The position numbers were made by a program, and so were the translations under genes. Positions 1 to 64,000 of a stretch of DNA of 64,000 nt are shown here, one piece after another. The stretch spans positions 50,493,762-50,557,761 of the forward strand of contig NC_053042.1 of the NCBI RefSeq assembly GCF_003473485.1. Direction: 5' to 3'. This DNA is from Medicago truncatula. Lineage: Eukaryota > Streptophyta > Magnoliopsida > Fabales > Fabaceae. The notes under the pieces were generated by a model. It worked only from the letters and a program-made list of their open reading frames with translations. It had not been told where the DNA came from and did not search any database. Positions within the stretch are counted from its first letter, which is position 1, and every line of letters starts with the position of its first letter.

Positions 1-180
1 CAAAGACAACATATCAAGTTTAGGAACACGTAGTTCTTCTTGTCTTAAGTAAAATTTTCAAAATCTTATTTTAGCTAGAAGACACAGTTCCCTCGATTTC
101 AAGCTAAAGGTTGAGTCATCCACATAATCAACTCGAGTGGAACTTTTTATGTGCAATTTAATTTCATAGACTTATGGTTC
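1..180 (+). repeat. Promoter-distal repeat of lipid-transfer gene 1
   Basis: This stretch is nearly the same as 6301-6480, with only scattered substitutions, and is the distal promoter of the first lipid-transfer-like gene. A more diverged copy precedes the third gene at about 15690-15830. The repeat shows that promoter and gene were duplicated together. The window edge cuts into it. The copy here is separated from its gene by two inserted transposons. Confidence 0.85.
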
Positions 181-495
181 TAAGAGCACAAGTTGGTATC
201 TTTTCTTGGCTACGGTTCCAAATTCTACCACTGTGTCTTAAAGCAATTCTTTCTCTTCCTCACACACATTTTGAAATAAATCAATTAAACAATAAATGAA
301 GATATTATTTACCATTATAATTGTTACCAACTACTTCATATTACCGTTCTTTGAATATTTTTATAACCGTTGCAACTTTTTCTTACCGTTGCACATATCT
401 CTGAAGATTTTATTTACCATTATAATTGTTACCAACACACTTTTTCTTCTTTAGTCAAAAAAACACACTTTTTCATCTAAACATTTCATTTGCCA

Positions 496-810
496 ATGAA
501 CCCCAACCACAATAATTCTTGGTCCAACTACTTGCAAAATGGTGGCATTCCTCCATGCATCCAAAATCAACAAAATGTCTCCTACTTTGAAAATGCATCC
601 AATAACCCAAACTCACATCATAAATCAAATTTTCAAAATCATACTTTTATCCCAAATCCACACATTGGAAATTATCCATATCATACACCACCTTATTCAT
701 ACCACTATCAACATTTTTCATCTCAATCAACTAGTCCCACCATGTCTCATGAAGTTCAAATGAATAATAGTGGTGTCCAATTAAATGATCAAGAGATTGA
801 AACACCGCAA
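496..810 (+). pseudogene. Harbinger ORF1 N-terminal remnant
   Basis: An open frame starts at ATG 496 (MNPNHNNSW...) and encodes an Asn/Pro/His-rich low-complexity leader. This resembles the leader in front of the Myb/SANT-like domain in plant PIF/Harbinger accessory proteins. The Myb/SANT domain itself is absent: the sequence changes to transposase code near 810-820 in a different frame. The frame stays open to 894, but past the junction it is out of register with the transposase. The leader assignment rests on composition and position, not on a conserved motif. Confidence 0.5.
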
Positions 811-1429
811 CCTTGCACAAGACCTATGGATTTGGCACGCATTCTTTGGGGTAGCGGGTTCAAACAACGATATCAATGTGTTGAACCAATCTGATGTCTT
901 CAACAATGTTATGCAGGGGCGAGCTCCTGAGGTCCATTTTTCAGTTAATCGTACAGAATACAACATGGGGTATTATCTATCAGATGGCATTTATCCTGAA
1001 TGGGCAACATTTGTGAAAAGCATCCCAATGCCACAAGGGGATAAGAGAAAATTATTTGCCCAACACCAAGAAGGTGCTCGAAAGGATATCGAACGAGCGT
1101 TTGGAGTTCTCCAATCCCGATTTGCGATCATACGTAACCCAGCTCGATCTTGGCACTTGGATGCACTTAAACGTATAATGGGTAGGTGCATCATATTACA
1201 CAACATGATTGTTGAAGATAAACGTGCAACATATGGTGGAACCTTTGATTATTCTTATGATCATCTAGGCAATGGCCCGACTGCACCACCAGATGATTCT
1301 AATAATGATTTTCAAGAGTTCTTGCGTAGAAGACACAATGTTCGCGATAAGCAAATTCATCGACAACTTCAACAAGACTTAATAGAACATATATGGAAAC
1401 ATTTTGGGCATGAGAATATTCACATCTAG
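785..1429 (+). pseudogene. Harbinger DDE transposase, C-terminal half
   Basis: The 214-codon frame encodes the C-terminal half of a plant HARBI1/ALP1-like transposase (DDE_Tnp_4). Recognisable blocks are DLWIWHAFFG followed by GSNNDINVL, which carries the second catalytic Asp, then YYLSDGIYPEWATFVK, ERAFGVLQSRFAI, which carries the catalytic Glu, and the C-terminal CIILHNMIVEDKR. The N-terminal half with the helix-turn-helix and the first catalytic Asp is missing, so it cannot be a working transposase. The listed ATG at 785 lies before the junction, and the first conserved residues begin near 821. The frame from there to the stop is uninterrupted, which suggests a fairly young deletion derivative. 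Confidence 0.85.
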
Positions 1430-1942
1430 AAATTATTTTAAATGTTGATGTATTTTTTTAACGTTTATGTTTTTTTTTTTAATTTTGTGCTAGTAGTTTA
1501 TTTTAACGTTTATGTGTTTTTTAGCGTATTTTCATATAACTTATTTGTGTCAAGTAGTACGTTATTTAATATATTTTTATTTGATTTTATTTATTTTTTG
1601 GATATTTTAATTCATTTTGAGTATATTGTGAGATACATTTTATATATTTTGATTATACATTTTATATATTAATGTAAAATATAATTTGAAATATATTGTA
1701 AGATTAGTGGGACCCATTATAAGTTTTGTAAGAATGGTATGGATGTTTAGAAAATGTAGTTGAGTGGTTTAAATAATTGAAAAGTGTGAAGTAATATAAA
1801 GTATTACTGGGACCCATTTATACCACCCATGTAGAGTGGCATGGATGTGGGTGCTCTAACCAGCTTCCACTTTTAAATTTTTTGTACTTCACCCACGTAA
1901 TAACCTTCCTTCTCTTTCTCCATATTTATCTATTTATTTTAT

Positions 1943-2432
1943 GGTTTAATTGCACTTTTCCCCCCTATAGTTTGCCAATTGTGCGATTTTGCACTCCATA
2001 GTTTTAAACGAGCGATTTTGCCCCCTATAGTTTTCCCCCTTTCTGATTTTATGGTACCCATGACATTTAGTGTTGATTTTTTATCAATTAATGTGTGCCA
2101 CGTGTGTAATTCCATTTTTTTAAAAATAAAAAAATGGTATTTTTAGATTTTGAGAGAAGGGGGCACGTGATTTTTCAGATTTTAAGAAGAAATATCACGT
2201 GCCTCCTTCTCTCAAAATCTGAAAAATACAATTTTTTTTATTTTTTTAAAAATGGAATTACACACGTGACACACATTAATTGATAAAAAACAGACATTTC
2301 AGCACTAAATGTCATGGGGACCATAAAATCAAAAAGGGGGAAAACTATAGGGGGCAAAATCGCTCGTTTAAAACTATGGGGTGCAAAATTGCACAATTGG
2401 CAAACTATAGGAGGAAAAAGTGCAATTAAGCC
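1943..2432. mobile_element. Mutator-type foldback MITE in promoter
   Basis: This 490-bp element is almost entirely inverted repeat. The left arm starts GGTTTAATTGCACTTTTCCC and the right arm, reversed, starts GGCTTAATTGCACTTTTTCC; the arms match for roughly 200 bp. A perfect 9-bp target duplication TTATTTTAT (1934-1942 and 2433-2441) fits the Mutator superfamily. It has no coding capacity. It sits about 18 bp upstream of the TATA box of lipid-transfer gene 1. Confidence 0.9.
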
Positions 2433-2449
2433 TTATTTTATTTTATTTC

Positions 2450-2459
2450 CCTATAAAAA
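2450..2459 (+). promoter_or_regulatory. TATA box of lipid-transfer gene 1
   Basis: CCTATAAAAAGC lies about 65 bp before the ATG at 2522. It is conserved in sequence and distance in all three paralogues (about 6727 and 15905 in the others). Confidence 0.7.
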
Positions 2460-2521
2460 GCAATCTTAGCTATAGCTATAGTAAATCAATCACAAGGCAA
2501 AATTTCATTAAAAAATTTCCA

Positions 2522-3280
2522 ATGGCACTAGTAAAATTGACTATGGGTCTTGTTTTTGTTACATTAACTTTGCTCTGTGCAGGTGTTACGGCACAATCAA
2601 ATTGCACGGATGCGTTAATGAGTTTGATGCCATGCCTAGGCTACGTCAGGGGGAACTCACCAACACCAACTGCAGGGTGCTGCACACAACTTGCTAATGT
2701 TGTGAAATCACAACCAGAATGCCTCTGCCTGATTATTGGCAGCGATTTAGGATCATCACTAGGGATCAACAAAACTCTAGCTCTTGCCTTACCTGCCGCT
2801 TGCAATGTGGAGACCCCACCCGTCAGTCAATGCGAAAGTATGTCATCAAAATTGAATTTGACTATAATATATAATTGATTTTGACATGTTTAATGTATAT
2901 TTAAATTTGCGATGTCAGTTCACTCCAAGTCATTGAAACTTTGGTTAAAACTACTATTTATATCTTCAACAAAATTACTATGTTGTTTGATTTTGCTAAA
3001 ATTGGTTGATTTTATAATTGATTGCTTCAATAAATGGACAATTGAAGAAAATGAAAAATAGCTCTAACATAAGTGCATGCACGACATTCATATTTTTCTG
3101 CTAATTAATTTACCCCTTCTTGTGTGTATAGCAGTAGCCAATCCACCAGCTGGATCCAGAACCGTGCCACCAACAGCTGGTGGCTCGTCGGGGGTAAATT
3201 CTGATAGCAAGATGGGGCAACCTGAACCAAGGAGGAAGATCCATAAGCCATTTTGGCTAAAGGATTTCCATTTAAAATAA
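2522..3280 (+). CDS. Lipid-transfer-like protein, GPI signal lost
   Basis: Exons are 2522-2837 and 3135-3280, with a 297-bp GT-AG intron, giving 153 aa. Residues 1-24 are a signal peptide. The eight-cysteine lipid-transfer fold follows, complete, with the order C, C, CC, CxC, C, C and a CLC core. The family is xylogen-type/LTPG non-specific lipid-transfer-like (At2g13820-like), which binds lipids at the cell surface and is normally GPI-anchored. The start is the first ATG after the conserved TATA. Exon 2 follows its paralogues up to about 3209, then changes to a charged tail ending RRKIHKPFWLKDF and a stop. The hydrophobic GPI-attachment end is gone, because a gypsy LTR begins there. The product, if made, would probably be secreted and not anchored. 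It may be a decaying gene: two transposons also occupy its promoter. Confidence 0.8.
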
Positions 3281-4450
3281 ACCAAGTATCTTTATGTTGT
3301 CTTTTTAGTGGACTCTTTAGCAATCAAGTGGCCAAGGCCCATATGTAATAAGACTATGGCCCATATGAAGGGTAAACTTAAGTATTTAAAGGATGTAACT
3401 TCTCACTCACATGTGTGGTAATGATAAACCTAGTGCATTTTTATTTGGTTAAATGCATCTAAAGGTCCTTTAAGTTTTTCGTTTTTCTCAAAGTCGTCCT
3501 TTAAGTTTCAAAAGACTCAAACAAGTCCTTTTAATTTTTGAATCGTTTCAAACAAGTCCTTTTAGTTTTTGAATCGTTTCAAACAAGTCCTTTTAGAGGA
3601 TGATGGTGATGATTTAGATGATAGCAACAAAGAGCATTATCCACCATTTGTCATGCCTAAAAAGATGACTAATTTTAAGTGGGTGTTAGGAGCCAGATTT
3701 GGTACCAAAGATGAGTTCAAGGAAGCAATTACCAATTATGCTATCTACAATAGGACTTGTTTGAAACGATTCAAAAACTAAAAAGACTTGTTTGGGACTT
3801 TTGAAACTTAAAGGACGAGTTTGGGAAAAAGGAAAAACTTAAAGGACCTTTAGATGTATTTGACCTTTTTATTTTATATTTTCTCTTTCTGTCGTTTTCT
3901 TTCTTTTCTTCCTAGTATAACTTGATTGATAGGTAGTTACCGAACTTATCATCATTGGTGCTTTCATTCCCTTTCCCAATGCCTCCCAAACTAACCAACC
4001 CCACCACCCCTTGAGACTTGGACGATGCAATCCACTCTACAAACCAACGCCTTGATGAACTTATCCAAACAAAATAGCAGAATATACAAGTTGTGATCGG
4101 TGCAACCACACACACCTTCAACACCCGACTTGATAACCAAGATTCATCATGGATTCACGGTTTGCCAACCTCACAAGCATGCTCAATGAACGATTCGCAA
4201 CTCTCGCCGCTCAAAACAACCCCACATCATCAACAACAACCATAACACCATCACCTAGACCAACTTAAGACTCCGTTACCACAACAAACCCAAACCTCAC
4301 CTCACTTCGAGTTTCTCTTCCCAATACCCTCATACACTCTTGCCCTAGCCAGCCAACAATCAACCCAACTTGATACCAACCAACACCACCGTTTTCCATC
4401 ATTGGTAACTATTACCAAACCCCACCCCATGGTTATTCCCCAGAGCCCCT
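3210..4450 (+). mobile_element. Ty3/gypsy fossil: 5' LTR and gag start
   Basis: Homology between lipid-transfer gene 1 and its paralogues stops at about 3209, and a sequence beginning TGATAGCAAG takes over. I read 3210 to about 3952 as an LTR, interrupted by the Mutator-type insertion at 3447-3865. It is followed by a primer-binding-like stretch (ATTGGTGC) near 3953 and a gag-like leader region from about 3979 to 4450. The copy is truncated and clearly broken, with no pol region here. The first bases of the LTR encode a short basic peptide like a gypsy polyprotein C-terminus, fitting families whose last frame runs into the 3' LTR. It is old, but younger than the gene duplication. Confidence 0.55.
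3447..3865. mobile_element. Mutator-type element with transposase scrap
   Basis: Inverted terminal repeats of about 110 bp (left end GGTTAAATGCATCTAAAGG, right end reversed GGTCAAATACATCTAAAGG) are flanked by a perfect 9-bp duplication TTTTTATTT (3438-3446, 3866-3874). Between them, 3595-3760 reads DDGDDLDDSNKEHY... then FGTKDEFKEAITNYAIYN. This matches the N-terminal DNA-binding region of MuDR-type transposases (DBD_Tnp_Mut). The piece is only about 55 codons, so the 419-bp element is non-autonomous. It landed inside the gypsy LTR next to it. Confidence 0.8.
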
Positions 4451-6300
4451 AAACTATAACTCAAATTGTTTATTATTAATCATTAATTACTTTTTATTAA
4501 AACTGCCATTATTTACATTGAAAATTAGCATCTCAAATGGGACACATAATATAATATGGTTAAATGAGACTAATGTTTTGTATGGTTGATAAAAGAATGT
4601 GAAAGGAATGAATGTAAAAGGAATAAAAGTGAGTAAAAGATAGAAAGAAGGTGCAATGATTTTTTTATTGTTTGCGATGAGCAAAAGTGAAAAGAAATTG
4701 AAAGAAAATAAAGATGTATATTTAATAAATGACATAAATACCCCTACAATGATAAATGTGGTGAGAGTACTAATCATGTAAGTACAACTTAGTTGATAGC
4801 TAAAAAGATAATATTAGACATGGGTTGGAGATTGAACTCCAGACTTCAAACTTCTCCGCATTTAAAATGTGTGAATTACACCCACCACTAAGTTATTTGA
4901 CAAAATATTTAATGAGGTGTGAGAAGCAAGTAATAATTGGAGTAAAGAAAAACACTTGTACGTGAAGAAAAAAAATAAAAGCAAGGGCACTTTGGTCCTT
5001 TTATAAGATAATAAGTTCATTCTCTTGTTTCCTCGCATTGTTGATGGAAAGCATTTTTCTAGGAGGGCCACCTCAACCGATCTTTCCTTTCATCATATAG
5101 GAGAACCTGATGACACATATTTTGATAAACATTCCCTTAAGCTACTTTTCGTCGTGGCACATTCCTATGAAACAAACAACTCCTAAAAGTTATAAAAATA
5201 CAAGTAAAACGAAAATGTCTTTACATATATACTCCTTTCAAAATAAAGTATAAGTAAAAGTCGCAGTTGAAAAATTAATGTATGCGATTAAAAAATTTGT
5301 CTACATATACACCACTTTTCAACGATCATTTTTACTCATTTCATTTCGAAAGAAGTACGGTAGTTCATGATATTTTAATTTTAGTTTCTTTCTTTCATTA
5401 TTTAGATAAAATTATATTCTTTAAATGTATTCAACTGATGACGAAACTATATTTTATGAGTTTATAGAAAAAGGGCAACACTAAGTGTTATGCACGGTAG
5501 GTTTAGGTGATTCTCTACCGACAATGAATTGGTACAAGCGGTACTTGAACCCCTTAAAGGAATGGTTAGGAGTTCAATTCTTATCTTTTTGGATATAAAA
5601 ATATATAAGGTTAGAAGTGGGGAATCTACTTTGTGTGTTCCACATGTTCCTCTATGGAGATTATCCAATGACGATGATGAAGACAGCACCTGCGATGATG
5701 AAGACATACCCACTCTTTGGCTAAACTTTTATCGACGACATCATTTCCTTTCTCCCGTTCTTCCTGCCAACGCCGAAACAACTTCTTGTCGTCGTTTATC
5801 CCTGGAGAAGCTCATGGTTGACGGTAGTGAATAATATTTGACGGTGTTGTTGTTTTCACTGTCGTCATTTTTGTTGTTTCCGGTAAGGCCATGTTGGAGA
5901 AGTTGTTTTCTCCCGTGTTCTGCCTTTCTTTGTTTTCACATAGGGTTGAATTTACCATGGGAAAGGTGAAAACTTTCCTACCATAGAAAAACTAATTTTA
6001 ACCATTAGATTAAATAAAGAACACATTTTTATCATACATCCACACCACAAGATTTGTTTCCATACCTTCTTTCACCAACATCGTTTTCTCAATTTATGTA
6101 GCACTGTAAGTTAGCTTTTTCATACCTTCTTCCACCACCTCTCCTCTTTGAATTGAAACATTATCAGCAAGTTTAAATTGTTGAACATCCCTCACCTATA
6201 TATCAATATTATATCTAGCTGTAATCAATGGGCTGAAAAAGTGTGACATCACAATATTGTTTCCATCCCAAAAATTTATCATGCATTGATTTCCAATTTC
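4451..6300. other. Intergenic spacer between genes 1 and 2
   Basis: The stretch is AT-rich and holds a SINE at 4786-4902. Otherwise I see no gene. The open frame at about 5529-5834 begins at a non-ATG codon, has no recognisable domain and is not supported. The last 60 bp (from about 6240) align loosely with 14680-14745 upstream of gene 3, so the duplicated block may start there. Confidence 0.6.
4786..4902 (+). mobile_element. tRNA-derived SINE (legume family)
   Basis: The head reads CTTAGTTGATAGC (box A-like), then GGAGATTGAACTCC (box B-like), then a tail with TTCTCCGCATTTAAAATGTG and a closing CACTAAGTTATTTGAC. The same architecture recurs on the opposite strand at 45904-46026. The copy is diverged. 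Confidence 0.6.
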
Positions 6301-6550
6301 CAAAGACAACATATCAAGTTTAGCAACACGTATTTCTTCTTGTCTTAATTAAATTTTTCAAACTCTCGTTCTAGCTGGAAGACACAGTTCCCTCAATTTC
6401 ATGCTAAAGGTTGAGTCATCCACATAATCAACTCGAGTGAAATTTTTCATGTGCAATTTAATTTCATAGACCTGTGGTTCTAGCCAACTTCCACGTTCAC
6501 CCACGTAATAACCTTCCTTCTCTTTCAACGTATTTATCTATTTATTTCAT
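6301..6550 (+). promoter_or_regulatory. Promoter repeat of lipid-transfer gene 2
   Basis: This is the second copy of the 1-180 repeat and continues through the site that is empty of the Harbinger element (about 6478-6485). It preserves the pre-insertion arrangement of the promoter and so dates both promoter insertions of gene 1 after the duplication. Confidence 0.8.
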
Positions 6551-6711
6551 AGGTATGGTTAACGACGGTCCCCATAACACTTTTTAAGGATTCTATAAAA
6601 AAAAAAATCGTAAAAAAATCAATTATTTCAATTTCCAATATGTTGATTATACAAATTTTCACAAAAAATTACCATTTAAAGATCTTAAAGAGTGCTTTAA
6701 CATTTCCCTTA
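6551..6711. mobile_element. Short MITE next to the TATA box of gene 2
   Basis: About 160 bp with imperfect inverted ends: the left reads GTATGGTTAACGACGG...AACACTTTTTAAG, the right reversed reads GGGAAATGTTAAAGCACTCTTTAAG. It has no coding capacity. It lies between CTATTTATTTCAT and TTATTTTATTTTATTTCCCTA, the same promoter point where gene 1 carries the 490-bp foldback. The superfamily is uncertain because the target duplication is not clear. Related ends occur at 8196-8374, 8614 and 10605. Confidence 0.6.
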
Positions 6712-6797
6712 TTTTATTTTATTTCCCTATAAAAAGCAAGCATAGTTATAACGACAGGAAATAAATCACAAAGCAAAGTTTCACTGAAAGATTTCCA

Positions 6798-7725
6798 ATG
6801 GCACAAGTAAAATTCAATATAGGTCTTGTTTTGGTTACATTAACCTTGCTCTATGCAAGTGGTACGGCACAATCAAGTTGCACGAATGAGATAGCGAGTC
6901 TCTTATCGTGCCTAGATTACGTCACCGGGAACTCATCAGCACCAACTATAGGGTGTTGCACACAACTTGCTAATGTTGTGAAATCACAACCAGAATGTCT
7001 TTGCTTGATTATTGGCGGGAAAGGATCATCACTGGGGATTAACCAAACCCTAGCTCTTGCCTTACCTGCTGCTTGCAATGTGCAGACCCCACCCGTCAGT
7101 CTATGCAAAAGTATGTCATTAAGACTGAATTTGTTTATAATGTATAATTGATTTTGACATGTTTTCTTTATATTTAAATTACTAGTATGTTGTTTGATTT
7201 TGCCAAAATTGGTTGATTTTAAATTGATTGCTTCAACAAAATCTTCGATGAATTGAAGTAATATTGCCTTCTAAATTGATTATAATTTGAAGTTAGAATT
7301 TGATGTTTAACAAAATATATTATTATTATTATTATTATCAAAAGTAAGTTTTTGTCACCGGAAAAAGTAAAACAAACACCAAAACATATTAGGCAAATAA
7401 TATTAACTCTTTTCGGTCTAACCATGGCCAATACATGAACATTGAAGAAAATGAAAAATAGCTCTAACATCATTAACATAAGTGCATGCACTTCATTCAT
7501 ATTTTTCTGCTAATTAATTTACCCCTTCTTGTGTGTATATCAGTAGCCAATCCACCAGCTGGATCCAGAACCGTGCCACTAACAGACAGTGGCTCATCCG
7601 GGGGAAATTCCGTCAAGCTATCAACCCCTATGTTGTTCGTTACTTTTGCAGCAACATATATATGCTTCAACTTCCAGGACATACTGGCTTATTGTTTTTT
7701 TCGTTCATATAGATCTCCCATTTAG
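6798..7725 (+). CDS. Xylogen-type lipid-transfer-like protein, extended
   Basis: Exons are 6798-7110 and 7544-7725 with a 433-bp intron, giving 164 aa. A signal peptide covers about residues 1-24 (ending GTAQS). The complete eight-cysteine lipid-transfer domain includes C-x9-C, GCC and CLC. A Ser/Gly/Pro-rich linker (NPPAGSRTVP) follows, then a hydrophobic end, [21 protein letters not shown], like a GPI-attachment signal. Gene 3 stops after that Tyr. Here the stop codon reads TGT and translation runs ten residues further (CFFRSYRSPI). The polar, arginine-bearing addition could weaken GPI attachment, which needs a hydrophobic end. Predicted role: lipid-binding protein at the plasma membrane/cell wall. 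A MITE sits just 5' of the TATA box (about 6727). Confidence 0.85.
7318..7339 (+). repeat. (TTA)n microsatellite in intron of gene 2
   Basis: There are about seven ATT/TTA units in the intron of lipid-transfer gene 2. Confidence 0.9.
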
Positions 7726-7977
7726 TTTCTTCTAATATATTCAGTTTTGTGACCGCAAGATATTTGGTTGTGCAGTGTTGCATTGTGTGGTCTTGTGAGA
7801 AACATTGATGTAGAACTGTGCAGTTTCTTCTCAATAATACTATTGAATCGAGCGAGAAAAATATCAATTATATTTAAAATTAAGAGAGTGAGAAAATTTA
7901 CTACACATAAAATATTAATTATCTTCTTCATCATCATGTATTGATGTAATCACGGCTACAGTAAATATATAATAAAA

Positions 7978-8105
7978 TCACTATTTATAAGTAAAAAACT
8001 ACATTTTAGATTTATTCATTAAATGATCTATGTGGTCTTTATTATAAACCACGTACATCATTTAATGAATAAATCTAAAATGTAGTTTTTTGCTAATAAT
8101 AGTGA
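7978..8105. repeat. 128-bp near-perfect hairpin
   Basis: Two arms of about 58 bp (7978-8035 and 8048-8105) are inverted copies with only a few mismatches; the arms include ACTACATTTTAGATTTATTC and its complement. The loop is only about 12 bp. It is probably a small MITE, but a transcript would fold into a long hairpin. Confidence 0.8.
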
Positions 8106-8143
8106 CCGGATGGTGTATATATTAACTTGATATGACGAAGGTA

Positions 8144-8604
8144 CTCTCTCCGGTTTTGAATATAAGCAACAACAAAAAATAACACCTTTTATAAAGGAAA
8201 AATATTAACTAATGTTCCCTGGACACTCTTTAAAGACTATAAGTAGTAAGTATTTATGAAAAAACGTGTAATCAATGCGGTGAAAATTAAAACATTTAAC
8301 TTTTTTAAAAATAATTGTTTATTTTATAATGCTTAAAGAGTATCTCAGGAGCACTCGTTAACAAAAACCCTTTAAAAAAATTAGTTGATATCATTTATTT
8401 CTTTCAAAATTATAAAGGATACAATTATACTTTTTAAATGATCCTTCATGAGAACTTGTTCCATGAAAAGAAAAGAAAAATCACATTAATTGATGTGTAA
8501 TTTTGGAATAATAATATTAAATATGATACAAGTAGTTGATATTTGCTTATATTTAAGCCCATTAATTTTTTTGTTCTGTTATTATATTCAAGACAAGAAG
8601 AGAG
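8144..8604. mobile_element. Stowaway-like MITE with nested MITE
   Basis: The ends CTCTCTCCGGTTTTGAATATA and, reversed, CTCTCTTCTTGTCTTGAATATA are flanked by TA on both sides, as in Tc1/mariner Stowaway elements. A second MITE of about 180 bp (8196-8374; ends GGAAAAATATTAACTAATG and, reversed, GGGTTTTTGTTAACGAG) lies inside it. This explains the unusual total length of 461 bp. Confidence 0.65.
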
Positions 8605-8605
8605 T

Positions 8606-9950
8606 AATATTAAGGGAAATGCTAACAAGTGCCCTTAAGGACAGTTGTTAAAAAGACTAAAGAAAGCAATTTGTTTAGAATTAATGCATTCAACACATTG
8701 AAACTTGAAAAAGTAACTTATAATTTAAAATCAAGTAATTAATATTATCTTATCTTAAAAATGAAAAATGAGATCATTCATTTTCTAACAAGTATTAATA
8801 GTAAGTCAGTGTAAAACGGAGGAGTAAATACAAACTTTGTGTATACCATGCATGATCTCCATTTGTCATAAGGAAGCTCAGCCATTGCATGCAAAAATCA
8901 CTGGAAATGAGAAGTGATTAATTGTAGGACAAAGTCGTACAATGATGTCACTTGGCTAAGACGAACATACAATTTGGATGCTAATCAATAAGTATACGAA
9001 AAAATTTGAATTTCCAATGTGTGAAAATATTTTGCATACAAAAACATTGAATTTTTTTATTTATTTAATATTCAAATGTTCAAGCTAAATCATTTCTAAA
9101 TACAAAGTCACTAATAAATTGTGTCCGGACCATTTAATATGTTCTAGATCATTCAACCTCGTTTTGTGACATTAATGATGATTTAAGGTAGTTTTTCATA
9201 ATTTTAACTTAGAAATTTTTTCTTTCTTTAGATGCAAAACTCACCAACATAGTTAAGAGAATTCGACAAACAATTAAAATATTTTGATAACAATATACGG
9301 CTTTAACAGACTCGTGAATTTCAAATGTTGAAATCAACTTATTTGGCTAATATATTTTCAACACTTTCGATTAAAAAAAATATATATATCATTTGCATCA
9401 GCATCTAACACCTCCTTTTATAATTTAAGTTTTTTTCTTTTGGATAAATAATTTTTTTTTAAGCCAAAGTTTTAAATTTATTTTCTGGGTATACAAACGT
9501 TGTGATGCCATGCATGTCTCCATTTGTCACAAGGAAGCTCCGTCAATGCATTCAAGAAACACTAAATATGAGAAGTGATTAGTCATTACAAAGACAAAGG
9601 CGTACAATGACATATCAAGAAGCTAGACATAAATAAGCCACTGAATAATCAGCTTCAACGATTATTATGTGAACAATGATGTCAAAAAGCTAGACACAAG
9701 TACGTGAAAAATAGAGAAACTAATAAATATATATACTAAAGAGTCCACTTAGAAACACTTGTTAAAAATATTAATATAAAATAATATTATCTTAGAGAAA
9801 TGATGTACTTCTATTCAACTTTGTGGATGTTTAAAAACATCAATGTTATTGGAACGTAAAAATTATAGCACAAAATTGAGCTGTGTTATTAGCCAATGTC
9901 AACCCATCATTGACTAAATAAGTGTGAATTGTTAACTAATATTTTAACAT
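8606..9950. repeat. AT-rich spacer with diverged direct repeats
   Basis: No gene is seen. About 8845-8965 and about 9500-9620 are diverged direct repeats sharing CCATTTGTCA(T/C)AAGGAAGCTC and GAGAAGTGATTA. A third partial copy of the AATGATGTCA...AAGCTAGACA part follows at about 9673-9705. The 8614 end matches the nested MITE family at 8196. Confidence 0.6.
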
Positions 9951-10328
9951 AGGAAAATGCTTTATGGCACGATGGTCATATAAGCACGAAGGCACACGAC
10001 TATTTCAGACTATTGGATAACCTTTTTTTTCTTTTATTTATTATTTTCTCTTTCCCACATTTATCTTGCCATCAACCTGATTGCCGTGTCGTCGAAATTC
10101 GTGGGCTTTTAGAGTCGTGCTACATAGCACTACTCTTTAAGGAAAATGCTTTATGGCACGATGGTCATATAAGCACGAAGGCACACGACTATTTCAGATC
10201 ATTGGATAACCTTTTTTTTCCTTTTATTTATTATTTTCTCTTTTCCACATTTATCTTGCCATCGACCTGATTGCCGTGTCGTTGAAATTCGTGGGCTTTT
10301 AGAGTCGTGCTACATAGCACTACTCTCA
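9951..10328 (+). repeat. Tandem duplication, 189-bp unit
   Basis: Units 9951-10139 and 10140-10328 start AGGAAAATGCTTTATGGCAC and end ...GTGCTACATAGCACTACTCT. They differ at only a handful of bases. The spread of the duplication is exactly two units with no third copy. A short palindrome (GTGCTACATAGCAC) closes each unit. The frame across the units has no recognisable protein. Confidence 0.9.
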
Positions 10329-11217
10329 TTAACTAATTTTATTTATTCAATAAATACAAAAATGCAAGGCATTAACAACTTATTTTTAATATTTCAAAAA
10401 ATTGACGGTACATAAATTTAGGTAAAATAAGCGGACAATATCTTGCATTTTGTGGTTAATGAAGTAGTAAAATTGATTAATGAGACTTTTGCTAAAAAAG
10501 TGGTTAATCACGTACTTTTGTTTTAATGTAGTAGTGAAATTGATTAATGACACAACTTAAATTTTGTGCTGCAAAAATTCAGCTCTATATTAAAAAAAAA
10601 AAAAAAAAAAAGTAGAATGTTAACTAGTACTCTTAAAGACATTGTTTAAGAAATCCACGAAAGAAAATATGTCTTATATTACAAGTCAAACACACATAAA
10701 TGTTATAACTACATAATTTTTTATGTAAAAATTAATAGTACTACATTTGAATGTTTAAACAAGGGTGCAGTTAATTTACACCCATTTGAATGTGTAAGGT
10801 ACACCTACTTATATTTTACTAAAACACCATTTTGTTTCTATTCTAATTAAATTTAAAATAGAAATGCAGTTTTGTAACTATCTTAAAGAAGATTCTTAAA
10901 AAGAAGAAACAAAAAAGACAATGACATGCTTAAGGTATATTACTAGAAAATTCAGTTTTAGCGACGGTCGACATCTGTCGCAAAATAGGCTCAATTCCGT
11001 CGCAAACTTTTTTTGACGGAATAGCGACGCAGTAGAAATTCGTCGTAATATTGGGGGTTGGAGAAAGTTAGGAAGGAAAATGAAATCCTCACTCTTAGCG
11101 GCAGTTTTCATTCGGTCGCAACCAACAAAAATCTGATGCTAAACCTCGTAGTATTGAAATCTGAAACCCAGATTTCAGTCACAAATTATCGACGCAATAA
11201 ATATCCGTCATAAATTA

Positions 11218-12105
11218 CTTTGGTTCAACGGAGGGGAGGGGAGGGGTTTTAATAGAGGGGAGGAAAAGGGAGGGATGGGAAGGGGAGATATATCAATTAA
11301 ATATATATTTGGTTCAAATGATGGGAGGGAAGGGATTTTAATTAAATATGTGTTTGGTTCATAAGGGGAGGGGAAGGATTTTAAAACCAAATTACTTTTT
11401 TTTATCCCTCTAACCTTAAAACAATATCATGATTTTTCTATTATTCACTTTATATCCCTAAAAAAAATAAAATTATTCACTTTATAAAAATTTAAACATA
11501 AAAACTCGTAACCAAAAACTCAATAAATAATCAAACACAAAAGTTCTAACAAAATATTAGGTATTCATAAATATTAGAACAATTCTAAAATAATCTAGTA
11601 CAATATAAAATATTTATAAAAAAATCTTCTAAAAATTTTATTAATTATGTTTTAATATGTAATACAATTCAAAACTATAAAATAAATATATCAAAATAAA
11701 AAAATAAAAGCAATGTTAGTCAAAAAACTGAATTCACGTAAAAAGAATTAGAAGACAAGAATATGCAGTTCTCGATAAAAAAAAAATTGACATTGACATG
11801 TTACAAAAAAGATTGTAATAAGCAATATGTTGAAAACACTTAAATTTTTAATAAGGACAATTTTGTCATTTAAAAATAAACATGAGGATAATTGTGTCAA
11901 TGTAATTAAAATTGCATTAACTTATCTCTCTTTCCCTCCCCTCCCCTCCAAAAAACTCCAATTTGAGGGGGAGGAATAAATGAGCTTATGATGGATTTTC
12001 CTCCCCCTCCCCTCCCCTTCTAAAAATTGAACCAAACACAAAAAATTTAAAATATTCCCTCCCTTCCCCTCCCCTTCCCTTCAAAACCCACGAACCAAAC
12101 GGACT
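11218..12105. mobile_element. Element with G-rich subterminal repeats
   Basis: It is bounded by TTTGGTTC...GAACCAAA. GGGGAGGGG-type runs lie on the left (11230-11380) and the complement CCCCTCCCC on the right (11935-12085), with an AT-rich core and no gene. It interrupts the CACTA subterminal region. The superfamily is unclear; hAT-like is possible. Apparent open frames over the G/C-rich arms are artefacts of composition. Confidence 0.55.
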
Positions 12106-12588
12106 TAGGGAAAAATTCCGTTACATATTTTTGAGAGAATACCCATCGCAAAATTTTGGGAATTTGATTAGCGTTGCTTTGATGTTCGACGCTGCTTCGC
12201 ATGACAATTTTTGTAACATGATGATTTTCCTTTGCAAATAGCAATTTTTTTTTGCCTAAAAATCAGTCTCAAAATAGATTTTCCGTCTCAAAACTCTTTT
12301 GGAATATAAGACAAGATGAACCACAAATATCAAAACTTTTAATAAAGCAAAATACGATAAAAATCACATTAATATTTGATAAAAAAAAAACCTTTTTGGT
12401 TGCGTTCACAAGAATCACACTACTTATCTTTTGCATCAAAATATATTGAAATAATTACTAAATTGTATTATAACATTTACTTGAAACTAAAAGTTATAAT
12501 CAAATTCTGAAAATAATATGATAAATGATCAAGTAGGTGAACACAAAAATAATATAAATAACCAAGTAGGTGGACACAGATATTTATC

Positions 12589-13030
12589 CTAACTCGAAGG
12601 ATGAGGTTGATATGGAGGTAGATGTGAATGGCCTTGTGAAAAATACTCCATGAATTTCTGGAACTGCTCTCGGAGCAAACGCGAATCCTCTTGTGACTGC
12701 TCTTGAACTAAACGTGACTCCTCCTGTGATGCACGAATCAACTCCTCATTAGTCTTCAACCGTTCATTGAGTTCCATGTTTTCAGCTGACATTTTAGATA
12801 CTGCAGTCCTCATGCTCATATTCAGATGGTGAGATGCCGTCATATGATATGGATGAAGAAGACCTGTATTTTCCTGCCTCTGCTCCCAAACCATATATGC
12901 GTCCTTTCTTGTTCACTCCTCCAACTACGTCTAAGAAGATGAAGTTGTCTGACTGATGGTCATTAGACACATCATCCCCCTCTGCTTGTTGTGAATTCCT
13001 TTCAAAAATCCATCTTTCATATTCATCCTA
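12589..13030 (-). pseudogene. CACTA Ptta/En/Spm accessory protein remnant
   Basis: Read on the - strand, 13030 to about 12840 encodes DEYERWIFERNSQQAEG... then KKGRIYGLGAEAGKYRSS, which resembles the C-terminal part of the plant Transposase_24 (Ptta/En/Spm) domain. From about 12800 a different frame encodes a Glu/Gln-rich coiled coil (ENMELNERLKTNEELIRASQ...) typical of the tail of the same proteins. A frameshift near 12870-12890 therefore separates the two. The upstream exons are not recognisable. Confidence 0.6.
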
Positions 13031-13249
13031 CAAAATTAGAGTTCATCTTAATTCTTACGTAAAAAATATGAAATTTAATTAATTACTACAATTACCTGAA
13101 TTAAATTCATATATAAACCAACCAATAACAACTTAAACAAATTAAAACTAACTTTTAATTAATAACGAAGTTATCATGACTTCTTTTTTCAAGCGAAGAA
13201 ACATAAGATTATCATATTCAGATGTACGTACAAAACATGTAATAGAGAC

Positions 13250-13465
13250 AAACTTTTAAACAAATAATATTTGAAATGATGAAAGTGGGTGTAAATTAGT
13301 GAGTTGGGTGTAAACAATTTGATAAAATTTATAAAAATGAGTGTATATAATCAAGTGGGTGTTATTTGCTAACTTACACCTTAATATTTTTAGGTGGATG
13401 TAGCTTGCTAATTTACACCTTAATGTTTTTAGGTGTGTGTAAATTAGCCCCTTTAAACAATACCC
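13250..13465. repeat. Short repeats with GGTGTAAATTAG motif
   Basis: GGGTGTAAATTAG-like units and the complement CTAACTTACACC recur several times. Two head-to-tail units of about 57 bp, each containing TTACACCTTAATxTTTTTAGGTG, lie at about 13371-13440. It looks like a degraded MITE. It has no coding content. Confidence 0.5.
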
Positions 13466-13527
13466 TAAAAGCTTTGTTAACATTTTTCTTAAAAAAATAA
13501 ACGTGATAATGACAAGTTGACACAAAC

Positions 13528-14076
13528 CTAACAATAACAACAGAGCCCTCGATGTTAAACCCCTTTTGCAGTTTTGGACCTCAGGTCAATTTTGATACAT
13601 TCAACGCACACGTAGACGTCATGTGTGTAATTTTTAATATAAAAATAAATAAAAATGTCACGTGTAATGCTTTAATTAAAAAAATAAATAATTAAAAAAT
13701 AATTTTTTAATTTTTTTCTTAATTATTATTATTTTTAGTCATTTTTTAATCGGTTTTTTATTTTGATTATTTTTGTTTTTAAATTTAAAAATAAATATTT
13801 TTATTATTTTTATTTATGTTTATTAAACATAAAAAATTATTATTTTTTCTTTTTTTTTTAATTAATGCATTGCACGTGGCATTTTAATTTATTTATAAAT
13901 TATAAATTAAAAATGTGGCGTCGACGTGTGCGTTGAATCTGTTGAATGGATCAAAATTGGTCTAGGGGGACAAAACTACAAAAGGCTTAACATAGGGGGC
14001 TCGGTTGTTATTGTTTTTGTTAGGGAGTCAAAATTGCAACTTTCTGATACTTATGGGTCAAAACTGTAATTAAGCC
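13528..14076. mobile_element. Mutator-type foldback element, left arm cut
   Basis: The left arm CCTAACAATAACAACAGAGCCC and the right arm reversed CCTAACAAAAACAATAACAACCGAGCCCC are inverted copies. The right arm continues outward to GGCTTAATTACAGTTTTGACCC, a terminus like those at 1943 and 58840, but the corresponding left piece is missing. The AT-rich core contains further palindromes. No target duplication is expected or seen. Confidence 0.65.
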
Positions 14077-14472
14077 TTTTGCATTCTAATATAGTCTGAA
14101 TCGAGTTTGATGTCGTCATAAAAGTTGTAGTTATGGATATCATTTACACCGGGTATGATTCTATTTGGATATTTACAACTTTTGATAGGAGTAAAACACT
14201 ACAATGGATGATGTCAACAAAAAAAAAAAACACTACAATGTAACATGTTACTTTTTTACCAAATTTCAACCTTGCGCTATAAGTGCTTTGGGGCATTGAT
14301 TAAACAATCAAAACAAATAATTTTTTTATAAACATTGATATAATTATTACTTAATCATAAGTCAAAACCTATATTTTCAAGACAAAATTTTTATTTGCAG
14401 ATATCTTAATTATTACCTTTGGAGCAATAGTTAGCAAGATCCAAGAAACAAAATAAAACAACAATAAATATA

Positions 14473-14548
14473 CTCCCTCTCTCCGTCCTTATATGTAAGC
14501 ACATTTTGCCTCTAATAAAAGGGTGCTTAGATATAGGGACGGAAGGAG
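14473..14548. mobile_element. Short Stowaway MITE
   Basis: CTCCCTCTCTCCGTCCTTATATGTAAGCAC and its imperfect complement near 14520-14548 sit between TA dinucleotides. At 76 bp it is little more than the two inverted ends. Confidence 0.75.
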
Positions 14549-14891
14549 TATTAGGTAAATCAACGAAATAAAATCATAGACAACTTATTGAATACAAGAA
14601 TTCCATAACAACCATTAATTCAAAATAACTTTAAAATCATCATTAAATCGAACGAAAAATGTGAATCTATCGAATTCGATGTGACATCACATTGTTTCGG
14701 TCCCAACTGTTTCTTCCATTCACATTGATTTTGAAAGACAACTAGACAAGTGAAATTCAGTTGGATTAAACTTAGGAGCATTTAGTCAGACCATCACACC
14801 GAAGGAAATTTACCCTCATAAACTTTAGTATTTAATAGGTCAAAAATTTGCCCCCATTGTGGAGAACACAACAATAACACTTATAACAAGA

Positions 14892-15650
14892 CTAGATCCT
14901 GACCCGTGCGATGCACGGGTTTGTTTCGATTTTCATATATAAGCATTAGATTTACTATATTATTAGTTGGCGACATGTTTAAATATATTATATATAACAT
15001 TTCAATAAAGACTACAATGAATAAAATGCACCGAAGTTGGAACTTGTCATACAAAATTTAAATAATGAGCTAATTAAATAGTTCAAAATACACATCAAAG
15101 GAAAAAAGTTATTGTATAAAGTTAGTATGAGAAACATATCAAGTGATTCAACCATATAAGCTTATAAGGTCACCTACATTTTTATTTTTCAAGACATATG
15201 TTGTAGCAAAAAGGGGGAAGAAATGGTTGAAAACCGCAGACTTTTGGGTTTAGACTGCAAAGGAGAAAGGAGAAAAAAGAGTTCGAAACCGTTCGGAAAA
15301 AAAAGAAAGAAAAGGAATTAATTGATTTTTTGAAAAGGGAGTTTAGTATTGGATATCATTAGTGGAAGCCAAATGATATCACAAAAATAGGAAGTGGCTT
15401 GGTGGTTAAAATGCTTTGAAGTAACCAACATGACTTGGGTTTGAATCTCATTGAACATCATTTTTAACGAGATTCATTTAATAATTTTTTTAGAGATAAT
15501 GGGTTGAATATGTAAATTGTTTATTAAGTATCATTATTAAAAAAATATAAATAAATGATGTTTACACGTACATCCGATTAAGTATCTTAACAAATGGTGT
15601 TAAACATGTGAATTCTTCATTCTTAAAAAAAAAAAAAAAAAAAAAAAAAC
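14892..15650 (-). mobile_element. Helitron 3' end, extent unknown
   Basis: On the - strand the sequence reads ACCCGTGCATCGCACGGGTC, a GC-rich hairpin, then AGGATCTAG followed by T: a hairpin a few bases before CTAG, as at Helitron 3' termini. The 5' terminus (TC) was not found. The interval to the poly-A run at 15627-15649 interrupts homology to the promoter of gene 2, so inserted DNA fills it, but it may hold more than one insertion. Confidence 0.5.
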
Positions 15651-15689
15651 TCCAATGTGAGACCTTTAAGTACTATCATTATTCAATAG

Positions 15690-15915
15690 TGGTCAACTTT
15701 TCAAAATCTCATTCTAGTTGGAACTGGCCCTCAACCTCATGTAAAGGTTGGTCATCCACATAACCGACTCATTTGGAATATTTAATTGTGCAATTTAATT
15801 TTATAGACCTAAGGTCCCAGTCCCAGCTTCCACGTTTAAATTTTAGTAGTTCACCCACATAACAGCCTTCCTTCCCTTTCTACATTAACTATTTGTTTTA
15901 TTTCCCTATAAAAAG
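15690..15915 (+). promoter_or_regulatory. Promoter of lipid-transfer gene 3
   Basis: This is homologous to 6355-6550 and to 1-180 plus 1860-1940. It includes TTCACCCACATAACAGCC and the TATA box CCCTATAAAAAGCC at about 15904. No transposon lies between the conserved distal block and the TATA box, so it shows the uninterrupted form. Confidence 0.75.
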
Positions 15916-16021
15916 CCATTAAATCCCATCCTTCCAAACCACCCAAGCTAATAAAGCAATCACAAAGTCTTCCTACCATTTCATAGGATCGATTCCAAAA
16001 GATTTCACACAAAAAATTCCA

Positions 16022-17678
16022 ATGGCTCAAGTAAAAATAAGTAAGGGTCTTGTTTTGGTTATATTGGCCATGCTATGTGCAGATGCTATGGCACAATCAA
16101 GTTGCACGAATGTGTTAGTAAACCTATCACCATGTCTCGACTACATCACGGGGAAGTCTTCAACACCAACTTCAGGGTGTTGCACACAACTTGCAAGTGT
16201 TGTGAAATCACAACCACAATGCTTATGTCAAGTTCTTGATGGTGGAGGATCATCATTGGGGATCAAGGTTAATCAAACTCAAGCTCTTGCCTTGCCTTCT
16301 GCTTGCAATGTGCAAACTCCACCAACATCTCAGTGCAAAAGTAAGTCACCAACATTTCTTGTAAACTGATTTTTCTTCGAATTTGATAGACGAAAAATTA
16401 AATTTGAAGTTTTTGCTTTAACCATTGATTTTAAGTTTCAATCTTTTTTTTTAATGTAAATGCCAATCTTTTGTTCAACACAATTTTACATTAATTAATA
16501 AATTCAAATACAAATCATTTTATATCAAACTTACTTTTAACACGTCTGACTTTTGTTGTTCATTTACATTTTGGTTACTTGAGTTGGATCATGTAGTCCG
16601 GTGTAATGCTTTTATCTCCATAAATTTGTGAGGTTATCTATCAATAGTGTAACTTAGAGATGGATCTACTCTATAGATATTGAGGAGAGCTGACCCCACA
16701 ACTTCAATCTCTTGTTAACCAATATTATGATATTTTGATGTTATAAGCCCCAGCTCAAATAGTGTTATGTTCCCACAAAACCCTAATAAAAGCCTAAACA
16801 AACTAATACCATGTGGTTAAATTTTGGTATTGTGTATACTTTGAAAAATTAACGAACTTGCCCAATGGGATTAAAATGTTTTCAAATTTCAACCGAACCT
16901 ATTGTTGTTTCTTTGTGAAAAAGGAGAGAGAAATAGGTCAATGAAAGAGGTTCCAATTGGTAGCAAATACAATTAAAAAACGAACTTCTCACATACACCA
17001 CACCCACAATAAGAAATTAACACTAACCCCCTTCTATTTGTCTCCCTTCTAGTTTTTTTTTTTTGTGGTGATCGGAGTTTGAACCCCGATCATTGCATAT
17101 TTTATGCATTGTTATACCAATTAAGCTAAGTTCACGATGGTTGTATCCCTTCTAGTTGATAGAGAGTGATATATTTGATAATATTAAAAATAAAAATCTT
17201 ACAACTCTTTAAAAAAAAAATGAAGAAACATCTAAAACAACTATAATTCTTAGAATGTTAAGGTGTCTTTAATTTTTATTTATTCAATGCATTTTTTTTA
17301 ATCTTCAATATTTTACATAATGAAAATGATTGATGTTTTTGTTTTATCACTTGCCTTTATATCTAACTCTAAACTAAACCTAATGTGGGCATTTTGATCA
17401 AAAATAAAAAGTTTAATGTTGACTTAGAACTGAAAATAACTATAACATCACTAACCTAAAAGCATGCATGTTATTATAATTAATCTATATATCTTTATGC
17501 TAATTATCATCTTGTGTGCATATCAGCGGCAAATTCACCAGCTGGAGCCAGAACCGTGCCATCAACAGATGATGGGTCGTCCGATGGAAATTCCATCAAG
17601 TTATCAATTCCTAGGTTGTTCGTTGTTTTTGCAGCTACATATTTATGCTACAACTTTCAGGACATACTGGCATATTGA
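16022..17678 (+). CDS. Xylogen-type GPI-anchored lipid-transfer protein
   Basis: Exons are 16022-16340 and 17527-17678 with a 1186-bp intron, giving 156 aa. The signal peptide is residues 1-24 (ending DAMA, before QSSC). Spacing of the eight cysteines is C-x9-C-x14-CC-x12-C-L-C-x25-C-x9-C, as in LTPG/xylogen-like proteins (At2g13820-like). A Ser/Pro/Gly linker ([20 protein letters not shown]) gives candidate GPI attachment residues, and the last stretch ([14 protein letters not shown]...) is hydrophobic. It is the only array member with an intact canonical end and an uninterrupted promoter, so probably the functional reference. Predicted role: lipid binding at the outer plasma membrane or wall. 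The intron, longest of the three, holds a reversed SINE. Confidence 0.9.
17052..17136 (-). mobile_element. tRNA-like SINE head in gene 3 intron
   Basis: On the - strand it reads GTGAACTTAGCTTAATTGG (box A) and GGGGTTCAAACTCCGATCACC (box B), followed by a poly-A run (poly-T here at 17052-17064). It is a short SINE of tRNA origin. Confidence 0.7.
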
Positions 17679-18420
17679 TTATTTAATTCCTAGATCTTCC
17701 ATTTAGATTGTTATTTTCACTTGTTGAATTTGTGATACTAGATATTTATGCAATGTTGTGTGGTGTGAAACATGATTGAGTTCTGTAAAGAGAAAAATAA
17801 ATCGAAAGAAATATTGATTATATATTTAAATTTAAGAGAGTTAAAAAGGTTGATTACATTTTATTTTGGTCTGTTTGATTACATTTACTATATTAGTATA
17901 GGATAGACTTTATACTGATTATATATATTCATCATAACTATGGGGTTAGGTAAGTGTAACACAACTATTTTGAACTAAGTGATAAGAAATTGAAGGTCAT
18001 GAAAAATAAAAATAATATAACAACTAACTAACTAATCATATCTATCGCTTAGAAAAAACAATCACTTTTAGTTATAGTTGAAGTGTTGTAAATCTCATAC
18101 TTCTCCTTTTATGGCGGGCTAACATGATATCCGTCAAAATTTAAAAATAAAGTGTTTAATTATTTATTCACTAAAAAATGTAAAAACTATCAAAGAGTTA
18201 TTCAAGGTAATAAAAACACATCAGGACTGTGGCCGCATGGTTATTTTATGGTTACACTGTAGGCGGCAATGAGGCTGTCAACATATCCATTTACATTTTG
18301 TAGTTGATAAACTTTTGTTGGGGAAAAAGTTGGACAAATGAATAGCAATGAAAACTGTGCTTATTTTGTTTGAACTTCTTTTGGGACTAAAAGTGAATTT
18401 TGATAACAGTATGATGGTGG
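17679..18420. other. Spacer after gene 3
   Basis: AT-rich; I see no gene or clear element. Confidence 0.6.
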
Positions 18421-18429
18421 TGTTGAATG

Positions 18430-19900
18430 TATCAAATTCTTGATTAGTCGAGGTAGTCAATCTTCAATTGTAGAACTGGTAGTTTGCCCTTTGTGTACTT
18501 GGACCTACCAATTAGTGGTGATTCGCGGCGTTTACAGTTTTGGTATCCCTTGATTGATCGGATTAAAAAGAGACTATCATCGTGGAAAAGTAGACATTTA
18601 TCTACAAGGGGTCATTTTGTGTTGTTGAAATCTGTCATGTCCTCTTTACCGATCTATTTTCTCTCTTTCTTCAAGGCTCCCACATGTATCATTTCTTCGG
18701 TCGAATCTTTATTTATTTATTTTTTTGTGAGAGAAAATTAGGAAAATACAATGGATCAATTGAGATACGGTTTGTCTAGAAAAAGAGAATGGAGGTTTGG
18801 AGGTGCATAAGATTAGAGAACTTAATTTGGCATTGTATGGTAAGGAGTGTTGGAGGTTAGTTGTCGATCAAGATAGTTTATGGTTTAAGGTTTTGTCTGC
18901 TAGATACGGAATTGAAGAGGTAGGGTGAAAGAAGGGGGCAAATTAGGCTTAATTTGGTGGAATCAATTGGATGAGATTAGACGTAGGGATGAGTTGGCGA
19001 TGACCAAATGGTTTTATGATAATCTTGTGCGGGTCGTTGGTGATGGGACCATAACGTTTTTCTGGTCCAATGTGTAGCTTGGGGATGAAACACTATGTGT
19101 GAGGTATAGGAGATTATTTGAATTAGCAGAAAATAAAGAGGTGTTGGTGGGGGATATGGCAACTCTAGGGGGTGATGGTTGGAAGTGGCGGCGTCGCTTA
19201 TTTGCTTGGGATGAGAAGATTTAGGAACTAAGATTGTTGTACTCTTTTGGCTAATGTGGTTTTGCAAGATGTTGTGGAAGACTATTAGAGGTGGCAATTG
19301 TCGCCTGACAAAATTTATAATGTTTGAGGGGTGTATCAATTGTTGACGGCAGTGGTGGCTCCCAATCATGATGACATTCAAGATATAATTTGGAATAAAA
19401 CAGTTTCGTTAAAGGGTATAACTCTTGCGCGGCGACTTTTTAGAAACCATGCATATTGATACACAAGATAATCTTGTTACGTGTGAAATCCTCCAACATA
19501 ATTTAAATGTTGTATTGTTGGTTGTGGCCACCAAGAATAAATGTATCATTTGTTTTAGTGGTGCAATTTTTTTTGGCACCATTTGAATTCTAGTTTTGTA
19601 ATAGATTGGGTGTTTCTATGACGATTCCCTTTCACTTATCATATTTTGTTCTCCATTTTAGTTCGTTGTGTGGTTTTGTAAGAAGATTGAGGAATATCAT
19701 ACATCTTGTTTAATTAGCTTCAATTTGGATTGTTTGAAAAGAACACAAGTCTTGGTGTTTTGGACAAAAAAATTGAAATGTTACCAAAAATGCTTGATAG
19801 AATTAATTATTATTTTTTTGGATGAAAGCAAAATAATTTAGGGCATGCATTTGATCTAAATCATTGGTGGGTTAACCCTGTGTTGTATATGGGGGTAGCC
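18430..19900 (+). mobile_element. LINE remnant: RT end and zinc-binding region
   Basis: From 18484 the sequence reads FVYLDLPISGDSRRLQFWYPLIDRIKKRLSSWKSRHLS...LLKSVMSSLPIYFLSFFKAP, the C-terminal part of a plant non-LTR reverse transcriptase. Later blocks are ENGGLEVHKIRELNLALYGKECWR (about 18785-18855), a weakly kept WKWRRRLFAWDEK (about 19180) and a zinc-knuckle reverse-transcriptase tail (LVTCEILQHNLNVVLLVVATKNKCIICF-like, about 19465-19560). The end resembles IWIVWKEHKSWCFGQKN (about 19720). Endonuclease and the first half of the RT are absent (5' truncation). Stops occur, for example after VREN at 18739 and at the TAG near 19075, with several frame changes, so it is dead. Confidence 0.8.
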
Positions 19901-19959
19901 TTCTTGGTAATGATTTTTTTTTTCTTTTTGGAATTTTTTGTAATGTTGTAAAATACTCT

Positions 19960-21400
19960 TGGCTCTTTGTGCTCTTTCTTGTGCTAGGTAGAGAGTCGTT
20001 CATTCAACACTTCAGTTTTCTTTTGAAGAATTTGCACTTGCTAATCCATAGTCAGTTTGTTTAAACTCTCAATTTTAAGAGTTTTGAACAAGATTTCATT
20101 AATGATTCTAGTCTTGAATTGCATTTCATAGTACCTACACTTCAAATAAAGTTCATAAGATAAAAAGTAAGAAAGAAAAAAAAAAAGAATTTTGATGAGG
20201 TCTTTAGATTCATAAAGCCTAGCATAATATATTAAAGATGGATAACGATATACTTAATCTCTTGCAACTAATTTAAAGTCTCGTGAGTGGCTTAGGTAGT
20301 AATGTATGATGTGAGCATGCTATGATACTATACTACTCCCATAATAACACAGTACCTCTGATTCATTCATTGATGCTAAGTGTGTTGAGAGTGAAAGATA
20401 GAAAGAGATAGCCGATCATAAATTCCACTCACACATCCTAGCCAGCAAAGAAAGAGAGAGTAACATATACTACTAACATAACATAAACAATTGAACATGG
20501 TACTACTTTGTAGTAACCTTAGTAAAAACTGCCATTGTTGCTGAGATCATGGTGGTGTGGCCTTATTAAAACCACTCAATGATTCACCTGAAACAAACCC
20601 ATAATTTTTTTATATTTAAAATTAAATAAAAAATATATAAAAACCACCAATTCTCAATCATTAACACGTAGTACAAAGTTTTTATAAGAAAAAAAAAAAA
20701 AAAAACCCACCAACCAATTACTCCAATCACAAACCACTTTCTTCTTTCTTTCTCTGCAACTTCAGGCCTAATGATGGAAGACTGAAACTAGTGCCCAATT
20801 AAAGGTACATTGAAAATGAAACATAAATAAATAACCCCACTCTACTCATAAAAGAGACTTTCTTTCATTTTTTTTTTAATTTTACTTTTGAAATTTGATT
20901 TATAGGGACCATTTTATTTTATTTTTTTAACTTTTATTTGTTAGACACAGTAATAATTTGTGGTGAAATAGGAATCCAAGACTCAAATGTAAATAGAAAT
21001 TGAAAGTAAGAAATAAAGGTAGCCAAAAAAAGGAACAAAACTACAAACTCTGCTTTTGTTCTGTTTTCTCTGTTACATGCACGTCTTGGTCCTTTGATGA
21101 TGACTACTGAGACTCTCTTTCCATGTCGTTTTTCATCACCATCTTGATTCTATTCTCAGAAACAGTGCAAAAAAGCCGGGGGAAAAGTAACACTACTATT
21201 TTATTTTTCAATTTTCGTAGTGGTTTAGTAAAGAATATTACAGAGGTTTTAGATCAGAGAAATAGATAGGTTTCTGTTTCTATTCATGGAAACTTATTTT
21301 CAGTTCATGTTTTCTAGCTTTCAGTAGAATGCATGTTTCTAAATTTCTGCTATATTCTTGTTTTATGTGTTGTTTTTGTTTCACAGTTTGTGACTAAGCT
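19960..21400. promoter_or_regulatory. Upstream region of the FLZ gene
   Basis: No coding sequence is seen. An acceptor-like TTTTTGTTTCACAG at about 21374-21387 just before the ATG, with pyrimidine-rich leader DNA from about 20700, suggests an intron in the 5' leader. A plausible donor is AAAG|GTACAT near 20800, but I cannot prove it. Confidence 0.4.
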
Positions 21401-21409
21401 ACTACTATA

Positions 21410-22832
21410 ATGGAAGATTCTAGTTCAAAGAAAATCACTTCATCCTTCTTCAATTCTCCAAAGTTGTTCACATCAAAAGGTTTTCATGAAACTGAAACCA
21501 TGATGAGTCCTACTTCAATACTTGATACCAAGCCTTTTTCTTGTTTCAAGAATCCTTTTTGGTCTGAAACAAATAGCCCTATAACACAACATGTTTGTGG
21601 TGAACACAAACGTTGTTGGGATAAATTGGAGTCAAAAGTTGTTGGTCTTGGTCTTGTTGATGTTCTTGTAGATGAAAAAAACAGTGAAGTGAATTCAAAA
21701 CCAGAGAACAAAACTGTTCTGTTTGGATCTCAGTTGAAGATTCAGATTCCTCCCTTTTTACCAACAATTTCAACTTTTTCTTCTTCATCTGAATCATCAC
21801 CTTTATCTAGAGGTGATTTCAGCATCAACACAAGAAATTCTCATTTGGGTTCTTCTTCTGGAAGCTTTTCACTCTCTCCTGTGGGAAAATCTTCATTTGG
21901 GTGTGCTAATGAAATTGAAACTTCAAATTCTACTCATGGAGTCTTCAAAGGGTGTCTCTCTGCTAGTGAAATGGAGCTTTCTGAGGATTATACTCGTGTG
22001 ATTTCTCATGGTCCAAACCCAAGAACAACTCATATATTTGATAATTGCATAATTGAGAGTAGTTGTTTTGATATTGGATGCTCTGCTGTTAAAGAGAATG
22101 GGTATTGTTTTCCTCACCCTACCAGCTATCCCTCTGAGAGCTTTCTGAGTGTATGTTTTCACTGCAAGAAGAATCTTGAGCAGGGTAAAGACATCTACAT
22201 GTACAGGTAATTGCTTATTCTTTTACCCCCTAGGGATGATAACATGCACCGAGGCAAAACTGGACACGGCACTAACACTGACATGTAGATATTGATAATA
22301 TGTCAAGACTTAAGAGAATAGAAGTGATTGAATATAACCACTTCTATGAGTGTTGTGTCGGACACCAACATATGTGATACACTTTGAAGTATAAGTGCTT
22401 CGTACATATTAATTTATTTAAGTGTCAAATTTTCAATATTTAGAGATGTAGTTTATTAGAAAAATTTGGCTTATGGTGTTGGTGAAGTCAAAGAGAAAGT
22501 AATGTTACAAGGCATCTCTTGTGGTCCAACCGTGGGTCGAAAAATGTTGACGTCAGACACTAACACAACATGGACATATGTGATAACGTTATTCAAATTT
22601 TTTAAACTAGTAACAATCTTGATGTGCCGTGTCTGTCTTATTACATCAAAGGAAAGTATAATTTGCTAATTTGTGTCCGATTAGAATTAGACCGATTCCT
22701 TGAAGGAATGATAGTGAATACCATGAGATCTTGAACCTAGTTGCATTATTGCATTGCAGGGGTGAGATGGCATTTTGCAGCCATGAATGCCGTGACCAGA
22801 GGATGTTGTTGGAGGACGTGATGCCTATATAG
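21410..22832 (+). CDS. FLZ-type zinc finger protein (DUF581)
   Basis: Exons are 21410-22206 and 22760-22832, joined within an Arg codon, giving 289 aa. The N-terminal 230 residues are Ser-rich and low in complexity, with family-like pieces KPFSCFKNPFW and VGLGLVDVL. The C-terminal FLZ zinc finger spans about residues 244-283: FLSVCFHCKKNL...DIYMYRGEMAFCSHECR, with ligands CxxC and CSxxC. FLZ proteins are plant-specific adaptors that bind SnRK1 kinase subunits. The intron splits the finger, as is usual for the family. Odd: after MPI the stop TAG is followed in the same frame by CACAAGATGCCTAAATTGGAAGCTAAG... and TGA. An extra piece repeating ATGCCT seems to have introduced an early stop, trimming about a dozen residues. 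The start is the first in-frame ATG. Confidence 0.9.
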
Positions 22833-24864
22833 CACAAGATGCCTAAATTGGAAGCTAAGGATGATTGAGTATGTGACATAATTCCACCTAAACAAAAACA
22901 ATTTGACCTTTGCTTCAATGGACTTAGAATATGAAATAATCCTCAGAAATCTTATATCAAAGTGCTTGATTTTGATCTCTCTGCTTCTCAACTCGACCTC
23001 TCTAAGGTAGCTGCACAAAATTTTGAGAGGAATTAAAATGCTGAGATATTGTAGAGATGATTTTTATTTTTTGAAATGAATTAGGGGATTGATGTTGGGG
23101 TTAGTCCACAATTATTATTTTTGTTGTCATTTTGATGGTGATAAAAATGTATGACTTGAACTTGCATTATTTTTTTTTATAAAAAGTACTAGTACTCTAC
23201 ATTAATAATGCCATAATCACGCTTCACGCCTATAGGAGTAGGACCCATGACATTATTTGAAGTAGATTCTTTTACTTTGTATATTGTTTGATTGTTTGTC
23301 CTTTTAGCATGTTTCCTCCAGTACCTGGCTATAGCAAGCAGCTCATTGTACATGGCATTGAGCACGACACTTGATGTAAGTTTTGCTCTAATAATAGGAG
23401 AATTAGATCAAGAGGACCAATTTGGGATTAGGATTTCAAGGATAAAAATTGATAATAACTATCATAGGTAATTGGTAAAGTTGATGTAGCTACACCCTTA
23501 TTCTTTTGTTGATAATTTTTATTTTTATTTTGGGGTATGCTAGATTACATCACATCTTTATCTTTGTCTTCCTCTTGATTATATGTTTCAAAGGACGAAA
23601 TCTCATAGAAATCACGGCAAAAAATCACATTAGTGTAGAAACAATATTTACAGCTAGCTTTCGGAAATCATGGCAACAACAAGCAATGAGAAACGTGCAA
23701 ACGTGTGATTGTATGTTGTAAACGGGAAACCAACACAGAGAAAATTGAAGAGTTTATTTTTGGGATAATGTTTCATGAACACCCTTTTCTGCATACACAT
23801 TATGTACCACTCCCATGTGAGAGTGTGTGAATGTGAGTTTCTTGTGTATGTGGGGACCACATGGACACATGTCACAATTGTGTATGGGTGTATAAGTGGT
23901 ACATGCCATCTAAGGTGGTCTATGTATCACTACTCTTATTTTTGTTAAGAGTTTACTTGAGTGACCTTCAAGTAAATTATTAATGGATTATGTGTTACAC
24001 CAATATAATATAATTTTGGATATTATATTTATATTTAGACTTTTACGAGTAATATATTTATTATTGAAAATGTTTTTTTTTTTTTCCTTTAAATTTTACG
24101 TCTTGTATTCCAAAAGGGAGTATAATAATAGACAAATGTTTTTCTTTTTTATGATAAAAGATAACTGTTGTTTAGTACCATGCCAATTTGACGAAAAAAT
24201 ATGAATTGCACCGCTTTAAACTTTTTTTTTCGGAGAGGGCACTGCTTTAAATTTAAAATTATTAGTTTATTTATCACTTATAATTTATTATTTGATGGAT
24301 AAACTAGTAATTCTAAGGTTAAAGAAGTGCAATTCGTCTTTTTACTTAAATAAAGACGTAAAAGAAAAAAACTTTTAAAATCTTTATTTGATTTTTTCTT
24401 AAGTATTTGGACAATATAAAATACTTCTTTATTTAGATATTTTTTATCTTTTCCTGGAGAGTTAATAATTTTTCACGGATGTCGAATTTTTTTATTTATT
24501 TTTTTGACAAAAGGGATGTAGTCACTTGTGAGCCCTCTACTTTTTTTAAAGGAAAATTTAGTATTATTACTAATTATTAGTTTTTTTTTTGACGGATACT
24601 AATTATTAGTTATTAATTAGAATATATATTTTTACTCAACATTTTATATTTTCTCATTTTTTTTGGTGAATGTTTTTTTTTTTCTAAGAAAACTTTTGTT
24701 TGAAAAAAAAAAAATCTTAAATAAAGCAATTGATTTTGACAACATGCATTGGTCACCGAGACAAATTGTTTATAAGAATTTGAGTTTGATTCATTTGTAA
24801 CAATTTTTTGTCATGTTATACTTATTTTACATACGAACTCCAAATTACCAAAACAACTGATGGG
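22833..24864. other. 3' flank and spacer after FLZ gene
   Basis: The 3' untranslated region comes first, then AT-rich DNA. About 23770-23930 has CATGAACACCC...GTGGTACATG segments that may be a degraded MITE. No gene is seen; the short open frames in this span lack domains. Confidence 0.55.
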
Positions 24865-25382
24865 CAGGGTTGGGAATAGGCCAGGCTTTGATAGGCCTGA
24901 GCCTGGCCTACGAAAAATTTTGCAGGCCTGAGCCTGGCCTATGGCCTTTCATAGGCCTATTTTTTTGGCCTGGCCTGGCCTATTTAAAAGCCTAGCCTGG
25001 CCTGAAAGCCTATTTACAGGCCTACTTACTATTAAAGTCACTAAACATTCCATTTTAGCTACTTTTAAATAGGCTTAATAGGCCTCCAAGCCTATTTCAG
25101 TGTAGAACTTGTCTATCACTACTATAAGGCCTTAAAAGCCTATTTCACTATAAAGCTTTAAAGCCTATTAAAAAAGTCCACTATGAAGCCTAATATGCAT
25201 AAACAGGCCGGCCTATTAGGCTTCATAGGCTTTTTTGATAGCCTAAGCCTGGCCTATTTACTTAAATAGGCTTTTTAAAAAGCCTAAGCCTAGCCTTTTT
25301 AATAAACAGGTCAGGCCAGACCAGGCTTAAACAGGCCAGGCCATAGGCCCCTGTAGGCCGGCCTGGCCTATTCCCAACCCTA
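24865..25382. mobile_element. Non-autonomous hAT element, GGCCTGGCC-rich
   Basis: Ends CAGGGTTGGGAATAGGCC and, reversed, TAGGGTTGGGAATAGGCC are flanked by a perfect 8-bp duplication CTGATGGG (24857-24864, 25383-25390), as for hAT. The interior is packed with GGCCTGGCC, AGGCCTAT and GAGCCTGGCC motifs in both orientations, about one every 15-20 bp. It has no coding capacity. Confidence 0.9.
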
Positions 25383-25390
25383 CTGATGGG

Positions 25391-25930
25391 CTAGCACTGA
25401 AAAAAAAAAAAAAAATCTTCTTTATACTACTAGATACGGTTTCTCACACCTTTTTTTTTTTTTGGTTACAGAGGTAAAAATTATATCTATATTTAATGCT
25501 CTTTATTACCCATTTACCTTTGTTACCCATTTACATTCAATGTATTATTTTTATTTTCTATTTTTAGAATTATGTATCATGTTATTGTTGTACTAAATAG
25601 ATTCTATTTAATGCTCTTTATTCATATTTTTTTTAAATAACTAAATTTATTATCAGTAATGTAACACCAAAAAAAAAAATTATTATCAGTAATTAAACCA
25701 AAAATATATATATATATATATATCGATGGCCTTGGAATGTTGCCAATCAAGGAGACAATTGAGACAATTAAATAACATTAAATTCTAACATACAAGTAAA
25801 GGGAAAGAATTTATAGTGGTACAACCTGTGATTATAAGTTACCAAATATATTTCCTACATTTTCTCATGTAATTATGTATAGGTAATTATATCTATATAT
25901 TGTTGATTGTTGGTGTCTGTCTGCAAGTGA
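25391..25930. other. AT-rich spacer with (TA)n
   Basis: Poly-A/poly-T runs and a (TA)n tract at about 25703-25724. No gene is seen. Confidence 0.6.
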
Positions 25931-25932
25931 AA

Positions 25933-26822
25933 ATGGAGTCTTCAAAGAGTTATACTCGTTGTTTTGATGTCGGATGCTCTTCTTCAGTTAAAGAGAACGA
26001 GCTTAGGTTTCCTCATCCTATTAGATATCCCTCTGAAATCTTTTTGAGTATATGTTTCCAATGCAAGAAGAGTCTTCAGGGAAAAGATATCTACATGTAC
26101 AGGTAATTGCTTATTCTTTAACCCCATCAATGATAAGATTTAGGCACCGATAATTAGTTTAAGTTTTACATTTTAATTTTTGAAATAAGTATTTGATTTA
26201 CGTTTGTTGATTGTTATGTTTTTTATATTAGGGTTTAGGAAACTAATTGTTTGAAATTTTTCCCGGTATGTGTTGGTGTAGATTTTATTTTTCCCTGATC
26301 ATAAAAGAGTATTATAACAAAAAAAAAAAAAAAAAAACAATGACATGAACGCGGATTGCTTGTAGTCGGAGATATAGTGACCAGAGCGGTCCAGATCTTA
26401 AGCATTAGTTCAGTGATATTATTTTATTTTTAAACTAAAATATGCTTGAAATCCGAATAGTTTGATTTTGATTGGACAATCACGATCTCCTTAACTGTGT
26501 GCAGTTTTTTTTACTGCAGGCAATCCGAGTTCGACACAACACATATGTTTACATTCGGTCCTTCATTTTTTTATTTATTAGCTGTGCCAACTTGTCCATG
26601 TCTTTGTCTAGGGTTTATATATGTGACAAACATATGCTTCGGTAATTTGTGTCTAATTAAAATTAGAAACATTCCTCGAAAGAATGGGGAACAATAAGAT
26701 ATCTTAAACCTAGTTGCATGATGTTGTCTTGCAGGAGTATGCCATTTTGCAACAATGAATGCCGTAACCAGAGGATACGGTTGGACGAGGAGGAGATACC
26801 CAAATTGAAAACCAAGACATAG
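25933..26822 (+). CDS. 5'-truncated FLZ duplicate
   Basis: Exons are 25933-26102 and 26735-26822, giving 85 aa if the first ATG is used. It matches the last third of the FLZ gene at 21410 (SYTRCFDVGCSSSVKENELRFPHP... against DYTRV...SSCFDIGCSAVKENGYCFPHP...). The zinc finger is complete: ICFQCKKSLQGKDIYMYR, then PFCNNECRNQR. Splice sites and phase are conserved. Homology starts abruptly near 25910, so the first 180 or so codons and the promoter were not copied. Unlike the parent, the end reads through to EEIPKLKTKT with no early stop. It may be a pseudogene that kept its frame by chance, or a micro-protein that could compete for the FLZ partner; only expression would tell. Alternative call: pseudogene. 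Confidence 0.6.
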
Positions 26823-27392
26823 AAAGCGAAGAATTGAAAGACTGAGATATTTTGTCCACATTTTATGTTTTTTTGAAGGTTTTGTATTTTTTGATGGGGA
26901 TGATAATTATATGACTCGAGCTTACACTACTATTTTTGATAAAAATACCCCACGTTAATAATATACTAATTTTGTCTTTTTTTTAGGCAACTAATTTTAT
27001 CTTTTACAGTTTTACTTTTTATAATGTTTGATTATTTATCTCCTTTTAGCATGTTCACTTTCATTACCCTTTTATTTTAGAATCCCAAATTAAATTCAGC
27101 GGTTGAAGATGGAGCATGTTTTAAAATTTTGACACATAAAACATCCATATAAATATATAGATTCATACAAGTTCCTATAGAAAGCTTCCAAGAGATAGAA
27201 AGCAATAAACATCTAACTTGAAGGTATGAGGAATATATGGACTCCACTATAGTTTAGACAATTCCTCTAAATGTTTCCATTTCAATTTGATAGTCGATAG
27301 CATAGACACAATTCCACTATTGTTGTTATTTGAGACCAAAAGTATCCACCCAATTGTCAAGCACACCGCTTGTAAATGTTCTCATAAAAGGA
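26823..27392. other. Spacer after FLZ duplicate
   Basis: 3' flank of the duplicate, then AT-rich DNA. No gene is seen. Confidence 0.6.
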
Positions 27393-27626
27393 TCATATGG
27401 GTTTGCTGCACTCAAAAGTATCTTTCAGAATATCAAGACGTATCCTACCAAGCTTATCAATGTTAGTATAGGATGATGATGATGATATATTTTTGTTCAA
27501 GAACCTAACCTTTGGAGCAGCCATTGGATGATCTTCTGCCAAAAATAGTTCTGGTGAGACAGGGTCGGGAAATTCTTCAATTATTATTATTATTTGAAAA
27601 TAAATTACAATATAATAATATTTCAT
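27393..27626 (-). pseudogene. Ubiquitin-conjugating enzyme (UBC13-like) scrap
   Basis: On the - strand, 27560 to about 27423 encodes [21 protein letters not shown]...[17 protein letters not shown]. This closely matches the E2 core of UBC13/UBC35-type enzymes ([35 protein letters not shown]). Relative to that core the active-site Cys is Arg (GRIRLD for GRICLD), the HPN motif is altered and a Ser run is inserted. Both flanks lack the rest of the protein. It is a dead fragment of a K63-linkage ubiquitin E2, probably a retro-copy, since no intron interrupts it. Confidence 0.75.
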
Positions 27627-27763
27627 GTAAGCGTATTTTTTTTTGTTGCTATCTAATTATCGTTTTGGTAGTTTAAGAGTATAATATGTCAAACATTTTC
27701 TTTTTCATTCAAATTATCTAGTTCTTTCGATTTCATCATTTTCATCTTGCCTTAAAATCTATC

Positions 27764-28148
27764 GATTTAAGTATGTCTCTCGTCCCTGTAAATATAGGTC
27801 ATTTGAATTTTCGTCCCTGAAGTTATTAATTCTTTCAATCTGCCCCTGTAAATATTAGTCATTTGACTTTTGGTCATAATTAGGTTTTTTTGCTGAGGTG
27901 GGCTATCATTAGCGACGTGGTGCCCATGTGGCAAGTGATGATTGAGCGATGTGGTTTGCTTAAATAGGTCTTTCATCCTTGCAAATATATGTCATTTGAA
28001 TTTTCGTCCCTGAAGTTACTAATCAGATGTAATTAGGACCAAAAGTCAAATGATTAATATTTGCAGGGGCAAATTGGAAGGATCAGTAACTTCAGGGACG
28101 AAAATTCAAATGACCTATATTTGCAGGGACGAAAGACCTATTTAAGCC
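27764..28148. mobile_element. Mutator-type foldback MITE
   Basis: Arms of about 115 bp (left GATTTAAGTATGTCTCTCGTCCCTG, right reversed GGCTTAAATAGGTCTTTCGTCCCTG) are flanked by a perfect 9-bp duplication AAATCTATC (27755-27763, 28149-28157). A third copy of the arm start (TTAAATAGGTCTTTCATCC...) lies inside at about 27959-28020, pointing the same way as the left arm. Confidence 0.9.
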
Positions 28149-28358
28149 AAATCTATCTGATTTCCACAAAGTAGAATTACAAATGTGCAAATCCACTTAA
28201 TTGTTTCGACTACTCAGTCTAAACCAAACAATGTTTTAGATATTTTGATTGAAGAGATTTATTAAAAACGCATTCAGATTAAAGAGATTTATTAGATATG
28301 AGGAGTCATAGTTTCATGCTAGGTGAGCTAGAATGATCAATCTTATTAATGATTTATG

Positions 28359-29072
28359 AGTAAATAGTCAACTACCTCTTCTTCTAAAATTGCAACTTTC
28401 GTCAAAAATCTTTCTGAATTTTGCGAAACTTAAAAAATTCTCTGAAATTGTCAAACGTCTCAAATATCCCTCTCCTTTAGTTTCTTCCATCTAACATTCT
28501 GACGTTGTCGTCAACTGTCTACAAGACCCTATCACATGGACAAAATTATGTCATTCAATTGACTAAAAGTATTTAAAAAAAAAACTTGTTTTATTTTTTT
28601 ATCAAATGTAACATTTGCACACACCGTCTTACGTGATAACTCTTCTGTGTGTCAATTACCTCCCTCAAATTTAACACGTACATGCAAACACCCCCTTAAA
28701 TTTATTGCTTATGTAGCAAATATCCCTTAAAATTAAAACTTATGTGCAATTAACACATTTAAATTTAAAACTTATGCGTAAATATAATTGCACCATGAAT
28801 CATAAAAATACCTTAATTTAATCTTAAAAACTTCAATATGGAGTAGAATCAATGCAATGGAAGGAATTTGTTTGGATAATAGTACATTTAAAATAAGTTT
28901 TCAAATCATCTGATCTTTTCTGACTATATGACAGTTAACAAGATTGAGGAAACTAAATGAATAAGGGTATTTATCAGACATTTGACAATTTTAGAGAAGT
29001 TTTTGAAATTTTGCAAAATTTAAGAGAAATTTTAACAAAAATTGCAATTTTAAGAAATTAATTAACTAATCC
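28359..29072. mobile_element. Foldback element, about 110-bp arms
   Basis: The left arm contains TCTAAAATTGCAACTTTCGTC and AAATTGTCAAACGTCTCAAATA; the right arm is the diverged complement (about 28960-29072). The core holds no gene. Boundaries are approximate and no target duplication is clear. It is directly followed by a SINE. Confidence 0.6.
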
Positions 29073-29080
29073 ACAAGTCA

Positions 29081-29209
29081 TAGTTCAACTAGCAAAATGT
29101 CGAAATTGTTAGGTCGGATGCCATGATCCGGGTTCGAACTCCGGTATCTCCACTTGTGTGTGAGTTTATAATGGTTTTGCCATTTCATCTATTTATAAAA
29201 AAAAAAAAA
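29081..29209 (+). mobile_element. tRNA-derived SINE with poly-A tail
   Basis: TAGTTCAACTAGCAAAATG (box A region) and CCGGGTTCGAACTCCGG (near-perfect box B) are followed by ATGGTTTTGCCATTTCATC and a poly-A tail at 29197-29209. It is one of the best-preserved SINEs here. Confidence 0.75.
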
Positions 29210-29685
29210 TTAGTTAACTATTTCATCAAAGATTTACAATAGAATTTCTAATAAAAAAATGCGAGCGGAAGGTTTACCATTAGTTTGAATTTGAAACACA
29301 AAGGAGTTGAAATTATATTGACGTGTCCAATTTGAAGCACCGCCATGATTATTATTATACAGGAAGATAAACATAAATAATAAAAGGATAAATAAAATCT
29401 TCCCTAAAAAAAAAAAAAAGGATAAATAAAATCTGTACCAAAACATAGAGACACGATACTGAACAGTGAGCAATAAATAATCACCATGTTTGAAACTTTT
29501 TAATTTTTTTAGCTCCTTAATTCAATTTAAATAATCAATACGTAAATAAAATGACTTGTGTGTATATTTTGTCTTTAATACCGTTATTGCCCTCAAAATT
29601 TCCCAATTTCTACACCTCGCCGTTCGTTGTTCGTTCACCGCAATACCGCCGGGGAAGAACTCATCGGAATCCGCCGGAAACTGAA

Positions 29686-32600
29686 ATGTCCGGTATCATT
29701 CCGAGGTCGGCATCCGCTTTCCGACTCAACATCGATGATAGCGACTCATTACTAGGATCTCGAACCGGTAAGTAAAATTGATAATTCTCCTCCGAAGAAC
29801 TTGTCAAATTCCGTGTCTTTCATTGCGCTTTTTATGTTTAATTATTGATTTTGAGTAGAAATTCAGGTTGAACTTGTTTACAATGTTTCAATTTTTTGAG
29901 GTGATGAATTGATACCTATGTTTTTCTCGCCGCTGTTAAGAACTTCAAAAATTTAACAAGGATTTTCTTTCTTAGTGATTAATAAATGCACAATGCAGTA
30001 ACCAGTTTCGCTAGTAATATCGTATTAAGGCCCTGTTTTGATAAACAACTTAATTAACTGTTTATTATTATTTATTTATTTTTGGTCAAGTAGCCTATGT
30101 TTATTTTATTTATTTTTGGTCAAACTGTTTAAACTGTTTTAATACAAGTCATTAGTTGTTTTCATAAGCTATCCTACAAAGTTTATTAAAATAACTTCAA
30201 AACAACTTATGATACGTCATAGCTATTTTCATAAGTTACACCAAACAGTCTCAGGAGTGTTTATGCCACTAGATAAGTTTAAATAAGTCAATCCAAATAG
30301 GCGCTTAAACTAAGAATGACTTATCGTTTATAATTTTGGGAAAACATAATTGTATTCGCAAATTGTTAAGTCTTAATGATGTGAAATATGGGGATCAGCT
30401 GACAAGATTGTTTGTTTGAAGATATTAAGTATTTATTGTCAGCATTGTTTTGATTTTCTGACAGGTGCAGGAAAAGGCGATACGGTAACAACTGAGACAG
30501 ATCTAGAGGCTTCCTCTACTAGTAAAAATGTGCTTCGTAAAAACAGATATAGTACATTGTTTGGGGTTGATCTATCCCCAGATACTGTTGCTGTTGCGAT
30601 GGTATACTTTGTTCAAGGTGTTTTAGGACTTGCAAGGTTGGCTGTCAGTTTTTATTTAAAGGATGATTTGCATCTGGATCCTGCTGAGGTATCCATTCTT
30701 AAGACTCGTGGTTGTTCATGCGATTTACACATCTTTTGATTATTTTTCATTTTCATTTTGCAAATTTTGCTCTTGTATATGACCCAAGGTGTAATCAATT
30801 AATGTGAGCCTTTGCTTGTGTTTGTTGTTGGGACTTGGTGAAGGAAAAATGAATTGAGACAATAGAGATTATGCATAATATAACCTTGTCTTCTATATTG
30901 TATAATGCCACACATTAGATCAAACACTAACCCTTATCAAATGTGGAAACAAATCAGGAACTATAGATAAGGGAACAGATTCTGCAAGATCATCCAAGAT
31001 ACTGATAGTCTAAGATACAATAGTAATATCACGAGATGTCTCTCATATCCTAACAGGGTCAACTACAAAATCCTAAAAAAGTGATAAAATTTCCTTGAAA
31101 CACCAATCCTTTTTATTTTTGGATCGAGTCAATTAACACTATTATTTGAAGGACTGACACGCTACATTATTGACTAGGCAGCTGTGATTTCTGGTATTTC
31201 TGCGTTTCCATGGCTTGTGAAACCTCTGTATGGTTTTATTAGGTAAGTTTAAACTGTAGCATTTTTCGCTCTTCCTCATGCGGGCTGTTCATTATATTCC
31301 CATCTTATGTCTCCCCTGTGGACAAAAGTTTAATTACTGAAGCTGTTGTTATGACATGCAGTGACTCCATCCCCCTTTTTGGTTATCGGAGAAGGTCATA
31401 CCTAGTTTTATCCGGGCTGCTTGGTGCACTCTCATGGAGTCTGATGGCCACTTCTGTTGACAGCAAATATAGTGCTGCTTTTTGCATACTTCTCGGATCT
31501 CTCTCTGTTGCTTTCTCGGATGTTGTGAGTGTCTACTACTAAATAATCACACATACTGTTTTTCTCCTGGAATCATTTAACCATGGATAATGTTTGTCAC
31601 ATAATACCGAGCATTACTCACACCTACCACCTATGTGAGGTTGCTGAATTAGAGTGTTTGTGCATTGAATCAAGATTTACTTTTTGAGATGCGTATAAAA
31701 TTCTTTCACCAAAATACGTGCATAAATTGCTTCTGTTGGTATATCTTCATTGATTATGCTAAGATGAGTTTTGTTAACTCTGCTTCTCACAAACGATTAA
31801 GATGTAGATCACATAATATTTTTGTTGGAATTTTCAGCAGTAATTATTTTATTTTTTCCCATAAACATTTTTCTTTTCAGGGAAATAACATTGTAGACTG
31901 TTTCCTTATTTATTAGTGGATTTTTTACCCATTCTCAACTTAATCTGAATTATATATTGAAGGACCTCTACAGCTTTGTCTTCTTCCTTTGTGCTTCAGA
32001 CACAGACACAAACCAACATTTGAGTTGGTTCAATTTCTTTTGTCTTGCTTTTAGAAGCATTTTATTTTGTCTCTGGTATTATGCCTCTAGTGTTTTATCA
32101 TCTATAGATTAAAATTGTTTAGGGAACTGTCAGACACTAAGCTATATTTTAGGTTGTAGATTCAATGGTTGTGGAAAGGGCACGTGGTGAGTCACAAAGC
32201 ACTTCGGGATCTCTTCAGTCCTTATGCTGGGGTTCTTCAGCTTTTGGTGGAATTGTGAGCTCCTACTTTAGTGGGTCTTTGTTGGATGCATATGGAGTAA
32301 GGTACTAGGGATGAAGTTTGTGAATCAAAGTACTTCTGATTACTGATAGCAGTATATTTCTCCCTTCTAATGTTTCCTAACTACACTATGGTCCAGGTTT
32401 GTTTTTGGTGTCACAGCATTGCTTCCACTGCTAACATCTGCTGTTGCTGTTCTTGTAAAAGAACAACCTACACTTGGTACAGCAAGAGGGCAAACCTTTT
32501 CATTTGCCAGGCCTGAGTTTTTTGAAAATTCAAAACAGAGTATCATTCAGCTGTGGGTTTCTGTACGACAGCCTAGTATTTTTCTTCCCACATTATTTAT

Positions 32601-35600
32601 TTTCTTGTGGCAAGCAACTCCGCATTCTGACTCCGCTATGTTCTACTTTACGTATGTCTATTTATTGAATACAAGCATTTTCAATGAGTTCCACGTTCCC
32701 TTGATATTTTCCTCTCAATACACATCATTTACTTCAATCTTAATCTCTTATCCATTTCAGCACAAATTCTCTTGGTTTTACCCCCGAGTTTTTAGGACGT
32801 GTCAAGCTCGTTACCTCGATTGCATCTCTGCTTGGTGTTGGACTTTATAATGGATTTCTGAAGAATGTTCCTTTGCGGAAAATATTTCTTGGGACTACCA
32901 TCTTAGGTTCTGCTCTTGGGATGACTCAGGCTAGTATTTAGTTGTATCTTTTAAGTATGTTTGTAGTGTTAGTTGGAGAAGGCTGTTTCTAATATCTTTA
33001 TCATGGTTTAATTTTATTTTATCAGGTTTTACTAGTTACTGGACTAAACCGGAAGTTTGGAATAAGCGATGAGTGGTTTGCAATTGGCGATTCATTAATT
33101 CTCACTGTTTTGAGTCAGGTTATCATTATCTCTGTTTACACTAGTTATACACTGCTGGTTCTAGAAAACATACTACCTCTGGTACAATTGTTATTAACTA
33201 GGTTTCTTTTGTTTAACAAAAATTAAATAAAGAGGTTTCTAGTATTTAATTTGTCTTTCTCTGTTTGAGCTAAAATTTCATTCATGATTCTGCCTATGAA
33301 GTCAAAATTTAATATTGCTCTCTTTAATGTCAGAAATTCAGGCGGCTAATTTTGATATTGCAAGTACTTTTTGAAGTGTAGCTTTTATATGCTATGTTAA
33401 AACTTAGAAGTTACAACAAAACTAAGAAAATTTATATCATTGTCATCTTTGAAAATGTTTTCGTATTATTTACAACGACAACAACAACGGACGCTTTTTT
33501 CACTGATTTGGGATGATCTTCTACCTTTTTATCTCATCCAAAACTTCGTAAGCCATATGTTTGGCTCGTTAATATGAAAAACCAGTTTGTTAGATTAATG
33601 GGGAAGGTGTTTACTAGAAGAAAAAAGGGGAAGGCTAGGGTAACTAGCTGACTTGGCAGGCCAATTGCTTTCTACAATATGGCTTTCTCTGACAAATCTT
33701 TAGTCAAATCGTCATATGAGAAAGAGATTATAGCAGTATCCTTAGCAGTTCAGCATTGGCGGCTGCATCTTTTGCGTTGTTAGTCAAAGGCAAAAATATT
33801 TAGCTGTGGTCCCATACTGGTTTGTTGCAATCTTTGAATGTTCCATATTTGGTCTGAGAAGATATTTCAACAGATTTTATGGCTGTCATGCCAAAGTCGA
33901 AGGAATATAAAGCAATTTTAGTGGTGACCGTTGGGCTTTCAAGTGCAACCAGTTTTTTTGTTGGAACACCGTTATACAGCCAACTTAGTGGCGGAACTGT
34001 TTAGTAAAGAGGTTGGGACTCTGGAGGCTACATGGCATCCCATAATCCATTGTAAGAGTCACAAACCCTATTTTTGTGAGTAATTCTTGGAAGGAATAAT
34101 TTCAGCTGATTGGCACAGGACAAAGAATAAGCTTAACATATCATCCCGAATCTGATGGACCGACTGAAGTGTTATATAGATGCTCAGGATTTACTTCAGG
34201 TGTTTTGCGTCAGGACAACCAACAAGCTGGTCGATGTGGCTTGATTAGGCTGGACTATGGTATAATACCACTTCCCACATGCCTGTTGGTATGACGCCGT
34301 TTGAGGCGGTGTCCATGCAAATCACCACAATTACTTGTTAATTGTTATCTGCAAGGGGAAATTCGAGTGGAAGTAGCGGCGTGATATTTAATTGATTTGG
34401 GATGAGACTCTTCATCAACTAAAGTGTAATTTAGAGCGACATTGGTCTAGAATGAAGAAGTTCATAGATGTGACAATCATTTGCAGTTGGAGAGTTTTCT
34501 TGAAATTCAGGCCATACTGACACCATTATATGGCAAAAAGAATGATCCTAAATTATTGGTCCTTCTTGAAATTCAGGCCATACTGACACCATTATATGGC
34601 AAAAAGAATGATCCTAAATTATTGGTCCTTTTCAATTTGTAAATTGCAGCTCACACAAACTTCTACGATCCATTCAATATTCCATGTTTCTCAGCTTAAA
34701 AGAGCAGTGTGGGGTCCTATCCTGTTGAGCTGCAATTACCAGAGGGAATGGAAGTGGAGATCAATGATGAGGCTGATCCTCAGTTTATGTTGGCTACTAG
34801 ACAAATAAGGGAAGGTGACATCACTACCTAATGAGCGATAAAGTGGAAGGCCAAAACCTTGGAACATGCTTCATTGAAAGATGATTTCACTATAAGAAGT
34901 CAATTTCCAACATAGGCTGTGGTTGTTCTGGGCAGATGTTAGGCTAGTTGTTGTAAAAATGGGGGCTATTGGGGAATTCAAAGTCATACGGTTAATATGT
35001 GAAATGCCCAGGATTTTTGAAGGTGCATACCTGAAGAGACAAAATAGGGCAAAATGGGGAAGGCTAGGATAGCTTAATGACCTGGCAAGTCAGTTACGCT
35101 GAAAACTGTATTCACAGGTGTTAATCTAGTGGGGAGGAGTACAATGATCAGTGTGAATGTTGTTGGCAATTCCTTCCCTCTGGAGTCTTAAGTTCTCGAT
35201 AGTGAAACAGAGTTTACTTTCTTTGTAATTATTTCCCATTTCAGCAATTTTACTTTTCTTTCCTCTCTCTCTCTGGTTTTGGTCCCTACCACCTTCTAAA
35301 GCCTTTCATTTCTGGGTCCATCTATATCTCAATAAGTATGCAATTGCTTTGCCATTATCCATCCTCTTCAATGTTTTTTATCTCATTCACATATGTTATA
35401 AAAAGGTATTATTTTTTTTGATAAAAAAATAAATCAAAAGTATTATTTTGATCATCCTCCATAATGTTTATTTAAGCCTATTAAAGTTCAATAAATCAGG
35501 ATCAGCCTATTGAAGTCTTAGGTTGTGAAAATTACCCCTCCACCTTTTCTTGATATCATTTGATGACTAAGATTTCACTCTCTTCATACTTTTTGCAACT

Positions 35601-36353
35601 CATATAGTGGCCTCTAGTAATCTGTAAGAAATTTAATTCAACATTTGTAGTTGTTGTAATGTTTACAAACCACAGAAAAACGAGAAGCTTTCTATGTAGA
35701 CTGCTTATTTGCAAGTATACATGGTTTTCCATGGATTTTTAGGGTACTTCATGCCAAAATATATTTGGTTTTACTTCCCTTTTTTATAAAATGGAATCCT
35801 TCAACTATTTTCCCTAGGATGCTCATTTTCACATGCAAAAGTAAATTAATAAGGGGAATATATTTCTGATCGTAGCTTTGATAATGGCAATTGGCAAGTC
35901 AATGTTGATAGTTTTTATGATTTACTAAAAAATTAGTACCAAGCAATAATATCATTCACTGCATGAATTACCTTCTTTTGGGGCTTTAATTCAACTATGA
36001 TATTATTTGTTTCTGCAAAATTTGCCTTGCGTCTGAATGCTAGTGTATTTCAGGCTTCTTTCATGCCCGTTCTTGTGCTAGCAGCAAGATTATGTCCTGA
36101 GGGGATGGAGGCAACTCTTTTTGCAACTCTCATGTCTGTATCTAATGGAGGGAGTGTTCTTGGGGGATTGATAGGTGCAGGCCTGACTCAAGTATTTGGA
36201 ATTACCAAGGACAAATTTGATAACTTGGCAGCTTTGATAATCCTCTGCAATCTTAGCTCATTACTGCCTCTACCACTTCTTGGTCTTCTCCCTGGGGACA
36301 ATCCTGATGCAAATCCAAAGGACGATTCCGAAATTGAGATGAAGTCTAATTGA
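29686..36353 (+). CDS. Folate-biopterin (BT1) family transporter
   Basis: Nine exons: 29686-29767, 30465-30688, 31178-31242, 31362-31524, 32153-32301, 32397-32651, 32761-32929, 33026-33118, 36054-36353; the frame stays open for 499 aa. Family blocks include [58 protein letters not shown] and [18 protein letters not shown], then paired hydrophobic segments to [13 protein letters not shown]. It is a major-facilitator-like membrane carrier with about 12 spans, close to Arabidopsis probable folate-biopterin transporters. Substrate (folates/pterins) is inferred from the family, not shown. The start at 29686 gives a soluble Ser/Asp-rich N-terminus. Intron 7 uses a GC donor (32930). Intron 8 is 2.9 kb and holds a dead gypsy copy. 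The splice phases of all exons agree. Exact paralogue unknown. Confidence 0.9.
30028..30307. mobile_element. MITE in intron 1 of the transporter
   Basis: GGCCCTGTTTTGATAAACAACTTA and, at the right, reversed AGCGCCTATTTGGATTGACTTA have the look of hAT-like MITEs common in legumes. A related partial copy lies near 50235-50420. Confidence 0.5.
32930..33025 (+). other. Probable GC-AG intron 7
   Basis: Exon 7 ends ATGACTCAG and the next bases are GCTAGT. No nearby GT keeps both the reading frame and the conserved [10 protein letters not shown] junction. The acceptor ATCAG|GTTTTA at 33025 is regular. The intron is 96 bp. Confidence 0.65.
33530..35230 (+). mobile_element. Ty3/gypsy pol fossil in intron 8
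   Basis: Scattered pieces resemble a gypsy polyprotein in order: RNase H region ([20 protein letters not shown], about 33660), an integrase region (about 34130-34330) and a chromodomain-side tail ([14 protein letters not shown], about 34770). It lies in the same direction as the host gene. It is broken many times over and lacks gag, protease and a complete pol, with no clear LTR pair. Old copy; boundaries approximate. Confidence 0.75.
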
Positions 36354-37140
36354 TGATATTAGTTGTTTTCCGCCTTTCTTATCCAAGCTGTTCTAAGTTT
36401 TGCTTTTGATGCTTGCAAATTCAACATACATCACATACACATGCAGATAGAGAGTTTTGTAGATAGTACGATGCTAAAGTTGCCGCCAGGGCCTTGTTGT
36501 AAACCATCTCGATTATAGATTTTAATAACACAAGATCAAAATTCACTTTAAATCTGGTTTTGTGGTGAAAGTGCCATTTTAAGAACATTGAGACAGTGCT
36601 ATACAATATGCTCTGGATTGACAGAAGACAATGCTAGCCAGTAGCCACCAAGGAGAAGGTATCTGTCCCTCCAGAACATTCACGGGCTTTGTAAGTTTGT
36701 AGAGTACCTTTTTACCTTTGTTTAATTTAATCTTGTGGCCTTTTACTTCTTTGTAAGGACTAAATCTCTGAATTTAATAGCCAATAATAGTCTTTTGACA
36801 ATGAAAGCTGAAATTTAGACTTCTCTTGTCCTGTTTATACAAGCTTTTGTAATTGTCATTTACCTAAAGTAAACAACAGGCTACATGTTTTTCTTTGATG
36901 TTTCTTTCTTCTGTATGTATGGAAAATTCATTAAGCTTTAGTACCATATAGGAGTAAGTAATTATCATGGACTGCTTATGCTCAGCAATCTCATCTACCT
37001 ATTTTAGGGTGTATCTCTTACACATTTTCTTTGAGTATTTTTACATCTTTTTAGTTTGTATCCATATTTGAATTACTAATATCTTAAAACAACCTTTTTT
37101 GAGTATTTTTACGTCTTTTTTATCCATATCTGAATTATTA
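36354..37140 (+). other. 3' flank of the transporter gene
   Basis: Likely contains the 3' untranslated region. No further gene is seen. Confidence 0.5.
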
Positions 37141-37154
37141 ATATTTAGTTTTAA

Positions 37155-37334
37155 GGGGGAGCCTTGGCGCAACAGTAAAGTTGTTGTCACTTGACTGAAA
37201 GGTTCGTGGTGCTCTTCTGTAAAAAAAAAAAAAAAAAACAGGGTAAGACTGCGTACAATACACCAAAATGGTGGGACTCATTTTCAGGCCTTGCGTATGT
37301 GGGAGTTTTAGTGCACCGGGCTTCCCTTTTTTTT
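37155..37334 (+). mobile_element. Au-like SINE
   Basis: GGGGGAGCCTTGGCGCAACAG head, then ACAGGGTAAGACTGCGTACAATACACC and the closing GTGCACCGGGCTTCCCTTTTTTTT are hallmarks of the plant Au SINE. Box B is damaged and replaced by an A-rich run at about 37221-37238. Confidence 0.85.
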
Positions 37335-37520
37335 AGGTTTTGTTTTTTTATCCCTTATTTCTACTAATTCAAGGATTTGGCCCTCTTGTCCTTAAATTCA
37401 TAAATCTAGTCCCCTAGTTTTCAAAATACTAGACATTGTCTCTGTAAAAATATGTAAACTCTGTAAATTGTGTATTTATGAGATCTCTCACACCTTGTAT
37501 TTATAATGGTCTTATAATAA

Positions 37521-37717
37521 AGAGTAATGATATTTGAGCATCCATTTTTTAACAACTTTTGTGACAACTCTCTCTCATACTCTCATTGTAATTTTATTCT
37601 CTCTCTTCATTTTTTTTTCTCTCTCTCTCTCTCTCTATTGTTATTGTCTAATAAAAAGAGAGGAAAAAGACTGTCACTAAAAGTTGTTGGAAATTGGTTG
37701 TCTAAATATCATTACTC
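37521..37717. mobile_element. hAT-like MITE with 8-bp duplication
   Basis: Ends AGAGTAATGATATTTGAGCATCC and, reversed, GAGTAATGATATTTAGACAACC are flanked by TATAATAA on both sides (37513-37520, 37718-37725). The interior carries a (CT)n tract at 37615-37637. Confidence 0.8.
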
Positions 37718-37725
37718 TATAATAA

Positions 37726-40026
37726 ATACATTGAATCCTTAATTAGTGAGCACTAGGCTAGAAAGTTGTATACTCTAGGAGTAACAACAATCAATCTAGG
37801 AAGTTGTACAATTAAAGGAATATCTAAAGATTCTTAATTTTGCTAATGTGACAAGTAGAATACTGAAGTGGCAAGTGACCGAGTGATGCGGCAATGTCGA
37901 TGACCTATAACTCATTTTTCATATACGCAGCACGCACATATACACATATATATATATGAGGAGGACAAGTGAGTTTTAATCAACATGAGCATTGCCATGT
38001 CACTCAGTCGCTTGCTACCTCATCATCCAAATTGCCACATTGACAAAAATCTTCTCCAAATACAGTGGTTGAAAAAACGTCTGAATTTTGAAAACTAGAA
38101 GACTAAAATACTATATGTAGAAATGAGGAGATTAAATTCATGAATCTGTTAAAAAATGAAGACTAAAATTGCAGTCAAATAATTAATAAGAAAAGCCTAA
38201 TAATTTAATAAGATAATCTCAACCCGTAAGAAAGGTAGGTTAACCTGATCTAGCTTTGGGATTTTGCGGCTTGATATATGTGGGTGAAGGTGGATGTTAC
38301 AGTCAGAGTGCACATGGTGGGTCATGCTATGCATTGTCATCACTCGCTGCTTTTTTAGTCATCCTCTTAACAACAGAAAGTTGACAAGTGGGTCACAGAT
38401 CAAACATTTGGAGCCACCTTGCTCTGGTCCAAGCCACATACACACAGTCTCACTCATATATGTGACCAGTTGAGCCTTTCATAGTCTTACCACATTATTT
38501 GAGGACCGGGTTCCCCGGCAAAAGAGTTCACATTCCATGCTTGCTTAAGACCATATATCCCTCTTGTTTGATGAATTGACATAGATCCTCATTAATCATT
38601 ATTTGGAGTCTACTTTCTTTAATTACTTGAATACATACTTGTAAATAACATTTTCAGTCTAAATGTACAGAAATATAAAAGCGACAAGACATTTGATTCT
38701 TTTGTAGTTTTGTTTCAGATCCTAATGCTTCCTTATTTACCAAACTCTGCAAATAATTTGTTATGTGCCTGTGTTACAAAGGAAGTTTACATTTCTATCC
38801 ATGATGTGTTTCTGAAAATACTGTGCATATTTTTATGGTGTTTTAGCTGAATTGCTAACTGTGTTGGATTATGGGACCATACATGGCTATGCTCCCATAT
38901 CCAATATTGACTTTTGATTGCACGCTTGTAACTTGAGGGGTAGTGCTATTACAATAGATTCAGTGTAAGAAACACACGAATTATTACCTTTTAAGGGTGA
39001 AACAACAATAGCTCTGCATTTGTGGCTAGAAATTGAAGAATACGACTAATTCTCATCGTGTTGTGAATAGTGTTTTTATAAACACTGTCATTTTCCTTAT
39101 ATCTACTAAGTATATAAATCGAAATTTTTGTTGGTCAATAATATATTTTACGTGACATGTTGTATTTGTGTCATTTGACAGAATTTGTTTTTGAAATCAT
39201 ATTATCGGTAGAAACTATCTAACATTGTATTAAATTATTAATCTTCATTAGAGAACTTGTTTGGATGAGTTCTCTCTACCCGATCATGTTTTTTCCATAC
39301 ACAAAAGACAATTTAAACTTCTGATCACTTGTTTAAAGTGTCCGACTCTCTTACTACTTAGATCGACCTTAATTGAAATATGTTCCTTTTAATCCCATCC
39401 TTTTCTTACAACACACCCCACCCCAATTAGATTTCATAATTGAATAGCCTTATTTTCCTGCATAATCAGCATCACAAATGATACAAAAGCCAGCTGAAGA
39501 AACTTTAGAGGACATATAATCCCAGCTGGAGTTTGCCAAGTTGCGATGTGACACTATTTGCTCACAATGCAATGGTCCAAATCATTCTGCACCATGGAAT
39601 CAGAAGAAACAATATACTACCAACACAAAAGAATGTCTTATCTAATCTAAATTATGTTGCTGTACTTGTAATTATCTTTCCATCTTATACAAGTTTAAGT
39701 TAAATTGTTAGTAAATAATGAAGCATAGCTTCTGCTTGCATTATGTATATATACATGTACTTCTTTTCCTCTACCATTTAACAAATTTATTTAAGTATAG
39801 TTTGTTTCATGATTTTTTTTATTTTTATTTTTTTAATCTTTGTTGTTACTGCTTTTTCTTTGTCTACTTTTTGCTTCATTTTGAATAGGATTTTAGATAC
39901 AAAATGCTTTGTTAGTTGCGATTCTTCACATATTGCTCCCAAGGACAGAGTGGCTTCCAATAGTTATAAGGCAGACTCGAGTTGAAATCTAGCTGTTCGA
40001 GTCCAAATGATCAAAGTTGATATAAT
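37726..40026. other. Gene-free spacer
   Basis: AT-rich, with a (TA)n tract at about 37940-37960. I looked for gene fragments and microRNA-like hairpins and saw none I could support. Confidence 0.55.
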
Positions 40027-40077
40027 AACAAGAATCAACATTTGTTCAAAAAAAAAAAAAAAACAAGAATAAACATT
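40027..40077 (+). mobile_element. Ultra-short retro-insertion scar
   Basis: AACAAGAATCAACATT (40027-40042) and AACAAGAATAAACATT (40062-40077) flank only TGTTC plus a poly-A run. This is the structure of a target-primed insertion truncated to a few bases. Confidence 0.5.
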
Positions 40078-40660
40078 CAATTTAATCTCTAAGGTACCCT
40101 TTCTACAAATTAATCTTTAAAATATATAAAATACTAATTAGTCCTCAAAAGATATAAATTATCTCTATATTGTCATTGTTTTTAAAATGTTATAGGGCTA
40201 AATTGATGGATATTCTTTAGGAACTATTTATTATTTTGTATGTTTTGGAGACTATTGAATAGAGAGTAATAGTTTAAAGCATAGTTTTAAAAAGCTCAAG
40301 ACTCATGAATGCCATGAAATATATGAGAGATGCCCCACTGAATAAATAAGAATAGGAAAATGGTCAAAGCAAGTTTCATCCATCAATACAAGATTCTGGT
40401 CATGTATTTATTGTGATTTTAATTATTGGCTTATAAAAAAATATATAGCCGAAATTACTATACAGTTACACAGAACCAATAATGTCTAAGAGGATCTTGG
40501 ATTATGTTCTGAATTCGACGAAGCTATTGGTTCAATAAATGTCTAATTGTCAGTGAAATGATGTGCCATGAAAATTATGTGAAAAAACAAACCGAAGTAT
40601 CTTGAAACTTATTGACCAATACAAAGAAAGAAAAGAGAAAATATACATAGATAAATATTA

Positions 40661-40957
40661 CTCCCTCCGTCCCTGAATAAGTGACCTATTTGTAAAAAAT
40701 ATTTGTCCCACAATACTTGACCTTCTTAGATTTTTAAGCAAAATTTGACAGATTTACCCCTTATAAATACTTTTTGTGGTCCCCATGTTAAAGTTTGTAG
40801 TGGAACAAAGAAAGTAATCATTACTTAAAAGTGAAAAAGTTTCAAAATAATGACAAGGGCAACTCAGGAAAAGTATCACTCTCTTTCTTTTATCTTTACA
40901 CTTTTCTTAATCTGTGTGAAATGGTCAAATAGGTCACTTATTAAGGGACGGAGGGAG
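40661..40957. mobile_element. Stowaway MITE, full length
   Basis: CTCCCTCCGTCCCTGAATAAGTGACC and, reversed, CTCCCTCCGTCCCTTAATAAGTGACC between TA dinucleotides. 297 bp, well preserved. Confidence 0.9.
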
Positions 40958-42199
40958 TATTCACATATGCATGCACCTTTGCAGCCTCTGATAATTAGAG
41001 GTGGTTACTAACTTTATAATTAATTAGAGACAAAAAGACTGCTAATGATGATGATAAGTGATTAAAATATAGCACCAATGATGATAATTGATTTGTATCT
41101 TGGACCTATATGAAAGTTTTATCCATAATTTTATTGGCTCTCTTAGTTTCTTTATACTATCAGTGCTATGGTGTTTGTTAATATAATGTTAAGTTCTCAG
41201 TTCTCAAGACTAAAAAGCGGTTAACAAATGCTAAATGATTGGTAACCGAAATGGAATTGAGGAGTAGTTGGGTAGGAAGAGGACACATTTGAAAGGTAAG
41301 TGACATGTGAGTTGCCATGTGAAAGGTATTAAATTTTTGAACAAATATACAATACCACTAAATAGGGCTTGCATGTGAGAAATCAATGACTCCTGAAATT
41401 ACAAAAAAAACTTTCAGCATATATAGGGAAACTGTTCAATAGAAAGTCAGAGAAAAAACTTATACTATTTAAGGTGAAACATGGGCATGCCGTGTGATTA
41501 TTATATTTCTTTTTTTTGATGATGTGTGATTATTATATTTGAATTTGACTTTCATTGCCAAGTTTCTTCATGATTTACCTCCATCAAATTTCAAAATGAA
41601 AATATCCTAAGAACATTAATTTGGTCATTAGTATTTTACACTGGTATGAGATTATAGGTTAATTTTCCTCTAAATTTTATGTAAACACATTACCTCCATA
41701 TTGAAATATCAGTAAGAAAATTATTATTATCATTGAAAAGGAAATATCAGAAGGACCCCAGTAGAGTGTCTCTTAGAACAATTCAAGGGTTAGAATATTG
41801 TTTTCGCTTTTGCTTTTGCTTTTGCTTTTGCATGAAGGATTAGATTCATATTGTAGCTTCAATTCAATCAATAATATGTAGGACAATCCCGTCACAAAAA
41901 AAAAAAAAAAATTATGTAGGACAATAAATATTGAAGAACAGTGTAAACAAACAAAAAGAATAATAAATATATTTTTGGATTTTGAAAAGGAATAAATGGA
42001 TAGGATAAGCATGTAATGTGCAAGTTTGTAGGCGCACATAAAGTTTAAGGAATAGCTCCTCTTGGTAAATAAAAGTTGGCCAATTTTTTTTTTTTTTTTT
42101 TTCATTAGTTCAAAACAGCCACATAGTTCCTATAGAACAGTAGCCAAGTATTTTTCATAGAAGTTATCCTAAAAAATTTATTTGATCTATACTATAACA
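40958..42199. other. Gene-free spacer with hexamer repeat
   Basis: It includes a (GCTTTT)n microsatellite at about 41802-41831. The - strand open frame over it (41773-42105) is repeat-driven and has no domain. Confidence 0.6.
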
Positions 42200-42362
42200 T
42201 AGTCGTTTCTAGCTTAATCAAAGTTTTGGGTTCAAATCCAGCTTTGGGCATGCAGTAGCGTTAAAATTCTTAGGGAGAACTTGCCGTCCATTTGGGTTTC
42301 ACAATGTTCGAGGGATTAGTCTCTGCAGTTGCGCGCAAAGGATACCTGATTTACACCCAAAT
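42200..42362 (+). mobile_element. tRNA-derived SINE-like repeat
   Basis: TTCTAGCTTAATCAAAG and GGGTTCAAATCCAGC look like boxes A and B. They are followed by ATTCTTAGGGAGAACTTGCCG and GTCTCTGCAGTTGCGCGCAAAGGATACC, a tail I recognise as a dispersed legume repeat. Confidence 0.6.
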
Positions 42363-43324
42363 AATATATAGTTTTAAAACTTGGTGCACATTGATTTGCC
42401 AATACTAAGCATACTTGCAAAAAATGGCAATGGTAGTCTGGTTTGGCTTGTGACTCACAAACATAACTCAGACACACCATTTTATGGTGATTTTAATTGC
42501 ATCACACCTAACGGACAAGCTGCCCCATGTTTGGAACCCATGAAAATGGTAATGTGTCTTTACAGCCTTGGTTTGTCTGTGGACCTGTTAGCTATAGGTG
42601 ATATCAAATGTGTAATTGATATCTATATGAAAGGACAATATTTGCTAATCAAACTTGGTGGTCCTCAATAAAGAAAACCAAACTCACCTATCACAAGCTT
42701 AGTGTAAACCCAACACAATTTATTAATTCCTATGCATGGTCCTTGTATTGTGTGTGTCTTTCTTTGGTATGAAACAGAGCACATCTGGACATAGGGTTGA
42801 TTTTTAACATCATGTCTATGACTTGTCTTTTGTCAATTATCTTCTGTATATCCCCAAAAAAAAAAAAAAAAAATCAAGTGAAGGCAAAAGAATGATTTTT
42901 TTCATCCAACATACAACTCTTTCTTAGAAACAATGCTAACCACTTAATAAGAGGAATTCGTTATCATATCCACCAATTATTGATAAGTTTAAGTTAGGAA
43001 CGACTCCGAAAAAAAAAAGTTAGAAACGAAGGAAATTAAATTAAGACCTAATTCAATCGATGTCTCTGAATGAACAAGTCATGAATATAGACAAGAATAT
43101 GAAGATATAGGTTTCAATCCCATAGTTGAATTAAAGTTATGATTTTTTTTCTTGATCCAACGGCTCTGTAGTGGCTGCACTACGCACAATACCACAGTAG
43201 ATCTTAACGCCACGTTCACATAAAATTATCGAGTTACGTGTTTAATTTGAGGTGGACTAAGGCCTAAAGTAAAGGTTTGTCTTGCTAGACCTTAGTCATC
43301 ATGTCACAAAATTATTTATTTTTT
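42363..43324. other. Spacer with an unrecognised open frame
   Basis: A 96-codon frame (42381-42671) lacks an ATG at its start and matches nothing I know. No other feature. Confidence 0.4.
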
Positions 43325-43484
43325 CACTACTAAAAAAGCAAAAATTAGTGAGGGAAATTCAGAGAGGGAGAACGTGAAATCCCTCTCTAATTCCATTACT
43401 AAATTTTGCGGCCAAGAAATTTGTGAGGGATTTTATTTTTTCCGTCACTAATTTCCCTCCCTAGTTTTTCTTTTTCTAGTAGTG
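43325..43484. mobile_element. CACTA-type MITE
   Basis: CACTACTAAAAAAGCAAAAA at the left and TTTTTCTAGTAGTG at the right. Subterminal TTAGTGAGGGA / TCCGTCACTAATTTCCCTCCC repeats occur in both orientations. 160 bp, no coding capacity. Confidence 0.85.
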
Positions 43485-45903
43485 TTCATCTTATGTGTTT
43501 TTATGATATTTTGTAAGAAACCAAATGTTTGGTGGAAAACAATATGATTGAAGGAAAGAAAGTGTGAACAAAGACTAATAATGAACTTCCTCTAGAAAAA
43601 GAAACAAGACTAATAATGAACTTAATTAGACTTGATACATTATTAATCTCTAACCTGTCGATTGTTTTTCCTCCCAATTTGACTTTGCCAAACAAAAGCT
43701 AAATTCGTGATTGTAGTTTAGGAGGAATGTACATTATTACTCTATTAATTATTGACTTACATACACACTTGTTAAGGATTAGGTTTGCATGGGAGATTGC
43801 GGGCAACAGTGTTTTGCAATTGAAGATAGATCATCCAAATTTTTATATTAATAATATCTAATGAGATAATTGTGGATAAGGTCATACATGGACATTCATT
43901 TTTTTAAAATTTCTGAATTTACATAATTTTATTTTGAAGCAACTTTAAACTTGTGTGTCCTTCCTCTATAGTTTTTACGTTGCAATAACTTTCCTGTGTA
44001 GGGCCAACCAAAGTTCTTTTGAGGTAAGTAGAAAACTATATTGATTGGCAAATTAATATAATTCCATTTTTATGTTTTGGTCACTGGCAATAGTGGTCCT
44101 AAATAAAAACATACCTAATGTGTGCAATTATTGTTGCGAAGTTAGCTATCTCAATTATGATTCTCTCATTGCATGAACCTAACTATATTCATTTTCTGTG
44201 GCTTATTTATTAATCATCTGAGCCTTCAAAATCAGGTTACTTTGTCCCTAACCCTAACCAAATCTATTGGAATAACACTTATGTACCATTGAAATACCAA
44301 TGTTATATAACATTGAACCTAATCCTATATTTATATATATACACACCAACTTTGACTTTTGACTTGTGTTTCATTTGTAGATAAATCAATTCAAGGTTTT
44401 GAGCTCATTAACAATGACAAGCCAATTATGATCTTCCACGAGTCTTAATTATGAGAAGTTCATATCTAATTGGTTTTGAAATTGAGTTCACATTATTAGA
44501 TGCAGCATTGTAGGTGAAAGCTACATGAAATACAAATAAAAAATTGAAATTAAAATTTTGAGAAATAACAAATAAACAATTTATATTTCCATCAATGATG
44601 TTAAGATATAGTCAGCTTGACATCATAGAAAATAATAGAAATCAATAAAAGTTAACAAAGCAAATTGGAGAAACAGAGACCACAGTCCCCCTAAACATTT
44701 TTAATTTTTTTTTTTTATACTAGTATATATTAATTAATTTTTTTTTAATAAATTATACTTCCATCTCGATCCATCTAAACTTAGTTCTTGGTTCCGTCCC
44801 TTTATACGAGAAAGGTGCAAAATTTTGCACTGGGGTGGGGCTGTCTCATGACATGAATGACAATGCCATGTTGATCAGTTTGCCAAATTGATAACCAAGT
44901 GGAAGTTGCTAAACTTGTTTGCATGTTAGTGCAAAACTTATTGAGCAAGACAGAACATTCACGTATTTACTTGAATCACATGAAAAACATTTCTTGGTTA
45001 CGAAAGAGAAACAAAAAATATACATATTTTAAGCAAATATAAATAAACCAATAGATCATGCCATGAGTAGTTTGTGTTATTACAGCTTTCAACACAACGA
45101 AAAAATCTGGCAAAGTGAAGTCAAATCGTCAATTTGTTGTTATCGTATGATAATTTTAAAGTGGTATAGTTTCTTATAAAACAAAACTTTTTATATCCAC
45201 ATAATATCATTCTTTTTTCACTTTTATGTAGGAATATTCATATCCAATCCAAAATAATGCAGATTACAACAACGGATTAAAAAATGGGAAACCGAATAAA
45301 ACAAAAATTGAAAGAAAAAAAAAACGAAAACCAATTCAATCCAAATTGAAAAAAAATTGATTTTGTTTTAAAAAAAAACAATTGAATGTAATCATAAAAT
45401 CGAAGGTACTATATCAAGTAATTTTTTCACTCTAAACCGATCCAATCAGAATAAGCAAATAACATTACTTTTATATTGCAACAACAACACTTTTGGCAGG
45501 GACTCAAAAACAAATGCATCCATGTGAAGTTTTCAATCAGTGGGCGACCTTTAATAGCACACAGTTATCTTGAGAGTACACACTTAGAGTTTTAGGTTTG
45601 ATTGCGAGTTTGGAGGAGAATGTTTGAAAAAAAAAAGTATGAGTAAGTGGAAAAAACATAGAAAAATGGGAGGGGGGACTTTGGCGGGTTAAAAATCATC
45701 ATGGAGATTAAACAATCGTCTAATAATAGTATTTTTGATTTTATTTTTTTGGGAGTCATACTACTAAATTAATTATTCTTCCAAAAAAAAAAACTTCTAA
45801 ATTAATTAATTTCCGAAATATTTTTTATGCATACTTTCCAATTTTATATCCTTAATCAATTCTCGAAAGTCAGCATTTGATTAGTCTCAACTCTTTATTT
45901 TTT
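43485..45903. other. Gene-free spacer
   Basis: AT-rich DNA with many homopolymer runs. No gene, RNA gene or clear element is seen. Confidence 0.55.
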
Positions 45904-46026
45904 TCAAATAGTCTAATGGTTAGAGCTCACACAATTTAATTGTAGAGAAGTTTGATATCCGGGGTTTGAACTCCAACCCCCGCATATAATATGCAATATC
46001 CCTATGAACTGAGTTAAGTTCACGGA
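45904..46026 (-). mobile_element. tRNA-derived SINE, same family as 4786
   Basis: Read on the - strand: GTGAACTTAACTCAGTTCATAGGG (box A), TTGCATATTATATGCGGGGG, GGAGTTCAAACCCCGG (box B), then AACTTCTCTACAATTAAATTGTGTGAGCTC and a closing CCATTAGACTATTTGA. Confidence 0.75.
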
Positions 46027-46327
46027 AAGTCTCAACTCTTTTTTTTTTTTTGGGTACAAAGTCTTAACTCTCTCTAATAGCCATTTTAAATGCTTAACTG
46101 ATGCTTAAACTTTTGCAAATTAAAAAAAAAAACATGCTTTAACTTTAACTGCTTTTGCAAAAATAAAATGCTTAAGTTCTTTTTGGTGCTTCTACTTCTC
46201 ACTAAATTAAATATCTAGATGAACTGATGCATGCAATAATGTAGTGTGAACATGAATGTATGAAAATGAAATGATACTTCTGTCAACGTGGTATCGGAGG
46301 GTTAGAAACACATAAACTCTTCTAAAA

Positions 46328-46679
46328 GGCTAAATTATGATTTTAGTCCCTGCAAATATGCTTCATTTTGGTTTTAGTCTCTGTAAAAAAAAAAAATTGT
46401 TTTTGGTCCCAGCAAATTTTTTTGTTTTTTAAAATAGTCCCTGACCCCATTTTTGTGATGATTTGCATACGTGACACATGATGACTGAACCCATTTTGTA
46501 GTTTTTGGTCCCTGCAAAATATTTTGTTTTTTAAAAAGATCCCTGCAAAATTTTTTGTTTTTGAAAAGGGACTATTTTTAAAAACAAAAATTTTTGCAAG
46601 GAGCAAAAACAATTTTTTTTTTCCAGGGACTAAAACCAAAACGAGACATATTTGCAGGGATTAAAACCATATTTTAGCC
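46328..46679. mobile_element. Mutator-type foldback MITE
   Basis: GGCTAAATTATGATTTTAGTCCC and, reversed, GGCTAAAATATGGTTTTAATCCC; both arms carry repeated GTCCCTGCAAA motifs. The target duplication is not clear. The open frame across it on the - strand is the element itself, not a gene. Confidence 0.75.
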
Positions 46680-46826
46680 AAAAAATAATGAATTAGATAT
46701 TTTGATTATCATTTTTTAAAACAAAGAGAATATGAGCCAAAAAAAAAGACTACAAAGCAAAAAGCGGGGATACAAAATCCCATCATAATTAGCAAAATGA
46801 AGAGAACTAATTTGAGTAGGAGAATA

Positions 46827-47481
46827 TAGAGCTGTCAAAACGGGTCGGCCCGTTTAACCCAAATAAATATAGGGTTTGGGCCTAAAATATTGAGCCCGAA
46901 TTTTAATAAGGCTTTTTAGCCCGATATCCGTTAGGGCTAGCCCGAATGAGCTGCGGGTAGCCCGTTAGCCCGCATAACAAAAAAAAATTCTATAAATTAT
47001 ATATATTTTTCAAATAATTATTTACTTAGTTGATTATCAAAGTAAAAAACAAAAGTGAAAATTCAATGAATTAACACAAATATAAAATTATATTTATTCA
47101 TTTCGTTATTTATAGTTTTAAAGATCGAATGTATAAATATCTATAACCATAACATATCTAATTTATTTAAAATCATTTTCCTCGTCGTTTTAGTTTACGA
47201 CGTTTGTACGAAAATGTTTACAATTTACTTTTGTGCTAGACATTATTTAAACATATTAAAAATATTATTTATAAAAAAATTATAGCAGTGTTTTATAGTA
47301 CTTTTTTAAAATAAAAAAAATATATAATTTTTAATACGGGCCGGCCCGTTTAGCCCGCGGCCCGTGTAGGGCCGGATTCAGATAATATATTTCAAACCCG
47401 TTTTATCAACCGGGTTTTTTTAGCCCGACCCGCTAAAACCTGAAGCCCGCTAGAGCCGGGCTGCCCGTTTTGACAGCTCTA
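46827..47481. mobile_element. Non-autonomous hAT element
   Basis: TAGAGCTGTCAAAACGGG at both ends (right end reversed) with a perfect 8-bp duplication GGAGAATA (46819-46826, 47482-47489). The subterminal regions are rich in CGGCCCG and AGCCCG motifs; the core is AT-rich. 655 bp, no transposase. Confidence 0.92.
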
Positions 47482-47489
47482 GGAGAATA

Positions 47490-48256
47490 CTCATAAACAA
47501 TCAAGATTTAAGTTGGTGTTGCAATCTAATGTTGCTAACGCATTTGCATAGGTATCAGTTCCACGATACCTATGCAATGACTCAATAATTAGTCTCCATT
47601 AAGGTCTAAGCGGATGCAAGAGATATTTTGAGACAATCGTTAAAAGTCAAATCATGTAATTTTGTTGAATTAAAAAACAAAAATATTTGCAAACAACCTA
47701 AAGTGACAAGACTATAAAATAAGTAAAAAGAAATACAATAAAAGACTATAATAATATACACATACTATTACTGTTAGCTGTCCCAATCAGCTTTCCCTAC
47801 TTATTTTAAGTTTAGGGTTGTTTAATTTATGGTGCTATCGTATTAAAGTATTTAATGCTAGAAAGGGCCATAGTAAAGGTCCCTCCGACCACCTTTGTCA
47901 CATTTTCCACTGCCCATGTCCCTTAGAACATGGAGGAAATTATGGCATTATTACTCTCTCTCTCTCTCTCATCTCAAATACCATAATAAAAACCCCCCTC
48001 ACTCAACATAAGACACTCCCCTTACTTAGTTTTTGAATCAACAAACCAATATTCCAAAGTAAACAAATAAAACCACCTCAATCATTGTTGTGGAATCCAT
48101 TATCCAAGTCCAACCAAAGCAAACCAAAAACCACCCATTGTTTACTATACTTTGCATGCCAAAGTCATAACCCACAAACCCTTTTTGTGTTTTAAGGAAA
48201 AAGATTCTCTTCCTTCTTAAAAATATTTCTTTTAATAAGATAGCTATAAAAAGATC
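47490..48256 (+). promoter_or_regulatory. Upstream region of the DUF1677 gene
   Basis: A (CT)n tract at 47952-47971 and a C-rich leader (48000-48180) precede the gene. The TATA-like CTATAAAAAG at 48244 is only about 10 bp before the ATG, too close to serve it, so it is probably part of the leader. Confidence 0.4.
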
Positions 48257-48631
48257 ATGGATATTGAATCAGCAAAGTGTGAATGCTGTGGTTTGAAAGA
48301 AGATTGCACTCAAGACTACATAACCGATGTGAAATCCAAATTTGATGGAAAATGGTTATGTGGGTTGTGTTCAGAAGCAGTGAGAGATGAAGTAATGAGT
48401 GGAGGTAAAAAGCAATGGGATATGGATGAAGCTGTGAAAGCTCACATGTCATTTTGCAGAAAATTCAAATCTAACCCTGCAGTTAGAGTAGCAGAAGGTA
48501 TGAGACAGATGCTAAGAAGAAGATCAAATGATTCATCATCATCATCATCATCTTCACCTTCATCAAAGAAGTATTCAAGGTCACCAACCACTTCTCAAGT
48601 TGGAGATTCTTCCACTTTTTCTTTGTATTGA
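48257..48631 (+). CDS. DUF1677 family protein
   Basis: Single exon, 124 aa. The conserved N-terminal region carries paired cysteines: CECCGLKEDCT, then YITDVKSKFDGKWLCGLCSEAVRDEV, and later AVKAHMSFCRKF. The pattern looks metal-binding. This is the plant DUF1677 family, whose biochemical role is not known to me. The tail (residues about 94-103) is a Ser run encoded by a TCA/ATC trinucleotide repeat, followed by KKYSRSPTTS. The start is the first ATG of the frame; length matches the family. Confidence 0.9.
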   Translation: MDIESAKCECCGLKEDCTQDYITDVKSKFDGKWLCGLCSEAVRDEVMSGGKKQWDMDEAVKAHMSFCRKFKSNPAVRVAEGMRQMLRRRSNDSSSSSSSSPSSKKYSRSPTTSQVGDSSTFSLY

Positions 48632-50129
48632 TGATGAGAAACCAAGAAGCAGAGTATACTCTGTTTGAGGCAGAGGATACTCTGTTTTGGTTAGAATAAA
48701 AAGTTAATTGTTTTTAGCCACTTTTGGCCAAGCTTCTCTCTTTTCTTTTTCTTGTTTCTTGTCATGTACAGGGATGTAATTTCAGGGTCTTTTATTTTTT
48801 CAGCTTTTCTCCTTTCTGTTTTTACCAACTGATTCCTAATCCCTTTGTCATCTTTTGTGTTAGAATACTGTTAACTTATTAACAACTACATAACTTGTTA
48901 ATCTTTTGCAGTGTTTGGTTTAACTTTGACATGTGTTCTGTTCCAAAATGTTCAGTGTCAACCTAACAAGTAGTTAGTTACATAGTTGTTGTGAACTCAA
49001 ATTATTTAACTTTCAAACACACTACTAGATAGATTATAATTGGCTTTAGAAAAAGAATAGAAGTAGAACAAAACAAAATAACCTAAGATTTTAATGTTTG
49101 CCTTACTTAACATATACTATAAAGATTTTTTTCTACGAAGGTTTAACATATACTGTAAAGATACGAGGTAAAGTTATATATTTCACATGTGTATACTTCA
49201 GAAATATCCTTCAAAAATAAAAGTATAAAATAAAATAAATATTGATTTCATTTTACTTCATTCAAAATCTATTCTTTTCTTTTATGAAGAAAAAATTTGT
49301 GGTATTTTTTTCCCACCTAAGTTCCCTCCATTATTTGAGGAATGTCGACCAAGGCCGTTCCAATAATTTTCAACAGTTAGTGAAGTTTAAGACAAATTTT
49401 GAAAGAAGGTTGCTCTATATGCCTTTGAGATTGTTCAACCCTTGAAAAAAAGTCGATCAAAACCTATCCCCCAATTGATTTGTGGTGTCGCAAGATACGT
49501 TCCGATAAATTAAGGGGTTAGTAAATACTATATGGCGATTTCCAAAATTCCATTTTAAAATATGACACTTTTGTCTAAATGTTAAACCTTCTTGATTATA
49601 AAAACTAATGAAAAAACATTTTTGTTTTCAAATTTTAATTCGCTACATTGTGAGATTCTAAAATTGTTTCCTCTAGATTCAATATAAAATATTTAATTCG
49701 CTATTTAAATATAAAATAGTCAAGTAAAGTTGTGAATTGGTGGGATTCAAATTCTTGTTGATCAAATAAATCATTTCTCTTCTTCTCCATAACCTTCTCC
49801 TTTTCTCCATGTCGTTGTGGTTCGTCAATCATGTCATTTTAATTTTCATGTCATCGTCAATAGGAGTATTAACTGTACATTGCCATAACTTATCTGGTGA
49901 TGCCCGACAATGTTGGAGATGGGTTTGATTTGCCTTTGACTTTTGTTTCACTGAAAACAATGTGTCAAGCCAACATGGACGTCGATGTATACATTTGCTT
50001 CAAATGCATTGCGCGTATGGCTTCCCAAGCACTTTGTTTGTTTACACTTTCCACAATCAAAAAAATCCAAATGTGTCTAATAAATGAATACTAGTTTCAC
50101 TCAATTATTATTATTATTATTAGATCAGC
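48632..50129. other. Spacer after the DUF1677 gene
   Basis: 3' flank, then AT-rich DNA. The open frame at 49897-50094 has no recognisable domain. (TTA)n at about 50106-50121. Confidence 0.5.
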
Positions 50130-50232
50130 TTAGAGTGTGTTTGGATGGGAGGAGAGAGATTACTTATCACTTCTAAATTATGAACATTATAAAATCATTT
50201 AAAATATAAACTCGGTCGTCCATACACTCTAA
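50130..50232. mobile_element. 103-bp MITE
   Basis: TTAGAGTGTGTTTGGATGGG and, reversed, TTAGAGTGTATGGACGACCG. No target duplication established. A partial hAT-like MITE (GGTTGTGTTTGTT...) follows at about 50235-50420. Confidence 0.6.
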
Positions 50233-50812
50233 AAATATTAAGGTTGTGTTTGTTAAAAATTATTAAAAATAGTTGATAAACTAACTTATAACGAATAAAT
50301 TTATAAAAGATGGGTGATAAGTTAACTCATAGCTAACATAACAGCGAGATAAACCAGCTGATTAAATTTGTAGTGTATAACAAGTTAACCGTTGAACTAA
50401 CTTATGGAATATAAAGGAGTTCTAATATTTGTAGTGTTTAGTATATTTGGGATGCAGGGCTCTATATATAGGCAAATTCTATGATACACCCAATAAATTT
50501 GGGTGTATTGGTACACCAAGTCGTAAAATTAATAATAAATGAGTTATTTTTTTGAAGAAAAATAATTATTTTCTATGATTGACAACTAAGATAATTAAAT
50601 TTTATATATGTCAAAGCACTCTAAAACCTAAATATCCCGATAAAGTAACAAGGCTATGTATGTCATTGCACCTGCTAAATAACTGATTCCGCAAACAGAT
50701 GCGACCGTTGGCTTTTGAAAATTTCAAATTTCGAACTTATTTTACTCACCAAATACAACAATAACAAAACTCAAAGAAAAAAAAAAATCGCTGAAGAATC
50801 GAGAATTCAACC

Positions 50813-52336
50813 ATGAGATTCCACCTTCAATCAAAATCTAACAGCATTGAAGAACAAGAAGAAGAAGAAAACAACCATGAAAACAGCTCCCACTACTACC
50901 CAGGTTGCAAGAAAAACGCCAATTGCAACTGTGAATATTGCATAGCTAGCATCAATGCAACCCTTGATCTCATACCCAATAGTTCTTTAACCAAATTCTC
51001 ATCTTCAAAACCCAACAATGTTAACAATAACATCACTCCAATTTCCATTGATTCTTCCATTTTCTCCACACCCGAAAACAGTTCTGACGGTGTAATAGCG
51101 CCGTCTACTCCTGTTATCAAGTCAAGTGCTAAATCAAATCATGTTGTTCAGAGAATTGAAAGAAAGAAAAAGGGTGAAAAGAGGTGTTTTTACTCTGGTT
51201 TAGGTTTATTGAAGATGATGATGGTTTTGGGGGTTCTTTTGTTTGCTGATGTTGTTTTGTCAATGGTTGTTTCTGTGGTTTTTCAACCTTCTTTGTCAGA
51301 GGATATAGTGAAAAGGGTTGGTGAGAAATGTCATAAAGTTCAAGATTTGAATGGAAAGTTGAAGTTTTTGCAGAAGGAATTGGGAGGGATTGTGAATGGA
51401 AAAGTTTCTAACTGTAGCTTTATTGATAAATCATGGAAAATCAACCAGGTACTGTATTGTTTGTAGAATTTATCTGAAAAAGTTTCTTGATTTGTTAAAG
51501 AACTAGTATGAATGTTGCATTTTTTATTTCTTGGGTTGTTAAAGAACTATGAATTTGAAAATAAAGATTATATTTTTATTGATTTTTTATTTGCTCAATA
51601 AATAAGTATAGCTGAAACATCAACTAAAATTGTATATAGGATGGTCTATTATTGAATTCAAGGTGCAAATTGTACAAAACAGCAATTGAGGAGGTATCAA
51701 TTTGGGGGTGGCCTCTACAAACAGCTGGAATGATCACCACTGGGATGTCTATTCGTACAGTAACTATCTTATCAGGAAGAGTTACTGAGGTAAATTCTCC
51801 AAAATGTTTTCCCTTTTTATGTGATTTGTGGTTGCTTGAAATCACAGACGCGGCACTAGACATGACACTATGCATTGAATCCAATAATAGTTTGATAAAA
51901 TGGACTAATTGAATGTATGTGTTGGTAATGTGTGTGTGTCTTGCATTAGTCGCGCATCGGACATACCTTCGATCTGAAGTGTCCATGATACATATGCTAA
52001 TGTTGACTAACTTTATGTTGTTTTGTTGCTGTTTAATAGTGGAATGGTGGACAAGTTAGCTATGTGATTCGGAAGGCCAATACTTCATGGATACAACCAA
52101 AATGGGGTGCCTCGGTAGTGCAATTAGACCCTAATACTTGGGTTCTTGAGTATCAAAGGAGCTCTATGATTGATTGTAAAGGATTGTTTTCTACAGCATT
52201 GGAGTTTATCAAGTATAGGATTTCAAGGATTGTCAGCAAGATGAAGAAAGATTTCTGGCAGTTTGTGGCATTTGAAGATAATCATCAATACAATTGGTTC
52301 ACAACAACAAACTATGGGTCTAAGACCCCAACTTGA
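50813..52336 (+). CDS. ERG2/sigma-1 receptor-like membrane protein
   Basis: Exons are 50813-51448, 51640-51789 and 52040-52336, all phase 0, giving 360 aa. Residues 1-130 are polar, with a Cys patch (GCKKNANCNCEYC) and Ser/Asn-rich linker. A basic stretch (RIERKKKGEKR) precedes one hydrophobic segment (about 135-157, LLKMMMVLGVLLFADVVLSMVV). The rest would lie across the membrane. Exon 3 holds GASVVQLDPNTWVLEYQRS, which lines up with [20 protein letters not shown] of the human sigma-1 receptor. The Glu of VLEY falls on that receptor's ligand-contacting Glu. ERG2 is the fungal C-8 sterol isomerase; whether this plant protein binds or converts sterols is inference. Splice sites are all GT-AG. 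Confidence 0.75.
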
Positions 52337-55300
52337 AGTCAATAGTAGATTGTGGAGTTAAATTATTCTCAATCAGTGCAAAGCCCTCATTTCTTGTGAG
52401 GAGTTCCAACTTTTTTACTTGTAAAGGTTCTTTTATATCTTTGATTTTATCTGTCAATTCTTAATCAACAATAGATTTTGAACCTCTTTTGTCATCCCTT
52501 TTGAGAATGCTTTTCTCTTTATTCACTGTTATAATCGAAGTAGTGCCTATAGCTCTTTTGCTTAAGACTTTTTTTTGCTGATCTTTTGATCAAGTCTTAT
52601 TAGCTGGCTGAACCAAAAATATGGACTAAATTTTAGTACTTAAAAAATGGACTGAATTGTATTTAGCCCCTTAAATTGAACAACTTAAGTCAATTTAGTC
52701 ATTTTTCAAATTTACGGCCACAATTTTGAAGATTCTATGTTTATCTTGATGCATCAAGAGACTATTCAAGTTTATGCTATGTCTTTTGTTGATTTCAATA
52801 GATGTTAATTGAAGAGATATTAATGTAGAAAGACTAAGCTTGTGTTTGTTTGTGCGGCACATATCCAAGAGACGCACGTCTTGAAAGAAGCTACTTAGCT
52901 TTTACTTTTTCACTGTGTAATGGGTTTGAAACGTGCATTTGGCCTCGAAGACGTCAAACCAAACACAGCCTAAATTGATAGAGTTTCTTTAATTGAAGGA
53001 ACTGTTATTTTACAAATTTAAAAGATAAAAATACTTGACTTTTACAATTTTGAGGACTAAAATGTCGATTTACTTAAAAAAATATGTGAACGCTCTTTCA
53101 GACAACTTCTAAAGTATAAACTCTTGCAAGCCCAATGTTTGATATAAGCTCCTGCCAGCCCAAATGATCTTTGATACGTAAAAGATTACTCTATGCACCC
53201 GGTGGATTGCTCAACCTCTGAAATAAACCGATTCAATATGCTCCTGTCCAAAAACAACGACTGGATCGTAGCTCCTGATAGGATTTGCGCAATCGAGAGT
53301 TACAATCAGATAAATATGAGGGGATTTTAAGCAAATTGAAGGGTCTGCAAAGCAAATCTCATATTGGCAAGAAAATCTAATGTATCCCATGAGCAGGAGT
53401 AGGATGTACCTTTGTTTTGAACCACACAGGTCAATGAGGTCACTGCATAAGGAACTAAAATTATATTGGCAAGAAAAATTTAATGTAGGGTGTTATTCAG
53501 AAAATGCTTTTAGATTCCATTTTGTACGAATAACTATTTATCCTATCAAAAAAGTCATATACTTTAGCAATCTGTATGAAACCTGCACTAGAAATAAGAT
53601 TGGTTTATGGCACAAACAATATTAGCATGCATGTCAAGGAGCAAAATCATTGACCATACATGACCGACATATCAAATTTTGTAATGCATCTCTTACTGTG
53701 AGATTACGTTCCATACTTGACATGGCTGATCAATCAAGTAGGGCACTATTGAGTGTTGACAGATAGATACCACCCAAGTCCATTTTCATTTGCATATGTT
53801 TGATTGATTCCCATTTAGCTTGAACATGAGCACATGCGGAAATGACATTCCACATTCTGGTACGGTCAGGAAAGCACTATTTTCTGCGGATACGTTTAAG
53901 AGCCTGCTAGGATTGATCATTTACAACTTAATCAGATATCATAGCACTAAAATATGTGAGAGTCATTTTTAATCATTTGACCACATATCATTAGAGCATA
54001 TTAAAAACTAAAATATTACCTCTTGTGTATATCCTGTAGGAATTGCAGTTGAAGAGCTACTCCACCATGTAAAAAAGAGCATTCAGAAATTAACCAAAGG
54101 CATAAAGTACATGTGCTGTTGGGGAATCACTAATAATGCACTAGCTAGCTTTAGGTACTGTTGTATTTGTATAGATAGGTTTGTGACTTGTGAGTAGGGT
54201 TTTCTAATGATTCTGTTACTTATCTAAACATCTGGTAGGGTAAACCAAGCTGGTGAATAGACAGAGTTTCTTGTTCTTTTCTATAGAAAATTAAGATCAA
54301 TGAAAAGCGAGATTAAGATTGCAATTTGCTGGGTTGCTTAGTATAGGAACACACAAATGAAACTAAGGTGATTGCCATATTTATTCTAAGTTCTAACAAC
54401 AAAATACCTCCACCTCTAAAATGAAAGAAGAAATCGCTGTATGAGTTGAAAATGTTACAGTTATTGATATAATTTATAAACAATGACTGATATATTATAG
54501 GCAGCGTACTAGGTAAAATCATGAATATAATACAAGAATTGCTGACAAAAAGTGTAGCTTCCATCAAGTTGAAGACAATACAAAGAGCAGAAGCAAGAGG
54601 GACACCAGGGCCTATGCTAAAATTTTCAAAATTGTTTTTAACTCTTTGGTTCTTGGGAGAAAAAGTCACTCATAACATAAACCAGAGTTTTATCACGAGA
54701 TAAAGTAAAGTTTGAACATGAATTGTTCTAGTCATGGATCAGATTCAGCTGCTCCAAATTGATTCGACCTGAACTAAAATTTATTAACCATTTGATTCCA
54801 GTTACTTGGTTACTTCTGAAATTAGTTGCAAAGTTCATTTCAATATATTTTCTCAAAGCAACTTCCGTTCAGTTTTCTTCATTCCAAAAAAGTTCTTTTT
54901 TCAATTATGTACTTAATTAAAATAGTGTTTAACTTGCCTTCTTGTTAATATTATAGAGAAGTATAAAGAAAGTGAGGCCAAACGATACCTTAATATTACT
55001 AGTCGGTTAAAGTCAGACCCTCTCGTCTCATTAGCCAATTACTTTGAAAGAATTTCATCTCATGTCTATTATTCTTACCTTTTATATATACAACTGATTC
55101 TATGACCTATTATATTATGATTATTGTTAAATTACTGAATGGTTAGAATGCAACTGATAATCTTAAACAAAGATGGAAGCAGCAGAAGTCATAAGAGAAA
55201 ATTTATTAAATTATTATGTGACTTAATTTTGATGGAACTGAATACCAAGAGTGTCAAGGGTTGGAGCAGGATTTGTAGGAGTATTCTTTCCCTAGATAAG

Positions 55301-57954
55301 TCAATATGGTGTGTTAAGTTTATTATCATTTCGATCAGGTTTTGATTCTTGACCGATGCGTATGGAACATGCCAGAAGAAATCAATACCTTGAGGAATTA
55401 GTCATTGCGTATAATTAAGCACCGGATACCTTGATTACTAATATTTTCTTTGCCTTGTCACTGTAGAGCTAAGAACCTCCGTCGATTTGTTTGATAAGCT
55501 TTTATATTATCACATAAATAATTAATTCATGGAGGAGATTGAATGTTAGGTTTAAATGATACCAACAAAACAAAAGGATACGGGAAGGATTAGGTGGATG
55601 GCCGGTGATGTCAAGCAAACGACAATACATGCATGCATGCAGCATACCAGAATTCAGAAATTGCTGATGAAGCATATATGTATAGCACACGTTTTATTTC
55701 ACGTGATTGGACCAACGTGATTGAGATTAGGCTTAGTAGCTTAGCCAATGTTTTTGTTAACATATCAAAGCTGATTTTGCACATACAATAATTAGGCTTT
55801 TTTTAATCATGTTATCTTACCCAGCAAATTAAAGCATGCTCCTGTGGCCCTTTTCAGCGAGATCCCTGTAGTGTTAGCCAAATTATGTACATATACATAG
55901 ATTTGGAGTTATTATGCGTTTAATTCATGCACGAAAAAGAATACTTTGACGTCAAAAGCTCCACTTAAAATGATAACAAAACAAAAAAAGCCCCACTTAA
56001 TTTTATTTTATTTTATTTTTATCAAAAAAAGAAAAAACTACACTTAATAGAGATGTTGATAACGATGTTACTTTTTTTTAACTCTTGATGATGTTGCTTG
56101 TAGCACCCCAGGAATATATATGGAGTACATGTCATTTCTCATCGCCATGTCCCATTCCATCAAATTATAGCTTTCACATAAAGTATTAGATTGGCACGCT
56201 CTTCCTAAGGTTAGAAATATTTGTCCACTATGAACTACATGTCTTGAAGAGTGCTCTTCACACTTCACTCAATGCTAGGAAACACCAATAATTTATAAAT
56301 ATAATCTTATCGGCAGTTAACTATCGATGAATTTTAACCAACGGCAATTGATATTTACGTCTTTTTCTGGTGTGTTTCAGTCTTATTTAAAATGTATATA
56401 ACAATTTTCATATGTCTCATTGTACATGTACATGTTAGCTACAGCCCAATTTTGTATCTAAACTTACATTCTTTCTCATACATTTGCCCATCAATTGAAT
56501 GAGTATAATAGTGATTAATCTATTGGATTTGTTACATTAGTTGTATTAACCTCTAATATATCTTTTTTTTTCAAGTAGCCTAGCATTTAAATAAATTTAC
56601 CTTAAAAGTAAATAAGTGTGCATGGTATCCAATATCGTAGATCAGTTTTACATTAATATTTTATAAAAACCTTAACCTTCAATATTTCCATATCATACTA
56701 TCAATTTCAAAATACACATTTATAAAAGTGGAGTGATGTGACAAAATAATAGATTTTTGTTGAATATTAATGCAATGAGCCAAAGAACCGAGAGTCAGAT
56801 CAATGAAATCCCCCTCTAGTATTTCCCATTTCTAATTAACCATGGAAATGAAAGAATTGGATTGCTAGCAACCTAGGAGTAAAAATCCTCAATAAATTTA
56901 AACATGCATAAAACATAGAATTAACTCAAACAAGATATTGTTCATACAAAATCAAATCCGAATAGCTAAAACACCCACGCAAAAACTTAGCTTCTTGAAA
57001 AGATTGTGACATTGTTGTATGATTTTGTAACTAACGAGTTAAGACATAAGTGATTAAAATGAAGAATACAATCTCTAAACAATGAAACCGAAAAAAGATA
57101 AATTAGGTTGTGGCTTGTTGAAGTTGTCTACGGCTACTTTTGCATCTAGATCAAGATTTCGTATAAAATGAACCCATGAAAATATTGGTCCATGATGGAC
57201 TAATTTTTTCAATGGTTAGATTATATGAATCCCTAAATTTTATCATGGTCTATAAACACTCTAACCCATCTTCCCTTATAATTTTATTAAAAAAAATCAT
57301 TTTCACCCTTTATAATTATTATAATTTAAAATATTACATATTTTTACGTTAATTTTCTTTTGGAAAAATTTTGGTACAGTAATTTTTGTTGTTGGTATTA
57401 TAATTCAGTTACGGTTATCAATTATTTATTTTTTTCATTGTTTTTGTAGAATCGTCAAATTATCCATTCAAAAAGAATAATAACAGCAGTAATAATAAAT
57501 ATTCATGGTCACTAATACACATATAAACATCAACATGCATCAACCTTCTTGTCTTCGACTCCTTTGTTCAAAAAATAACAATTCACGAAACAAATCTATA
57601 AATAGATCTACACCCCTCTTTTATTAAATTGCACTAAATTCGCACGCGAACTTCCATGGAAAAAATGACCTCCAGAAATTTCGGCTATAACGAATAGTGG
57701 TTTTCGTATTATTTTGGAAAGGTGTGTTTGATTTTTATTTTGGATTAAATATGTTTTTTTTTTCTTTATAAACATTCAAATTTTTCATTTTAATCTTCTT
57801 AAAATTTTCTTTTGAGTTTTAGTCTTCTAAAACTTTTTCGTCCTTGCTTTTAAGTTTAGTATCATTTAAATTTTTCAAATGGCATTTTACAAAAATGTTC
57901 AGAATATTATAAAACTCTCTACAAAAAAATTAAAATTATTCAACAAAATATGAA
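52337..57954. other. Gene-free spacer
   Basis: A MITE lies at 52835-52974. Otherwise this is AT-rich DNA with repeat-like fragments (for example 52600-52700 and 53030-53070). The short open frames in it (53380, 54313, 54521, 55139, 56068) have no domains or splice context, and I do not support them. Confidence 0.55.
52835..52974. mobile_element. MITE, 140 bp
   Basis: CTAAGCTTGTGTTTGTTTG at the left and, reversed, TTAGGCTGTGTTTGGTTTG at the right. The right arm carries ACGTGCATTTGG and the left GACGCACGTC. Probably hAT-like. Confidence 0.5.
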
Positions 57955-58378
57955 TCTATACTATATATAAAGAAAATTACCCCTTTAAACATTTTTGGGT
58001 TGGACTTTTCTTTCTAAAATTACCCTTAAATTTTAATGCAAATAACATATGTAAAAAATAGATAAGAATAAATTTAAATATTTAAATATAATTAAAACAA
58101 ATGTAACAAACATGATATGAATATATTAGTATATTTCTACTTACTTTTTCATTATGTCAATTATACCCTTAAACAATTTTTTCTGTAATAAAGATTGTTG
58201 TTGGTGTCATTAAAAAAAAGAATTTAGATTATATTTTTTTGATATATTGTTGGTGTCGTTGAAATACATAATCATGGTTAGTTTGGTTTGTTATAACTAA
58301 AAATCATTAATAAACACCGTTCATAATTTTCAAACGTTAATGCAATAAAAAGAGCGGAAAGACGGACATTTTCACTAG
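57955..58378 (+). mobile_element. Small non-autonomous Helitron
   Basis: It begins TCTATACTATATATAAAGAA after an A and ends TTTTCACTAG before a T, the A^T target and TC...CTAG termini of plant Helitrons. The hairpin before the end is weak (GCGGAAAGACGGAC). 424 bp, no coding capacity. Confidence 0.6.
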
Positions 58379-58416
58379 TTCTTATAATATTATAAACATT
58401 TATGCAAAAAAATATA

Positions 58417-58705
58417 CTCCATCCGTCTGATAATAACTGAGCTATTTGCAACAAAAAAAATGTTGCAAAATAACTGAGTCATTTCACTTTTCAATACATT
58501 AATTATTTTTTTCATTTTATAACTCTAACTAATATTACTTTCATCATCTCAATTTAATATATTCAACTTTACATTTATGATAGTGGAGAAGACACCGATA
58601 CTTAATAAGAGCTCTCAAAATCATTTTTCTCTCTCCTTCATTTATACAATTTTCTTAATATGTGTGAAATAAACAAATGACTCGATTAATTTGGAACGGA
58701 TGGAG
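58417..58705. mobile_element. Stowaway MITE
   Basis: CTCCATCCGTCTGATAATAACTGAG and, reversed, CTCCATCCGTTCCAAATTAATCGAG between TA dinucleotides. 289 bp. Confidence 0.85.
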
Positions 58706-58839
58706 TACAAAGTTTTGAATTATACATATGAGCCGCTAAAAAACAATGACCAAAAATATTGATAAAAAAAAATCTGGAAGACTAAAAATTTCAAAGAAAA
58801 TTTCACGTGGATTAAAACAAAATGTTGTAATATTTATGG

Positions 58840-59161
58840 GGTTTAATAGCAGTTTTCGCTCCCTAATTTTTACGAAGTTGCGATTTTGATCTTTAAGAAA
58901 AAAACTATAAAATTGCCCCCTAAGTTTTACAAGTGTAGCATTTTTGGCCCCTAAGATCAATTTTTGGTAAAAAAAATAATAATAACACATGGCACATCAC
59001 TTAGGGTGCCACGTCAGCGTAGACCGAGTCGAAATTGGTCTTACAGGTCAAAACTGCTACAGATGCAAAATTTAGAGATTGATTTTGTAGTTTTTTTTTT
59101 TTTATAGGGGATCATAATTACAACTTTGAAAAAATTAGGAGGTTCAAATTGCTATTAAGCC
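58840..59161. mobile_element. Mutator-type foldback MITE
   Basis: GGTTTAATAGCAGTTTTCGC and, reversed, GGCTTAATAGCAATTTGAACC, with long diverged arms. It shares the terminal GG(T/C)TTAAT start with 1943-2432 and 13528-14076. The 9-bp flanks do not match. It ends about 390 bp before the HSP20-like ATG, so it may sit in that promoter. Confidence 0.7.
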
Positions 59162-59550
59162 TATCCTTATTAATCTCTTTTTCTCAAAAATAAAATTTTA
59201 ATAACGGATAGAGACAAATATAGTAAATTGTAAGAAACGTAAGGGCAACAGAGTAACATCAACTTCAAATTATCCTCTTCTCTTCTTTCATCTTCTCATT
59301 TCATTTTCTTTTCTGCACTTCCATACCCATTTCTCAAAATTAATAAAAATAATAATATTTCCTCGTGAATAGGGGAAAAACATTATTAAAATTTCAATTC
59401 TCAATTCCAAAAATTAGGGTTAGGTTTTTCATTTTCTTCCCCATAAAAAGAAACAAGAATCATTCCTTTATGATTCTTTCTTCAATCCAAAACCAAAATT
59501 TATTCGTGATATTAATCTTGTTGGTGGTTCAATCCTCTGTGGCGTTAAAA

Positions 59551-60054
59551 ATGAAGATTCACCCTGTTCCTCGAAAACGCAACATCACAATCCAATTCGG
59601 AACCGACGCCGGTAACCCTTCATCGGAGGCACAGACTCTGTTAGGAATCTCCGGGAAGAAATTACGCCGTCTACCTCATGTTTTCAGCCGCGTGTTGGAG
59701 CTTCCGTTTCGATCAGACGCTGATGTAGCGGTGGAGGAAGCGGCTGATTGTTTCCGTTTTGTGGCGGAGACGGAGGGGATTGGGGAAGTGAGGGCGCATA
59801 CGGTGGAGATCCATCCCGGTGTGACGAAGATTGTTGTTAGAGATGGGGAGTCTTTGGAATTGTCGCTTGATCAGTTAGAGCTTGATATGTGGAGGTTTAG
59901 GTTGCCGGATTCGACGTTACCGGAGCTTGCTAGTGCGGTGTTTGTGGATGGGGAGTTGATTGTTACAGTGCCGAAAGGGCATGAGGTGCAGAATGTTGAA
60001 GGTGGTGGAGGTATGGGTGGTGGTGGTGGTGGTAGACTTGTGCTTGTACAGTGA
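59551..60054 (+). CDS. HSP20-like (alpha-crystallin fold) protein
   Basis: Single exon, 167 aa from the ATG giving MKIHPVPRKRNITIQ, the N-terminus I know from plant HSP20-like superfamily members. The block LRRLPHVFSRVLELPFRSDADVAVEEAADCFRFVAET is followed by the beta-sandwich-like VRAHTVEIHPGVTKIVVRDGESLELSLDQLELDMWRFRLP and ELASAVFVDGELIVTVPKG, a GxLxVTVPK-type strand as in HSP20 domains. A Gly-rich tail closes it. Classical small heat-shock N- and C-terminal motifs are absent, so chaperone activity is uncertain. Alternative start: an in-frame ATG at 59470 adds 27 residues containing LFVILILLVVQSSVA, which looks like a signal peptide. I chose the shorter form on family length; confidence in the start is moderate. 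Confidence 0.8.
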   Translation: MKIHPVPRKRNITIQFGTDAGNPSSEAQTLLGISGKKLRRLPHVFSRVLELPFRSDADVAVEEAADCFRFVAETEGIGEVRAHTVEIHPGVTKIVVRDGESLELSLDQLELDMWRFRLPDSTLPELASAVFVDGELIVTVPKGHEVQNVEGGGGMGGGGGGRLVLVQ

Positions 60055-62300
60055 TTGTGAATGTGATGATCAATGGTGATGATGGTGAAAATTCTTTTGT
60101 TTAACACCTTAAAAAATGTGACCTTTATTAGTAGTATATGTGGGTTAGATTTCTCAGGTTGTTGTTGTTGTTGTTGTTACTGTTGGTTATGTAGCTAATT
60201 TCTTTTGTATGTGAATTTCAACATAAATGTTGTTTCTTCAATAATGGGTTTGGTCCATATATTGATGGCAATGTCTATTTTCACAATTAGTTTTACCTTG
60301 TTTCTAAATGCAGGGTTTGTTTCATTTCTTTTTCATTCAATTGATCAATCCTGGCATGATGCTTTTGAATTTGGATGATATTTTATTTGATGGAAGAAGG
60401 TATAATGGTTTTTTGATATGCTTCAATGTGATAATGTATGTACATGGACATAATTGACCATGTGATGTGTATGAAAAGGTTTCTAATCGCCCTTCCTAGG
60501 CATGAATGAATAATTGAGGCCTTGTACTTTCATGCGAAAAATGAATTTATCTGTTCTATTGCTTTTTCAATCTTTGTAAAAGCTTAGTTGCATGAATGCA
60601 GTGCTGGTGCTTTCTTTAGATTCATTAATTAATTGGAATGTTAGCGCCTTTTAGTATCATCATTACTCAATAACAAATCCAATTAAGGTTTAATTGGAGT
60701 AGTGTATTTTATAGGAATGGAAATAGGTCAATTGAAATTTACTGCCATGTCTTTAAAATTCAATGCAATTAAATGTCTTGGTTCATGTTTCGGTATTAAT
60801 TTTTCTGTCATCTTTATCTTAAACTTTATAAAAAAGAGGGACCAGGTCCGACTCACCCACCTTCGGCTAAATGGAAGCATGAAATAACTACTGGTAGCGA
60901 AAAAGTGTCTACAGTACTTCCATAGAAAGTCAATCATTTATTTGACTATTTTGAAGAAACATGTTAATTTTTCATTTGGAAATATTTGAACAATGGCACA
61001 GTGATTGTTTTTTGCATACCATAATGACTACACCTTTACATCTCTATTATTAGAAAAAGTAAAGACATAAAGAAGGTGTTTTTGTTACAATGCTTTTATT
61101 GATTTATCATTCAATAACACGTTGAAAGAATAATAATGCGATAAAATGTTTTCCTCAACAAAACAAAAAAAAAGCGATGAAATGATGTGCAAATGGTCTC
61201 CCCTGTTTTCCATCCGTGTTTCACCATGTCCTTGAGTTATGAATTTGATTCTTCTAAAGTAAGAAAGTCGAGGTTGATACTTCAATAAATTTATGACTTA
61301 TTGTGATGTCTACCTATAATATCTATTTTTTATTTGTTAATTAATGATTGATATTATTCACTTTCCATATAAATGCATTTGAGGAGTCGGATCCATGAAA
61401 CATATACAACAACGAAACTACTATGATCCTTAAAACAATAAACACGATTATCTCTCACTGTAATTTCTCTTTTAAGTGATTCCTGAGACGTTAGCAAATC
61501 CCATGGGTGTGTTTGTTGAGGGTTACAAAACTTATTCCCAGGTATTAACTTTTCCAGAATATGAAGGTGAAAATTGTATTCCCAGAAAAATATAGAAAAA
61601 AGTGTTTGGTTAGTTGTTTAATTCCTGCGAACTTTTTTTAAAATAATTCCAAGGAATAAGTGAAATATGTTTGGTTTGAGAGGTAGAAGAATCCTGGGAA
61701 TGAACATTATAATTACATAAATACCCCTATTGTAAAAACATTACAAAATCTAAGCATTGCACTATCATTTCAATCATCAAGGAAATTACCTTCATTGCAT
61801 TTACGATCCTTCTTCCATTTATTCATCACGGTAATTCTCTAGGGGAACATTTTCCAACCAGTCCACCTTATAACAAGCACACAAAATTGTTTCATTTCCT
61901 TCAAGTTTGCTCGAAAATATTTTTACAGTATGTGACTATGTGAGTTTCTCTGTCAACTTACTTTGGCAGGCACTTTGTCTTAATCTGCACAAAAGGTAAC
62001 CATTTAAGAAAGGTTCTAGAGAAAACCCTCAAACCAATTTCATTAACTACCGTTGCCAACTTGCAACCCACAAAAGTGAAAATAATTATTGATGGAAAAT
62101 AAAAAATGGTCATTAGTAAGATTAATATAAAGCCATCAGTCGAGTACAAAGCAAAGAATGTGGTAATGGTGGTGATTCACAACTTCAAACACCAAAAGAA
62201 GAAATAACATAAAAATATTGCTTGGCATCTTCTATAGGTGCATTATTAAGAATGAAGCAATTTTAACCTACATAGATACAAGTCTCACATAACAGATACA
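60055..62300. other. Gene-free spacer
   Basis: It begins with the 3' flank of the HSP20-like gene, with (GTT)n at about 60158-60179. About 61508-61700 contains TTTGGTT-type ends (GTGTTTGGTTAGTTG, ATGTTTGGTTTGAG) and may be a degraded MITE. No gene is seen. Confidence 0.5.
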
Positions 62301-62304
62301 GGCC

Positions 62305-62395
62305 TCTCGCATAGGTAGCTCAGTTGTTAGCCAAGGGCCATTGAAAGAGTTTTAAGCAGAGGTCCCAGATTCGATTCCGAAAACTAACATAACCA
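62305..62395 (+). mobile_element. tRNA-like SINE head
   Basis: GGTAGCTCAGTTGTTAGCC (box A) and CAGATTCGATTCCGAAAAC (box B) at tRNA-like spacing. It cannot fold as a whole tRNA and lacks a clear acceptor stem, so it is read as a SINE head and not a tRNA gene. Confidence 0.5.
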
Positions 62396-62518
62396 AAGTA
62401 GTGAAAGAAATCAAGGTAGTGAAAAAAGCTAGGGAAGTGAAAGAAGCTCTTAAGGAAGTGAAAGAACCTGCTACGGAAAAGAAAAGATTGAAGAAAAGAA
62501 AGATCAGTGACATGTAAC
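62390..62518 (+). repeat. Lys/Glu-rich repeat tract
   Basis: GAAGTGAAAGAA-like units of 12-18 bp recur (62401-62470), encoding KVVKEIKVVKKAREVKEALKE... then PATEKKRLKKRK and a stop. There is no ATG in the frame. It could be a lost exon or a minisatellite. Confidence 0.4.
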
Positions 62519-62560
62519 TCCATTGTAAACTTTCTTTGGTTGTTTAGTTTTGATTATTTT

Positions 62561-62798
62561 CCTTTTTGGTTCAGTTTGAAAATACATTAATTTGAAATAT
62601 CAATAATCAGTAATATAATTTAAGCATATATGCACAATAATTTGTGTCAGCTTCGTACTTCTTTGGTCGTTTAGCATTATTTACATGCTTCTTTATTATC
62701 AGTTTGAAATATCAATAACCAATAATATAATTTAAGCATATATGCACAATAATTTGTGTCAGCTTCCTTTTTGGTTCAGTTTGAAAATACATTAATTT
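62561..62798 (+). repeat. Circularly permuted direct repeat (A-B ... B-A)
   Basis: Unit A (CCTTTTTGGTTCAGTTTG..., 62561-62593, repeated 62766-62798) and unit B (GAAATATCAATAA..., 62594-62654, repeated 62706-62766) occur in the order A, B, spacer, B, A, all in the same direction and nearly identical. Confidence 0.75.
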
Positions 62799-62799
62799 C

Positions 62800-63745
62800 A
62801 TAATCAGAGTATTAATACATTCGGGTATATCAAGATAAAGATTGGGACTAGCTACATCGGTGGCCTCTTGAGCAACAGCATGAGCTATCACATTGGCTTG
62901 TCGCCGATTAAACTCTACCCTGGAGTTTGTGAAAGATGAAGAAAGAGTATCTTGACATGATGCAATTATTTGGCTGAACTCCGTGACATCAATGATATTT
63001 GATGAAACTGCATCAAATGTTGTTTTAGAGTTAACCACAAAATCAACATTGTCGAACCACATGTCTCGTATGCATTGTAATGCATGATATAAAGCAAGTG
63101 CTTCTCCTACATTGACAGGCACTCCAGGGGCGAGAGACTCATGGTCTTAGCTAACATATAAGCACCTTCATCATCGCGTAAACACATGCCTATCCCAACC
63201 CGGTTCAAAACAGTGGAAAACGCCGCACTAATGTTACATTTTAAACGACCCGGGAGTGGTTTCTGCCAACGAGTGATGCCTGGAACACTAGTGGGCAGCA
63301 GCTGCTGCTGAACAGCAACGTGAGAAGGCATGACAGCAGGAGAAATAGCAGTATCGTGCTGCTGTCTTGGTGAAGAATTAGGAGCCAACCATTCCTTTAT
63401 GACGCGTCGAGCCCAACCCACCACTTGAGCACATGATTCATTCTTTTCCTAACAAAGTTATAAATTACGGTGCTTCCAAATGCTCCAAATTATAGCTGCC
63501 AGCCTGTGACGAAGTTCCGATTGAAGCTGCTGAAATAGGAGGAAAACAGTTTCAGCTGCTGTTAATGTGGACTGAACCGCATGCTGCACTGCCTGCCATA
63601 ATCCTGCCAATTGCCAAACCTGAACAAAAAATGGGCAGTTGAAGAAAACATGATCGAGATCCTCTACCTGATGGTCGCAACTAACACAAAAAGCCGGGTA
63701 CAGAAACCCTTTATATTGCAGCCGCATTCTAATTCTTCTACACAA
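62800..63745 (-). mobile_element. LINE remnant: zinc-binding and RNase H end
   Basis: On the - strand, 63745 to about 63458 encodes CRRIRMRLQYKGFLYPAFCVSCDHQVEDLDHVFFNCPFFVQVWQ, the zinc-binding tail of plant non-LTR reverse transcriptases. Then 63424-63107 and 63122 to about 62810 encode an RVT_3 RNase H domain in two frames (RWQKPLPGRLKCNISAAFS...GIGMCLRDDEGAY, then NVGEALALYHALQCIRD... and VEFNRRQANVIAHAVAQ). A frame change lies near 63110-63120 and a stop near 63425-63450. Catalytic acids are altered (CNISA where CNxDA is usual; VVNSK where xxDSK is usual). 5'-truncated and dead. Confidence 0.8.
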
Positions 63746-64000
63746 CAGTGCTATAGCATCACTATAGTCTCTACCTCACAATATTTCGTTCCAAGTAGTG
63801 CATGATGAAACAATAACGATTCGTTCAAATTTCGCTATGCAATAGTGCTATAGCCGGTATTTAAGAACAACCTACCGATTTTAAGTGGTGATTACAAGGA
63901 GTGTCATAGAGTAATCAATTCCTCATCCACACACTCCAGGCACATTTAACTATTAAACGCCACAGACCAAAGCAGTGAAAACTAAATGATTCATATATTA
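63746..64000. other. Right edge of window
   Basis: Possibly the continuation of the LINE remnant toward the reverse transcriptase (- strand), but no block is clear enough to call. Confidence 0.35.

Follow-up and report, generated by a model that had tools for sequence, protein, structure and literature searches.

The C-terminus of gene 1, the first of three tandem lipid-transfer genes (beginning at 2522, 6798 and 16022) in a 64,000-nucleotide stretch of Medicago truncatula DNA (NC_053042.1, positions 50,493,762 to 50,557,761; hereafter, the window), is by sequence comparison supplied by the long terminal repeat (LTR) of a retrotransposon, at a junction that is exact to the base. In the account that we consider best, with a probability of roughly 0.75, a Ty3/gypsy element would have inserted in phase into exon 2, the distal sequence would then have been lost, and gene 1 would now be a decaying or marginal duplicate (Table 1).

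Table 1. Features of the window that bear on the origin of the gene 1 C-terminus
Feature	Positions	Strand	Remarks
PIF/Harbinger-type element	184..1856	+	GAGCAC...GTGCTC, TAA duplication (ends by eye); upstream of gene 1
Second palindromic MITE	1943..2432		inverted arms 91% in nested MITE, 93% here; 90 bp before gene 1 ATG
Gene 1 exon 1	2522..2837	+	signal peptide and eight-cysteine lipid-transfer domain; open frame
Gene 1 intron	2838..3134	+	GT at 2838, AG before 3135; from sequence and alignment with genes 2 and 3
Gene 1 exon 2, host-derived part	3135..3201	+	Pro/Ser/Gly-rich linker; gene 2 match stops at 3201
Gene 1 exon 2, LTR-derived coding tail	3202..3280	+	third base of Ser codon, 25 codons (DSKMGQPEPRRKIHKPFWLKDFHLK), TAA
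5' LTR, first piece	3202..3446	+	begins TGATAGC; carries TATTTAAA, also in C3 LTRs
Nested palindromic MITE, MULE type	3447..3865		inverted arms 91%
5' LTR, second piece	3875..3954	+	ends ATCA (end by alignment); 77% to C3 copy b over 3867-3966
Element internal region, start	3955..4438	+	about 480 bp, 73% to two C3 elements; truncated at 4438
Gene 2 tandem-duplicate unit, start	4701..6300		homologous to gene 1 upstream sequence; 87-93% to L028:7777-10000
Gene 2	6798..7725	+	exons 6798-7110 and 7544-7725; 164 aa; closest paralogue of gene 1
Gene 3	16022..17678	+	exons 16022-16340 and 17527-17678; 156 aa

The spliced frame of gene 1 encodes 153 residues and closes with the TAA at 3278-3280, its last 25 full codons lying inside the LTR. 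Exon 1 is 64% identical to gene 3, and the Pfam matches of the spliced protein, LTP_2 (6.5e-18) and Tryp_alpha_amyl (2.2e-15), both fall on the lipid-transfer part, where the cysteines follow the order C, C, CC, CXC, C, C; the frame, the splice sites and all eight cysteines are intact, in agreement with the first-pass annotation, which had called the eight-cysteine fold perfect. Genes 1 and 2 align without gaps over the 111 bases from 3091 to 3201 at 93% identity, and the match to the LTR begins at the very next base, which corresponds to base 1 of one related LTR (C3 copy b, beginning TGATAG) and to base 3 of the fragment of another (C3 copy a, beginning AATGATAG), such that the end of the homology to gene 2 and the start of the LTR coincide to the base. 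This match, over 3202-3390, is missed at the default word size and is found with shorter words. The earlier claim that a retroelement LTR provides the end of the protein is thus upheld by both the DNA match and the tail peptide, which itself matches the C3 LTRs; the switch that had been placed at about 3209 is real and its exact position is 3202. No remnant of the original 3' end of gene 1 was found between 3202 and 6300 when the gene 2 region 6291-9000 was compared with window positions 1-6300 and the gene 3 region 17400-19500 with 3200-6300, and a further search with 7500-8800 against the window and locus L028 gave nothing past 3201 in gene 1. The intron acceptor of gene 1 (3130-3135) is a tandem NAGNAG (TAGCAG; TATCAG in gene 2), and a one-residue alternative is possible.

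The element itself is a Ty3/gypsy LTR retrotransposon, the 5' LTR of which (TGATAGCAAG...ATCA) is complete, with TG...CA ends and 245 + 80 = 325 bp in two pieces. The pieces are separated by a palindromic MITE that is flanked on both sides by a 9-bp duplication (TTTTTATTT; 3438-3446 and 3866-3874, as read by eye) and that has at least 39 other copies at 92-95% identity among the best 40 of 588 candidates scored; similar 9-bp duplications are readable at several of nine aligned copies. The LTR was correctly named as the source in the first-pass annotation, and the inserted sequence is more than an LTR alone, comprising the 5' LTR together with some 480 bp of the internal region, split by the later MITE. 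No second (3') LTR was found in the whole window, and no target-site duplication is readable at the window copy, whose 3' end is missing; only one LTR being left, dating by the LTR pair is impossible. The nested MITE offers a rough substitute, a loose minimum age: in an alignment with 9 of its 39 other copies, it has 3 private changes at 335 sites where those copies are unanimous and at least 6 of them have a letter, and the copies themselves have 3 to 9 such changes each. Downstream of the truncated element, 4440-4548 had no other match in a genome search with 4400-4720, and 4549-4720 is a repeat present in at least 39 other places at 70-80% identity (best 40 of 51 candidates scored). The boundary of the gene 2 duplicate unit lies in or beside this repeat.

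The origin of the tail can be traced further, to the coding sequence of the element. When the genome was searched with the tail peptide, 14 places were recovered at E up to 10, namely, gene 1 and 13 others, of which four are the LTR pairs of two C3 elements. This search revealed the LTR family and disposed of the impression that the tail was nearly unique, which came from DNA searches with 3135-3460 and 3200-3450 that gave a single short place outside the lipid-transfer cluster, on C8 (87% over 62 bp). The members of each C3 pair are 5.1 kb apart, 316 bp long in both elements (counted from the sequence) and, in their aligned parts, 98.4% and 97.6% identical; the two elements are flanked by the 5-bp target-site duplications GTGAA and GTATG. 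In both, the copy of the peptide in the 3' LTR ends a long pol frame, of 393 and 467 aa, and the gene 1 tail is 68% identical to the ends of these frames over 25 aa. The pol order RT, RNase H, integrase is present in the relatives, the window copy being truncated before pol: the L029 frame matches RVT_1 and RT_RNaseH, and the L030 frame matches Integrase_H2C2, SH3_Tf2-1 and, below its cut-off, rve. The 467-aa frame carries integrase domains according to Pfam, and no chromodomain family is among its Pfam matches. In the two relatives, the end of pol and its stop, ...DSKLEQPGPKRQTHKPFWLKDFHF, are encoded by roughly the first 76 bases of the LTR. Given that the pol ORF enters the 3' LTR in both relatives, the 25-residue tail of gene 1 is, as judged by this comparison, the C-terminus of the element integrase, read in its native frame. 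Read in the phase used in gene 1, the window LTR stays open for 25 codons; of the two other phases, one closes immediately (TGA TAG) and the other after 18 codons.

The nine other places (L019-L027) are more diverged and LTR-like by peptide; seven of them (L019-L022, L024-L026) also match the DNA of the window element, whereas L023 and L027 match by peptide only. Most keep the peptide type, one having an internal stop, and this persistence suggests that such an ending is a lasting property of the element lineage. Judged without gene annotation, no lipid-transfer gene other than gene 1 itself was recognized among the 14 places in this genome, nor was any host gene recognized in frame upstream of the L019-L027 tails; the first-pass annotation had said that a tail homologous to ordinary lipid-transfer genes would be fatal to its own claim, and no such homology emerged in this genome. 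At L011 (C8:36811584-36811644), a 62-bp piece of this LTR start, 87% identical to the window and closer to it than the C3 elements are, adjoins an apparent methylesterase exon (by eye) on the opposite strand.

The consequences for the protein are those of an exchange of its C-terminal signal. The best 15-residue Kyte-Doolittle mean within the last 45 residues is -0.19 in gene 1 as against 1.64 to 2.25 in three other tails, and the last 26 residues of gene 1 bear a net charge of +4; by the hydropathy count only, these 45 residues contain no hydrophobic stretch and hence nothing that resembles a C-terminal GPI signal. The proposal that a basic peptide has replaced a GPI-type end is accordingly supported by the sequence, and it is well supported that gene 1 has lost its anchor signal. 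If the protein is made, it would have a signal peptide, a lipid-transfer domain and no hydrophobic anchor signal, and would probably be secreted. The further proposal, of a change from a membrane-anchored to a secreted protein, holds as far as the loss of the signal goes; that a working anchor was given up is not established, since the products of genes 2 and 3 themselves extend past the hydrophobic stretch. The best-scoring paralogue beyond the cluster, C5, which is 76% identical to gene 3, ends with ...LFLILAAAYASVF before its stop, the hydrophobic tail being LSIPLFLILAAAYASVF. In gene 3, the stop that matches that of C5 is replaced, and the frame runs on as ...NFQDILAY, ending 10 residues past the best hydrophobic 15; gene 2, which lacks the stop of gene 3 in its second exon, is 10 residues longer and ends 16 residues past the best hydrophobic 15. 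Relative to the C5 paralogue, then, genes 2 and 3 have altered GPI-type ends, and a weakening of the anchor signal in the cluster may have preceded its loss from gene 1.

These extensions are one ground for a companion reading, which does not exclude the insertion account and to which we give somewhat less than even odds, namely, that the loss of the tail matters little, the cluster having already been losing its GPI signal. A slightly better fit of relaxed selection when the branch preceding the split of genes 1 and 2 is included (see below) points the same way. Against this, genes 2 and 3 keep the hydrophobic stretch, with best means of 1.70 and 1.64, and short extensions may be tolerated; moreover, a single canonical paralogue tail has been examined in detail, and its ancestral state is inferred. 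Two side observations concern other members of the family. In the paralogue at C5:1160495 (L054), there is an apparent extra intron in the linker (by eye); in genes 1-3, exon 2 is a single, merged and shorter exon, which suggests intron loss or a deletion. A gene 3-like copy at C1:47698461 (L059), 79% identical over 83 aa, has a frame that leaves the family inside the cysteine domain and is probably a pseudogene.

The pattern of substitution is compatible with weak constraint on the duplicates. The pairwise dN/dS of genes 1 and 2 is 0.75 (dS 0.198), and the other five pairs among genes 1, 2, 3 and C5 give 0.18 to 0.39 (dS 0.56 to 1.18); the remaining 9 of the 15 pairs were not used, four having undefined dS and five dS values of 1.39 to 4.39. 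In a maximum likelihood branch model on a six-gene tree, the branches of genes 1 and 2 have a dN/dS of 0.80 over a background of 0.21 (LRT 13.2, p = 0.0003), and 0.80 is indistinguishable from 1 (p = 0.52). Taken alone, the gene 1 branch gives 1.83 (p = 0.45 versus 1) and the gene 2 branch 0.45 (p = 0.15 versus 1), separate values for the two branches bringing no significant gain in fit (p = 0.19). Adding the branch before the split fits slightly better with an equal number of parameters (0.69 versus 0.17; logL -1666.5 versus -1668.4), so that the relaxation may predate the insertion. All these values are rough, coming from 104 to 112 codons, our own implementation of the branch model and an assumed tree. 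In simulations with an indel rate of 0.067 per substitution, derived from the flank alignments (11 gap openings, 165 mismatches), the open frame survives with a frequency of 0.12 (at 0.05 substitutions per nucleotide) or 0.02 (at 0.10) if gene 1 has been neutral since the duplication, and of 0.68 if neutral only for 0.009; given the low survival under full neutrality, some constraint on gene 1 is likely for part of its history. The aligned flanks of genes 1 and 2 differ by about 9% (105, 35, 5, 16 and 4 mismatches in 1175, 302, 67, 182 and 55 bases), leaving out two short inverted matches and the matches that include exon sequence or lie inside the intron, and the insertion is younger than the split of the two genes.

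The region upstream of gene 1 has likewise been invaded. The PIF/Harbinger-type element contains an ORF (785-1429) that matches Plant_tran (1.7e-70) and is absent upstream of gene 2, the homology between the two genes being interrupted between 182 and 1888. The upstream MITE is flanked, as read by eye, by the 9-bp duplication TTATTTTAT (1934-1942 and 2433-2441), has at least 80 matches on both strands (best 40 of 368 candidates scored) and ends about 20 bp before the TATA-like CTATAAAAAG; the upstream region of gene 2 also departs from that of gene 3 just before the TATA-like box. The two upstream transposons would fit a gene 1 that is poorly expressed or silenced.

Where the first-pass annotation had left a choice between neofunctionalization and early decay, these data favor decay or relaxed constraint, with dN/dS near 1, the 3' end missing and transposons upstream, and they are still compatible with a working gene. 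Neofunctionalization would mean that gene 1 is expressed and its product secreted, with the basic, integrase-derived tail put to use, for example, in binding acidic wall polymers or lipids. The intactness of the frame, splice sites and cysteines speaks for such a role, as does the value of 1.83 on the gene 1 branch, a point against the decay account since it would also fit adaptive change; this value, however, does not differ from 1. The 79 coding bases are also closer to the four C3 LTRs (61-63/79 identical) than is the rest of that LTR piece (97-99/165), but this contrast is inflated by the poor alignment of the end of the piece, and the conservation of the tail is expected from its role in pol, constraint on which suffices to explain it with no need for a function in gene 1. 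The two upstream insertions, the failure to find the gene's own 3' end, and a relaxation that extends to gene 2 and perhaps to the branch of the shared ancestor weigh further against a new function, which we regard as unlikely; relaxed drift or decay would be likelier. A broader conjecture, that the element lineage carries a ready-made C-terminus, that gene 1 is a working secreted protein made in this way and that other host genes may share the tail, strikes us as decidedly improbable.

The simplest order of events would be duplication, insertion and distal loss. Tandem duplication would first have produced genes 1 and 2; the Ty3/gypsy element would then have entered exon 2 of gene 1 in the sense orientation and, as the alignment indicates, in the one of three phases that meets the coding frame of the element. 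Gene 1 would thereby have come to read straight into the start of the LTR, which encodes the C-terminus of pol and its stop, acquiring a ready-made basic tail of 25 residues. The rest of the element, along with the end of gene 1 that held the GPI signal and its 3' flank, would subsequently have been lost, probably by deletion, as their absence implies; the MITE would have split the LTR after the insertion, and gene 1 is most likely under relaxed constraint, to judge from dN/dS and the upstream transposons. That the tandem duplication itself made the fusion, the duplicate being broken in exon 2 and meeting a resident retroelement by chance, would account for the missing 3' half of gene 1 and for the nearby duplicate-unit boundary at 4701, but is highly improbable, since the junction coincides with base 1 of a complete LTR, as expected of integrase-mediated insertion and unlikely for a random break. 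The best reading of the fusion is that an element with a coding LTR start happened to insert in phase into a host duplicate that was already weakly constrained.

Gene 1 thus offers a base-exact example of how an LTR with a coding start can exchange the C-terminus of a protein in a single step, in this case by stripping a lipid-transfer protein of its membrane-anchor end. Should gene 1 be expressed, it would represent a possible change of localization brought about by a transposon and, if not, a clear snapshot of a decaying duplicate. The idea that LTRs with coding starts are pre-adapted as donors of C-termini is open to testing wherever a genome contains elements of this sort; if it is true, a sense-oriented insertion would, in one phase out of three, provide the host gene with a tidy new end.

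Among the open-access titles listed in our searches, none concerned this gene or an LTR-derived tail of a lipid-transfer protein; both transposon exonization and pol ORFs that reach the 3' LTR are already known kinds of phenomena. A gag-pol ORF reaching into the 3' LTR is described for plant chromoviruses, namely, for CRM group A (PMC3059260) and for Beetle7 and Bingo1-4 and 7 of Beta (PMC3605345). The elements discussed here resemble these chromoviruses in that the start of the 3' LTR encodes the integrase C-terminus (in two frames here), and differ from them in that the tail is a short basic peptide of the KPFWLKDF type, with no chromodomain family among the Pfam matches. With respect to the host gene, gene 1 resembles type LTPg (PMC5052319) in its signal peptide (by eye), eight-cysteine domain, post-domain intron and Pro/Ser-rich linker like that of its paralogues; unlike the GPI-anchored LTPg described there, it has an element-derived tail of 25 residues in place of the hydrophobic C-terminal signal. 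Finally, as in the exonized transposable elements within coding sequences that are covered in PMC2203978, where element-derived exons are said to have low coding potential on average, element sequence lies within a host exon; unlike the exons of that account, the piece captured by gene 1 was already coding in the element and is still read in its native frame.
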